The notes under the pieces were generated by a model. It saw only the letters and a list, made by a program, of their open reading frames with translations, ran no database searches and was not told the origin of the DNA. Position numbers and translations under genes: made by a program. Shown piece after piece: positions 1 through 64,000 of a stretch of 64,000 bases of DNA. This stretch comes from Paramecium tetraurelia (lineage: Eukaryota > Ciliophora > Oligohymenophorea > Peniculida > Parameciidae). The stretch lies in assembly GCF_000165425.1 (NCBI RefSeq), contig NW_001799333.1, positions 415,898 through 479,897 on the forward strand, given 5' to 3'. How positions within the stretch are numbered: position 1 is the first letter of the stretch; each line of letters opens with the position of its first letter.

Positions 1-134
1 ATCATAACAATAAATGTTTTTAATCAAGAACTATGGTTAGTTTTATAGATTTTAATAGAAATGTGTGAGGAGATTAAATTTATTGTTAAATTTGATTTAT
101 AAATAAAACATAAAAATATCTTCACAATTAAGTT

Positions 135-2318
135 TCATTCCAAGGAGAGATTTTGATATGGGTTTTTAATACCCTGTTAAACCTTTTAGATCATTTGCTC
201 CCTAAATTGATTTAAAGCATCTCTAACATCTTTACATTTTTTTAATGCAATTTCTTAAATTTTATAAACTAATACATTCCAATAAAGGCATTAGATCTTT
301 AAGAGCCCTGTCATTTTAGTCACCTGTCCAACTCAGTATGTAAATACCATTTTCTGGCTATAATTAGAAATTCTCTGGCATATTGTCAACTATAATAACT
401 CTTTCCAAACTTCTACCCAATATTGATAAATCCTTCATTTATTTTATTAAATTACTTTAAGGTAAATATTATCTTTGTAACAAGTGTGTTCTCTATAAAG
501 TCTTGAAGTCACTACTTTTTACTTATCAATTATATCAATAATGAAATTAGCATAATCCGGTTGAGCGGCAGTAAATATTACCAATTCATAATATTTAGAT
601 AATTTCTCCAAAAACTCTTCTGCATAAGGTCTAACTAAAAATTAGCCTCCTCCATTAGGAAGCTTAATTTTTAATCTAAAAATACTTCCTAATAATGCAC
701 TAGAGTCTCATCAAGATCTAAAACTAAAGTGTAGTTTTTCAAAGGCTTTTTTGGCAATAACATTTTATTGGTTTTTACATCAAGTTTTGAAGGCTTTTTG
801 CAGTTCAAATTATTATGGTTTTCATCTTATATAATTTCTTTTGCTATTTAATGGAGGATTTTCTTTTGCTAAACAAAATAGACATCTAAACTGGTTGAAT
901 TAAATCCTAAATGAGAATATATCTCTGGGTGACTTGTGTCGTCAATTCCTATTATTGATAATTTACTTACATTAATTCTAGAATCGATTTTATTATAAAA
1001 TTGTTTTTTTACAGGGTTTGCTTGGCTTTATTTTAAGGTTTCTTTAATTAAATTTATCTCATATCGATTCTTTATTTTAAGGTATCCTGAAATTAAAGAA
1101 AGTATTACATTTGGAACAAAGTTAAAAATTGATTATAGAGTGTAAAAGTTACTTTGAGTAACATAGACAATGAGATTTCTTAAATTTTAGTCAAAACTTT
1201 GTTAAGTCTTTAAGTATTCAAGTGCTATAATAAGGATTGTGTAAGATTCTAATAGGAATGTATCAATGATATTCATATCTATTTTAGATAAGTATTCGCT
1301 CTAATAATTATTAAAATGAATACATTTTTTCGATCTAAAAGGGAATTTAAAGATTACTGGATCTACTAACATAGTTAATTTAATTAATTTTAGTTAATAT
1401 TATCTAATGATGTATTCATTTGATTCCATAACTATTCTTTTTCCAGTAATAATTAAAAGACTCTTTCTTAGATAACTTCCTTCTTTACTCCTTAATTAGC
1501 ATCTTACGGTTATTTATTTAAAATCTAAGATGAGATACTTTTGATCAATTAGGAATTATTCGATTTTTGTAATTTTTCTGTTTTCTATGCAGGTTTTCTT
1601 AATAAACTATTATCAATTTTTAATTTAAGCTATTATATTTGATTGAGATATTCAGTTGATGAAATATTTTTATTATTACCATTATTTCCTGATTTTTAAG
1701 GAGTTGTGTTATTGCTATTTCTTTATTATTTTTATTGTTAAGATTACTACTATTATTATTATTATTTTGCTAACTAAGATAAAGTTAAATTATTATGCTT
1801 AATTTATGGATCAGATTATTTATTTTAAAACATGTAATATAGATTAGATAGATTGCCATTATTTTGATTAGACTCTCGAGTTGATTAAGGGGTGGGGATA
1901 TTTTATTTGAAAAAAGTATCGTTAGTTTTGGTTGTTTTATTTAATGGATTCTTATTAACATAACCAGAGGTTGAAGCATTTCTAGAATCTTAAATTAAAT
2001 TGCATTATTACAAATACTATCTCCCCTTGTAGACTTAGTGTCTTATATTTATTTATCTCTAAGACCTTATCCAAATAAAGAAGTTGAAGATTTATTATCG
2101 GTTTATACTAAGTTATTAAGCATTTGTTTAATTTTAGTAACGCTCTCTTAATTTTAATGTAAGTTTAATGTTTTCTCTACAGGAGTGCGATCTACTTTTT
2201 AGTCAAATTTTACTTCTATAATCGCTTAGATCTTTGAAGGAATTCTTAGATTTACATGATATCGTAGAAGTCTCTAAATTATTAGTTATATGAAAGTTTT
2301 TGGGTTTTTTTTACTCAT
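135..2318 (-). CDS. FCP1/SCP-type (NLI-interacting factor-like) phosphatase with long Q/N-rich N-terminus
   Basis: About 687 residues in six exons. The C-terminal third is an FCP1-like HAD phosphatase domain: the Asp nucleophile motif LDLDETLVHY, then FLVRPYAEEFLEKL, the motif-II segment VIFTAAQPDYA, and the closing VIIVDNMPENF and WTGDQNDRAL. Such enzymes dephosphorylate Ser/Thr, classically the RNA polymerase II CTD or related targets. Residues 1 to about 400 are unrelated: a basic start (MSKKNPKTF), Ser/Asn-rich stretches, a poly-Gln run written as TAA codons near 1,745-1,765 and a coiled-coil-like piece. Inferred introns are 1989-2017, 1301-1323, 663-685, 433-455 and 254-275; exon lengths then sum to a multiple of three. 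Four of the five end in AAG rather than the usual TAG. The stop is TGA at 135-137. The family is secure; the natural substrate cannot be told. Confidence 0.85.
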
Positions 2319-3702
2319 TTTATCGATAAGAAAGCATATTTCAAAAGGTTTCCTTTAACAGATTTTAATTAATGAAGTTTAATATTATTGAAGACTTATA
2401 TTAGTTTGTTAACAAATTAAAATATATATGAAATCGATAATTAAGGCAATTATTATTCATAATATTTAGTTCGACTTAATAGAAAATTCACATTATAATA
2501 ATTGTATATTAGAATAAAAATAAGCAATCAGAATTATTGGATATATTTATAATTTTCAATAGTATTAGAATATGTGCAATCAATAAATATTCATGCCATA
2601 ATTAGAATATTTTTATCTTTAATTTTATCAAATTCAGGAATCTTTACTTCACTTGTATTATACGTAGTACCCCAATCTCAATAACATTCCAAGAATAAAT
2701 AGTAAATCTTACCAATTTTATAATTGTTTCTCTTCTTTATCGAAATTCGATTTAAATTACAATATAATCATGACTAATAACAATTAGTTTAATTTTATAT
2801 ATCAAAGCACTTTTATTATTGAAACACGTTAACTAATTGGAATAAAAAGTATTATTATTATAAATTTGCAGTTGATAATTCTCAATTAAAGGTCTTCCAT
2901 TACTTATCCTATTTAATAAATCAACGTTTCTGACATTCAGAAACTCATAAATAAGAATTTGTGTGGTTTTTCTACTTTGATATATATTTCTGAAAACATT
3001 TTTCATCTAGAAATAAATGAAATGTTTAGAAATCGATTTTGAAAATGAATTATACTACCTTTTTACATCAATATATATACTTTCTTGTTTCAAAATACCC
3101 TAAACCTTGATTAGATCAATCATCTTCATAATAAATAATCCCATAATCATTGGCTTATTCACAAAGCTATAAACTTATAATAAGTGGACATATAGGTCAT
3201 GTACATATAAATTGAGAATATCTTTTTATATATGAAGGAACAGTGGGTATAATAAGAGAAGTCTTTTGCATATTATATTTATAATATTGATTATTTTTTT
3301 ATATGAAATTTGATTATAATTTTATTTATGCTCTATAATCTAATTCATTTAAAACTTCTTAATACAATATGCTCTAAAATTAGATAATTGCTTAAAGTTT
3401 AAATATTTACAGTGAGTGAAGCTATTTAAATATATCCTTCTTCATGTAGACTATTATATATATAAATAAAATTTATTCGGAAGTATAAAGTGATTTACAA
3501 AATACTCCTCTAATTTAATATGCTAATTAGGATCATATGGGTCAACTCTAATACGGAAGTGCAGAATTGAAGAGAATATATGTTTAAAATATACTTTAAA
3601 ATTATAATATTTCTCCCAAATGTTCTAAGAGTCATGGACATTTAAAACATGTACAAAAATAATTGCAATGAAGACTCTCTTTTGGATTGAATAAAGGACT
3701 CA
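2319..3702. other. Gene-poor AT-rich stretch
   Basis: About 1.4 kb between the phosphatase start and the next ORF. TGA codons interrupt all frames often, and I see no conserved motif, no repeat array and no convincing short-intron gene. It should hold the divergent upstream region of the phosphatase gene. The length is unusual, since most neighbouring genes here are separated by tens to a few hundred bases. Confidence 0.5.
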
Positions 3703-3972
3703 ATGTTAAGTAAGAATGTTGATTTGACGCTATTTGATCATAATGAGATGTTTAAAAGTGAAGACTTTTCTACTGCAAAATATTGTAATGGGAGTAATAA
3801 CATTAATTGTTCAAAAATTATTTATCATAGTGGTTCGTCATCTAATTATTAACCTTAATTAAAAAGAGATGTTTCTAGAAGCGTATAAAATGAGTATCCG
3901 ATTACGTATTATTTGATTTAATAGGAATTCTTATATAAATACGTAATATTTAAGTTCTAAATATAGAAATGA
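3703..3972 (+). CDS. Small hypothetical ORF (89 codons), possibly a gene remnant
   Basis: ATG at 3703 to TGA at 3970-3972, with Ser/Asn-rich, protein-like composition (for example DLTLFDHNEMFKSEDFSTAK). The same frame continues upstream through one TGA to another ATG near 3651, so this may be the 3' part of a broken or wrongly assembled gene. No domain is recognised. Its stop lies only 27 bp before the PEP carboxykinase start, so it also occupies what should be that gene's promoter. Confidence 0.4.
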
Positions 3973-3999
3973 AATCGTCATAAATAAAATTCATTAATT

Positions 4000-5706
4000 A
4001 TGGAGAATCAAACAGTCTAAGCTTAAGAACTTTTATCAAAATGGGGACTTCGCAATGCAACTGTCTATAGAAACCCTAGTGTTCCTCTCATCTATGAGCT
4101 CTCAATGTCTTAACAACAAAGCGAGGATCCAACTGTTAGACCAGATTCCATAAATAACACTGGAGCTTTAGTCGCATACTCAGGCAAGAAATGCGGGTAT
4201 GAAATATTGTTCTATGTTTTAGTCGTGTTCCTAAGGATAAGAGAATCATCAAGGATGAAGTCACAGAAAGAGATGTTTGGTGGGGTGATGTGAACATCGG
4301 TTTGAGCCAAGACTCATATAATGAAGTTGAAAAGATTGCTCTCGAATATTTAAACAACAAGGAGAAAGTAACCATATGATTTTAATAATTTAGTTGTTCA
4401 TAATTGATGGATATGCAGGATGGGATGTTAATTACAGATTAAGAATTAGAGTGTTTTGCACTAGACCTTATCATGCATTGTTCATGAAAAACATGTTGAT
4501 TAAACCAACAGACGAAGAACTCAAGAAAGATTTCAGTGGAGATGTTGACTTTTACATCTTCAATGCTGGTCCATAAACAATTTAGAAACCAATTGAAGGA
4601 ATCAAATCAGAAGGATGTGTTGCTGTTAATTTGACTGAGCGTAAGATGGTCATTTTGGGAACTCAATATGCTGGTGAAATGAAGAAGGGAGTCTTTGGAG
4701 TCACTCATTATTTATTCCCAAAATAAGGAATACTCACATTACACAGTTCTGCCAATGAAGGTGAAAATGGTGATGTCACCTTATTATTTGGATTGAGTGG
4801 CACAGGAAAAACAACACTTAGTGCTGATCCCAAAAGAAAACTTATTGGTGATGATGAACATGCTTGGTCTGACAATGGCATCTTCAACATTGAAGGAGGT
4901 TGCTATGCTAAATGTGTTGATCTCACTAAGGAGAAAGAACCTGAAATATACAATGCAGTTAGATTTGGAGCTGTCTTGGAGAACATTGAATATTATTCAG
5001 AAGAAACTAGAGAAGTCGATTTCACAAATATTTCAATTACAGAAAACACAAGAGTCAGCTATCCATTAAATTATATTGATGGAGCAAAATTCCCAGCTTA
5101 AGGAAATCATCCAAAGAATATTTTCTTCTTGACATGTGATGCTTATGGTGTTTTACCTCCAGTCTCTATGTTGACACCAGAATAAGCCATGTATCATTTC
5201 ATTTCTGGATACACTGCTAAAGTTGCCGGTACTGAAGTTGGTGTCAAGGAGCCATAAGCCACATTTTCAGCTTGCTTTGGAGAAGCATTCTTAGCCCTTC
5301 ATCCAACTCTCTATGCTAATATGTTGGCTGAAAAGATCAAGAAATACGATACCAAAGTTTGGTTAATCAACACTGGATGGTCAGGTGGTAAATATGGAGT
5401 CGGATAAAGAATGTCATTGAAATATACCAGAGGAATCATTGACTTGATCCACGGCGGTGAATTAAAAGATGTAGAGTTTGAAAACTTCCCAATTTTCAAT
5501 TTTGCCATCCCCAAATAAGCTAAAAACATTCCAACATAAATCTTGAACCCAAGAAATACATGGAAGTAAAATATTAATTTAATTTTAGAAATCCTGAAGA
5601 ATTTGATAAATAAGTTCATGAATTGGCTGAGAAGTTTTAGGTTAACTTCAAAAAATATGAAGATAAGGCTACATAAGAAGTTATCAATGCCGGTCCAAAA
5701 TTTTGA
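4000..5706 (+). CDS. Phosphoenolpyruvate carboxykinase (ATP-dependent)
   Basis: 543 residues in four exons, the normal length for the ATP-using family (EC 4.1.1.49), which interconverts oxaloacetate plus ATP with phosphoenolpyruvate, CO2 and ADP in gluconeogenesis. Visible hallmarks: the substrate-site segment [10 protein letters not shown], the P-loop [11 protein letters not shown] at about residue 247, the metal/nucleotide motif [11 protein letters not shown], and [13 protein letters not shown] and RMSLKYTR near the C-terminus. Introns are 4197-4222, 4368-4393 and 5566-5588, each GTA..TAG; exon lengths sum to 1,632 nt. The start ATG (4000) follows an AT-rich leader, and no in-frame ATG lies closer upstream. 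The GTP-type enzymes lack this P-loop form, so the ATP class is well supported. Codon use is more regular than in neighbouring genes, which suggests high expression. Confidence 0.95.
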
Positions 5707-5818
5707 ATATGAAATTTTATTGTTTATGTTTATGAATTTATATATTCAGAATTATTATTCAAATACTCAATTTTAAGAAAACTAGAAATTATATAAAAAA
5801 TTATAGTTATAAAAGAAC

Positions 5819-7886
5819 TCATTTCATATAAAAGGAATCGTAATTCTTTTTGTAAGCATTTCCCAAAACCCTCGAGGGTTAAAATTCATTAGCATAGACT
5901 CGCTTTTAATAATGCAAACTATTTGTACGAGTCTTTCGATACTTTGGACTTAAACATTCAAGTGCTAAATTGCTTAAATCTAAAACTGGAGGAGCGAAGA
6001 ATTCTTTATCAACAGATAGCTTTTAAACCTTTAGGCGTAATGACTGATTTCCATTTGATTAAGAAGTTTAATTTACAGGTTATTACTAATGATTTAGGGG
6101 TTTTAATTGTATCTTAAATTTATTTTTTGGTGAAGGAGACTGTTATCTAATTACATTAGTAGTTGATTATTATTATTACTATTATAGTTATGATTATTAT
6201 GACTAATATTGTTATTGTTATTATTATTGTTATTATTATTGTTATTATTACTATTATTATTACGGCTATTGCTTTGGTTTTTGAGTGATGATTTATATTT
6301 ATTATACATTAGATTAAATGATCTCTTCGTTAAGATATTATTTAATTTAAGTCCTTTTTACTCGTTTTCTTCTGAGAGGAGACTTAGTAGGACTTACACT
6401 AGTATTTGTGGCTGTTGATTACTAGCATTGTTTCTCTAGATGTTATTATTGGGGATCAATATCCTGTATATTGCTATCAATTTCAGATAGATTAGATGTT
6501 AATTTAGTAGGTTGAGATTAAATCATGACTTAGGGACGAATATTCGATTTTTCTAATCTATCCTTTATTATATAAGATTAATTTGAAAATTTGATTTATT
6601 GATCTAATTCATTATCTTCTTCATTTGAAGGTGTCTAAATTTATGAATTAGTATTGATAATCCTTATTGCGTCATGTTTATTAAAAGAAGATAATTACTT
6701 AAAAGGCTTCATCAAAGAGGACTGAAAAATAATTTGTTCATTATTATCATTATGTTGATCTAAACTTGGGGTAGGAACAACAGTGGAAATTTTAGTTTTC
6801 TGGGCATCATTCAAAGATTTTTAATAGTCAGCAAATAATTATTCATAATTGTTCATAACATCTTGTTTCTTTTTATTATTTAAATTCTTTGAAATTTGTT
6901 GATATAGTTCTCTATTATGCAGCACCTTCTTATAGCCCATCTTACTTAACAACATTAAAAGCGAGATGATATTTTAGAACTTTTGAGATTGCTTCCACTT
7001 TTAAAATTGCTCCTCCATAGTCAGAGGCTCATCACCTCCATTATTAAACCAAGGGTGTAACATCGCCTATGTAGCACTATATCGTTTTGTTGGATTGATT
7101 TCAGTCAATCTTCGAAATAGACTGAATTACTTACTCTAGATTAATTAAATTTTCAATACTCATTCAAAATCTTCTTGCAATTCTCATGCATTGTCAATTG
7201 AGATTAAGCAATATCGCATCCCTTTTTATAATACGGATGTTCACCGACAAGTAGCTAATACATGATAACTCCAGCAGCCCATACATCTACAGTCTTGTTG
7301 TATATCCTATTATTTAATTATTCCGGGGCCATATATATAAGCGTTCCACATTATTTAGTCATCAATGAGGAGTATCCTGTGCTTAATCCAAAATCAGTCA
7401 CTTTAACAAAGCTAAGATCGTGAGTAACAAGTATGTTTTCAGGCTTTAAATCCCTATGAGCAATATTGTTATTATGCATATACTGTAATGCATTAAAAAT
7501 CGAATACATTATGTATTTGGCTTATTCTTCAGTACATTTTGTTATTGAACTTAATGAACCTATATTGTAGAACATCTTTACCTCCACTAATAAGTTCCAT
7601 TTCGATAAGGATTTTATTTTCAGTCTCATAAACTCCAAAAAATTTAACAATATTGGGATGTTATAATTCTTACTAAATTTGGGCTTCCTGCATTAGTTAC
7701 GCATATTATAGCATTTATTTTTTCTTAATTACCTACAATAAGTTAGGTATTTTGATAACATACTTTCACAGCTACTGTTTATTTTGTGTTTTTGTTAAAA
7801 GCTTTAAGCACGGTTCCGAAAGACCCCTAACCCAACAAACCTTAAAATTCAAACAGATCGAATTCTATATCCATTTGGTCGTTCAT
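5819..7886 (-). CDS. Serine/threonine protein kinase with Q-rich C-terminal tail
   Basis: 621 residues in four exons. The N-terminal kinase domain (about residues 8-270) has every catalytic landmark: glycine loop [12 protein letters not shown], Lys in VAVK, catalytic loop [27 protein letters not shown], then [10 protein letters not shown]. The compact architecture resembles the CaMK/ULK-like kinases that are expanded in Paramecium. The remaining 350 residues are not conserved: Gln/Ser-rich, with a poly-Gln run encoded by TAA triplets at about 6165-6270, and a basic end. Introns are 7733-7763 (31 nt, just after the ATP-binding Lys), 7560-7581 (22 nt), and one near 7134-7159 whose acceptor is uncertain (the best join uses GAG). 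The stop is TGA at 5819-5821. It is probably an active kinase of unknown target. Confidence 0.9.
6165..6270 (-). repeat. Glutamine-repeat tract made of TAA/CAA/TAG triplets
   Basis: The minus strand reads as a run of TAA, CAA and TAG codons, giving a poly-Gln tract in the kinase tail. On the plus strand it appears as TTA/TTG triplets, which would falsely translate as poly-Leu. Triplet repeats of this type are prone to length change. Confidence 0.85.
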
Positions 7887-9579
7887 TATTAGATAAATTT
7901 AATTATGTTGTTTACAAATTTCATTTGATTTAGGAAAATATCTTTCACTCTACTTATATATCCAGAAAACAAAAATGAAACAGGTATTCTGCCTTACTTA
8001 TTATACGTCATAAAAATTTAATAAAATAAAGAGTCTTTAAATAGGAGAGCAGTATTTTAATTATTGTGTTTTCTCAAAATCACACCCATATTATGATCAA
8101 TTTATCAAGTATTTTTCCCATGACAAAAAGTATAAGTAAAATCCTGGCTTAAATCTAAAAAGAATTAAATATTAATTTCGGGTGTCCTAAAACATAAGAG
8201 ACCAATATCATAATAATTAATAAAATTAATTGCTAGATCTTCATTTTCAATCAATATGAATAAAAGAATGCAAATTCTAAAAATTGTCTGATAGAATTAC
8301 CCTTGAATTTTCTTAGACAATTTTACAAACTGCATGAATTTATTATAAATAAATATTCTATATTATATATATATATTAATTTCAGAAAAAGGGCAAAGAT
8401 AATTTTACAAAAATAAATATCTATATAAAGTATTAACTGATAAATTAATAAAATACAACCCTTTATTTCAAATGATCTTTAAGTAGTTGCCAAAATCAAA
8501 TAAAAAACAACTTTATAAATTAAAAGTAAAAGACAAAAGAAAGAAAAGTCCAATTACTATATGAGAGTATTATGACGATAAGAAATGTGAATAGTAAAAA
8601 CTAAAGAAGTATTATTATAAAGTCTTTTAACATAATAAAAGATTTGATTGTTTAAACAGATAAATGGAATCAAAAAAGTTGTGCTCAGTTTATAAGTGAC
8701 TATAAACTCTTTTATAATGAGTCATGAAATTCTAATTTATTAAACATTTTATAAGTTGAATTCAGTAATCAATAAATTTACTCAAATAGAAATAGAATAG
8801 ATATATAACTTATCTATTTTTAGTTAGATAAATAAGAGTGAAGTAATTATAAAGAAGATTAATACAGTTCTGATTTTGCGGTAAAAATGGCTCTATTTTG
8901 TCGTAAATTAATTATTCTTATTAAAAGTAAACAAGATATATATAATTATATTGCTTATCAGTCAGTTTTCAATTAAATAAGAAATGCTGCTAAATGTCTT
9001 AGAATCATTCGACCAATGCTAAATAATTGGATCCGTTTTTAGATTTGATAAGATATAAGCATATTTTACTCTATGAAATAACATATTATAAAGATAAAAT
9101 TTAATACTAATGAAATATAAATCAGTAAGAAATGTAACTAAAGAATTTACAGCAATAATTGATATCTATCGAAAGAAATCAGGAGATGTGACATATATCT
9201 ATTCAATAATCTAAGAAATATATATTAGTAATGTTCTCTATGATTTGGTCATGAAATGTTTCATCTGAGATGGATATAGTAATGAACAAAATATAAGTGT
9301 AAAAATATAAAAATAAATGAATATAATCGATGAAATTCTTACCATAGGAAATGACCTTTCTGGACCTTAAATATTTGCTATATGTATGAAATGGTAACTA
9401 ATATGATTAAAGTTAAGGTATGAATAGTTTCAGGATGATTTGTATAATTGCAATCCAAATTTTTCTAAGATCGACAACTATTCCCTTTGGTATATGTTTA
9501 TTTCAATAGCTATAGCATATGCTAAGAAGAACAAGTACAAATAAATAGTATATTGAATAATGTTAAGAGAGAGTTCAAC
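7887..9579. other. Gene-poor AT-rich stretch, 1.7 kb
   Basis: No conserved gene recognised. A 53-codon frame starts at an ATG near 8887 (MALFCRKLIILIKSK...) but has no support beyond being open. The region must include the divergent promoters of the kinase gene to the left and of the gene starting at 9580. Several TATATATA runs lie at 8365-8380. Confidence 0.45.
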
Positions 9580-10526
9580 ATGCAACATATAAAACCAATA
9601 ATTATACAATAAAACTCATTAGAGTAAATTCTAAAAGTTGATAAGCGCAATTAAGCTCATTACGTAAGTAAAGCTTTATGGGAATACCTGTAGGAGCAAA
9701 TGAAAGGAGGTAAACAAAATGAATATGGTGAAATTTAGGTCCATGCATTCCATTATACACAATGACTAAATAGGAATCCTATTTGGCACGAACTATGTTT
9801 GCAAACCTTAAATTTATGACGAATAATGATATTGACGACTTGATGCCTAATTTAGTAGTTCCAGTTGATATGACTTAGATTGAGTTACTTATTTAAAAAG
9901 AAGATGATTCTCTCATTTATTTAACCAAAGTTGTGCCTTTGGCATTTACAATAGAATAATTAATAACTAAAATAATCACACCCCTTTTCGACATTTCAAA
10001 TCTCATGTGTTACAATTACTATTTAAAGAAATTTCTAAGCAATAACAATTCAACATTTATCTGTGAATTATAAAAAAAATCCCTTTGGTTTCTCAAGAGT
10101 TCAATGACAATTTCAACAGGAGGAATAGCATTTAATGAGAACTTGGATGAAGCCTAAATGAGAGAGGACTTCCAAAGTCTTAAAACAGGTTCTACTGAAT
10201 CTACCACAGAATCTAGAATATCACTTTCAATAGACAATAGCCAATCATAGATTAGCCCTCTTCATAAATTCGACAATGAAGGGAATCACATTAATCTAAG
10301 TAATGAAATTCAAATTATGTTAGTGCTAAGAGATTTGGATGATTTCAAGAATGAAATTAGTACTGTACTTAAATAAAATAAAAATTAACAATTAGTTCTC
10401 TTAAAATTTGAATAGGCAATGGAAAACATCAATTAAATTATACAATCGATAGAATAAGAGAATTGTTTCAAAAAGGAATAATAAGAAGAAGGAACTAATG
10501 ATGAACTTATCGAATAAGATATTTGA
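9580..10526 (+). CDS. Hypothetical protein, 293 residues
   Basis: Three exons: ATG at 9580, introns 9664-9693 (GTA..TAG, 30 nt) and 9739-9773 (35 nt, starting GTCC, which is atypical), stop TGA at 10524-10526. Exons sum to 882 nt. The protein starts MQHIKPIIIQQ, has a helical middle (TMFANLKFMTNNDIDDLMP, then TIEQLITKIITPLFDISN) and ends in a Ser/Thr- and Glu/Gln-rich coiled region. No family recognised. The same frame stays open and protein-like for some 70 codons after the TGA, so the true 3' end, or an error at this stop, deserves a look. It lies 254 bp before the HECT ligase on the same strand. Confidence 0.6.
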
Positions 10527-10780
10527 TTTCATAATAAATTACACATTTTCAAGTTCAATTAAATCACAATTGAACATTTATTCTAAAGCTCTCTTAAATT
10601 AATATTTAATCAACAATACTTTAAGAAATACATTAGTGTCTTTTTCTTTGTCTTTACATAATTTTTATAATCATAAGCATACTCTAATGTTATGATTATC
10701 GTGCCCAATATAAAGATGCAAATTTTTGAGTAAAAATAACCTTACCTATATTAAAACATATTTTATTAATTTAATTAAAG

Positions 10781-13700
10781 ATGCGAATACCCTAGGCTTA
10801 TTACGAAAGCATGGAGAAGCGATTTAAGAAACTAAAACAAAATGACACTGAGGACTACAGTTGGATTGAAAATACTAGCAAACCCTTAATAGAAAGAATT
10901 TCAGAGTTTGCCAAATGCAAATAATTGCAAGATCCTAAATATTTACGCATTATAAGTGAAACCATTGACAAGATATTGGAAGCAGGAGTTGCTTTATTCT
11001 AGGAATAAAATTAAAATCCATGTATTGAATTGCTTGGAGAATGTGATTCTATTTAAATTTGGAATTTGTGTTTATTGTGTTGTGATTTCATTAGGACTTG
11101 CGGGAATCCAAAAATAGGTATTCATCTATGTTTGATAGAAAGTCGATATGATATTCAGTTATGAACATCTGGTTACTTTGATATTTCACAACCCTGATTA
11201 CGATTTATCTAAGATTTACAAAATTGTCGAGTGTATGTAATTCCTCTTAGAATCCATGAATACCTCTAAAGCATGCAAATTTAAAAGTATAAGTCTACAT
11301 AAATCCTTTAGTTGAATTTTTCGACAAAGTGTTATTAAGATTCATGTACATCAACGCATTCTTCTAAAAGAGCATCTTTAATCTCAGCGATTAAGATTAA
11401 ACAGAATTGTTCCAACTCTAAATGGATCATTGCATTTTGAAGTTCACCTTCCCTTCTGATGACATGATAAATTATTCAAGATATTTAGAAATGAATAATC
11501 TTCGAAAAATATTAAAATGTCCACCTACTACTCGCGAAGTATAATTTGATTCCACTAAAAACCCTTATGAGCAATCCCTTTAAATAATTAAGGAGAATAA
11601 CCTTTAAAAAGATATTATACTTTTTGATTAAGTCTTCATTCGATTGTTATGTCATTATTCTGGCAACGAACTATTAATCTAGAAAATGTTTATCAGCAAT
11701 TATATCTTTCATTTCAGATGTGCCTTCCAAGATCTTCAATTAATCAACAATAAATTAATGTTAGACATCACAAATAGATTAATAGATTAAAAAGATTACC
11801 TATTTTTATTAATAAGAATGATAACTATCAATAAGGATGAATCTCTAAATGATATTATGGTGTAAAGTCTTCAATTTATCAAATCCAAATAAATACAGCT
11901 ATTTGAACATAATACATTTTTAGAAAAGTTATGGCTATTTGAGCTTTAAGGAATTCAAGACTCCTTGATGGAATGGAAACAAGAACTACAAGTTGCAGAG
12001 GGGAGTTTCTATGAAATTAAATTGTCTTTAAGTTCTAAATTTTAATAGATATTCTTTCAACAATTGTTAGATTAGTAGTTTACTTAACTCTTCAAGAAAC
12101 AACCAAATTATTAACAATGGAATTCCATGATAGTTCAAATCATTAAGAAATCATCTTTAGAAGATGGTTCAACTAAATTACCCTATTATATTTTGAATCC
12201 GTTATTGACTTATTCTGTGAATTTGATAATTGAACTTCCTGGAAACAATCAAAATTAATAATTAGAATATTAATTAGAAACCTAAATCATCCAAGGATTA
12301 CTGGATATCCTAAAGAATTGCTGTGGAGGACATTAAATCCAACTCTAAATTCGTGGTTTTCAATTACTGAATCAACTAATTGCTTATTATAAATAAGAAT
12401 TTGATTAAGTCTAAATCTAAAATGCTCAATCAGAATTCATGATGCCTGTTCCTGAAAGATATCATAAATTGTTATCAGATATATGGTCAAATAAAATATT
12501 GGAAGACACATTGCTTAAATCATAGCTAAACGAATAATTATACACATATTTGATAACATTGTTAGCTATGAACATGGGAGAGAATCCGGGCAGAGTCAGA
12601 GAATTCTATGAAAATAACAGTTTATAATGTTTAGTTTAAAAAATAATGGAGCTTTTGAAGATATGTTCACGAGGATCTCATTTGATTGTAACCATAATTA
12701 ATTTGTTGATTGCTATCAGTACGAATGAATAAGCTATTTCATTGGCGTTATCATCAAATAATGAAAAAGATCAATAAAAACAAGATAATCTAATCAAATA
12801 AATATTTGACAAATGTTATTTGCCATCAATAGAACTTCTACATGACCCAACAGTGAGCGAGGACTTTGCTAAAAAGATCATTATGTTGTATAGTCAAAGT
12901 TTATTGGCCAAAAAGCAAATTGAAAAAGTGATCGAAAATACATTTGTATCAATATCCCAATTGGTTGATTTGAGCAAAGATAAAATTGAAGATATTGTGA
13001 GCAATCAAGAAAAGTTATCATCATTTTATGGATATTCTAAGAGTCTCCAAGCTCTGTTGTAATTGTTTATGCAATTACAGCCAGAGAAGAAATCATCCTC
13101 ATATCGATAATTCTAAGGATATGAAGAATTATAACTGGAAGAGGCTTAAAGACAAAAAGACCACTTGTTCAATTCATTGTTAAAAAACTAAAAGTTTGTT
13201 GAAGCCTTGGAGAAGATTATAATGAGTCCAATTCTTATTGGAAGTAAGAACAAAGACAAGTATGTGGAACATTATGTTGGAATCTTATGCAAAAAAAATA
13301 AATTGAATCCCTTTACTTCCTTATGGAAAGAATTGGATCTGATATCATAGAATTACATGATTATTGGAGATCAAAAAATCATAGACATAGGAAAATTAGT
13401 CGATTATGATGCCTTATCAGTTCATATGACTTATAAATACTTCTTTAGAAAGATCATCAAGCATATATCACCTTAAACTTATAGAGGCTTTTATATTTTG
13501 AGTCGCTTCCATCTTATACATTATTTGATCAAGATTTGTGTAAGTCAAGGAGGAATATAGCATTAGGATATCAATTTGTTAATCCCTCAATTATTGCAAA
13601 TATATTTCTTGTCATCACAACATGCTGGGTTTCATGAATCCATCATGATGTTTATGGCAGCAAAATCTCAGATTTCAAAATTTTAGAGTAGTTTTGATGA

Positions 13701-16700
13701 AGATACTCAAATAAGAAGGAGAATAAGCAAAGATAACTTAATACCACTTCAAGAGTCATGTTTGGATTTAATAAATAAATTATAGTAACAGGCAACTGCA
13801 GAACAAAAGGAATTTCTAATCAAAAAGTATGGAGAGATAACCCAGTTATTCTTTGTTAATTTCAATGAAAAATATCAATAAATTAGAGAATCTTAAGGCT
13901 TAAAACTAATTTCACATGTTACTTATATGCAAGATATCCTTAAATCATTTAAGTTCTTTTTGAATCTATTTCAAAATTTGGAGCAATAAAATCAGCCTAT
14001 ATCATTTACTTTCATTTGCTATCAAAATAAGTCTTTCTATTTAGATATAATTTAAATGATGAAGTATTTAGATGGTATCTAGAAATTACCATAAAATAAT
14101 ACTAAAGAACAAGAGATTGTTAAGAAGATTCTACCTAGTTTTATTGAAGCTCTTAATTTACACATCGATAATATCATCAAACAATCAATATTCAGAAAAA
14201 TGCTTTTGGATAAAATTTAATTGTCCGATCATTGCATTATTGATCCATAATAGTTAGAGTAAGTATCTAATGAATTAATACTGTCTTAAACTCATTTGCT
14301 AAGATAGATGATTGATATTCTACTTTAGAGCAATTGTGAAGGCCCATTAAAGAATTTATTTGAACAACTTATCCAAAGATTTTACTTAATGAAAGACACT
14401 TAAATCTAAGACTTTCGTAAAGTAGGTGGCTAAGAATAGAAAGATCAAGTACTTGCTTAAAAAGAATTGATTCAACTCTTATAAGGTAATGAAGTAAAGG
14501 AATAGAAGAAGTCAATATTTGATAGACCAGAAATCAAATTGATTTTGGATAAAATATGTGAAATGGGTATTAATTAGAAATTAGCTAAGAAAGCCATTCA
14601 AAGAGTGGAAATTCCAGAGCCATCTATGATTGTAGATATGATATTTAATGGAAGGATATCTGACGATGAGGATGATTTAGATGATCTACTCTTCGAATCA
14701 GAATTGAAAAATGATAATCCAGAGACTTAAGTAGTCAATTAATAGATCTAAAATGAAGTCAAAAATTAACCTGAATAAGAATAAAACTAAAAGAATATGA
14801 CTGTAATTGAGAGTGAAACCTTTTTGAAGATATTAAATGAAAATTTCCCCTTATATGATCCATAATTATCAATATAAGATAGAATTTCTTAGTTGATAAA
14901 TAACTTCTAATAGAAATTAGATGAAACGATAAACTCACTTTTAGATTAATAACTAACTAATTAAAGACCTAATAATACTCAATTAGAATATTTATTCACA
15001 ATTGCTAAAAAATAATAGCACATTTAAAAAATATTGGATTTTATCTTTTTATCACTATAAGCTATGAGATAATTGTAATAGACATAAGATTTAAATTAAA
15101 AAATGAACTTGTTTTATAATGCATTATAATGGTTAGCACTCTTGTAATAAATATCTTAATAGGAGCATGAGAAAATATATTAAAATGTTGCTCTCATTGA
15201 TTTGGAACCTTAAAAAGATTTAAAATTTGTATTATCATTTTAAGAAATGATTAAGTTTGGATTTGCTTTGCTTTAGGAAATAAATGATCAATTTACAATC
15301 TTCAGTTAAAATGAATATGAACAATTAAAATTGATAAATGTTAAGGAATTAAGCTCTGTTGAAATTTGTAAAAGAGCCTAATAAATAACAAACGACCTGA
15401 ATGTTTTTTATGAGAATAAATATAGTACTTTGAGATTATTTTGCAAAGAACTATAAGAAGCATAGAAATACTTAACAAAGTTTGTAATGAATTTATAAAA
15501 CAAGCATGATCAATTAATAGAAAGATATTGGAATTAGATTGAAATATATGTCTAATTCTTAACTTAATTATGCACAGTTAATCTGCATCTCTAAGAAGAG
15601 TCCAACAATGCTTATAACCTACTCACAGATTTAGATACTTTCATAAAAAACGATTAAACTTTAAAAGACTAGGGAGACACTACTCAAAATGACGGTCACT
15701 TATATTAATTGATCTAGAGAAGATTTATTTATGATAAATCAGTAATCACTTAGCTGCTTTAATGCTTAAACAATTTTGGATTGCATAATCAAAACAAATT
15801 ATATCAAATTCTTATGTAGAAGTAAAAACAAGATAATTAATCATTGTTGGATGTTTTATTGCATTTCAAAATTTAATCAAATAATAGTGAACACGAAGAA
15901 TCATAACCAGTATTTTTAGAAAACCTATTATATTTGATTGCCTTAGACAACAGAACAGCAAATGATCTAACATTACTGATTTTAAAATAAGTTATGCTAA
16001 ATGAACATATTGATTGGCATGCTTAATAAATTAAGAGCCTAGATGAATTAAACTAAGTTTAGATGCCCCAAAAGTATATTGAATGTCCATTACAATATCT
16101 GCTATAGTTCCATCCTGTTTTAGTTAATAATCCAATAGTTTATAACACCATTATTGAATAACAAGGACTTTCAATTACTGATAAGTTTTGTGAGTTATCA
16201 AGAGTTCATGCAGCTAAATAATCCTCTTTGCAAATGACTGGGAAGTTGACTAAGGAATAAGAAAAACATTTAAAGGAAAAGGAGAAAGAATTTCTGCAAC
16301 AAACATAAACTGATATAGTAATCAGATATGAAGTAGATCATGTCATAGAACCGTAGTTAAACTCCAATATAATAAATTTGATAAATATTATAGCCTAAAC
16401 TATAGTTGACAGATTTTTTGAAGAGAACTTTGTTGAAAAAGTGTTCAATATCAAATTAACCAAATACAAAGATGAAAAAAGAGCTTACTTGTATGGATGG
16501 GATCAATTATTGAGAATAATTGAGATGCTTATAATTAAGATTCCTTAATTGATATTGTATTTAAGACAATTGAAAGTATAATTGCCTATTCAAATTAATA
16601 CTGAAGAGAGATAGGTTACCTTCTTGGAATTCGTAATTAAATATATGACATGGGTAGGAATAGATAAACTGTCCAATTTTATGCATAATTATTTGAGTGA

Positions 16701-19248
16701 TATCAATCTGCTCTCAGTTGGTTATGGCATAACTTTGGGCTAAGAAGTACTCTAATTATTATTGAATGAATTGAAAATTGATCACAATAATATTTTAATG
16801 AAATATTATCATATTTTGTAATTGCTCGTACTTTTTACATAAACCTTGACCCTTCAAAATTGTTTATTAATTTTGACTGATTAAAGATCACAATTGAATA
16901 TTGTCCCTAAGATTATCAGTACATTAAATAGTGTTAGAGAATGTGAAAATAAACAATTTGTCAAATTATATCAATAGACCATTGCCAAAGTATTGGAACC
17001 ATTCTTGTAATCTCAGGTCTATTTTGAGCACCTCAAATAAGGCAGATATGGAGATATATTTAGATTACAACAAAATATTACTGAAAATTCCTTCTAATTT
17101 CATTATCTCAATTGTCTAAGGAATTAATTGATTTCCTATCAATTATACCCTGGTTTTAAAAGTACTCCAGGTTCAGCTTAGCATTTTGTATCCCATCCAT
17201 TAGTCTAACAAACCCTGAAGGATGAACACCAATAGGAAATTGTTTGGCCTTTATATTAATCCAGAAGAAATTTCAATAATCAGAGACACAATAATCAGAA
17301 ACAGTAAGATGAAGACCTGAGTGATTCTGATTCAGATTAGGATATTGTATAAATAGAGAACACTCAAATCAAATATAAAGCAAATTACTCAAATATTAAC
17401 TCCTGGGGTGAGTATTATTCCTACGATAGTGATTTTATGAACAAGTGCAGTGTAAATAGAGAAGAAGAGAAACCTCACAAAGAAAATCAACAGAGTATCT
17501 TTCCATAAAAAGACTTAAACATACTCTTTTGTAGTCTAGATCAAAAATTCTATAATTTCCCTTTACCAAACTTTTAAATTACAACCAAAAATATAGTCTA
17601 TCAATAAAGTGATTACAAAACTTGGATCACATCTATTGTTGGTCTTTATTTCAGTTCCAATGAGTATTTCGAGAATAAAAAATAATTAATCTCCAAAGCT
17701 TATGAAACTCAATTAAAGCACATTGTTGAATATATTCAAGCTATAAATAGATTGCTTCACACATAAGCCTCCAAATAAGTTGAATAATTACAACAATATT
17801 TATCCTATTATTTAAATGGATCATTAAGTTATTTGCAAATCCAATCTGGAAATTCATGCTTCTATTCCAAATTTGGTCAAGCACCTAACCAACTTTAGCA
17901 AGATTACTAAGCAAACTCCTTATCAGTCAATATCAATGAACCATCTTTATAATAATAAAGAATCTTAACCTAAATCTCTTGCAATGTTTTACAAAGCAGA
18001 GTAGTTTTGAATGGAATGCCAAATGATTTACATGATTAAGGATTGCTAAAAGCCAAATTATAAAGTCTATTACATCCTGAGGAAAACACCAACTTAAAAG
18101 GAAAATTAATAGATATTCCAAAGAGAGTTTTGATTATCCCAAATGAGTAGCAGCTTCAAATTACAGACAATATATTATTAGAGATGTTGATGTCTCTGTT
18201 GGTGGATTAAAATAGTTTTATATAATTTCCATTTAATCTATTACGTTAGATTAGCAAGTGTTCTCGTTTGGGATTCAAACTACTTATTCAATTACTCATT
18301 TTATATTAAGAATAGAAAAACAACCTAGAACTTACTCTTAAAATTTTGTACTTAGTGAGTTAGAAAATTCCATCCAATAATTTAAGAGATCTACTTTCTG
18401 AACAATTACAAATCAGTCCAATACTTAATAAGAGAGAAAAGGCTAATTTAGCTAAGGGATAATAAATTAAAGAACAATTTATAATAGAAGAAGAAAATAT
18501 AGATGAGTAGTCATAAGATGATGATCTTGAAAATCCCTTGGTCTTTTTGATTAACCAAATAAATATATATTGCGAGAAGAATATTTCATTTATGACCCTG
18601 TTTCATAGTCCTGAATCCCACATACCAATCGAGAAAAGTATAAAAATATTTATTATTTTTAGATATCCTGTTAACTCCTCTCTTAGCTAATCAAACTAAC
18701 TTGCATCTATCTTACTTAATTTAGATTATACGAGGATCCCTAATGATCACAACAGAAGAAAAGGAAAAAGGGAAGAAGGCTGATGACGAGAATCTGTATA
18801 AAATGATGAGGAGATAAGCAGCTATTTACAATGGCGGAATAGATGAAAGCAAAATATTTGATTTATTCTCCTAACTAAACAGAAATGAGGATATATAGTT
18901 TCACGATTTAATCTTCAAGTCATTTGGGGATAAAAACCAGGAATCATAAGATACTTGGGACTAGACATCCTTTACATTTAAATCACTTTAGTTTAGATAA
19001 ATTGATTAGTAATCATAGTTCAGATAAGTATCAAATGCATCAATCATCTAAATGTAACCCCCTTAGGCTCCTTAACCAAGATAAATTATTCCTCCATTTC
19101 CTATTTCTTCGATGTCAATCTTACAACAGCATTAGTAATTACAATAGTTTTAATAACTTCGATAGCCTCCATAATAGGGATAATAAACGAATTAATTCAA
19201 GATAGCTGATGAAAAATAATAGTAATAATAACAGTAATAATAATAATA

Positions 19249-19295
<47 letters not shown>

Positions 19296-22049
19296 CCAAA
19301 AATGAAGAAATAGATCAAAATGAATTAAATTCTTAAATACCAAAAAGAGAAAGAAAAGTCAGTGCCAAAATTTCTCATGTTGAGATTGATATCATCTCCT
19401 CTCTATGCAAAAATTTAAATAATCCGCTCTTAAGAGAAGGAAATTCCAATGAAATCATTAATATTCTAAATTCTTATGCTAATGATAAATTAAAAATTGA
19501 GCATGCCATAAATGAATTAACCAAATATATCATTTAACAATCTAAAATTTTCAATTTTGAATTAGACAAAAAAAGAAAACAGTTAAGAGAAATTACAAAA
19601 CAAAGAGAAAAAATTTAGGATTATGATCCTGAATAAGCATAATTTTTAAATAATTAAGAAAATGATATTATTAAAGAGTTAAACTAGAAAATCCCAGATC
19701 CAAGTATCATACAAAGGTGTTTTGTTGCAATAACAGGATTCCTCAATCTCAATCTAACATTGACTGATTAGCAAAATAAATAAGTTAATAAACCAAGTTC
19801 TACACAAACTAGATAATAAATTTAAATGGATAAAAAGAAATATAAATTAACTCAGTAGGGCAAAAGCGTTGATGCCTCAAGCGATTTTGACACCTCAGCA
19901 AAAAAGGACATCAGAGCTAGATTTATTAATGTTCTATAAACTAGATAAACCCATCATTTATGGCTGAATGTTGTGGAAACATTACTATTGATTTTTAATT
20001 ATAAAGGGTCGAGATCATTAGAAATATTATAAAAGAAACTCTATCCTCTTTTGGAATGTTTCATAAGGCTATATCAAAATGTTCATGAAGAGTTAAATTC
20101 CTAAGAGCATTCTGAGAAAACTAATGCAGAAACAAACTTTTTTGAGAGAAATTTAAGTGGTTCAGCAACTAATTCGCTTTAATTTGGTTTATTATAAACA
20201 TAAACAATGCATTTAAAGAGATCATTTTCATCAGTAAGAAATGAGAATGAAATGTAGATGAAAATAGATGAACTATTCACTTATTTATGCATTAATGGCA
20301 AGAGGATTATCAATTATTTGATCAATCAGAGGTTATAACAAATCACTTATGATTTAAAATAAAGTCATTCATTGAATCCTATTAAATTATTTAAGGAAGC
20401 AGACCCATTGGGCTTTGTATTTTTTAAAATGAGCTAAATCGTTTCTTTTGAAAATAAGAAACATTTCTTTGAAATGGATTTGGAAACCTTAAAAATTAAT
20501 GACAAACCCAATTAAAGATCAAGAGGAAGACAAAGTGAAACCATTGAATTTAATGTCGTAAGAGAAACAAGATTGTAACAATCCTTAGAAAAGGTATTGT
20601 AAGTTGAAAAAAATAAATTTAGAAAAAGTGAAATTAAAATTAGATATCAAGGGGAAAGAGGATAAGATGAAGGAGGAATCAGGAAAGAATGGATGACCAA
20701 TCTTGTCAAAGATATATTATAAACAGATAAATTTGAATTGACTACAAAGAGATTTTATAAAATAAATTCTAATAAAAAGTCTACTGAAGATAAGAATCAT
20801 TATAAACTATTGGGTAGAATAGTAGCAAAAAGTATTTATGATGGATTATTGCTACCAGTTTATTTTATTCCAACTATATTTAAGATGATACTTCAAAAAA
20901 AACCAAGTTTTGATGATTTGGAACATTACAATGAAGGATATTATGACACTTTTATTAAATTTATGAATGATGAGACACAAGTTTAGTATAAGGATTTATT
21001 TGAGTTTTGGATTCCTGAAGAATATGCATAATTAATTGAATAAAACAAAAAATATATCTTTACAGATCTTCTATAAGAATATATAGAAAAGAATCCAATC
21101 GAACCTAAATAAGATTAACTAAATGAATAACAGAAATTATAAGATTAATAATAGTAGTAATAATAATAATAATAATAATAGTAATAATAATAATAGTAAT
21201 AATAATAATAATAAGAAGAACAATTATAATAAGAAAAATAAAATTAAGCAGTTCCTTTTAAATAAGATCTGATGCAATATTTTAAATAAAAGCAGTAAGA
21301 ATAAGAAGAACCTAAATAAAAAAAACAGTCAGAAGATATAACAGCTGAAGATATGGAAAATAGAGAAAAGAAAAGATTAATAAGAAAGAATAAAAGAAAA
21401 TAACTAAGTGATGAAGCTCTTAAATAAATTAAATTATAAGATGTATTCTTATAATTATCATCTAATGTTACTGTGAAACATAAAAGACTTATCTGTGAAG
21501 TTATAAGCAAAAAATTAATGATTGAGGAGATTAAAGAGTAGATCCTAGCAATAAGAGATGGATTCTTTGATATTGTACCTAAAGAATATTTTTCTTATAT
21601 GGACTGGAGAGATTTGCAAAAATTAATTATTGGAGTGCCATCAGTTGATGGTAAGAATTTGTAAAATATAATTTAGTTGATGACCTTCAAGCGAATACAG
21701 AATATGTGAATTATGACAAAAATAATTAGACTGTTTTGTGGTTTTGGGAAGTATTAAAGACTTTAAGTGATTCTGAAAAATCTGATTTCTTAATGTTCTC
21801 AACGGGAAGTCCTTTAGTTCCATTCGGAGGTTTTAAAAATTTAAGAGGACCAAATGGACCGAAAAAGTTTTCAATATCCAAAGATTTCAATTCAGAACAT
21901 TTTATTAAAGCCCATGCATGGTAACGAAATTATTTTAATTTATTAGTTTTAATCGAATTGATTTGCCAGAATATAAATCAAAAGAAATGGTTAGAGAAAA
22001 GCTATTGAAATCATTAAAGGAATCTGGTTCAGGATTTGATTTGAGTTGA
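10781..22049 (+). CDS. Giant HECT-type E3 ubiquitin ligase (HUWE1/TOM1/UPL1-2-like)
   Basis: 3,713 residues in six exons. Introns are 11118-11142, 11287-11311, 18638-18662, 21651-21676 and 21921-21946; the coding sum is exactly 11,142 nt. The long N-terminal half is helical armadillo-like sequence, as in the DUF908/DUF913 region of HUWE1/TOM1. A UBA-like domain (KICEMGINQKLAKKAIQR) lies at 14,519-14,650, about residue 1,230, followed by an acidic stretch (ISDDEDDLDDLLFE). Poly-Gln runs occur at 19,204-19,295 and, inside the catalytic domain, at 21,118-21,235. The HECT domain (from about 20,590) shows IRYQGERGQDEGGIRKEW, GRIVAKSIYDG, FSTGSPLVPFGGF, FNRIDLPEY. The catalytic Cys (H-A-C-F) is split by the last intron. 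It should move ubiquitin from an E2 to substrates via a Cys thioester. A short alternative upstream start cannot be excluded. Confidence 0.95.
14519..14650 (+). other. UBA-like ubiquitin-binding domain inside the HECT ligase
   Basis: The segment beginning RPEIKLILDKICEMGINQ and running through AKKAIQRVEIP has the UBA signature: a helix, the M-G-(I/F) loop, then a helix with small residues and a hydrophobic end. HUWE1 and plant UPL1/UPL2 carry a UBA at an equivalent mid-protein position. The family placement is established knowledge; the assignment here is by eye. Confidence 0.7.
19204..19295 (+). repeat. Poly-glutamine tract (TAA/TAG repeat) in the HECT ligase linker
   Basis: About thirty consecutive TAA/TAG/CAG codons, all Gln in this code, near residue 2,785. 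It follows a Pro/Gln-rich stretch and sits in a linker rather than in a folded domain. A triplet array like this is a likely place for length variation. Confidence 0.9.
21118..21245 (+). repeat. Poly-glutamine insertion within the HECT catalytic domain
   Basis: TAA/TAG triplets encode a Gln run after the segment YIEKNPIEPKQDQL and before AVPFKQDLMQYF. In ordinary HECT N-lobes the strands on either side (FEFWIPEEY before; VTVKHKRLICEVI after) are separated by only a short loop. Here the loop is well over 100 residues long. Confidence 0.85.
21921..21946 (+). other. 26-nt intron that splits the catalytic cysteine codon of the HECT ligase
   Basis: Exon sequence ends ...CATGCATG; the intron is GTAACG...TTATTAG; the next exon resumes TTTTAATCG. 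TG plus T gives Cys in the conserved H-A-C-F-N-R-I-D-L-P block. If the intron is retained the codon reads TGG (Trp), the frame shifts by two, and the frame ends at a TGA near 22,007. Confidence 0.9.
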
Positions 22050-22482
22050 GTTTATATCATATATTTTTCATTCATATTATCATTCAAAGTTAATTGTTAG
22101 ATAATGCTTAATAAAGATTTGAAATTATTAAGAGATTAATTTTATTATAATTGCAAACATATTGGATAACGATAATTAAAATTATGATTAATTTTCCAAT
22201 AAATGAATTTTCATTTATCAATTTATTATAAATTATTTTTAAATCCCAGAGAATAGCATACTTAATAAAAATTTGTTTGCACTTCTAAGATTTACTTAAA
22301 AGCAAATGAATACAAAAAACTAAATAAAATGTTTGGTTATTAAGGTTCAAGGGCCCTAGAAAAAGATCCAGAGAAGTCTATAAGTTTAGAAAGTTTAAAA
22401 ATAGTGTAGACTTTTGCTCCAAATTAATTGATTAACAAATTATTTATGTACTGCTCGCAGTTAAACCATTTAACACTTTGTC

Positions 22483-22923
22483 ATGCGCCTAAATGATCTG
22501 ATTAGAAGAAATTTACTTTATATTGTTTAAATCATTATAATTAATTATTATGAACTATAAATACGTTCATATAAGGATGAATCAGCTTTTAGATTAAGAT
22601 TTTTTATGGAATTGGAATATATTTCTCCTCAATGTCAAAAAATGGTTTCGACAAAAAAGTTCTCTTTATCTAATTTAATAGCAAATACAAAGGTTTAATC
22701 ATCTATGATCGACTAAGATGAAATTTCCTTGAAATCAGTAAGAACAGTGGTTACTAGAGTTTCCTTATTGGAAAACAATTTGATTCCAAAGGAGAAGTAC
22801 ATAATCATTATTATGAAAACGATGATGGACACAATTCCTCCAAAGAAGGTCTTATAATAGTTTTACTTAATCCCTTTTCAGGTAATTGTTTAACCAGAGA
22901 TATCAAATTTCAAAATTGCTTGA
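22483..22923 (+). CDS. Hypothetical protein, 146 residues; 5' end uncertain
   Basis: ATG at 22483 (MRLNDLIRRNLLYIV) to TGA at 22921-22923. The middle (SYKDESAFRLRFFMELEYISPQ) looks genuinely coding. An overlapping frame starts at an ATG at 22329 (MFGYQGSRALEKDPEKS) and stops at 22494-22496, offset by +1. The two may be exons of one gene joined by an intron of length 3n+1 that I could not find, or the 22329 frame may be an unrelated or decayed piece. No family recognised. Confidence 0.45.
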
Positions 22924-23213
22924 TTAAAAAAATATATATAGTAATAATAATTTAAGAAATAGTATCTTAAGTCAGTTGATTCATTAAGGAAATTCAAAAA
23001 ATAAAATCATATCATGTAATTATAGTGAAATTAAATAAATACTTTGTTACGAACAGTAATTTACACTATTACCAAATATACTAAATTATATTAACCCAAT
23101 TATTTAATGATTAAAAACATTTATAAAGAATTATCTATCATTATTATGTATCATCCTCGATTTAACCTTGGATATCGAAATTTACAATGTCTATAAACTA
23201 ATGATTTTTTAAA

Positions 23214-25046
23214 TCAATCTATTATTAGAATTCTAATCGTTATTTACTCACTTGTTCTTGTAATATTTTCTACAAATCTACCTAATTTATAATCTGATTG
23301 AATATTTACTTCAATGTCATTCTGATATTATTTTACATAATCTTGTATCTATATTTTTAATAAAGCATTGATTTCTTCAATGATATTATCATTCTTAATT
23401 AAAATGTAATCGATAAATTTATTCTAAATTTCCATTTTATCTTTTGTTTGACTAATTGATTTTAACATGTTTCTCAGTTTCTTATATTTTTCTTAAGGTA
23501 TTAGGTAACCATATTTATGGACCATATTGTAAAATAAACTTACAAAAACATCAGGTTTTGGGTTCTCATATGTTCTTAATCGATTAAAAAAAGGTGCAGC
23601 ATTATCATGCTTAGATAAAATCTTTATCAAACTGCATAAATGAGAAATATTATTCTCTACTTTTTCATATATTTACTCAGACGTCAATAATGGCAAAATC
23701 TCATTCTCTTAATATTCAAGCAAATAAGATCCAACCCAAAAATATTTTTCTTAATCAATAGTTGATTTAATGTCAAGGAATTACATATTGGTAAAACACT
23801 TATTGATGATATCTGTGAATTTATTATTTAAATTAAATTTAGCTAAGGTTTAATCCTACAAAAGCAAAGTTAAACTATTTAACAAATTTAAATTAGAATT
23901 ATATGATTAATTTTGACTTATACTATTAATCAATTATTAGATTAATTTCTCATTATATATGGAATTGTCTTTTTCAATAAAAACTGCCAAAAAATGGAGT
24001 CTATGCAAAGAAGAAAAGTTGACTTTATTGTCAGCCAACATTTAAGTAATTTTCTTTTGCAGAGATAAAAATAACGGATTTTCAGTCATTTTCAAATTAT
24101 ATAATCTCTTACCAATTGTTAGAACTTCATCAAATTCATTATACTTCAAAGAAATAGATTGATGTTCTGAAATTTATTTTTATAAAATTTAATTCCAAAA
24201 ATCAGATTTAATTAATTAAACCTTTTCTAACGCCCATGTTGTATTTTCAATATCTGCTAAAGTTACTTTATCCCAAATCTAAAGCTACTTATTGATCATC
24301 TTCTCCCAAAACTATAAATTAGTAATGTTCATTTTAGCGAAGGCCCAAATACAAAATGAAATATCGTCTGAATATTTAAACTTAAGGTTTTGGATTTACT
24401 TTGTCGCTACTTCCCAAAATTACATCGAGCCCTTTCCAACTTTAGCAAATGAGTAGACCATAAGAACTTGGTTTCTTCTAGAGAATTAATCAAATCCTTG
24501 ACCCCAAATATATTTCTCAAGTGTAATCCAAATAGAATCACTCTTTGGTTATACTTTAGAGAATGCATAGAGGATAATCATGAAGTTTTTTTAATCCTAA
24601 AATTCCATTGTTTCATAAAAAAGATCTTCTATTTATTTCCATATGGGATCCTCAGGGTTTTTTTCATTAGCAGATAAATAAGCAATTAAGCCTATGTTGG
24701 CCTTTGTTTATTGCATATGCCTAATCTTTTCCCAATTTGAATGAAATGATTAAATTAATGCATTTTATACTGCTTTGTTCTAAGTATTCTTTAGAGACCA
24801 TCCACACATCACATGATCATGTACATTAAGCTTTTTAATGCTATTTAAGTATAACTATTCAAATTCTTGCTGAGTTTCTTGACTCATCAAATTCAATTTT
24901 TAATAGCCATATATTATCATAGACAATTCCTTTCCATTTAGATATTATAATTTGTTCATAATCCCTTTATTTTACACTAAGGATAAGAATTCTTCCTTCT
25001 ATCCCATCTTTGCCAAGCGAAATAATTTAAGAACAATTGTATTCAT
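23214..25046 (-). CDS. Helical-repeat protein resembling OPR/FASTK-type (possibly mitochondrial RNA-binding) proteins
   Basis: 610 residues in one uninterrupted exon. The protein is made of degenerate helical repeats of roughly 35-40 residues with recurring Trp and Phe-Trp anchors: VMCGWSLKNTQNKA, LIAYLSANEK, MIILYAFSKVQP, MVYSFAKVGKGSMQFW, ISFCIWAFAKMNITNLQFW, NTTWALEKVQLIKSDFW. This pattern (aromatic-A-F-A-K-h) is typical of octotricopeptide, heptatricopeptide and FASTK-like repeats that bind organellar RNA in algae, apicomplexans and ciliates. The N-terminus (MNTIVLKLFRLAKMGQK) is basic and amphipathic, which fits a mitochondrial presequence. I saw no RAP domain at the C-terminus. Function as a mitochondrial RNA processing or translation factor is inference. 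Confidence 0.65.
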
Positions 25047-25098
25047 AAATATAATTAATTAATTCGATTATTTGAAATATTTATGAGTAAAATTCATT

Positions 25099-26220
25099 TC
25101 ATTTGTTTAATACTTTTGGATGAGTCTCTGCTTGGTGCAATTGATCTTCAACTTCTTTCTAGATAATTTAATGAATACTGTATTACAGTTTGAATTTCTA
25201 AAAGAGTGAGACATTCGCTTAAATTGCCAACAATTTAATCCCATTCAGATTCCTCTTTTTCTAGGCCTAATATTTTCTCCTACAATTTTACAACATCTAC
25301 AATCTTGTATTCCAATGAATTAAGTTCTTTTCCCAATTATTTTATTGAATCTATCAATGACTCTTCATCTATATCTAATTTAATGAGAACATTACAATAC
25401 CATAATATGTGTCTTATTGGGATAGAAGAATATTTAACTCGTTCAATTGATTAATAGTTTCTCCTTGTTTTTGAGAAATCCTTGAAATTGTCTTATTCCA
25501 TTCTCCATAATATTTTTCAACTTTAGCTGTATGATTTCGAGGATCAACCTTTTGGATTGGTCTTTATATTTATTATTGTGGTATTCCATATCCAATTGAT
25601 GGATTTACCTGAGGTTATTATTGTTATTATTACTAAATATTCCTAAGAGAATTTTTTTCGATTAGCTATAAATTTTTTTAATTTTTTTCAATTTTCTCTT
25701 TATTTATGATAGTTTTTGTAAGGTTATCAATATGTTTTTAAGTCTCATTTTTAATTTGTTAAATGGTATAATGTTTATTCTATTGTTATTATTATTATTA
25801 TTATTGTTATTATTATTATTATGGCTATTATGACTAAAGTTATTGTTGTTATTACATTTATCCCATCTATCCTCCTTGTAATGTTGATTGCTATCCAAGA
25901 AATCCTGATTATTATACTTATCCAAATTATGCGGTCTATTGACCTAAAGTGCCCATTTACTACCCTTAAGGTTATTATAATAAATTTGTTGGTTATTATG
26001 GTTATCCTCCATATAATAGAGGTTAATTGAGTTAATTTGGTTATTATCCAAAAACTCCTTAATTTTAGGCTTATCCTATTGGTGCAGTCATTTGTTGTGT
26101 TTACCCAAAAATATTGTTGGAAACACCAGAATTACCGAAAACTAAAGCACTCTGTCCTGCCAAACCTTATTATTATTGTTATGGCAATCCATTTTATGCT
26201 CCGAGTGTATTTGTAAACAT
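25099..26220 (-). CDS. FG-repeat nucleoporin, Nup62/Nsp1-like
   Basis: 355 residues in three exons; introns 25375-25400 and 25159-25186. The N-terminal half is Gln-rich with scattered FG, FGQ, GLxGQ and LGQ motifs (ALVFGNSG, NNIFGQTQQ, GVFGQQPNQ, AQFGQVQQ, GFLGQQSTLQ), then a poly-Gln tract. The C-terminal half is a coiled coil starting KVEKYYGEWNKTI and ending EVEDQLHQAETHPKVLNK, the size and pattern of the Nsp1/Nup62 C-terminal domain that forms the central-channel trimer of the nuclear pore. FG repeats make the permeability barrier and bind import receptors. The antisense strand is open and Tyr/Cys-rich simply because CAA/TAA reads back as TTG/TTA and TAT. The family is well supported; the exact paralogue cannot be told. 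Confidence 0.85.
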
Positions 26221-26344
26221 CAATAATTTAAATTATCAAAAAAACAAAAAAAATTAAAGCAAAATTTTAAGTTAAAAAAACAATGCTTTTATTTACAAAA
26301 AGCTACTAAAAGACAAGCATAATAATTTTTTTTACTTTTGTGTT

Positions 26345-27673
26345 TCAATTGTTTGTGGATACAGAATTATTCAATTTAGTTAAGACAATCAATTTAAATT
26401 TAGCCTATATGTAAGAAATAATTACTTAAAAAAGAGGATTGAATTTGACTGAACCTTATTTGCCTTATGATTATGATTCAGTTTGATTTTCTTCTATTTC
26501 CATTTCTTATTATTCAATGTTAACTTATTTATGATTACAATTTTGAATATCCTTCAACCTCATAAATCCTTTTCTTCTGTTTTTAGTTTATGATCTCTTT
26601 TCAGAATCCATTTTGGTTAGCATCATATCTTCTAATTGTATATCTTCCTAGTCATTCTAATTTTTAATTATAATAATAAACTTTTATTTCTACTCCATCC
26701 CTATAGGTTTTCCTTTGTAATTTCCATGGATTTCCACAAAATTGAGGTTCTAATCTAATCTCCATCTCATCAGAGTCCAAATATATATTTCGCAGAGTTG
26801 GCGAGATAATAGGCATTTAAGGCAAGCAGGATTATACTTCTTATTGCGGGACAAATCTGTAAAAGTTGTAATCCTTTTAGAATTATATTATTTATCTGAA
26901 TTCACAATTCATCTAATCTTGAAATCTGATTTAATAATTTTCGCTGAATGCTGCACAACATTAGCACTTTCTTGAGATATGTAATTGTCTATTCTTATAA
27001 TTTTCATCATCCACTTATTTTTTAACCTTTTGAATTTTGGCCTAATGAGTCTTCACTTTCTACATATACAATTATTAACTTTGTTCATCTATCAAAAATA
27101 TCAATTATCTTTGAATCTAAAGAATTTTAAATCTATTTACTTAAATGTTTAATTCACTTTGATTCTTTCTGATGCATGGAGCATAATAATTTGGAATCGT
27201 AGAAAGATATTGCAAAAATTTTTAATCTGCAAATCTTCTTGTTTCATCTGTAGAATTACCACATTACATGAGGAGTTCATAGTAATTTAAGAAGTTAGGG
27301 AAGTAACTAAGATATTCAATTATAGAAATAATACAATCGTAATTCCATTGTGACTGAATTCTGTTAAAATAAAAACAAACCAACTAAATATTATACTTTT
27401 TGTTCTTCCCTTTTTTCATAACAAAATATTGGAAATTATAATATTTTCCCTTTTGTTGTAGATATACCCTGTATAAATTTCAACAATAAAGCATTTTCTA
27501 TGAATATTTCTTGATAAGGCAATTATTGAGGTAATTTTGCTTTAAAGGATACATTAAAATCAACATAATAGTCAGGGTAGGCTGGATAATTCTATTTGAT
27601 AAATTAAATTTTATACATAAAAATCCAAAAATGGAAATTATTCAGGTAAATATACTTTTGTGAATATTGTCAT
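26345..27673 (-). CDS. Hypothetical protein, 415 residues
   Basis: Four exons starting MTIFTKVYLPEQFPF. Introns: 27592-27616 (25 nt), one of 31 nt at about 27354-27384, and one of 25 nt starting GTTTA near 26670; exons sum to 1,248 nt. Features: a patterned hydrophobic stretch (CIISIIEYLSYFPNFLNYY), a Cys-containing patch (SRKCQCC), a Pro-rich segment (PQMPIISPTLRN), and a Gln/Glu-rich acidic tail. No domain recognised. Its first exon overlaps the proposed first exon of the plus-strand gene beginning at 27631, so one of the two 5' ends is probably wrong. Confidence 0.6.
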
Positions 27674-28215
27674 ATTTGGTTAACATTTTAAACGGATAGA
27701 AGCAAAAGATTAATTTGGTTTTTGAGGAGATCTCACCAAATAAGAAGGCTGACTTGATTATTACTCAATCTTTGTTTTTTCAAAGATTGATTAAATTTCA
27801 TCATTTTTATTTTATTAATCTAAAAGATTTAATTGAAGAGATATTTAAGGTGGGGTTAATTTTGGATCATCTAAGATTTAAAATAAAATATTATAATCTT
27901 GAATTTCGAAACACACTCCTTAACCTACAGTTGAAGCAAGGTGATGCCAGTTAGTTGAAATAGAAATGGGGTTGGTTTCCTCGATTCCAGGAGGTTGTAA
28001 CAAAAATGCAAGAAGTCTATAGTCCCACCTTATCAACTAATGGAAAGCAGGTCCAACGTATTCTCTGTTAGTGAAAACAAATATGATGGCTGATTCAATT
28101 TTCAAGACATCTCTTCCTCCATAAAGATTATCAGTGCCTGTATTTAATTATATATATAAATAACCATTTAAAGTTCTAAATTTGTTTAAATTGTGGAAAC
28201 ACTCATCCAGATTGA
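27631..28215 (+). CDS. Hypothetical protein, about 155 residues; start and splicing tentative
   Basis: The secure core reads EEISPNKKADLIITQSLFFQ through LKQGDASQLKQKWGWFPRF. Joining a first exon at 27631 (MEIIQ) needs a 54-nt intron, long for this genome. Further introns of 29 nt (about 27989-28017) and 34 nt (about 28142-28175) give an end CLNCGNTHPD and a TGA at 28213-28215; the sum is a multiple of three. The 5' part overlaps the first exon of the minus-strand gene. No family recognised. Confidence 0.45.
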
Positions 28216-28723
28216 AGTTAGTTTCGAACTATGGTTGAATGGTTTTAAGTTTTTGTAAAAAATGGCATACATCATTTGTCCATGTTGAGATTGAAGAACT
28301 ATAGACAATATGTAAGAAACAAAAAATTACTTTGACGAAAAAAGATGGTATTAATCATACTTATTTTCTGAATTCTTTGTTCTCTTTTTTACAAAATATT
28401 CTATTGCACTCTTGGCATAATCTAATATAGTGAGTCCATTATAAGTTATTTAACAAGAAGATAAACAATTATCTATCATAAAAGTGAAATTCATTTATAA
28501 GTGATGTCAACCTTATATTTTATTTAATGAGAATTAATTATAATAATTTTCATGAAATAATCACTTTAATCAATTTTGTAGATTAAGTCTTAATATGATT
28601 TCATCACTGGAATTATGGATAATGAGTGAGAAGACATCAGATCAAAAACCACCTATAAACATAATTTAAATTTAATAAAACCCAAATTTCGTTTCTTCAT
28701 TACAACTAAGTCATAGCCAAAAA
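28216..28723. other. Intergenic stretch without a recognised gene
   Basis: AT-rich, frequent TGA in all frames. I see no conserved motif or repeat in it. Confidence 0.4.
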
Positions 28724-28966
28724 ATGGACTCATTTATTTAAGATTAAGCCATCATTCATCTCATTAATAAGAAACCAATAAATTTATTTTCTTAAAAGCC
28801 CTCTTTAATGATATCCAATAACCATAAATGTTTAAAACCAATTACTAAACTTTGTTAATATTTCATAGATAATCTATATAATCTAATTTTGTTTCTCCTA
28901 TTAAAAAAATTACTAATTGATTAAAACCCTGATACTAATTAACCTACCGAAGAATATTACGATTGA
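28724..28966 (+). CDS. Small hypothetical ORF (80 codons), possibly broken
   Basis: ATG at 28724, reading MDSFIQDQAIIHLINKK, a hydrophobic helix (IDNLYNLILFLLLKKLLI) and an acidic end (NPDTNQPTEEYYD) before TGA at 28964-28966. The same frame continues after the stop in protein-like sequence (FSQYISLLSQFIIPQHL) for some 55 codons. It may be a short membrane-anchored protein, or a decayed gene with an in-frame stop. Confidence 0.35.
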
Positions 28967-29770
28967 TTTTCTCAATATATATCTTTACTTTCCTAATTTA
29001 TTATCCCCTAACATCTTCCTCTAACCTTATAACAACAAACTCATAGCCAATTACTGATTATAATTCTTGCACAAAGATAATTTTATTATAAATATGCGAA
29101 AAATGCTTGTTAATATAATTTAGAGAGGTATTGATTATATATTCTGAAAAGATATGGAAATTAAAAAATAAATACATGGAATCAGTGAAAATATTCATAA
29201 TCTAAATAAAAATCATTTTCTATCCATTTATTCTTTTAAGGAAAATGTTTATTGAAGCAATATAACTGTATCATCCTGTAATGGCAAAAAAGTCAAAGGA
29301 TCTGTAAGATTGTTTTCTTAAAATACATCTTAACATTCCTAATCTCTCAATATATTATTGAATCAAAATGAATAACAGGAATTTACGTTGCAAAAAGTGG
29401 AATTCATAAGGTATTGCAGAGATTCTGTTATTTTTAAGAATTAATTATATAACCTAAGCATTATTTCATCGTTATTTTGATAATGAAAGAAGAGAATAAT
29501 ATCAAAATCAACATTTTAACTTCCTTTAAAAGACTTAAATGAAAATCCTTTTTCTAATTAATGGTCAATATTTTTGGTCTATAAAATAAATTTTAAATTT
29601 TTAAGATATCATAAATACGAAGATTCACTTAAATAAATTTGTTACTATAATTCAATCTATATTAATATCTTATAATTCTTCACTTATTTAAACTAATTTT
29701 ATGTACATTAAGACTATGTCATTCTCAGAGTACTTCTCATTAATAAAATTTTAAAACAAACTTTAAAATA
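28967..29770. other. Gene-poor stretch
   Basis: No gene identified. It contains the continuation of the frame noted for the preceding ORF, then AT-rich sequence leading to the 3' end of the minus-strand gene at 29771. Confidence 0.4.
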
Positions 29771-30875
29771 TCAGGATTTCATTTTATGATATCTCTTTTT
29801 CAATCTTTTTATAATCCAATACTTACATACATCTTATAATATAACTATTATTTATTCTGAACTTAATGATAGAAATTAATTTTAGATTTTTTACTAATTA
29901 ATTTTAGCCAAAACTTTTTCTAAAAATTCCAAAAACTCTTTTATTGTCTATTAATACAATTAATCTTTAAACGAACGCTCCTATTCTTAATTTGATTGCC
30001 AATCATCCTCATCTTCATTCAACAAATTCAATAAATCTTCTGAGTTTAATTCATAATATCTTTCCATAATCATTTAAACGACCAAAACAGTAATTTATTA
30101 TTTTGTATAGGGTTATTTCTAAACTTGAATTACGAGTGAATCAATATGAGTTTGCTATGGGATGGTAATATTGTTGACTTAGTAGCCATTTGGACCAAAA
30201 ACTAAAATCCATTAATTTTTAACAGGGATTGAAATCACCTTAATTAAATTGTTGTCATAATTAATTCTAATTTTTGAATTAGCATTGTAACTCAACACAT
30301 AAAATTATGATAGATAAATTGGTTTAGTAAAGTAGATGCAACCTTTTTTATCTGCTGTTCTTATATTAAATCTATCAGGAGGATACAAAACATTAACTGA
30401 TTCTAATATATGATTTAAAATGTTATTGCTAGAAGGAGTATATAAATCTTGAAAGTTCATAAACAGTGTAGTATTTAATTCCAACATACTGTTATTATTA
30501 TTATCCATTAAAATGGCTGATCGATTAAATGAATCTATATAATACTTTTCCTAAATTAACTAAAAATCTTTTTCTGGATAAAATTAACTGAATTTAAAGG
30601 CAAATGACAAAAATTCTTCGTTTTGATCATATAGAACGATTTCTTAAAATAATTGATTGATAATTTTATTATAATATTAATGTTTATTTTATTTAGGCTC
30701 TAATGATTCTAGAAATTATTAAACCTATTTAGATATAGTATTGTACTTGAAGTTAGACAAAATTTAAAGTTTCTTATTCCTGAATTGAAAGTGATGGAAA
30801 TGGATTATTACAAAAGATGTTCAGACTTGCTGGACAATTCTAGTTAACTAGATAATTGTCAAGGGATAATTTCAT
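29771..30875 (-). CDS. Hypothetical protein, 360 residues
   Basis: Two exons starting MKLSLDNYLVNQ, with a 22-nt GTA..TAG intron at about 30730-30751; the sum is 1,083 nt. Without that intron the frame ends in TGA, and with it the sequence flows from LNFVQLQ to VQQFLESLEPKQNK. The middle is a beta-rich module (PPDRFNIRTADKKGCIYFTK; NSKIRINYDNNLIKVISIPV; WILVFGPNGYQVNNITIP). The C-terminal part is acidic then coiled (NSEDLLNLLNEDEDDWQ; FLEFLEKVLAKINQQK). No known family recognised. It is divergent from the gene at 31093, with 217 bp between the starts. Confidence 0.65.
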
Positions 30876-31092
30876 TCCTTTTTCTATAATTCTTATTCCA
30901 TCCTGTATGAATTACGAGTGTACTAAATGGAAGAGAAAAATTAACATTATAATGTTATTATTAATTTATGTTAATTTGTGAATAGTTAGATTCAAGTGAC
31001 AGCGAGAGTTTCGATAAATTGATTGCAATCGTATAGCATTTTAAAATAGATAAAGATATCATTTAAAATACCCGTTTCTAAATTACAGTAAA
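30876..31092. promoter_or_regulatory. Divergent (head-to-head) intergenic promoter region
   Basis: 217 bp separates the start codons of two oppositely oriented genes. The sequence is AT-rich with no TATA or factor-binding motif that I can defend. A role in transcription initiation for both genes is inferred from position only. Confidence 0.5.
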
Positions 31093-32143
31093 ATGAGTTA
31101 TTCTATCAAATTTAAGAGATATCCAACTGGATTGTTAGACCTTTCTAATGAAATCCTTGATTACTTATAAATCGAATAACATCTATCAGACAGGGATTTT
31201 TCAAGTCATTTTCATACTATCTCATTTTTAAAACATTATTTTGATGAAGCATGCTTGATTTATACAGTTGTTGAAAAATACTTAGAAAGTCGATCAAAAG
31301 ATAATTATAAAGAAGTATTATATAAGGATAGTATATAACTAATTTAATTAAGATAAGAGAAATTATTTATCATTTATGCATTATTACTAGTGTAATTATA
31401 AGAATATGTTGATGAAGAATCATTTGATATATTTCTAGAGGGGTATTTTATTATATAATTATTTAAGACTATAAAAAAAGTTATAATTAAATGCCTAAAT
31501 TAAATTTGCATCCTTAAGAGTAAAATCAAAAGAAATACTAGAACATACTCTATTGTTGATTGATGAATTGAGAGAAAATAAATTAACATAAAAACAAAAA
31601 CATTCAAGTAGGCAATCAATAATTAACAAATCTATGATGACTGCACGATAATAAAAAGAATCCTAGCAATAAGCATATTTAAGTTTATAGAGTTAATGGA
31701 TGTTCACAGAGTTATAAAACAATTAAGTATTTTGTAGAGAGTTAATACCAAATTTACGATTTATCATTAAAAATTATGTTAAGTCGTTTTAAAAAAATAA
31801 AGACGATGGCCCTAAGAGATATAATAAAAATTCATCAATATTTGACTTAAAAAATAGGTTCAGTGTTGGAAGTTAAAGAGTAAGAAATGGTCTGATTGAT
31901 TTACCAAATTTAGGACCAATGGAAATTTTAATGAGCACATAAATATTTCCTAAATAAAAACTTAATGATTTTTTTGATGACGAATAATTAAAGCACACTT
32001 AAATTATTACATCTTAAATTGATGGTCTGCTGAACGAAGAACTACTAGTTAATTTAACTGGAATTGAGATGATAGATATGGATTCTAAAAGTGAATCTAC
32101 CATTTCAAGAGCTACAATGTAACAAGTATTCAAATATCATTGA
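31093..32143 (+). CDS. Hypothetical helical protein, 341 residues
   Basis: Two exons; intron 31443-31467 (25 nt, ends AAG); the sum is 1,026 nt. Begins MSYSIKFKRYPTGLL. The N-terminal third is helical (FLKHYFDEACLIYTVVEKYL; LFIIYALLLVQLQEYV), the middle Lys/Gln-rich, and the C-terminal third carries short conserved-looking blocks (NSSIFDLKNRFSVGSQRVRN; IDLPNLGPMEILMS; TGIEMIDMDSKSEST). No family recognised. Its TGA (32141-32143) is 14 bp from the stop of the convergent gene. Confidence 0.65.
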
Positions 32144-32156
32144 TACAATATATAAA

Positions 32157-35100
32157 TCAATATACTTTTAACACATTACCATCAAATTATAATGTAGATA
32201 CACCATCTTATGTTAGAATTGTATTATTTTAAGTGTTTTGCATTAAGATTAATGATTTTGGTATATTATCACATTATATTTCAAATGCTTTAAATGCTTC
32301 AATGTTGATATACCAACATAAGTTATTAGAGATGGCAATAACATTTTACAAATATTTAAAATAAAACATTTGATTGCTATTTTTTAATTTAATAACCCTT
32401 TCAATACATAAAAATGAAGCCTTAATAATTTGCTGAATTCTGATCTTATTATTATTAGAAGTCTTTTCCAATAACAACCAATATTCACCAAAATCTAGTG
32501 CCTAAGCTTCATAGTAGGTTGTTCTATAACCAATCTTTTTGAATAAGTTTCTTTTAGGCATATATACAAAACAATCCCGTGATCCCACTCTTCTTATTTC
32601 GTTTGTTATTCCAAACCCAAAAAAGTAAAGTTCATCTCCATTTATCAAATATGTACATTCATCTACATTTTGTAAATCGAATATCGGGACTTACACTTCT
32701 TTGGTTACTACATGAGGTGATTAAACGTGTAACCCATTCTACTATATAATTTATAATTGGTTATTCTCGATTTCCTCTTATTCCTCCTCTGCAAATTTTT
32801 AGAAATTAACTAATTCTTCAAAGATTAAGCATGAGTGTTATTGGTGCGACTCATATTGATTTTGTGATAAAGATATGTAAAGGAGTAAATATTTAAATGT
32901 CCTCTAATTTAATGATTTGACCAATAGAATTAATTAACCTTCTTCTGTTGATTAAACGCATAATACTTGTAAATTAGTAGATAAAATGTTTGTATAAATT
33001 TTAAATACTTACTAATATTGATAAATTGTATTGTTTTAATATCCAAATAAAGTTTATTGTAATTAAGTCTCTAATAATTATAATGGTTGTGATGTAAAGA
33101 ACAATTCTTTTTAATTTAATTTTTAATATTTTCTAATAAATTATATTAATTAATAAGAATCATATCTTTATTCTTCATTCTCTTTTAGCATTTCTTCAAG
33201 TAATGGTTTTATATTAGGGAATTAAAATTATTAAAGAGCCAAATTTATTTCCATTAAATAAAATTATTATTCTTTAGTATTTTTAATCTGATAATTTGAA
33301 AGCATCCTTAAAAATATCAATCCTAAACAGTAAATATTAGCTTTACTGGGATTAATAAAGATCTAATTCTAAGTTAAATTTTAAGTGTAAGCCAAAAAAG
33401 ATTTAGGTTCCATATACTCTAATGATGACATAAATGGTACTGATTTTTCTTAGTAAATACTAGGAATGTTAGTTTTGTAAATAATAGAAGCAAAAACAAC
33501 TGAATTAGGCGTAATAAAGACATTATTTGGATGCATATCCTAGACAAAGATATCATGTGATCTAAGTTCATTCAATTTCTTAATGCATCTCTTCATTAAT
33601 TTAAAATTGCAATCTTCTTTTTAAATAAGCTCACAATTCTCTATAATATAATTTAATCTAACTTTTCCATCATATTATTCCATACTCAAAAAGAAATCCA
33701 ATAAATAAGGGTCCAAATATTTGCAAACTTAATAACATTCATCAAATGATTCAAACTCCACATGTACTATTCTTTAGATTAGTATGAAATTCTATTGTTC
33801 TTTTGAAACAGATAAAATTCTGAATAATGATGGAGTTTGATTTGTAATAGGATAATGAACCTTATTGATAGAGTACGATCCAATCAATTCATCACTTGAA
33901 TTTTATTTAGTGCTTATTTACTTTAATTTGATTTTCTAATCTAACCTTCCATGTTCAAGTAAGATTTCAAATACATTGAATGATGTTATACAATATTTAT
34001 CTTAGGATAAAAATATTCTATAAATATTCTGATTTTGTAAATAGAGAATAAAATATTTATGATATATTAAGTTGCATGTAGATACTATCCCATTTATATT
34101 GAGTTTTACACTTCTCTTTTGAGTTAAAGAATACAATATAAGTTCATTTTATTAGGTAATGAAGTAGACATCATTAAATTTGGAAAATCCAAAATCTTAT
34201 TTGATTTTTACATCTGTCTGTATAGAACTATTTTAGGTATTAATTAATAGACAACCATCCTAAATTCCAATTATTAACAGTTAATTTTAATTATTGATAA
34301 GATATTTTAGATCATATTGAATTTCATTTTGGTTTTCATCATTGTATAAATATTGACCATCATAATAATGAACTGTATTATTAATAATTGTGAATGATTT
34401 TACATTCTATGCTTATTTCAAAGGCTTAATTATTTTCTTATAGATAGGCAATTGTTATTTTGATCTAAAGGAAAATATTTATACGAATTCATAAAAAGTC
34501 AAGTTTTTATCAGAGAAGAACAAAACAATTTCTTAAATCTTATCAAATAAAAGTTATTGAAGTAATGAATTATCGATTGAATCTGTTTACTATTACAGGA
34601 AATCATAGAATTATTAGGTTGTGATATAATTTCTTTATTCTATATCAATAATGCTAAATATTTCTTATAAATTTTGTGAAGTAAAGTAAATTCTATCATG
34701 AAAATTCTTATTAGGTTATTTTTAAGTCTAAGCAGTGTCTTTGAATTTGAATTAATCTTCAATATATGTTGTAGGGCTATGTTAATTAATTTATAACTGC
34801 AATTAATAATTTTTTTAAGCAGAGTCAATCCTCTCTTTTTTCTATTACTCTTTAGTAGCCAAATATTATCTTAGCGATATTTATAGCATTTCCAAAGTAT
34901 CTTCTAGTTACTCGGAACTAAGCTTAATTGTGATCATGCCAATCATATTTTCATAAGCGAAATACAATTTATTATCCTATATGTAAGCACTCCCATTTAT
35001 GATATTAATCTATTGTCCATTTTGATCAATTAATTCATACTAAGTGTATGATTTTTAATTTCTAGTTTATGTTAAATTATAAAAGACTACTTTATTGTTT

Positions 35101-36383
35101 GAGTATTCAAAAAGTACGTTCTTGATATTATTGTTAGGATTGTTATTATTAGTGTTTGGAATATCTTGAATGAGATCCTTTAACTCAGACTTTGATTGAC
35201 AATTCAATAATTAAACATAATCAGATGCTTTAAGATCGTAAAGATATTATCTATTTCTATAGAGTAAAAGGATAATATCTTTAATGTAGCATTCAAGGAC
35301 ATTCTTCTATTTCTAATATAGGGATTCAATAATATTGGCGAAATCTATATTCTTTTGTTTTAATTGTTGCCTAATTTCAGGGCCTTTGTAAAAGGAGTTG
35401 ATGATAAGAATAGCTATATCTTCTAAGTCGTTGACAAGATTGGCTCTAAAATCTTTAATTTTATTTTTGATTAGTCTTCTAGAGAATCTGAAGGCGGAAA
35501 AACTCAAGTCTAATTTAAATACCTTTTATTTATGATAAGTCATGTAAACATTGGATGGCTTAATTCTTAATTACAAATATGAATTACCCTGAATGAACAT
35601 AGAAATTTTAATGCATTTATTATATAGTATTGAGGAGATACTCTAATAGGGGATGGATATCTTATGGTTACAATTAAATATTCTCTAAAGACACATCGCA
35701 ATACTCTTATTCTGAAAATACATAGAAATTATTGTGTTTTTTATTCAATCTAAAGCTGAAATCATGTATCTTATAGCTTGCAAACTGCTAGAAAAAGAGA
35801 TAGTTGTCAAGTAGATTAGCCACAAATTCAATTTGTTTGGTGTACAATATTCTGATTTTTCTTGATTCCCCTATGTTGTTGGTGAATCCTACAACAATGC
35901 TGTAATCATTTTTATTAATTAACCAAACTCTAAAATTATTTGATTTGATTACTTAGTCCAATAAATGTTTGATTATTCCAAATGAGACAAGAAGAATCTC
36001 AACATCTAGATGACATCTGACATTAATTACTTGTCTAACAATTAGATATCATTCAGAAATTTCTCAAGTATAAATTCTCTTTGTTTTAACAACTATTCCT
36101 GCCCTTGATTTTTCCCTTAAACTTTTGGCTTCTTATCTCTGTCCTCACCTGGAATAGACATTCTTGATGTTGTGTTCTTTCTTACTGGCACTCCATCTGA
36201 TGAAATATTTGAAACTTATTTTGAAATAGTGCTTAATTTAGTATTGTTCTGTTCTTTGGAAGATGTGCTCTTTTATTATTGTTACTAGTTTTCTTATATT
36301 TTTTCAGTTTAATCTTCACCATTCGATATCTTTATTACAGGAACTGTCTAATTCATTTTAGCATTAGCACAAGCAGCACCCAT
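32157..36383 (-). CDS. Double-pseudokinase protein with degenerate EF-hand and beta-repeat region, N-myristoylation-like start
   Basis: 1,393 residues in three exons (introns about 36009-36031 and 35572-35593; the sum is 4,182 nt). The start MGAACANAK fits N-myristoylation plus palmitoylation. First kinase-like domain, about residues 110-400: the loop usually HRDxKPxN reads HSGIKPSN, so the catalytic Asp is lost, and DFG is replaced by LDLSF. A middle stretch of hydrophobic strands follows (KVVFYNLTQTRNQKSYTQYE), then a degenerate EF-hand pair (IFSIIDIEQRNYITTQQF; SDKNLTFYEFVQIF), then more strand repeats. Second kinase-like domain: FVQDMHPNNVFI keeps Asp and Asn but lacks HR and has no DFG; EYMEPKSF stands for APE. 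The C-terminus has strand repeats (TYLINGDELYFFGFG). It is probably a membrane-linked scaffold or regulator without kinase activity; that role is inference. Confidence 0.7.
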
Positions 36384-36418
36384 TTATTAATATTAATATA
36401 AATCAATAAAATATTATT
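36384..36418. promoter_or_regulatory. 35-bp divergent spacer between pseudokinase gene and kinase gene
   Basis: Only 35 AT-rich bases separate the start codons of the double-pseudokinase protein (minus) and the CaMK-type kinase (plus). Any core promoter elements must overlap or lie within the coding sequences. Shared control of the pair is inferred from position alone. Confidence 0.55.
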
Positions 36419-38203
36419 ATGAGTATTGAAATCGCTTCTTTTTTTGATAATCCAGATCTTGTGGCAAAGTAGACATCTCTGTGGTAGATTCTGAATTAGG
36501 AAGTTTACGATGTAAATCTTGTCTCAATTTCTAGAATGATAATATTATTTTCGAGCAGGATTGCCACAAGATTGGTAGGAAATCAAAATAATTGAAACCA
36601 ATTACAATCTAACTAGGAAATGAGCATTTATATTACATTAAAAAAGAAACAATGTTTTAGTTATAAACTACTATTGTTATGATGAATTTAATTAAACATG
36701 ATTAACATGGTAACATAATTAGGTTGTCACGAAATGGAAAGTATATTGATTTTAAATTTGAAGATTACGATGCTCTCAAGAATCTTCTAAATCACAGATG
36801 TTTATAATCTACATTCCATGATGAATTTGGAGTTGCCAAAATGATTGGCAAAGGAAGTTTTGCTAAAGTTTATTTGGCAACAAAAAAGTCTACTGGTATA
36901 AATTACGCAGTCAAAGCATTTAATAAAGAATTCATGTTAGAACAATTTAAAGGTAGGGAATCATTGGAAAATGAAATTAAAGTGATGAGAAGATTGAATC
37001 AAGAAAATCTAGTAAGACTGCATGAAGTTTATGAAACTTAAAACTCCATTTATTTTGTTTTGGATATCTTAAAAGGAGGTGAGTTGCTATCCAGAGTCAA
37101 ATCTTAGCCATTATCTGCCCCTAATCTACAAAAATTAATGTATAATCTCATGAAAGCCCTCTGTCATCTACATTCAAAAAAATGCATCCATCGAGATTTG
37201 AAACCAGAAAACCTATTATTAAAAGAAAAAGATAATGATACTGATGTAGTGATTGCAGACTTTGGATTAGCTTGTTTTCTAAATGAAGATATCCTATTTA
37301 AGAGATGTGGAACACCTGGATTCGTTGCTCCTGAAATATTAGCATATAAAGAAGGGGATCCATTCTATGACGAAAAATGCGATGTGTTTAGCGCAGGAGT
37401 AATCTTTTACATACTCTTGACTGGTAGACAACCCTTCCAAGGGACAGACTACAAAGCTATCCTGAGAGCAAATAAGAATTGTTAGATCAATTACAACCTA
37501 AAATAAATATAAACAGTAATTAAAATAATAATCATTATAGGGTCCTTTATAATTAGTAGATCTGTTAAAGAAGATGTTACATCCAGAACCTAAAGGAAGA
37601 GTGTCATCTGAAGATTGTCTAAAACATCCATACTTCAAGGAGATCTTCAAGGAGTAAGACTTGATCGATATATAAGACAATCTTCGAGAATATGAAAAGG
37701 ACTTTGTCTATGGATTAGGAAAGTAATAAGGGTAATTAACACTTTCCTATTGAGATAGACCTTCAAGTCAAGTTGGATCTATGCAATTACAATAGAGACA
37801 ACCTGCTTTGAATGGGAGAATAGATACTATGGGATCATTTTCTAATGTATCCAATAATGGATCAGTAACTAGACTAGATTAGAAACCCTAACCTCATTAA
37901 AGCAAATTTAGTCAATTCAGTCAATCTATGAAGTAGTAGCTCAATTCTGATGCAAGTATCTAATTGATTATATTGAATATAGATTCACCAGTAGCCAAGA
38001 AAAGCAATTAATCAGATTTACGAAAGACTGCTCTGAAAAATTCGTTTTAATAATAAATTAATCAAATGGAAAAGGAGGATGATTGTGTTGACGATGAGGC
38101 ATCTCAATTGGAAGATGCAATATCAAAACTAAATGCTTAAACACCAAAAATGGGGTTGACAAAAGCAAGTTCCTTTAAAGTACAAAAATCAACAATGGAA
38201 TGA
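36419..38203 (+). CDS. CaMK-type serine/threonine protein kinase
   Basis: 569 residues in four exons; introns of 23 nt (about 36509-36531), 25 nt (about 37512-37536) and 27 nt (about 37731-37757); the sum is 1,710 nt. The 27-nt intron contains an in-frame TGA, so reading without splicing would end the protein early. Residues 1 to about 125 form a strand-rich, possibly PH-like region (HDQHGNIIRLSRNGKYIDFK). The kinase domain follows with [49 protein letters not shown] and DVFSAGVIFYILLTG, all catalytic residues present. The tail of about 170 residues is Ser/Gln-rich with an acidic patch (EKEDDCVDDEASQLED) and may be regulatory. No EF-hands, so not a CDPK. Active kinase; target unknown. Confidence 0.9.
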
Positions 38204-38217
38204 GATATTTACTAAAA

Positions 38218-38905
38218 TCATGAATCACGTTTGCCTGAAAATATTCGACTTATCATCTTCTTTTATTATTTTGCTTATAAAAAGGAAATAGGTTAACTAG
38301 GTAATCTATTTTGATTTTATTTTTAAATGGTTTGTTTCAGTTCTAATCGTTGCATGCATTGTTGTATATATATTTATTTAGGACATTCAACATTAAAATT
38401 TGTTATAGTCTCTCTTTTACTTTGACTACTTTAGATTCTATAATTCTATTTGAACCCTTAACAAGAGTTTCTGTAATTGAAGATTTCTGGCAGTTTATTT
38501 ATCTTTGATTAAGGGCTTTCAGTGAATTTATTTAATTTCTATTCATCAATAAATATGAATTTATTTCCAAAACTAATCTATTAAGGATAGCTTGATCGTT
38601 GATTTATATTCGAACTAAGAATCCGATAATTGTTATTTTTTTTGATTTCGCAATCTCTTAATATATCTGATCCCTTCTTTATCTCTCCTATCAAAGGAGG
38701 AGTATGCAAACCTGAATTATCAGAACCTGGTTTTGAAATTGTTCTATAATCCATAATTAAATTAGATATTTTACAATTATGTAGATGGATTAGAATTAGC
38801 ACTCTTTGGTTTCAATAATCTTCTAGAATGGATAAATTTTTATTTGTTCCCTTATTGATCAGGAGGGTAGAAAAAATTTGCTGTTTGCTCATACTCTATG
38901 TTCAT
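38218..38905 (-). CDS. Hypothetical basic, Ser/Asn/Gln-rich protein, 218 residues
   Basis: Two exons starting MNIEYEQTANFFYPPDQ; intron 38744-38774 (31 nt, GTA..TAG), without which the frame does not connect; the sum is 657 nt. Composition is Ser, Lys, Asn and Gln with little hydrophobic core (PKSANSNPSTQLTISKPG; NKLPEIFNYRNSCQ; RIFSGKRDS), suggesting a largely disordered protein. The stop lies 14 bp from the convergent kinase stop. No family recognised. Confidence 0.6.
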
Positions 38906-39022
38906 TATTATTCTTAGTCAAAACCTCTATTTTGGATAATAAATATATTTATGTATTTATGTCTAATGATCAATAATTAATATTTATTCTTTAAAATTAT
39001 ATTGGGGGGATAATAAAAATAA

Positions 39023-39622
39023 TCATAGCTAGAGTAAGTTTCCTAGTAATATAATCTCTTCATGAATTGCTGATACTTCTTACTCTACAAAGATATGGTG
39101 GAATCAATAACTTAATTTATTGATTAAGGATTTTAATTAAAATTTCATCTTTATGAAATCTTCTCTGAGGAAATTTTAATAGCTTTTAGAAATTTCAGAA
39201 TTCTTAATTTACTTTTCTTTTACTTAATCTTATATAATAATTACTAATACTTCTTTAGATAAGTTTGGAATTGAATCTTGAATGTGTCCCTTATCTAATT
39301 GATCATTATGCAATTCATAAGGCTCCAATTATTGCTCATAAGAAGTAGTATATCAGACTATTATTTTTTGGTCAACACATTGATTTCTTTTTTGAGCAAT
39401 ACAAATAATGTTCAAATTGTTATTATTTAAAGCGATGATGACCTTTCGCTAAGATCGATTCTATAATAATTAGAGTAAATTTAAACCATAAAACTAAAAT
39501 TCAGGATTTGCAACTAGGATATTCAGAAGAAAACTAAGAAATAATCGTTGTGATTATATTCTTTTATTAGATTAGATCCTAAATTTTAAAAATATATCGA
39601 CTCTAAGTAATTAGATATTCAT
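39023..39622 (-). CDS. Hypothetical protein, about 182 residues
   Basis: Begins MNIQLLRVDIFLKFRIQSN. Two inferred introns of 24 nt (about 39335-39358) and 27 nt (about 39083-39109). Each removes a TGA that lies in frame, and the sum is 549 nt. The N-terminal half is leucine-rich (LFLSFLLNILVANPEFQFYG; NNNLNIICIAQKRNQCVDQK), the C-terminal half charged and coiled-coil-like (QDQVKEKQIKNSEISKSYQ; KQEVSAIHEEIILLGN). No family recognised. The 24-nt intron starts GTC and ends GAG, which is weak, so the middle of the model needs cDNA support. Confidence 0.5.
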
Positions 39623-39988
39623 ACTTAAAGGAATAATTGAATATAAAAATTAAAGTATATATACATATTATTTAATATATATTTACATCACTTTTTTCTT
39701 TCTAACACAACTATGTCTGATTAATCGATGTAAATTATGATATCAGATTCTTAATAACTTACTATGATATATTTTGAATTTACATGTTACTCTATTGAGT
39801 GATTGTTTTTCTAAAATCTTAGCGGTGGAGGAAACGATAGTTGTTATAAATGGGATTAATTTAGGATTGTCTAAAGTGCCGCTGCTCTAAATGTTGATTA
39901 AATGGATTACTTTTTTAATTCTGCCACTACTTTCAAGTATCATTTATCCTATTATTCCACTTTCATCCATTTCTTTATTATAAATAAT
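39623..39988. other. Divergent intergenic region
   Basis: 366 bp between the start of the minus-strand gene and the PP2C start. It includes a TATATATT-rich stretch at 39,655-39,690. A 38-codon open frame from an ATG near 39,713 has no support. Otherwise nothing recognisable. Confidence 0.45.
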
Positions 39989-41454
39989 ATGAATTAAAGG
40001 ATTTTTGATTACACTAAATCAGCATCTAAGCGATTAAAAAGCCCAAGAATTTTCAAAACTGAAGCCAATTATTAGTACCATAGTAGAGATAACAAAAGTA
40101 TTACATCATCATATTAATAGATGATAACTAAAATAAAGCGAAATCATTTATAAATGATAGGCCTGTTTAGGGATAGAGAGATTAGAGTGAGAAACAATAT
40201 TAGATAACAAAAAATCGTATATATTACACATATCAAAAGGATTGACTGTTAATAATTATTCATAACAAAGCAGGTAATAATTAAACAACACTCACAATAA
40301 ATACAACTCCTTTTTGGACTCTATCATGAAACTAAATAAATCAAAAGAAATAAATAGAATACCAATCAGATCTCGAAAATAATTGTGGCATAATTATGTA
40401 AGTAAATATCTCACTTAAACAAAAAAGGTTAATCCAGATTCTTCAGTTCCTGAGAGAAGAGTTCATAGTCAAATTAACATTTTAAAAGCAGAGGAAATCT
40501 ATAATAAAAATAGATCAACGGCTTCTTTATGTAGTTTTGAATCTCAAGATAATCTTCAATTAAATCTAAAATATACTCATAAAACCAGATAAGGTTAAAT
40601 AGCAAATAACCCTACCAAAGTAAACTAAGACATATTCTATTGTTAAACTAATCTCGTCGAGAATTTACATTTATTTTTTGTATGTGATGGACATGGACAA
40701 AATGGACAATTTGTGTCCAATTTCATCTAAACTAATTTGCCAAATAGCATTCGAAGAGATAAATTATCATAATAATCTCATCAAATAAAAGAAACACTTC
40801 AGAAATCCATCTAAAACATCTCTGTTAATGTAAACAAATAATCTTTTGATACAAATTTTAGTGGTTCTACATTGAATGGTATAATATTGTAAGAAAATGG
40901 TAAAATACATTCATTTAATGTTGGCGATAGTAGAACAGTCATTGGGAAATTCATAGGATATGGTTCTAAATTTAAACCTTATTAATTATCAGTTGATCAT
41001 AAATTAACCATTAAAAAAGAGTAATATAGAGTAATTTCATCAGGAGGTAAAATAGATACATTCTATGACTAAAATGGTAAATTATGTATATATTCCAGGT
41101 AATCCAATTGGACCAATGAGAGTTTGGGTAAATGGAACCCAATATCCAGGTTTAGCTATGAGTAGAAGTATAGGAGACTAAGTAGCCTAATCGATTGGAG
41201 TTAGCAGTGTTCCAGATATTGTTGAATATTAATTGGGATCTAATGATAAATTTATCATTATAGCCTCAGATGGAATATGGGAGTTCTTAGATAATTAGAT
41301 AATCGTTGATATTATTGGAAAATACTACTAACAAAATAATATTGAAGGAGCTAGTGAAGAATTGATGAGGGTTGCATATAGAATGTGGACGATAGATGAT
41401 GACTCAGTTATTGATGATATCACTTTTATAATAATATTTATTTAGAATTAATGA
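39989..41454 (+). CDS. Protein phosphatase 2C (PPM family)
   Basis: About 465 residues; start MNQRIFDYTKSASKR. Inferred introns: 23 nt (about 40101-40123), 23 nt (about 40217-40239) and 22 nt (about 41079-41100); the sum is a multiple of three. A further 30-nt GTAAGT..AAG segment at about 40397-40426 may also be spliced. PP2C signatures in order: FFVCDGHGQNGQFVSNF (metal-binding DGHG), GSTLNGIIL, FNVGDSRTVIG, LSVDHK, GLAMSRSIGDQVA, IIIASDGIWEFLDNQ and the closing DDITFII. These Mg/Mn-dependent phosphatases act on phospho-Ser/Thr. The N-terminal 130 residues are Ser/Asn-rich and specific to this protein. It ends 20 bp from the convergent RCC1 gene. Confidence 0.9.
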
Positions 41455-41474
41455 ATTGATTTAATATACTCCTA

Positions 41475-42746
41475 TCATTACTAAACAATCACTCCGCTAC
41501 TATTACTGCCACAAGATATAGAAGCTACTCTATTTTACACAAATTATGAGACTACTATAGGTTTGTCTGTGAATGATCTACAATAAATGAAGATTTCGTA
41601 CCTTTTTTTATTTCCTAACTATCCATACTCATTATCACCCCACTCTAATATAGCACCCACATTTGTTAATGCCAGACAATGATTATATCCACATTCAATT
41701 TATTTGACTTCTACATTTTCCTATTTACCATTGATGTTAATTTTAAAATTGGAGAGTCCTTCAAGTTTAACAATATCACTTATATGTCTAACAAACCCAC
41801 AACCTAATTGTCCTCTGATATTATGACCACAAGCAAATACCTCAGTTTCTGAGTTTTATTTATTTTTTGTGACAAATACACTAAATTCATTTCCAGCAGC
41901 CAAATCCAAGACCTAATTATTGCTGTCCATAAGGGCAGAGATTCTTAATGGATTATAAACAGCAATCAAAGGCTCTCCAACTCTTGAGAATTCTTCTGAA
42001 TGAGATAATTGCATTTATGAATTAGATCCCCATCCATAAACTGATCCTTCTGTGCTTATACATAATGTGTGATTGGATCCACATATAATTTTATGTATTT
42101 TTGGTAAATTGTCTATTTTGGTTGGATTCCTAATTCTTGATTCATAAAATGGAGGAGCTGTGCTTCTATTATTGGATCCTAATCCACATTGACCATAAGT
42201 ATCATCACCCATAGTTAAAATAGATCCATCATTAGTAAGTGCCACAAAATGATCTTCTCCACATTCTATTTATTTGATGTTTTATAAACTATTGATTTTT
42301 TTTGGAGTATTAATAAACTATCCATCCTTCACTTAATATTAAAAAACCTCTCCATTATTGGTTAATGTCCATACAAATTATTTGGTATATTTGATTTATT
42401 AAATTTTACCCTTAGGTACATTGATTTTAATAATATTTTATCTTTTTCCATCTATTATATTTTTATCTTCTGAACTACTTAACTTGTGAGCATTCCATAT
42501 ATATCCATCTCCGTTTCCTGTTATACCACTTTCGAATTATTCAGATAGGAATAATTTCTATAAATTCTTATCATCGAAATCTGTCAATTATTTTGGAGTG
42601 AAATTATTAAAGCTTAAGCCTTGTCCAGGAAGTGCCTAATATACTCCGTTACCCCAAATATACGCTTTTGTCTTCTCGTTACAATAAAGACTGTATGATC
42701 CAGCACTACATAATAATATTGATAATCCTAATTTTCTTAATTTCAT
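41475..42746 (-). CDS. RCC1-repeat (beta-propeller) protein with N-terminal hydrophobic segment
   Basis: 423 residues, one exon, MKLRKLGLSILLCSAG start, TGA at 41475-41477. At least five RCC1-type blades are visible: KAYIWGNGVYQ, IECGEDHFVALTNDGSILTMGDDTYGQCGLG, IICGSNHTLCISTEGSVYGWGSNSQMQLS, TEVFACGHNIRGQLGCG, and IECGYNHCLALTNVGAILEWGDNEYGQLG. The N-terminal 17 hydrophobic residues suggest a membrane anchor or targeting signal, and the arrangement (an anchor, one poor blade, then regular blades) recalls FMP25/RCC1L-type mitochondrial proteins rather than nuclear RCC1. Without localisation data that is inference; a Ran-GEF role is not supported. Confidence 0.85.
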
Positions 42747-42923
42747 AAATAATAATAATTAAAATTTTGGCTGTTAGCATGTAACAATATTAAGTTGGAA
42801 GAAGGAATCCTTCATGTAAATTTAATCTTTACAAAATTAGAACCTCCATAGTAATCTTTAAAATGCAATCAATATCAATCAAGATCACCTTTTTCAAGCA
42901 TTGAAAATACCTAAAATACATAA

Positions 42924-44220
42924 ATGCCACCTAATAAATTTCATCACAAAGCAAGCACTGACATTGATACTATTAATAAAACCACTTCCATTGCAACCAA
43001 TCCATACTACAATTAATATCTGAAAAGAGCATCTAATTCGAGTCATCAAGATAAACCTCCTGTAAATTATTTATTTATTCTATAGTCATTATAATATAGC
43101 AATTCTAAATCCAATTTAAATCCTAACTAATCACATGATTACTCAATCTAATTTAAAGTTGGAAGTAAAAATGATAAAAAAAACGATTCAATTAATGAAA
43201 CACAATTGTCCTAATTCGTTAATCCTACCAAATAATTTGTATGTATGAGTCCTGCTTAAAATCGGGATAACTCCATCATTTTTCAATCTCCAAAATAAAT
43301 CCAATAGCCAACTGTTGTTCAATCCCCTCAACCATATAATTTGATAAATACTCCCATTTACTATAATAATAATAAAGGGTCATAATCATAATTGAAATCA
43401 ATCAATTACAACAATCCCAATTTATTTAATGAGTTAAAATAATTACAAGACTCTAATAATTTGCTGTAATAGACTATTTAATAGAGGGAAAGCGAAGTAT
43501 AAAGAGGGCAATCTTCATAATTTATTTAAGAATTAGAATAAAAAATTAATTTATTATAATAGCTAAATGAAAAATTGTAATTAGAAAATTAATCCCTAAT
43601 TGAATAAACTGATGTTACAAGAATGAAGGAAAATTTAGAAAAATCTTTGTAAAATCGTAAACAAACATCGTAATAACTTTAGAGTATCAAATCAGAATAA
43701 TAGTAATACCAATTGAAATGTGATGAATTACAAAATAAATTAGATTAATATGATGATTCTTAAATTAAAGATTTAGTTAATGAATTAGAAAATAAAGTTT
43801 AGAATCTAATAGCTGAAAATGATAGATTGAATCAATAATTATCTTCAAATTCTCATTTATAAATGATTTCTGATATTGCAAGGTTGAAGAATGAAAATGA
43901 CAATCTCAATAAGCAATAATAACAATTAAAAAGGGATGAAGAACATTTAAAATTAACTTATAATTAAGTTGAATAAGTTTATGAACAGAAAATGGCAGAT
44001 AATTTATATGCTGATTTATATGAGAAAATTCAATTATTGATTGAAGAAAATGATAGATTATAATAGGTTATCACTGATTCTGAATATACAGACTAAGATT
44101 TATAGGATATTAAAGCAAGAGTAAAATATTTTTATATCTATTTAGATTAAAGTAGTTAAGTAGGATAATATAAAAATGGAACAACAATTAAAAAGAAAAA
44201 ATCTTAATAAAAATTATTGA
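42924..44220 (+). CDS. Long coiled-coil protein
   Basis: 415 residues in three exons; introns of 24 nt (about 43062-43085) and 25 nt (about 44122-44146); the sum is 1,248 nt. Residues 1 to about 180 are Ser/Asn/Pro/Gln-rich with little structure (MPPNKFHHKASTDIDTINKT). From about residue 185 on the chain is an almost unbroken coiled coil of Leu/Glu/Gln/Asn heptads (LEQKINLLQQLNEKLQLEN; DLVNELENKVQNLIAENDRL; DIARLKNENDNLNKQQ). This build is common in ciliate basal-body, cytoskeletal and cortex proteins, but no specific family is recognised. Confidence 0.7.
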
Positions 44221-44244
44221 TTACTTTTTTCCCTTATATAAATA

Positions 44245-45336
44245 TCAATTTATTAGAATATATTAAATCACTTTTTCTTTTTTGGTTAGGACTTCGACTT
44301 TTATTATGTAATTTAGGTTTATTGTAATAGCAATTTCTCTTTATCCGCTTAAGCTTTCATTTTAAGGTTTAAAATCAAACACTTTTACAATCATGGAGGA
44401 ATTGTCTCTTTCCTAAAATGGAATATTTGAATTTAATACTTTTTTGCTAATGAGGACAGAATCTATCCTTTTCAATTATGGAAGCACATCAATTATGTAT
44501 AATCTAAAATTAATGATTTATTCAATTGGATTTCCATATATTTTTAGAGATCTAAACTCTTATAAATGTGACAACTGATTTATATGAATTTTTAAATACT
44601 TATTTTAATTCATTAATGTCCTTTATCTAATTGAAGTTTAGATATAATGATTGCAAATGAGGCAGTTCCTTAAAATTATAATCTAAAGTTGTCAATTGAT
44701 TATACGATAAATCTATCCATCTAAGCAATTCAACATTAGGCATGACAGTTTGCATAATCTGATAAAATCCATTGATGCTTGTTAATTTATTTTGACATAA
44801 AATTAATGATTAACAACACAATTCCGGTTTGAATTTAGATTGCTGACTTTGATTTTTATTTTCTTGTAATTTACCACCAATTATCTTTCCATTTAGTGGT
44901 ATATTTTATAATGTGATTAATTATGTTGCAACATTTGTTTATGGTATCAATTAAGCAGGAGGCGGCTATGGAGCATTGCCTTTTTTATTGTCTTATTATT
45001 TTTAAGGTTATTATTATTATGGTTAAACAGGCTCTGTTTCTTCAGGTAATGATTATTATTATTTAAGCACTTATTCTTTTGGAGTATCATTTTTTACTTC
45101 CAGGTTTTCTTACTTCTTCTATTCCTTAAATATCCATTACTCTCCTTCTCTAGGTTTAACTTCTTTATTTTTTAATTCTTGGATAGTAGTTACAATTTAT
45201 ATATACCTTCAAGTTTCTTAATTTCTTTGAATGAATAATCTAAAGTTGTTCTCTGTTTCTTTGTTTCTTTAGGTTCTGCAGATAAGCTTTATTACTATAT
45301 CCCAGGAGGAGGTGATTTAGTTTTTGATTTATTCAT
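44245..45336 (-). CDS. Leucine-rich-repeat protein (SDS22/LRRC-like)
   Basis: 345 residues in three exons; introns of 29 nt (about 45172-45200, ends AAG) and 25 nt (about 44585-44609, ends CAG); the sum is 1,038 nt. Residues 1 to about 150 are Lys/Pro/Gln-rich (MNKSKTKSPPPGIQQQ). Then come LRRs of the short type: SLILCQNKLTSING, LLRWIDLSYNQLTTLD, LQSLYLNFNQIKDINEL, FRSLKIYGNPIEQI, capped by the LRRcap-like YIIDVLPQLKRIDSVLISKK. Splicing the second intron is what restores the repeat INELKQLSHLQEFRSLKIYGNP. Proteins of this build act as protein-interaction platforms, often in cilia. No enzymatic domain. Confidence 0.8.
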
Positions 45337-45431
45337 ATTAAATATTAATTTATATATTCATAGTACAAATGTAATTGCATAATTCAGCAATTTAGAATAA
45401 CAATTGATTTTTTTTTATTCTAACTTTTCTA

Positions 45432-45764
45432 TCAATTAGTTTATCTGTTGGAGTAGTTATATTAATTCTCTTTTTTCTGTTTGTAAGGCCAAATTTTCTG
45501 AGGAGACTTTATCTAACGGGTTTTTAGTTGAGTTAATTATTAATGGGAATAGGATGATGAGGAGGAGATAGTAATTTACTGTAGCTCCTCATTTGAAAAC
45601 TACTTCTATTATTTTCTTTATTTATTGAGTTTATTTGCGATTGAGAGATTCGGAGAGTAATTTTTAGAATTGGTGCAAACAAGATTATTTGGGAGATTGG
45701 CAATACAATGGTAGCATAGATTAAATTTTGTTAATTAAAATTAATAAAGAGAATTTATCTTCAT
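45432..45764 (-). CDS. Small hypothetical protein (110 residues), frame uncertain
   Basis: ATG at 45764 reads MKINSLYQFQLTKFNLCYHC to TGA at 45432-45434: basic, Gln/Asn/Ser-rich. A second overlapping minus-strand frame (MRSYSKLLSPPHHPIP..., TPTDKLIDRKVRIKKNQ) is equally protein-like and runs across the start of the LRR gene. One short intron could join the two, but I could not find a clean one. It lies between the LRR gene and the TBC gene on the same strand. Confidence 0.35.
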
Positions 45765-45807
45765 TTATTGGAATTTCGATTTGATTAATTGGAAGTCATT
45801 GATTAAT

Positions 45808-47006
45808 TCAAACTTTGTTTGTTAGTCATATACTCCTTAAACACATAGGCTTCTTGTAATAGCATTTCAATATCTAATTCCGTCCAATCTTTAGTAGGAA
45901 GGTTTTGTAAAAAGATGACAGCATCCCCCATGTTTTTATTTTTAATCTACATCGTTTTGAATATGATACCTCAGGTCCACATTTCAGAATCAAATTGGAA
46001 ACAGTGTATATATGAAGATTTGCTATGTTATCTCCTTCGGATAGGTAAGTATCCATTATTCTGATAGCCAAGTAGAGAGGGAATTCTCGAATAAGCAGAC
46101 AAATAACCCATCTGAAAGCAAAATGATTAAAGTCTATTTGTTGTTAATGAAAGTATTCTAAAATTGTTGGATCAATCTACATAATCTATATAATGTACTG
46201 TATTCAGTATATTTTTTATTTTTTCATATGCTAGAGACACACCAGGTTAATTGTGGATGAAATAATCTTGGATGTTTTCAATGATTTTGCAAAGACACCA
46301 ATAAATATCAGCCTCTACATCTAGGAGTATGTCATCGGGAAGTTTATGAAATTCTGGAGGTACATCAAATTTATTAAAATCTACTCTGACATATTCATTA
46401 AGAAGCACAGCTATCAATGGAGCTGCAATATCATTTATTCCTTAGACATAACTACTTTAAGAAATAAGGTACCCGCTCATTGGATGCCTTTGACTCCAAA
46501 TAAAAAGTAATCTTTTGAATAGATCCTAGATTTTAGGGTCTCTAAACAGTAGATAATCTGGTTAGGTTCGTAATACATCATTTGATATAATTTTAATTAT
46601 TTTTTCTTCACCATCGTCTCTATCATGAATTTGTTCATAGTAATTTTTTATGTACTGAAGGTAGTCTTATCTCTTTTTCTGAATTACACTAGTTTAACTC
46701 ATATGATTAGGTGGAATGTATTTCAATATTAATTTCCACGCTTTTGCTCTGTAAACTTATGTTATATTATAAATTACCTTATGGAGCGCCTCTCCAAGTC
46801 AGTTGCTTCAGTTGTTCAAGGTCTATTATTTATTATTCAAGTATGATTTCGAATTATTCAATTCGTTATATACCATTATAATTATAAATTGGATTTGATT
46901 TCTTTTGGAATGGTTATGTATTATAAATCTGATTGATATTATGATGCGCTTATTGATTTTCTTTTTCTTTTGCTGATTTTATGAATAATTTCTTTAAAAA
47001 AGACAT
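45808..47006 (-). CDS. TBC-domain Rab GTPase-activating protein, TBC1D22-like
   Basis: 369 residues in five exons. Introns: 22 nt (about 46761-46782, ends AAG), 21 nt (about 46452-46472), 23 nt (about 46156-46178) and 23 nt (about 45949-45971); the sum is 1,110 nt. TBC landmarks: LKQLTWRGAP and AKAWKLILKYIPPN at the start, the arginine finger in NDVLRTQPD, the glutamine finger in SGYVQGINDI, then DIYWCLCKI, LEYFHQQQIDFNHFAFRW, REFPLYLAIRIMDTYLSEG and the closing FLQNLPTKDW with a DIEMLLQEAYVFKEY helix. Both catalytic fingers are present, so it should stimulate GTP hydrolysis by a Rab in membrane traffic. The C-terminal block and the order of motifs point to the TBC1D22/GYP1 branch. The 21-nt intron falls inside the SGY-VQG finger. 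Confidence 0.9.
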
Positions 47007-47021
47007 ATAAAATATTATATA

Positions 47022-48468
47022 TCATAATTTAAATTATGACTTCTTAAGCTCTCCGGTTGCTTGTACTTTCTTATATGGACTGAAGGTGAACATTTACTGA
47101 GATTTACTATTATAAGGCGAATTGTTTGCAGATTTAGTGTTTATTGGTGGTAATTTAAATTGCTATTGTTTGCTCTTCATTTATTTTAATCTCGCATCCT
47201 CTCTTGGTTACTAATTATAAGGTAATCATACATCTGAACAACTAAGAAAAGAAGCATTGCTCTGAACTCTTGATAGAGTAGTTCTGTGGGCAGATAATGG
47301 TGGTTGGAGTTATTAAGATTCTGTTTTCAATTTTTATTAAGAACTTGGATTTCTTGAAGTAACAACCAAAGGTTTTAAATTATGCTAAAACTAAGAGTGA
47401 GCTCTAAGCTATTGTGTTTATAACGAATCACGTTTTTAGCTAACTTTCTGTATCAATTTAAGTATCATCAACATTTTTATCATCTATAAATATTGAGAAA
47501 CTCAAATACTTGATGGAATTGATTCTAACATTTAAATGTTTGGATGATATCTTTCGATGACATCGGCATTTAACTATTAACACCGCTAATCCAGGGATGA
47601 ATAAGGGCTTATTCAGCCGTAAGACGAGCCTCTGGTTCCCATGCTGCAGTTTTTTCAAAAAATGAAATAGCCGCTCTATTCTATGATTATGCTAATTTTA
47701 AACTTGCTCATATTTTCGGGATAACATGCAATCTAAGGAGTCTTCATTTTCTTTAAAAAGGTCTCTCTTGTATCATCTGTGCAAAATGGATGACAGTTTG
47801 CAAACATCATATATTGTATAATTCCAAGACTCCATATATCTACAGATTTGAAGTATTCCTTTTTCATTAATGCTTCTGGTGCCATATAAATTAATGTTCC
47901 GCAGGTTTCATGAGTAGTTGATTTTATTGTTTTGAAACTCAATCCGAAATCGATTATTTTCACATTCCATTCTTTATCAATCAAAATGTTATCTAAATTT
48001 AATGATGCTCATACCAGGTTTTAGATCTCTATGAATTATACCTTTTTTATGAATATATGCAACAGCATATATGATTTATTAGATAATCTATCTAATTTAA
48101 GAGTCAGTCAATGATTAATCAATACACTCCTGAAGCGATTTGCCTTCAATGTATTCTATCAGAAAATAAAGTTTTCTCTTTGATTCAATTGTCTTGTAGT
48201 ATTAAACGATATTTGGATGCTCTAGAGTGCTAAGTATGGTGGCTTCTTGATTAAGCTTGTCAACAATATTATTTCCAGTAGCTGATTATTTATCAACAAC
48301 CTATAACAATTTGAACTATACTTTCAACGCATAGATTGATTCCTGATATTAAACCATATACACTTTGCTGAAGGCTCCTGTTCCTAATTTTTTGATTATT
48401 ATAAAATCCTCAAGAAGTTATTCACCGAAGTCTTCATTTTCATTCTGAAGAAAACTTTCTTCAATCAT
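47022..48468 (-). CDS. CaMK-type serine/threonine protein kinase with Q-rich tail
   Basis: 442 residues in six exons; introns of 21, 22, 28, 26 and 21 nt (about 48300-48320, 47986-48007, 47675-47702, 47466-47491 and 47216-47236); the sum is 1,329 nt. Kinase domain: GTGAFSKVYMV, the ATP Lys in YALKVVDK restored by the first splice, [47 protein letters not shown] and the closing helix EARLTAEQALIHPWI. All catalytic residues are present. The last 140 residues are basic, Gln/Ser-rich and not conserved. The gene stops 16 bp before the TBC gene begins on the same strand, but separate transcription is the rule in this organism. Active kinase; target unknown. Confidence 0.9.
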
Positions 48469-48483
48469 TAATTTAATTATAAA

Positions 48484-48696
48484 ATGGACTACGCATATTC
48501 AAATATACCAACATCTCCAAAATATAACAAAATAACAATGGAATCGATGAAGAATGAGAATATGAAGTACATATAGTAAATATCTATTATATTTGAGTTT
48601 TTTGATGTAGTTGTTAAATATTACAAAAATTAGTATCTTATCAGATTGATATTAGAATTGCTACTGGTTTTGATTTTTAAAGGAATACCTAAATGA
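48484..48696 (+). CDS. Small hypothetical ORF, 70 residues
   Basis: ATG at 48484 (MDYAYSNIPTSPKYNK) to TGA at 48694-48696, head-to-head with the kinase gene with only 15 bp between starts. A Leu/Ile-rich hydrophobic C-terminus (YLIRLILELLLVLIFKG) could be a membrane helix. No family recognised. The 15-bp spacing argues either for a very tight divergent promoter or against this ORF. Confidence 0.3.
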
Positions 48697-48909
48697 AGAG
48701 AAAACTGTGCATCAAAACTTTAATCGTACAAAAATGGATGAGGGCATAAAAAAAAAAATTTAGCGAAATCGGCTGAAGCAAACAACAAGAAAAGGGATAA
48801 AATAAATTAATTATACCTATGTTTAGATTATCCCATACCTAATTTTAAGACTTAATAATGCAAGAAAAAACAATTTCTTTTTTGCAATTAAACAAATATT
48901 AATTAAATT

Positions 48910-49850
48910 ATGAGAGACTCTCAATTTCAAACGGAAGGTAGAATGACCATCTGTTATCGTATTTTTTATTAAAAACACCGTAGTCCAATCAAAAATGATA
49001 GCTATTTAGTAACTATCTATTTACTTCATTACAAAGTCAAAATCAGAAATTAAAAACACTTAATGAATTTTTACCTTATCAAACAGAATATTCTGTAAAA
49101 TGAAAAGTAAAGTGGAAACTGATGTCATTGAAAGCATTTTAAGAGGATTAATTTACTATATAAGAAACATTTTAAAACGGTTGATGAATTCCTTACTTTC
49201 TTATCAAATTCTTTAGCGAAGCTTTACCTTTAATCATAATTTGAGGTTAAACATTGAAAATATACTTTCTTTCTTTAAAATATTCTCTATAAATCATAAC
49301 TATAGACAACCTCCAAATATTAGAGGTTTGTAAGATTAATTCGATTTCAGATAGATTTTTATAAGAAATTTTGAAATTAGATTTGTATCTGAAGAAGGGT
49401 TTAAAATTAAAATAATTTGATTCTGAAAACTATTTACAAGAGTCAAAAATAATATTACCCTAATTAAAATAGAGTCTAAAAATGTTGAAATACAACAAAA
49501 TATTTAAGAAGTTAGAAATCACTATTTATGAAACATTTAACTCATATGTTAAGGTCATAAGAATATTTACATAAAATAATAAATTAGAATAAATCATCTA
49601 GTTTGAACATTGAAAATAAAGTCAATTAAAATATAATGTTAGGGTAGTAAATAAATATATGAAGCTGTAAGAATGAAAGCTAAAACAGAAGAAGAAATGA
49701 AAGTGTATATTAGATGACAAGTCTTCGAGATTATCTTATATTGCATTCTTTGATATTTGTAATCTAATGTTGATATTACCAGAAAAAAGTAAATAATGAG
49801 GAAATAACCTCTCACATAATATAAGAAATTTTTCCATATGAAAATACACT
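48910..49850 (+). pseudogene. Decayed or unresolved coding sequence
   Basis: A chain of protein-like frames on the plus strand broken by TGA codons and frame changes: MRDSQFQTEGRMTICYRIFY at 48910; LKTLNEFLPYQTEYS near 49055; VETDVIESILRGLIYYIRN near 49112 running on to a TGA at 49418-49420; VKNNITLIKIESKNVEIQQ near 49443; and YEAVRMKAKTEEEMKVYIR near 49660, followed by two in-frame TGAs. Some breaks could be introns, but I found no GT..AG pairs of normal length that join all pieces. Best read as a gene that has accumulated stops; an extensively spliced live gene is the alternative. Confidence 0.4.
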
Positions 49851-49921
49851 GAACCTAAGGCAGAGCGAGAGAAATGTGATGATTAATTATTAAAATCAAA
49901 ATATATTTAATATTATATAGA

Positions 49922-50380
49922 ATGGCGAAATCAATAGCTCAAGTCTTCAAAGACATATGGCCTAAGTTAGCTATATTCACAGTAATGCTTGTAATTACAA
50001 TATTTTAAAAACATCCTATGACATTAAAAGCCTTGGGTCAAAGTGATGAAGAAATTTAACAATAATTTAATTCAGGTGAATTCAAAACTACTCCTTTCGA
50101 AAAAGATTATCTTGCTTATATATAAATTGAGAAAATTGCCTTTACTCTTGTTGTTTTTATCATTTTTTATTGGTTTAGAAGAAAAAATCTACAATATGAA
50201 GAAGAATAAGCCAAATTATATTTAGAAAAAGAAAAGGAAAAGAAAATAGCAGAAAATAAAAGACTACTTCAAGAATAGAAATACGAATTTACTGATGATG
50301 ATATCAAATTTTATAGAGAAGCTAATGAAAAGATGAAATAAAAAGAATAAAAAAATAAACAAAAATATAATTAGGAATGA
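49922..50380 (+). CDS. Small two-helix membrane protein with charged coiled tail, 152 residues
   Basis: One exon, MAKSIAQVFKDIWPK start, TGA at 50378-50380. Two hydrophobic segments (LAIFTVMLVITIF at about residues 16-28, and KIAFTLVVFIIFYWF at about 73-87) flank a 45-residue loop with GQSDEEIQQQ. The last 60 residues are a Lys/Glu/Gln-rich helix (EEEQAKLYLEKEKEKKIAEN). The topology suggests an integral membrane protein with a cytosolic coiled tail. No family recognised. Confidence 0.7.
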
Positions 50381-51366
50381 GTTTTAGGGTATATTATAAT
50401 ATATATATAATGATCTATTAAATTATATTATTTCATTTTATCACTGTTAATTTATAACATCTTTAACCTTTTGTTAGGAGGTTCCAAAATATTGAATAAT
50501 ATTACAACTGTTATTTGCCCGCAAGAGAAAAAACTAAAAATTTAAAAGAAAAAATATATATACAACATTTATCATAAATGAGATAATGAATAAATATTAA
50601 GAGAATTAGTTTTAATCAATAATTGGATTTTATAAGACAAGTTTGAAGATTGTGTTATGTTAATTTTATCACATAATTCTATATTTCAACATCTAGAAAA
50701 ATACTGATTCAGTTTGTACAATTAAATTGGATTGTTCCTTTCAATATGAACAAATTTAGAGTCACATCAAAGTGAATGTCTAATAAGCCTAAAACTAAAT
50801 ATTTTTATTTTTGAATATTATTAACGTTAAGTTTGCAATATTAAGGATAACAGGATGAAATCAAAAATTTAAAGTATAATTTAAATTTATGAATTTCAAT
50901 ATGTGTGCGCTATTCAAATGGATATGAGAATTCTCTTGAAAAATTTTATAAATTTTTATTTCGAAGTAAATTGAAATCCGAATCAAATATAATAATTAAT
51001 CAGACAATTAATTTATTCACATATAATTTATAAGTTTCTCTAGTTACACTGAAAATAGCGATAATATTTATTTTTAAAACAGGTTGTATCTTATGATTTA
51101 GGTAAAGGATTGGTGAAGTTTGATAATTTAATCCACAATTAATTAGGATTGAAAATATCAGTTAATAAAAAAAATTCAGACTCTATTTGGTTAGGGAAAA
51201 TTAATTATAATCTTAATTTTATCTTGATACCAATTATCAATATATTGCAATTGATGTTAGTTATATAATTGTTTTTGTTTGTAGTTGAATTAAATTTTTT
51301 GATTATTATTTTGAAAAGTTACGTATTTAAAAATATCCTTAATCAAGTTTCATATTATTTATATTA
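50381..51366. other. Upstream region of the surface-protein gene; one unexplained open frame
   Basis: Nearly 1 kb without an assigned gene. A plus-strand frame from about 51,082 to 51,402 reads VSYDLGKGLVKFDNLIHNQLG, then a hydrophobic run, before a TGA. It lacks a start and overlaps the beginning of the next gene in another frame. I cannot tell whether it is a remnant or chance. The rest is plain AT-rich sequence. Confidence 0.4.
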
Positions 51367-54300
51367 ATGCTTTATCCCATCTTTGCAACAATTCTTTATT
51401 TGAATAGTATAATACAAGTTTTGGGTGTTTCAGAAGTGATATCATCTTCATTTTAAGGAAATAGTTTTTCTAATGCTGACAGTAATTATAACATCATTTA
51501 AATATAGATTGGGTGGTCAGAGGTGGTTAACCAGTATTCACAGACTGCATGGGCACAAGATTATTTGGAGGTTATCAGGCCTTTGCGAGATAAATAAGTG
51601 TTACTAAAACTTTTTTACTACCACCTCATTTTTAAGTAAATTTGCAATTGTAATATTGGAAGTAAAATGCATAAATATTATAGAATCGATTCATGGGACG
51701 CTGAATTTGCAAATATTTTTGTTGATTACTAGTTGGCATGGTAGTAATAATACAATTACTATGATGGAACTTAGATGTGTGGTGGTGGATGGTAAGATTT
51801 ATTTGTGAATTTGAACTTAAAAATTAAACATAGCGGTAATACAGCTGTAATAGTGATAACGACTAATTTAGACGAAACACCTGACAATGTATGGCATTTA
51901 AATATTTTATAAAGGAATCTTGGGGATTTAGAGATTTCATTTTATCAGTTGAGAAATGCCCAGATGGATGTTTAGCATGCTAATAAACTGACACAGATTT
52001 GTAATGCGCAATCTGGAAGACCCTCTAGACAAGTTGGACATAATTGAATTAAAATCAAATATTATCTGATGGTTGGAACGTACTTAATGGAATTCCCTAG
52101 GCAACATCATGCGGAGGTAACTAAGAATAATTTGAATTAGCTGTTACTTTATTTGGTGGCTATAATTTGCTCGCAGCTGGCGCAGTCATAAGCAAAACTT
52201 TTCTTAATATTCCACCCCATCACAAATTAAAGATCTAATTTTTATGGGCTAAGATAGATTCCTATGATAATGAAGCAGGTTAGATGAGAGTAGATGGTGT
52301 TTTACTTTGGGAAAGAAGATTTTAATGGTATGAAGGCTACTACTGGAAGATTTGCGGAAACTTAAATGAATAACACAGAACTATATTTGTTAGAAATGAA
52401 TTAGATTTAAGTCATACAAACAGTCAAGTTCAAATTTCATTCACTTCCACATTAGATGAGCCTCAGGGTGAGTCATTTGGTCTAAGAGACTTTGTTATTT
52501 TTTATGGAGCTTGCACTAGTAATTGTGCTAAATGTACTGGACCTAGTGGATCTGAATGTTAAGGTATATTTTAAACTTTATGATTAGGTTGTGTTAAAGG
52601 AAGTTATAATACTGGGGTTATCGATAGCATATGTTAATGTAATTTCCTGTTATTTTAAATTAGTGTGTTATCCATCATGTTACTTATGCGAAGGATAAAA
52701 TATAGACGACTGTATTGATTGTGGAGACCCAAATATATATAATAAATAATTAGTAGATGGATAATGCATCTGCGTAAGGAAAACAGTAGAATAAACTTAG
52801 ATTGATGGGACTACGATATGTTTACGTATTTAGTTTTAATTACTTATTTTAGCCTGTCACCCAAGATGTGAAAGGTGTTAATGGCCATTTGATAATTCAG
52901 CTAATTAATATTGCTCAATGTGCATAGCAGGATAGAATAGAATTGTCTCTGATCAACTTAATTGTGTTTGTAAACCAGGTTATGGTGAAGATGGTATTTC
53001 TGAGATTTGCTTTAGTAATTATATTCTCAATTTTAGGATGTCATTACACATGTGAGAATTGTAATGGTCCTTTAGCCACTAATTGTACTACCTGTTCATC
53101 CTCGTCTAAACGTCATCTGACTTCTGATAATCAGTGCTTATGCAACAAATCATATAATGATACCGGCACTAACGATATAAACTGTTTATGTAATTTATTT
53201 CATTTCCCTTTTTTACAGATATTTGTCACTATACCTGCTCTGATTGTGACTTGTCTGGAGAAGATTAATGCACAAGTTGTCCAGCTACAAGGTAACCAGA
53301 TAGAATAGGAACCACATTTAAATGCTTGTGCAAAGATTCTCATTATTTCAGTGACAAAACAGAATTAGAATGTTTGGAGTGTCATTTCACTTGCAAGACT
53401 TGTAATGGAAGTTAGAATAATAATTGCTTAACATGCAACACTACTTATCGCCAATTAGCAATGTTTAAATGCATATGTCCTGATGGATATTATGATATTG
53501 GTTTATTACAATGTTCCCGTAATTATATTTAGTATTTAAAGCTTGCCATTATACATGTTTGACCTGCTTTGGTCCTGCTCTAGATAATTGTCTTACATGT
53601 GCTTCTAGTAATAATAGAGAATTTAAGACTAATACATGCTCGTGTCAAAATAACTATTTGGAAAAATAAGTTGGTGACCCAATGTGCTATAGTAAATAAT
53701 TATACTAAATAACAGGCTGCTCATATCGTTGTGCTAATTGCAGTGGTACAATTGACAATTGCACATCTTGTCCGCTCTACTCTTATAGAGATTTAGGAAC
53801 AAATAATTCTTGTTCTTGCCCAGCCAAAACGTATGACTAGCCTAACAATCCAATCTGCATAGGTATATTTTAGATTCAATTTAGTTTGCCATAGCACTTG
53901 CTTAACATGTAATGGAGCTTAATCAAATTAGTGCACATCTTGTTATACTTAAATTATGAGATAATTGGATTCTTCAGGGTCCTGTTTATGCATGAGTAAA
54001 TACTATGATCCTGGAAAGCCTGAATGTATAGGTAAGAACAACATTATCTTTAGCATGCAGTGCCTATTGTTTGAATTGTGTAAGCTCAGCTGATAACTGC
54101 ATATCTTGTAAACCAGATAGATACCTATAAGGAAATGTTTGTAATTGCAAGACTAAGTCAACTGGAGCTACCATTAGTAGTTATTAAGTTTAAGGCAAAG
54201 TTGACTGTCAAAGTTATTTCATATTAATTTAACATAGGTTGTCATTATTCTTGCTTAGAATGCAATGGATCAAAATTAAATCAATGTACAAAATGCATGG

Positions 54301-57300
54301 CTAGTGAAATGAGAGTTTTATCAAATTCTACTTGTCCTTGTTCACCTCATTATTTTGATATGGGCAAACCAATGTGTTAATGTATAATTTTAGTTATAAA
54401 TATTAGAATGCAATTATAGTTGTGAAACTTGTGCAGGATTTGAGACTACATGTTTAACTTGTTATCAAAACTCTTTTAGAACTCTTACAAATTAGTAATG
54501 CCTATGTTAAAAAGGATATTTTGATGATGGATCTAATTCTACATGCTAAAGTAATTTAGATTAATATATTTAATAGAATGCCACTATTCTTGTTCTTAAT
54601 GCAGCTCTATCTCTACAAAATGTGATACATGTTCATTGACATCCAATAGAATACTTAATTTATAGATGTTTACTTGTAATTGTTCGGATTCATATTATGA
54701 TGTTGGAGTGGAAACTTGTGCAAAATGTCATTATTCTTGTTTTACTTGTAATTAATCTGGATATTAATTTTGTCAATCTTGCGTAGATAAGTCAACTTCA
54801 TTTAGAGTCTTTAATTAAGGAGTATGTTAGTGTTTACCTGGATATTATGATGATGGACTTTCTCCTAATTGCAATAAATGCTAGAGTTCATGTTTGACTT
54901 GTTAAAACACTGCTGATTATTGTACATCTTGCGAAGCAACAAGATATTTAGAAGGAAATACTTGTCCATGTTATTCAGGTTATTTTTTAAATAATCTGGG
55001 TAAATGTAGTAAATGTAATCAAAATTGTGTTAACTGCACAACCAGTTCTACATATTGTATTGAATGTGATTTATCATTAATGAGAATACTAGATACTACA
55101 ACTCAAACCTGCATCTGCAAGCCTGGAACTACTGAAATTAATGGCTTATGCTAAGTTTGTGATATTACTTGTTAAACATGCCAAAATTCAATCACTAATT
55201 GCACTTCTTGCAAAATTTTGAGATTGTTATCTAAGAATTAATGTAAATGCATAGATGGTACATATGAGAGTGGAAATGATAAATAGTGTTTATTTTGCGA
55301 TCAAAGTTGCTTTACATGTATAAACCAATAGAACTATTGCACATCATGTTCAGCAGATAAAAATAGAATCCTTTTAACTGGAAATGTTTGCATCTGCTAA
55401 GATGGATATTATGAAGATTCAGTTACTTTAAGTTGTAAACCTTGTGATAAGTCTTGTTTAACTTGTAAAGTATCTCCTACTTATTGTCTAACCTGCGATG
55501 CCTCGTACAATCTCAGTCTCAATAACTAGAATAGATGTGTTTGTTCTACTGGTTTCTATTTTAATACTACTACTTTAAAATGCGAAGGTATAATTATACC
55601 TATTTAGCTTGTAATATTTCGTGTACTGAGTGTAAGACGTTAACCCAATGCTTATAGTGTGAAACAATTACTCGATATTTTGATTCAGATAATTTGAAGT
55701 GTCCATGCAAAGATGGATATTTCGAGGTTAATTAAAAGAAATGTTCAAGTACAAATTTAAAATATATTTAGTATGTGATTTGAGCTGTAAGACATGCATA
55801 AATTCAGCAACAAAATGCTTATCATGTGAACCAACTTATTTTAGACTTTTAAATAACTCTAACTAATGTATTTGTTCAGATGGTTATTATGATGTTGGGA
55901 TTGAGATGTGTTAATTATGCAGTCCTTATTGTTAGACTTGCGTGAAGACTTCAACCAAATGTACTTCATGTAATTAACAACAACACTTCAGAGTATTGAA
56001 TGTAAATTAATGTATTTGCTAAAATGGATATTATGATAATGGCTAAGTGATTTGCCAAAGTAAATTTGTGTTTATTTTATAGCTTGTTCCAATTAATGTC
56101 TCACTTGTTAGGGAAGAAAAGATGTTTGTACTAGTTGTGATACTAATTAAAATAGAATTGATCAATCTGTTATTAATAAATGTCCTTGTTCATCCGGTTT
56201 CTATTCAGATGAAAATGAAACTTGCTAAAGTATCAATTGTTTTTAGATAAGAATGCCATCTTAAATGTTAAACATGTAGTTTATCTCAAGAGAGTTGTAT
56301 AAGTTGTTCCATCTCAACCAATTCCAATAGACAAAGCATCTCTTAAAATTGTATTTGTAAAGATGGGTACTATGACGACGGCACTTAAATCGATTGCTAA
56401 AAATGTGCCATACGTTGCAAATTATGTTAAAACTCTTCATCGAATTGTTTAACCTGTTTTAGCAATCTTAGAGAAGGGCCTCCTCTTTGTAATTGCAAAA
56501 TTGGTTTTTTTGAGAATTCTTCTTTGAGTTGTGAACGTATTCAATTATTAATAATCTAGCATGTGAAAATTAATGCTAGACTTGTGAAAAGAATTCTACT
56601 AATTGTTTATCATGTAAAGAAGGGAGATCCACTAAACAATGTGTATGTTAAGATGGATATTATGAGGGTGGATAGCCTCTTTGTGTTTGTATTTTAATAA
56701 TTAATAATTATAGAATGCTCGTTTTCATGCAAAACATGCAAGGATTCCCAAATAAATTGTTTAAGTTGTAAAGGAGATCGGATTAACATTCCTACTTGTT
56801 CATGTCCTGATGGATTTTACGATGATTATGTGAATGAATCATGTTAAGTTTGTGATGGGTTATGCAAAACTTGTAATATAGATGGTTGTCTAACTTGCAA
56901 TGGCAATAGGGTCTTAACTTCAGAAATGACTTGTGAATAACCACCAAATTCTGTGAGTCATCCTGATACCCCATGGTGTTCAAGTAATAAATTGTTTATA
57001 AATATTTAAGCTTGTTAAGTTGCCGTAATTGATATTAGATTTTCTGATGACTTGCTGTCTATATAAGTAAAGTTTGACTTTACTTTGAATCCATAATTTT
57101 TTACTACTTAATTTTCAGATAATGTTTGCTTATTAATATTAGAAAAACAAACTTATTAATCACTTGGTAAGAATCCTAGTTGCTATATTGATCCTGCTGA
57201 TGATACTAAGTTAATTTTGAGGGTAGGAAATTCACCCAAGATACTTCCAGGAGATAAGATTCTATTTTATGATAGCTATTTCGGTCATGAAGAATGCGAT

Positions 57301-60300
57301 AAAAAGTTAAGTGTTTTTATCTTCAATTATGTTAAAAGTCCGATAAGCCCTGTCTCACCAATTATAATATATGATTTACCCACTTATCTTATAAATCCTT
57401 GCGATGATAATACAATATCCTTGAGATCAAAATTGAACGATGGACTTAGAGGTTTTATTGAAATAAAATGGACTTATTCTGTAGATGGATCTAACGGTAA
57501 TGGTGATCTTGATAACTTTGTTGCTTTATTAACTAAATTATAGATTTTAGAATTAGTTATCCCATTGTAAACACTACCAAAACAGTCCAAAATTACTTTC
57601 TATTTAGACTTTTAAAATTTTGTTGGCTAAAAAAGTATACAAAAAATTAAACTGGAAACCCATTCTGGTCAATTTCCCACCATTCTTTGGATTTCAAAGT
57701 CTATTTATTTTAATTTTGAAACCATTGTTTTGGAATTTTTAATTAAAAAGAAGGATTGTTCTGAATAGGCAGCAACAACTTAAGTTGATAATTCTGAATA
57801 TTCTGTGTCCTTAGTTGAAGTTTATAGAAATGAGTCCAATTCAAGACCATCAAGGGTAAATTATTCAGAAATCACACGTCAAAGTAGTTTTAATGTGATT
57901 ATTTAAAATTATACCTTGACTTCTAGAATTTCATATACTTTTGAATAAACAACATTTGATGCTTTAATGAACTTTTCAATCAAAAGAAACATAACAATTG
58001 ACATTAGCTCAGGAGGTATACTTTGTTAATTCAATGGCACTAAAAAGATTCAGAATTATAGAAAAGAAACTTACATATTCATATCATGTAAAGATTTAGA
58101 CACTTAATATGGATGGAATGAGGATACTGGTATTTCATTAAATGTTGAGTGTGCTGACTTGACTATGAATTCCCTTTGCTTGGATTTAAATAAAAAAATA
58201 ATCCAAATCAACAAAACTGATAGTATCCAAGTCATTCCAAAATAAACTATTAAACCTTACACGATTTAAAGTTGGTCTGTAGTGGCTACAAAAAAATAAC
58301 ACTCATATAAATTTAAATAAAATATCGTCTATTTAGATAATGATTTTAAATTATTAAATGTTACTTATAGTAAAGGATATTTAATGAGGGGAATCAATAA
58401 CTATGAAAATCTGGAGTTCATCATTAATATTCCTTTTGAAGATAGGTAATACCTTCTAGAGTATCAAGTAGCTATTATTTATAACTTCTAACTTGTATAG
58501 ATACTATAATCGGAATACTTTTAATAATAAATTCGTATTTTTGATTACTTTTAGGAATTTACAAAAGGAGATAAAATAAATCTAAAATTTTTAGCTTAGT
58601 TTACAAATGAAATTATACCTAGCCAAGAAGATTTATAAATAAATGTTAATTAACCTCCTAATTGTTTAGTGAGCTTAAGTGAATAAACTGTTGAAGCATT
58701 GAAACTTTAAAAGGTAATTACCATTTGCGATTTTTCTGAATCAGCTCCATTTACATACTAATTGAGATATTTTCTTCACAAATAAGACTTGATTGATTTT
58801 TAGAATAGAACAAATGATTATTCATTAATTTTGAGCAGTTATTCAAGTTCATATACTATAGAAGCCACTTTTCCGTTTATTGATGGCATTCTTCTAATAT
58901 AAGCAATGGATTCTAAAGGATCTTACTTAAATATTGAGAAATAGTTAAATATTACAAAGACTTTGCTCAATTGTTCCGAGAATAATATTAAGTAATATAA
59001 TTTAAAATACAAAATTTCATTATTATTAGAAATTATATTGAACCATTATGACTAATAAAATTGTATTACTTTATCTAATTTGTTATATTCAAATATATAA
59101 ACCTATTTGGGAGCTGATAATATTGATGATCAATTATTAGTGTATCAAACTACTAAATTGTATAAAAGAATAATTCAAGATCATAAAGATTCTAACTCTT
59201 CGATGAGATTATTAAATGAAAATTCAGGGAGTTGTTTTGAAAATTCCACATAAGCTTTTTATGTCAAATTTGCAAATGTTAATACTTCATTAACTGTTAC
59301 TCCGTCTAGTTTGCAAGCAGAATTAAAATAAATTATGTCTGTTGCTCAGAAAATGATAAAAAAATCTGCTGATTATAATGATTAAATTCTCTAAAATGAG
59401 GTATTCTTGGATGAAAAAATCTATTAAAAAAGAGTAGCCATTATAGACTCTTTATCAGTTATCTAACTTTTAATTGATGATATATTCCTTAAGATTCCAG
59501 AAGCCACTATCAATTCTAATTCAGATAAAGAATCGATTATTAATACTGCAGAGGGTTTAATAAGCCTTATTGAAAAGATTGCAATTTATGTTAACGTACA
59601 AGTAAAGGTAAATGGACCTCAATTAATTAATAATGGACAAATTTTAAAATGGTAATTATCCAAAATTACTAAAGAAATGTTAAATAAACAATTTAATATT
59701 GAAAGAGATTTATTAGATGGATTGATTGATTTTGTTCAAAAGGAACAAATAGAATTAAATTACAACTATTTAAATCTATCTCAACAATTATAAGCCCAAT
59801 TGCAAGTATTCTTTAATTTAACTAATCTCGAAATAAATGAGAAAGCACTGAAGAAAACTAATTTATAGAATCATCTTTATAATGGTCGCTATATTGATTA
59901 TCAATCTTCACTTAAATAATACATAATAGATATGCTTAAAATTTCATATTGCTAAGAACTGGTTCCTTAAGATAAACTCTATTCATATGGTTGCGTTAAT
60001 ATCGATAAAGATGGAAAATTCTATAAATGTGAATTATCAAATGAAGAAATTGATAATAAAACTGTATAAATATCTTGTAAATGCGAATAATTAGGTAGTA
60101 TAATTTTAATTTAATATCCCAATAATTCAGTTAAATAATAAAATATCTCCATTTATACTCAAAATGAAAAGGTAATTAAGGATAATAATCTTATGTTAAA
60201 CGAATAGCCAATTTTACTATTTCATGGAATTTTTATTGCTTTTTCTTACTTCATTTATTTTGAATTAGTCTCAATTGAGATAAAATAAAAACATACTCCA

Positions 60301-61008
60301 TTAAATTCTAGAATAGATTCGGAGTTTAGTATGGATGAAACCCATATATAAGGAAAACCTAAGATATTCCATTTTTATCCAGGAACTGTTGCAGTATTCA
60401 AAATATCCTTCAAAGTAATTACTATTATTAATATCTAGTTTATCCATGAAATATTATCTTGCTTTTATACTTAAAATTCAATTCTTAAAAAAAGTTATCA
60501 TTTTTTATAATTATCAGTCAAAATAGGCATGTTAATCCCAATTTCATTTTTGGAAATAACTTTGCTTGATGAAACTACATTATTTGCAATTTTCATCATA
60601 AATTGTGGAACATTTTTAATATTTAGAATGATTCTAAAAATACTTTAGTCGATTTACAGATTTGGGGGAAAATTGAGTATTTTGATTATCATCATATATC
60701 TCCTTATACATTTCTTATGCTATCTTGAATTCATTCTATAATTGAAGCAATGGTAAAAATCAATTTATATTTTTAGTGAATAAGACCTTAAAATTATCAA
60801 TTTCGAAATTTCTCTTTTTTTAATAGGCTCACTCTTTTAATTTTATGTCATTTTGGATCCAATTATGCTATTCTTAAGGATCATTATTTTCAAGCATATC
60901 ACCTTTTAAATGAGAAATTAAATAATTAATCCGTTGAATTAACTTGTCTACTTTTTTGTCTAACACTAAAAACTAGATGAACTCTTTCACTACTATGCAA
61001 TAATGTGA
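51367..61008 (+). CDS. Very large cysteine-rich surface protein with C-terminal membrane helices
   Basis: A 9.6-kb gene interrupted by more than a dozen introns of about 20-30 nt. The start MLYPIFATILYLNSIIQVLG is signal-peptide-like. Two related extracellular modules of about 180 residues follow (first GGYQAFARQ..LLPPHFQ..IDSWD; second GGYNLLAAG..NIPPHHK..IDSYD), each ending in a Cys cluster. From about 52,520 to 57,000 come some 30 Cys-rich furin-like repeats of the form CxxxCxxCxG....CxxC....CxC.xGYYDxG. Then about 3 kb of beta-rich ectodomain, a GPS-like motif (TVQISCKCEQLGSIILI near 60,080) and several hydrophobic helices (60,216-60,290; 60,400-60,480; 60,520-60,720; 60,800-60,900). The end KLDELFHYYAIM precedes TGA at 61006-61008. 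Resembles ciliate adhesion/REJ-GPS-type proteins. Exact splicing was not resolved in full; the 3' end may lie further on. Confidence 0.8.
52520..57000 (+). repeat. Tandem Cys-rich (furin-like) repeats, many preceded by an intron at the same place
   Basis: Repeating units of roughly 45-55 residues with spaced Cys pairs. Short introns recur just before the first Cys of a unit: acceptors followed by TGTCATTACACATG (near 53,036), TTGCCATTATACATG (53,551), TTTGCCATAGCACTTG (53,890), CATGCAGTGCC (54,054), GTTGTCATTATTCTTG (54,239) and AATGCCACTATTCTTG (54,577), and others to 56,715. The regularity suggests that the repeat and its intron duplicated together. Confidence 0.75.
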
Positions 61009-61282
61009 TTTTTATATCATATTCTATCAAATTTAATAAATTATATCTATTTTAATAAATTCAAGATTATTAATTGATTAAAATTGCAGCAAATTCCTGC
61101 AGTTTCATATTTTTTATAGATTTTAGTTATGAATCAATTTAATGATATATACTCTAAATTTATATTCAAATTATTTTAGGCAAAACTTGAAATATTAAAA
61201 ATTTCCATTTCTATATTTCAAATCTATTGTTCAAAAATGTATGCCATTATTCCAAATTATTTCATCTTATTGATTAAATTTA
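61009..61282 (+). pseudogene. In-frame continuation of the surface protein broken by TGA codons
   Basis: Directly after the stop at 61006-61008 the same frame continues in hydrophobic, membrane-protein-like sequence: FLYHILSNLINYIYFNKF, a TGA near 61,066, then LKLQQIPAVSYFLQILVMNQ onward to a TGA near 61,400. It could be lost C-terminal sequence, a spliced 3' part that I failed to join, or chance, because random frames in this AT-rich code run about 50 codons between stops. Confidence 0.3.
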
Positions 61283-61808
61283 GATTATTGATTTTAACCT
61301 TCAATTTTAAAGAGTTTTTAACCTTTAAATCATATTTATCCAATAAATCAGGGTTCCTAGATTTAAAACCATTAAAAATTGTAATGGCTCTAACCTGAAA
61401 CAAATTTTCCCTAATCATTGTATTTTTTCATATTTGTATGCATTCAATTAATCTCGTATGCAAATTAAACAAAGTGCTTCTAAAAGTCCATAATATTTGA
61501 AAAAATTTTCGATTTAAATTTATAGTTATTATCTAGTTATTATATTAATTTCAGTTGTCATTATCTATATATTATTACTTTCTACAGGACACAAGAAATA
61601 CAGCCAAGGCAGCTATAAATATAAAGTGAATCTACATTGAGTCTTAGAGACTATTTCGAAAGGAATTAAAGAACATCAAATCATATAAAATTCACATGTA
61701 CCAATACACAATTATTAGTTCCTGAAGTATCTTCCCATAATTTACAAGGGACTTATTCTCATCTCAGAAGTCAGACCATCTTATATAACCAATATAAGTC
61801 ACAATGAA
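61283..61808 (+). pseudogene. Protein-like open frame, possible C-terminal exon or relic of the surface-protein family
   Basis: An open frame of 175 codons with no clear start: Pro/Gln-rich (QPETNFPQSL), a hydrophobic helix (LLSSYYINFSCHYLYIITFY) and then a polar tail (QIQSESTLSLRDYFERNQR; LVPEVSSHNLQG) to a TGA. Right after, a shifted frame continues convincingly (SHNETPIQTLSES, then DILKFRQDKQPIIEGQNN) with one TGA inside. A helix followed by a polar tail is what one expects at the cytosolic end of the upstream gene. The frame break and stops suggest decay, or a missed intron. Confidence 0.4.
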
Positions 61809-63862
61809 ACTCCAATCTAGACCCTGTCTGAATCAATATGAGATATTCTAAAATTTCGTTAGGATAAATAGCCCATAATCGAAGGGCAAAATAACCTACC
61901 TTCAGTAGTCTAAATCCAGATCGACAAAGGGGGAGAAGGAAAAAGAGAAATGATCTGGTTCTTCATTAAAATTTATTTAATTATTTATTTATTATGATTA
62001 TTAATTTAACGAATTATAATTAAAACTTGTTTCAATTATTTTATTCGCAACAACAATTGCCACTTTAATTTTACTTTTAAACTATTTTCTCTATGCTCAT
62101 ATTCTAGCTTCTTTAACTCTGGGCATGAATTGATAAGATATCGGATAAGCATGTTTTGTAAATCTTGAAATAATAAGAATGTGAATAAATACAAAAGTTT
62201 TACTAATAAATTTGTGCTATGATAGTCAATGTTCTGTTTTTTGAGCATTAGAAATTAATATTCAACTAAATATTGTTTTTAATAAAGTAGCCACAAGTTA
62301 TTTATATATCGTGAGATCCAATTTATAATAGGATATCCCCTTTAATATTTATTGCTTAAATTTTTAATTCACCTTTTAGCTCCTTCTCATAATAACTATC
62401 TCTATAAAGCTTATTTTAGTTAATCAACAATCAAAATATTAAAATGGAAAAAGATTGATATAATGGGAATATTTCTGAAATTTAAAATTCTTTTTGGAGG
62501 TGATGAGATACATTTGAAAGATATTACTCTTACTTTAAAAGTTTTTCGAAATATAAAATTATCATTATTGATAGGATGTTTGAAATTAAGAGCTTTCTAG
62601 TTTTTGCTAAATAGGAATTCTAATAAATATCAATTCTATATTCAAATGTTTTAGTTTAATTCTCATTCACTAAATTTAAAATTACTTTTAATTATTTTTT
62701 TTTTGTTCTTTTATGTTCAAAATCATACTAGTATCAATTTATTTATTTGAACTTTAGGTAAGCTAATTGAAATTAAAATTATATTGAAAATAATAATTTA
62801 CAATAATAATTCCCTAATCTTAATTAACTCATATAAACCTCAAAAAATTGGCTAAGAAAACTACAATGTTTAAATTTATAAATAATATACATAACAAAAT
62901 TTAATTTAGAAAGAGTCAATTAGTGCTTTAATTGTTGCCTAAGAAGTACTAAATCTTCATTTTTATTGCTTTACAGATATTTTACAGCATTCTAGATTAG
63001 TCTTCCTTGATTGATTCGTAAAAAATTAATAAGAATTTCATAGATTTAACATGTAAGTAAGAATTGATTTTTGTATAATCAATGCTGCAAAATCTTTTTA
63101 ACTGTGCTTCTTGAGTCTTTTATGCAATACTCTGAAAATAAAATACTTTATAATTATAGAATTCTAACTTGATTTTAAATAGGTTTTGAAACTAATCATT
63201 TTGCGCAGATTATTATAATTATCATTTATATATTTTTAGTTTTGAGATTGACTCTAGTTATTATTGAAGAAATCCTCCTATTTACAGCAATTTATTTTTT
63301 TTTAGGGTAAATTTTTAAGCATATAATTAAATCTTTCATAAATTAATTTCTGATTTTAGACAATAAATTTTTCTTTTTCATATTCAATAAATATTTGAGA
63401 ATTGGAACATAAAAATTGAAGTTAGGCAAATACTAATGATCAGATAAAAGTCCTCAATAAGCAGTATAATAATTAAAAATGGTCTTAATTTAAATAAAAG
63501 ATGAATTATAGAAATAACAAGCGGACCAAAAAAATAATTATTATTGCGGTTCGTATAATCTGACTCTATAATCCTCTCAATTAATTCGATTAAGACATTT
63601 GGCTTTTAAGCATAACTATTTTCAATACCAGTTTCTATTTCTGAAAATAAAAATATTATTTTATTAATATATATATACAGTTTCCTCATTAATTTACTCT
63701 ATTCTACTTGATAATCTAAATCAATAAATGTAAAATTTCATTTAAGAATAAATATTTGCTTTTTTTTCAAATTCTATTTTTGTTAAGAGCATTTCATCTT
63801 CAGAATTATCATTGTATCCTAGCTAAAGCGCCTGCTAATAATATTGTTTAGCTTTCTGCTTC
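61809..63862. other. Gene-poor subtelomeric region
   Basis: After the coding relic to about 61,990 the sequence is AT-rich with no conserved gene. Short open frames exist (minus 62,036-62,248; plus 62,462-62,752, MGIFLKFKILFGGDEIHL...) but they lack family support, introns or sensible neighbours. No tandem subtelomeric repeat is evident by eye before the telomere. Confidence 0.55.
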
Positions 63863-63995
63863 GGGGTTGGGGTTTGGGGTTGGGGTTGGGTTTGGGTTTG
63901 GGGTTTGGGTTTGGGTTTGGGTTTGGGGTAGGGTCAGGGGTTCGGTTTGGGTTTGGGGTTGGGGTTGGGTTTGGGGTTGGGTTTGGGGTTGGGGT
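63863..63995 (+). repeat. Macronuclear telomere (mixed TTGGGG / TTTGGG repeats)
   Basis: About 22 units of G4T2 and G3T3 in irregular order with the G-rich strand running 5'->3' toward the window end, as at a chromosome terminus. Paramecium telomerase makes exactly this mixture. A few units deviate (GGGGTA, GGGTCA, GGGGTTC near 63,926-63,942). The last five bases (GCCAT) are not telomeric and are likely a read or library artefact. The junction is abrupt after TTAGCTTTCTGCTTC. Confidence 0.97.
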
Positions 63996-64000
63996 GCCAT

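Follow-up and report, generated by a model that had tools for sequence, protein, structure and literature searches.

Within the window, the whole 64,000-nucleotide stretch of Paramecium tetraurelia DNA that was analyzed, the gene at 32157..36383 on the minus strand encodes a functional protein that contains two degenerate kinase domains and is strongly constrained in its coding sequence. The interpretation we favor, with moderate confidence and on the strength of the sequence, is that of a large membrane-tethered pseudokinase protein that would act as a scaffold or regulator and would not transfer phosphate. Such a protein offers a defined starting point for studying the function of inactive kinases in ciliates. 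The gene, its parts and its immediate neighbor are located as follows:

32157..36383, minus strand: whole gene, with ATG at 36383, TGA at 32159-32157 and 1,393 codons in the ciliate code (TAA and TAG read as Gln)
36357..36383, minus strand: N-terminus MGAACANAK, which fits N-myristoylation and palmitoylation of a nearby Cys
35930..35952, minus strand: intron 1, 23 nt (25 nt at the matching position of the duplicate gene)
35566..35587, minus strand: intron 2, 22 nt, inside the catalytic-loop motif, between HSG and IKPSN (the intron at this site is also 22 nt long in the duplicate gene)
35184..35954, minus strand: pseudokinase domain 1, approximately residues 144-385, spanning both introns, with HSGIKPSN (256-263) and DLS (277-279)
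34434..34703, minus strand: degenerate EF-hand region, approximately residues 546-635, first loop DIEQRNYITTQQ
33099..33893, minus strand: pseudokinase domain 2, approximately residues 816-1080, with VQDMHPNN (932-939), the Gly-rich loop replaced by GSYSIN and no DFG Asp
36384..36418, no strand: gap to the divergent kinase gene, 35 bp (5 nt longer in the duplicate)
36419..38203, plus strand: neighboring kinase gene with intact HRDLKPEN and DFG, its limits taken from the sequence-only reading

The reading frame is open only when TAA and TAG are read as Gln, and the spliced frame ends in a single stop codon, TGA. A DNA search of the genome (69 Mb in 231 contigs) with 1,301 bases of the gene identified one further copy, 85% identical, on contig C91. 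This duplicate gene (G000:C91:87937-92171) matches end to end, encodes 1,395 amino acids and carries introns at both positions; 1272 of the 1392 aligned residues are identical. Across 1392 codon pairs, the overall dN/dS between the two copies is 0.047 (simple Nei-Gojobori estimate), all ratios being approximate because dS is near 1. Thus, given the matching intron sites, the protein identity and the dN/dS value, this is a constrained gene and not a splice artefact, and the start codon gains support from a 5-nt indel that lies immediately before the ATG. The coordinates, strand, length of 1,393 codons and motifs (HSGIKPSN, LDLSF, VQDMHPNN and MGAACANAK) given in the sequence-only reading were all recovered, and its splice model is borne out by the introns of the duplicate, which sit at the same two sites.

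When the protein is divided into regions, dN/dS is 0.022 in pseudokinase domain 1 (residues 96-385; dN = 0.021; 277 of 290 residues identical to the duplicate), where residues 96-143 show no differences between the copies (0 of 48), 0.024 in the EF-hand region, 0.039 in the first strand-rich region (406-475), 0.086 in the middle strand-rich region (636-800), 0.104 in the Asn-rich linker and 0.073 in the C-terminal region (272 of 313 residues identical); for residues 476-545, dS is saturated, hence no ratio is given. The value for pseudokinase domain 2 (818-1080), 0.043 (dN = 0.024; 251 of 263 residues identical), lies near the gene average because dS in this domain is low (0.56), perhaps in part due to a conversion-like tract at 33095-33211. 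In that tract, 117 nt are identical to the duplicate, against about 85% identity elsewhere; a simple uniform model predicts approximately 4e-6 runs of this kind, which points to a recent gene conversion affecting the end of this domain.

In sequence comparisons, the similarity of both pieces to kinases is beyond chance, although for domain 1 it extends over only some 60 residues at the catalytic loop (approximately 227-285); the outer limits of this domain are putative, and a whole kinase fold around that segment is suggested by spacing. As isolated pieces, domains 1 and 2 match PF00069 with E = 0.0022 (17.9 bits) and E = 3.5e-4 (20.5 bits), respectively, both short of the curated cut-off of 31.7 bits, and with the full-length protein a Pfam scan up to E = 10 listed no kinase family; both observations count against the pseudokinase interpretation. 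A kinase profile was built from 24 of 30 kinases fetched from the same genome, the other six having no frame of 150 amino acids with a motif that could be used. Against this profile, the domain 1 piece scored 16.0 bits compared to 8.2 for the best shuffle (971 of 1000 shuffles with a reported score), and the domain 2 piece 16.2 bits compared to 7.1 (957 of 1000). In profile-profile comparison (hhalign), domain 1 aligned with kinases at 85.5% over 57 columns and domain 2 at 96.7% over 173 columns, whereas four other pieces of the protein, used as controls, reached 0.17-0.34%. The best sequence match in the PDB (phmmer) is ribosomal S6 kinase alpha-3 (RSK2; E = 0.0054), which aligns with residues 904-1059 of domain 2. 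The two domains have no recognizable similarity to each other (hhalign, 0.5%), and NCBIfam yielded only sub-threshold matches to lanthionine synthetase, at residues 909-947.

A chance resemblance in an AT-rich, Gln-rich sequence would be compatible with the sub-threshold Pfam scores, with the lower genome-kinase profile scores in the full-length context (13.0 bits for domain 1 and 10.1 bits for domain 2), with the composition-bias correction of 9.0-10.5 bits in domain 2, and with the failure of structure prediction and fold search. Single-sequence AlphaFold models had a mean pLDDT of 30.6 for exon 3 (residues 259-1393) and 40.4 for domain 2 alone, and the fold search with the low-confidence domain 2 model gave a best E of 1.4 among the best 50 of 74 matches (E up to 10), a chain of a RAF1-HSP90-CDC37 complex being ninth among these 50 (E = 2.9). 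These results are uninformative rather than negative. However, with piece scores about twice those of the best shuffles and with the gap between the two domains and the control pieces in profile-profile comparison, chance is an extremely improbable explanation. The sequence-only proposal of two degenerate kinase domains is supported by the shuffles, the profile-profile comparison and conservation in the duplicate alike.

Catalytic residues were assigned where two alignments with an intact kinase concur. In domain 1, G258 occupies the position of the HRD Asp (HSG for HRD), and K260, N263 and D277 are kept (DLS for DFG). In domain 2, conversely, D934 and N939 are kept, H936 stands at the position of the loop Lys, K955 at that of the DFG Asp and K979 at that of the APE Glu, and the Gly-rich loop is reduced. 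In both alignments, the position of the beta-3 Lys appears to be taken by R170 in domain 1 and by L842 in domain 2, the N-lobe alignment being weak. The alpha-C Glu of domain 2 and the C-lobe landmarks of domain 1 are placed differently by the two alignments, which counts against the pseudokinase interpretation. The HRD Asp, loop Asn and DFG Asp are never found together in one domain; as read from the aligned sequences, the two domains have lost different residues. The catalytic losses themselves had been correctly quoted as motifs in the sequence-only reading, and the difference between the two domains was contained in those motifs but was not drawn out in its text.

The two copies agree at all 14 checked positions, degenerate catalytic residues among them, such that the sole homologue found is equally degenerate. 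Neither of the outcomes that the sequence-only reading had named as refuting, a fold prediction without kinase-like lobes or homologues with intact catalytic residues, was encountered, the structure predictions being too poor to speak for or against. With two copies known, this conservation spans a single duplication, a point that weighs against the pseudokinase interpretation, as does the fact that some proteins with comparable residue losses are active kinases. It is conceivable that domain 2 phosphorylates substrates with substituted metal-binding residues: both copies share D934 and N939, and the C-lobe of this domain aligns with kinases over 173 columns and with ribosomal S6 kinase alpha-3 over residues 904-1059. 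Such an atypical active kinase is nevertheless decidedly unlikely given the Lys in place of the DFG Asp, the His for the loop Lys, the Leu for the beta-3 Lys and the Lys for the APE Glu.

In the pseudokinase interpretation that we prefer, N-terminal acylation probably tethers the protein to a membrane and neither kinase fold probably catalyzes phosphotransfer; the diverged kinase folds, together with the degenerate EF-hand and strand-rich regions, would offer surfaces for binding other proteins, which they would scaffold or control allosterically. In active kinases, the Asn and Asp equivalent to N263 and D277 hold Mg-ATP, and domain 1, which keeps both, may bind nucleotide as a conformational switch, whereas domain 2 probably binds none. 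A more specific version, in which the complementary losses of the two domains make up an undescribed, membrane-tethered, nucleotide-gated ciliate switch with domain 1 as the nucleotide sensor, is put forward with very little confidence.

An MG start, a sixth residue that is small and a Cys nearby make up the dual-acylation consensus, to which MGAACA, present in both copies, conforms; the first 15 residues are the same in the gene and its duplicate, so that the lipid-anchor-like start previously noted is, as a sequence feature, retained. The EF-hand region, as an isolated piece, matches PF13833 (E = 1.2e-4) and PF13405 (E = 2.2e-4), both below the curated cut-off, and the best EF-hand E-value in the full-length protein is 0.0012. 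Key positions of the consensus acidic loop of EF-hands are 5 and 12, and the loop DIEQRNYITTQQ, with Arg at position 5 and Gln at position 12, departs from the canonical form; the assignment as a degenerate EF-hand is supported by a sub-threshold Pfam signal and by conservation in the duplicate. The beta-strand repeats proposed earlier are not established because the three strand-rich pieces show no similarity to one another (hhalign, 0.2-1.4%). Matches to PF16755 (E = 0.057) and PF23634 (E = 0.0051) were below the cut-off and were set aside. A Kelch propeller at the C-terminus was considered by eye and rejected, no Kelch family being reported by Pfam at E up to 10.

When the genome was searched with the whole protein and the best candidates were scored, five matches resulted, all in the gene and its duplicate, and the middle and C-terminal pieces, searched in the same manner at E up to 10, matched these two genes alone; because only the best candidates are scored, a distant paralogue may be missed. 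The retention of a single duplicate pair and the constraint over the whole length of a large multidomain protein would both suit a structural protein of the cortex or cilium whose kinase folds serve as mere packing modules and regulate nothing. However, the PDB contains no match for the middle region and only antibody chains for the C-terminal region (best E = 0.088), and none of the 12 matches of the whole protein (E up to 10) is an axonemal chain, so the protein cannot be recognized as any of the axoneme proteins with solved structures; furthermore, the acylation-like start points to the membrane. We therefore regard a structural role as unlikely. Searches for relatives in viral contigs (two stretches fitting a pattern, none confirmed) and in prokaryote genome contigs (seven stretches, none confirmed) carry little meaning because ciliates are unlikely to be represented in these collections. 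The lineage-specific status proposed in the sequence-only reading is not established by searches that covered this genome and the viral and prokaryote contigs.

The neighboring kinase, encoded head to head with the gene, matches PF00069 with E = 1.6e-57 over residues 122-334 of a 341-residue piece. The 35-bp gap between the two starts is real, and both genes are still adjacent in the duplicate block, as would be expected if the pseudokinase protein were an allosteric partner of this active kinase. This co-retention is not specific, however: between 25.6 and 39.0 kb, the window is collinear with 15 kb of C91 except for stretches without a match at 28.9-29.3 and 31.0-32.06 kb, and since the surrounding block is syntenic, the adjacency of the pair needs nothing beyond an absence of rearrangement. 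Moreover, a passage in a 2025 perspective on transcription describes Paramecium intergenic regions as extremely small and sometimes absent (PMC12716044), which makes tiny gaps such as this one normal in the genus. The partnership suggested in the sequence-only reading thus finds no specific support, the arrangement being explained by block synteny and small intergenic gaps, and we hold it to be highly improbable. Within the same block, blastn against the 15 kb of C91 matched both flanks of 30976-32060 but not this stretch itself, indicating that the gene located there was probably lost from, or has decayed in, the duplicate block.

Several known systems share parts with this protein. PF00069 pseudokinases likewise combine kinase homology (here, at the catalytic loop in both domains and in the C-lobe of domain 2) with altered HRD and DFG motifs, but this protein falls below the Pfam cut-off and has two degenerate domains with an EF-hand region between them, plus strand-rich regions. 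In CDPKs, an active kinase is followed by EF-hands in one chain and the N-terminus is often acylated; kinase-like domains, an EF-hand-like region and, as in many CDPKs, a potentially acylated start are found together here, whereas both kinase domains are degenerate, the EF-hand region is degenerate and lies between them, and the CDPK order of active kinase followed by EF-hands does not occur. Proteins with two kinase domains include JAK, GCN2 and plant tandem kinase proteins; these, like RSK2, have two kinase folds per chain, but here neither domain has the full catalytic set. In literature searches on ciliate or Paramecium pseudokinases, the kinome, EF-hands, kelch and beta-propellers, this combination of parts was not found; pseudokinases as such are known, and it is the arrangement of parts that is possibly undescribed. 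According to a passage in PMC9608856, citing Bemm et al. 2009, P. tetraurelia has the most protein kinase genes of any eukaryote, 2,602, with 40 domain architectures, and a passage in PMC3341644 lists 38 kinase-domain genes of Ichthyophthirius outside known families as likely pseudokinases.

The two kinase pieces, searched separately, gave weak matches in the genome beyond both copies (best E = 5.0e-4 and 7.0e-4), in eight and six places, respectively, one of them shared; six of the resulting 13 regions were examined (L054-L059), and beyond their kinase regions none of them matched with an E-value below 0.9. Four of the six score as kinases, namely L054, L055 and L057 (239, 237 and 124 bits) and L059 (114, 77 and 14 bits in three frames). 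L058 (G000:C81:57500-64500) contains an open frame of 2,120 amino acids with a kinase-like segment (HGSINLQT and VDFG) that is not reported by the kinase profile at E up to 1. L056 (G000:C101:586500-593500) encodes a further degenerate kinase (57 bits), in which the catalytic loop reads HQALRMRN and DPH replaces DFG, preceded by a Cys-rich stretch.
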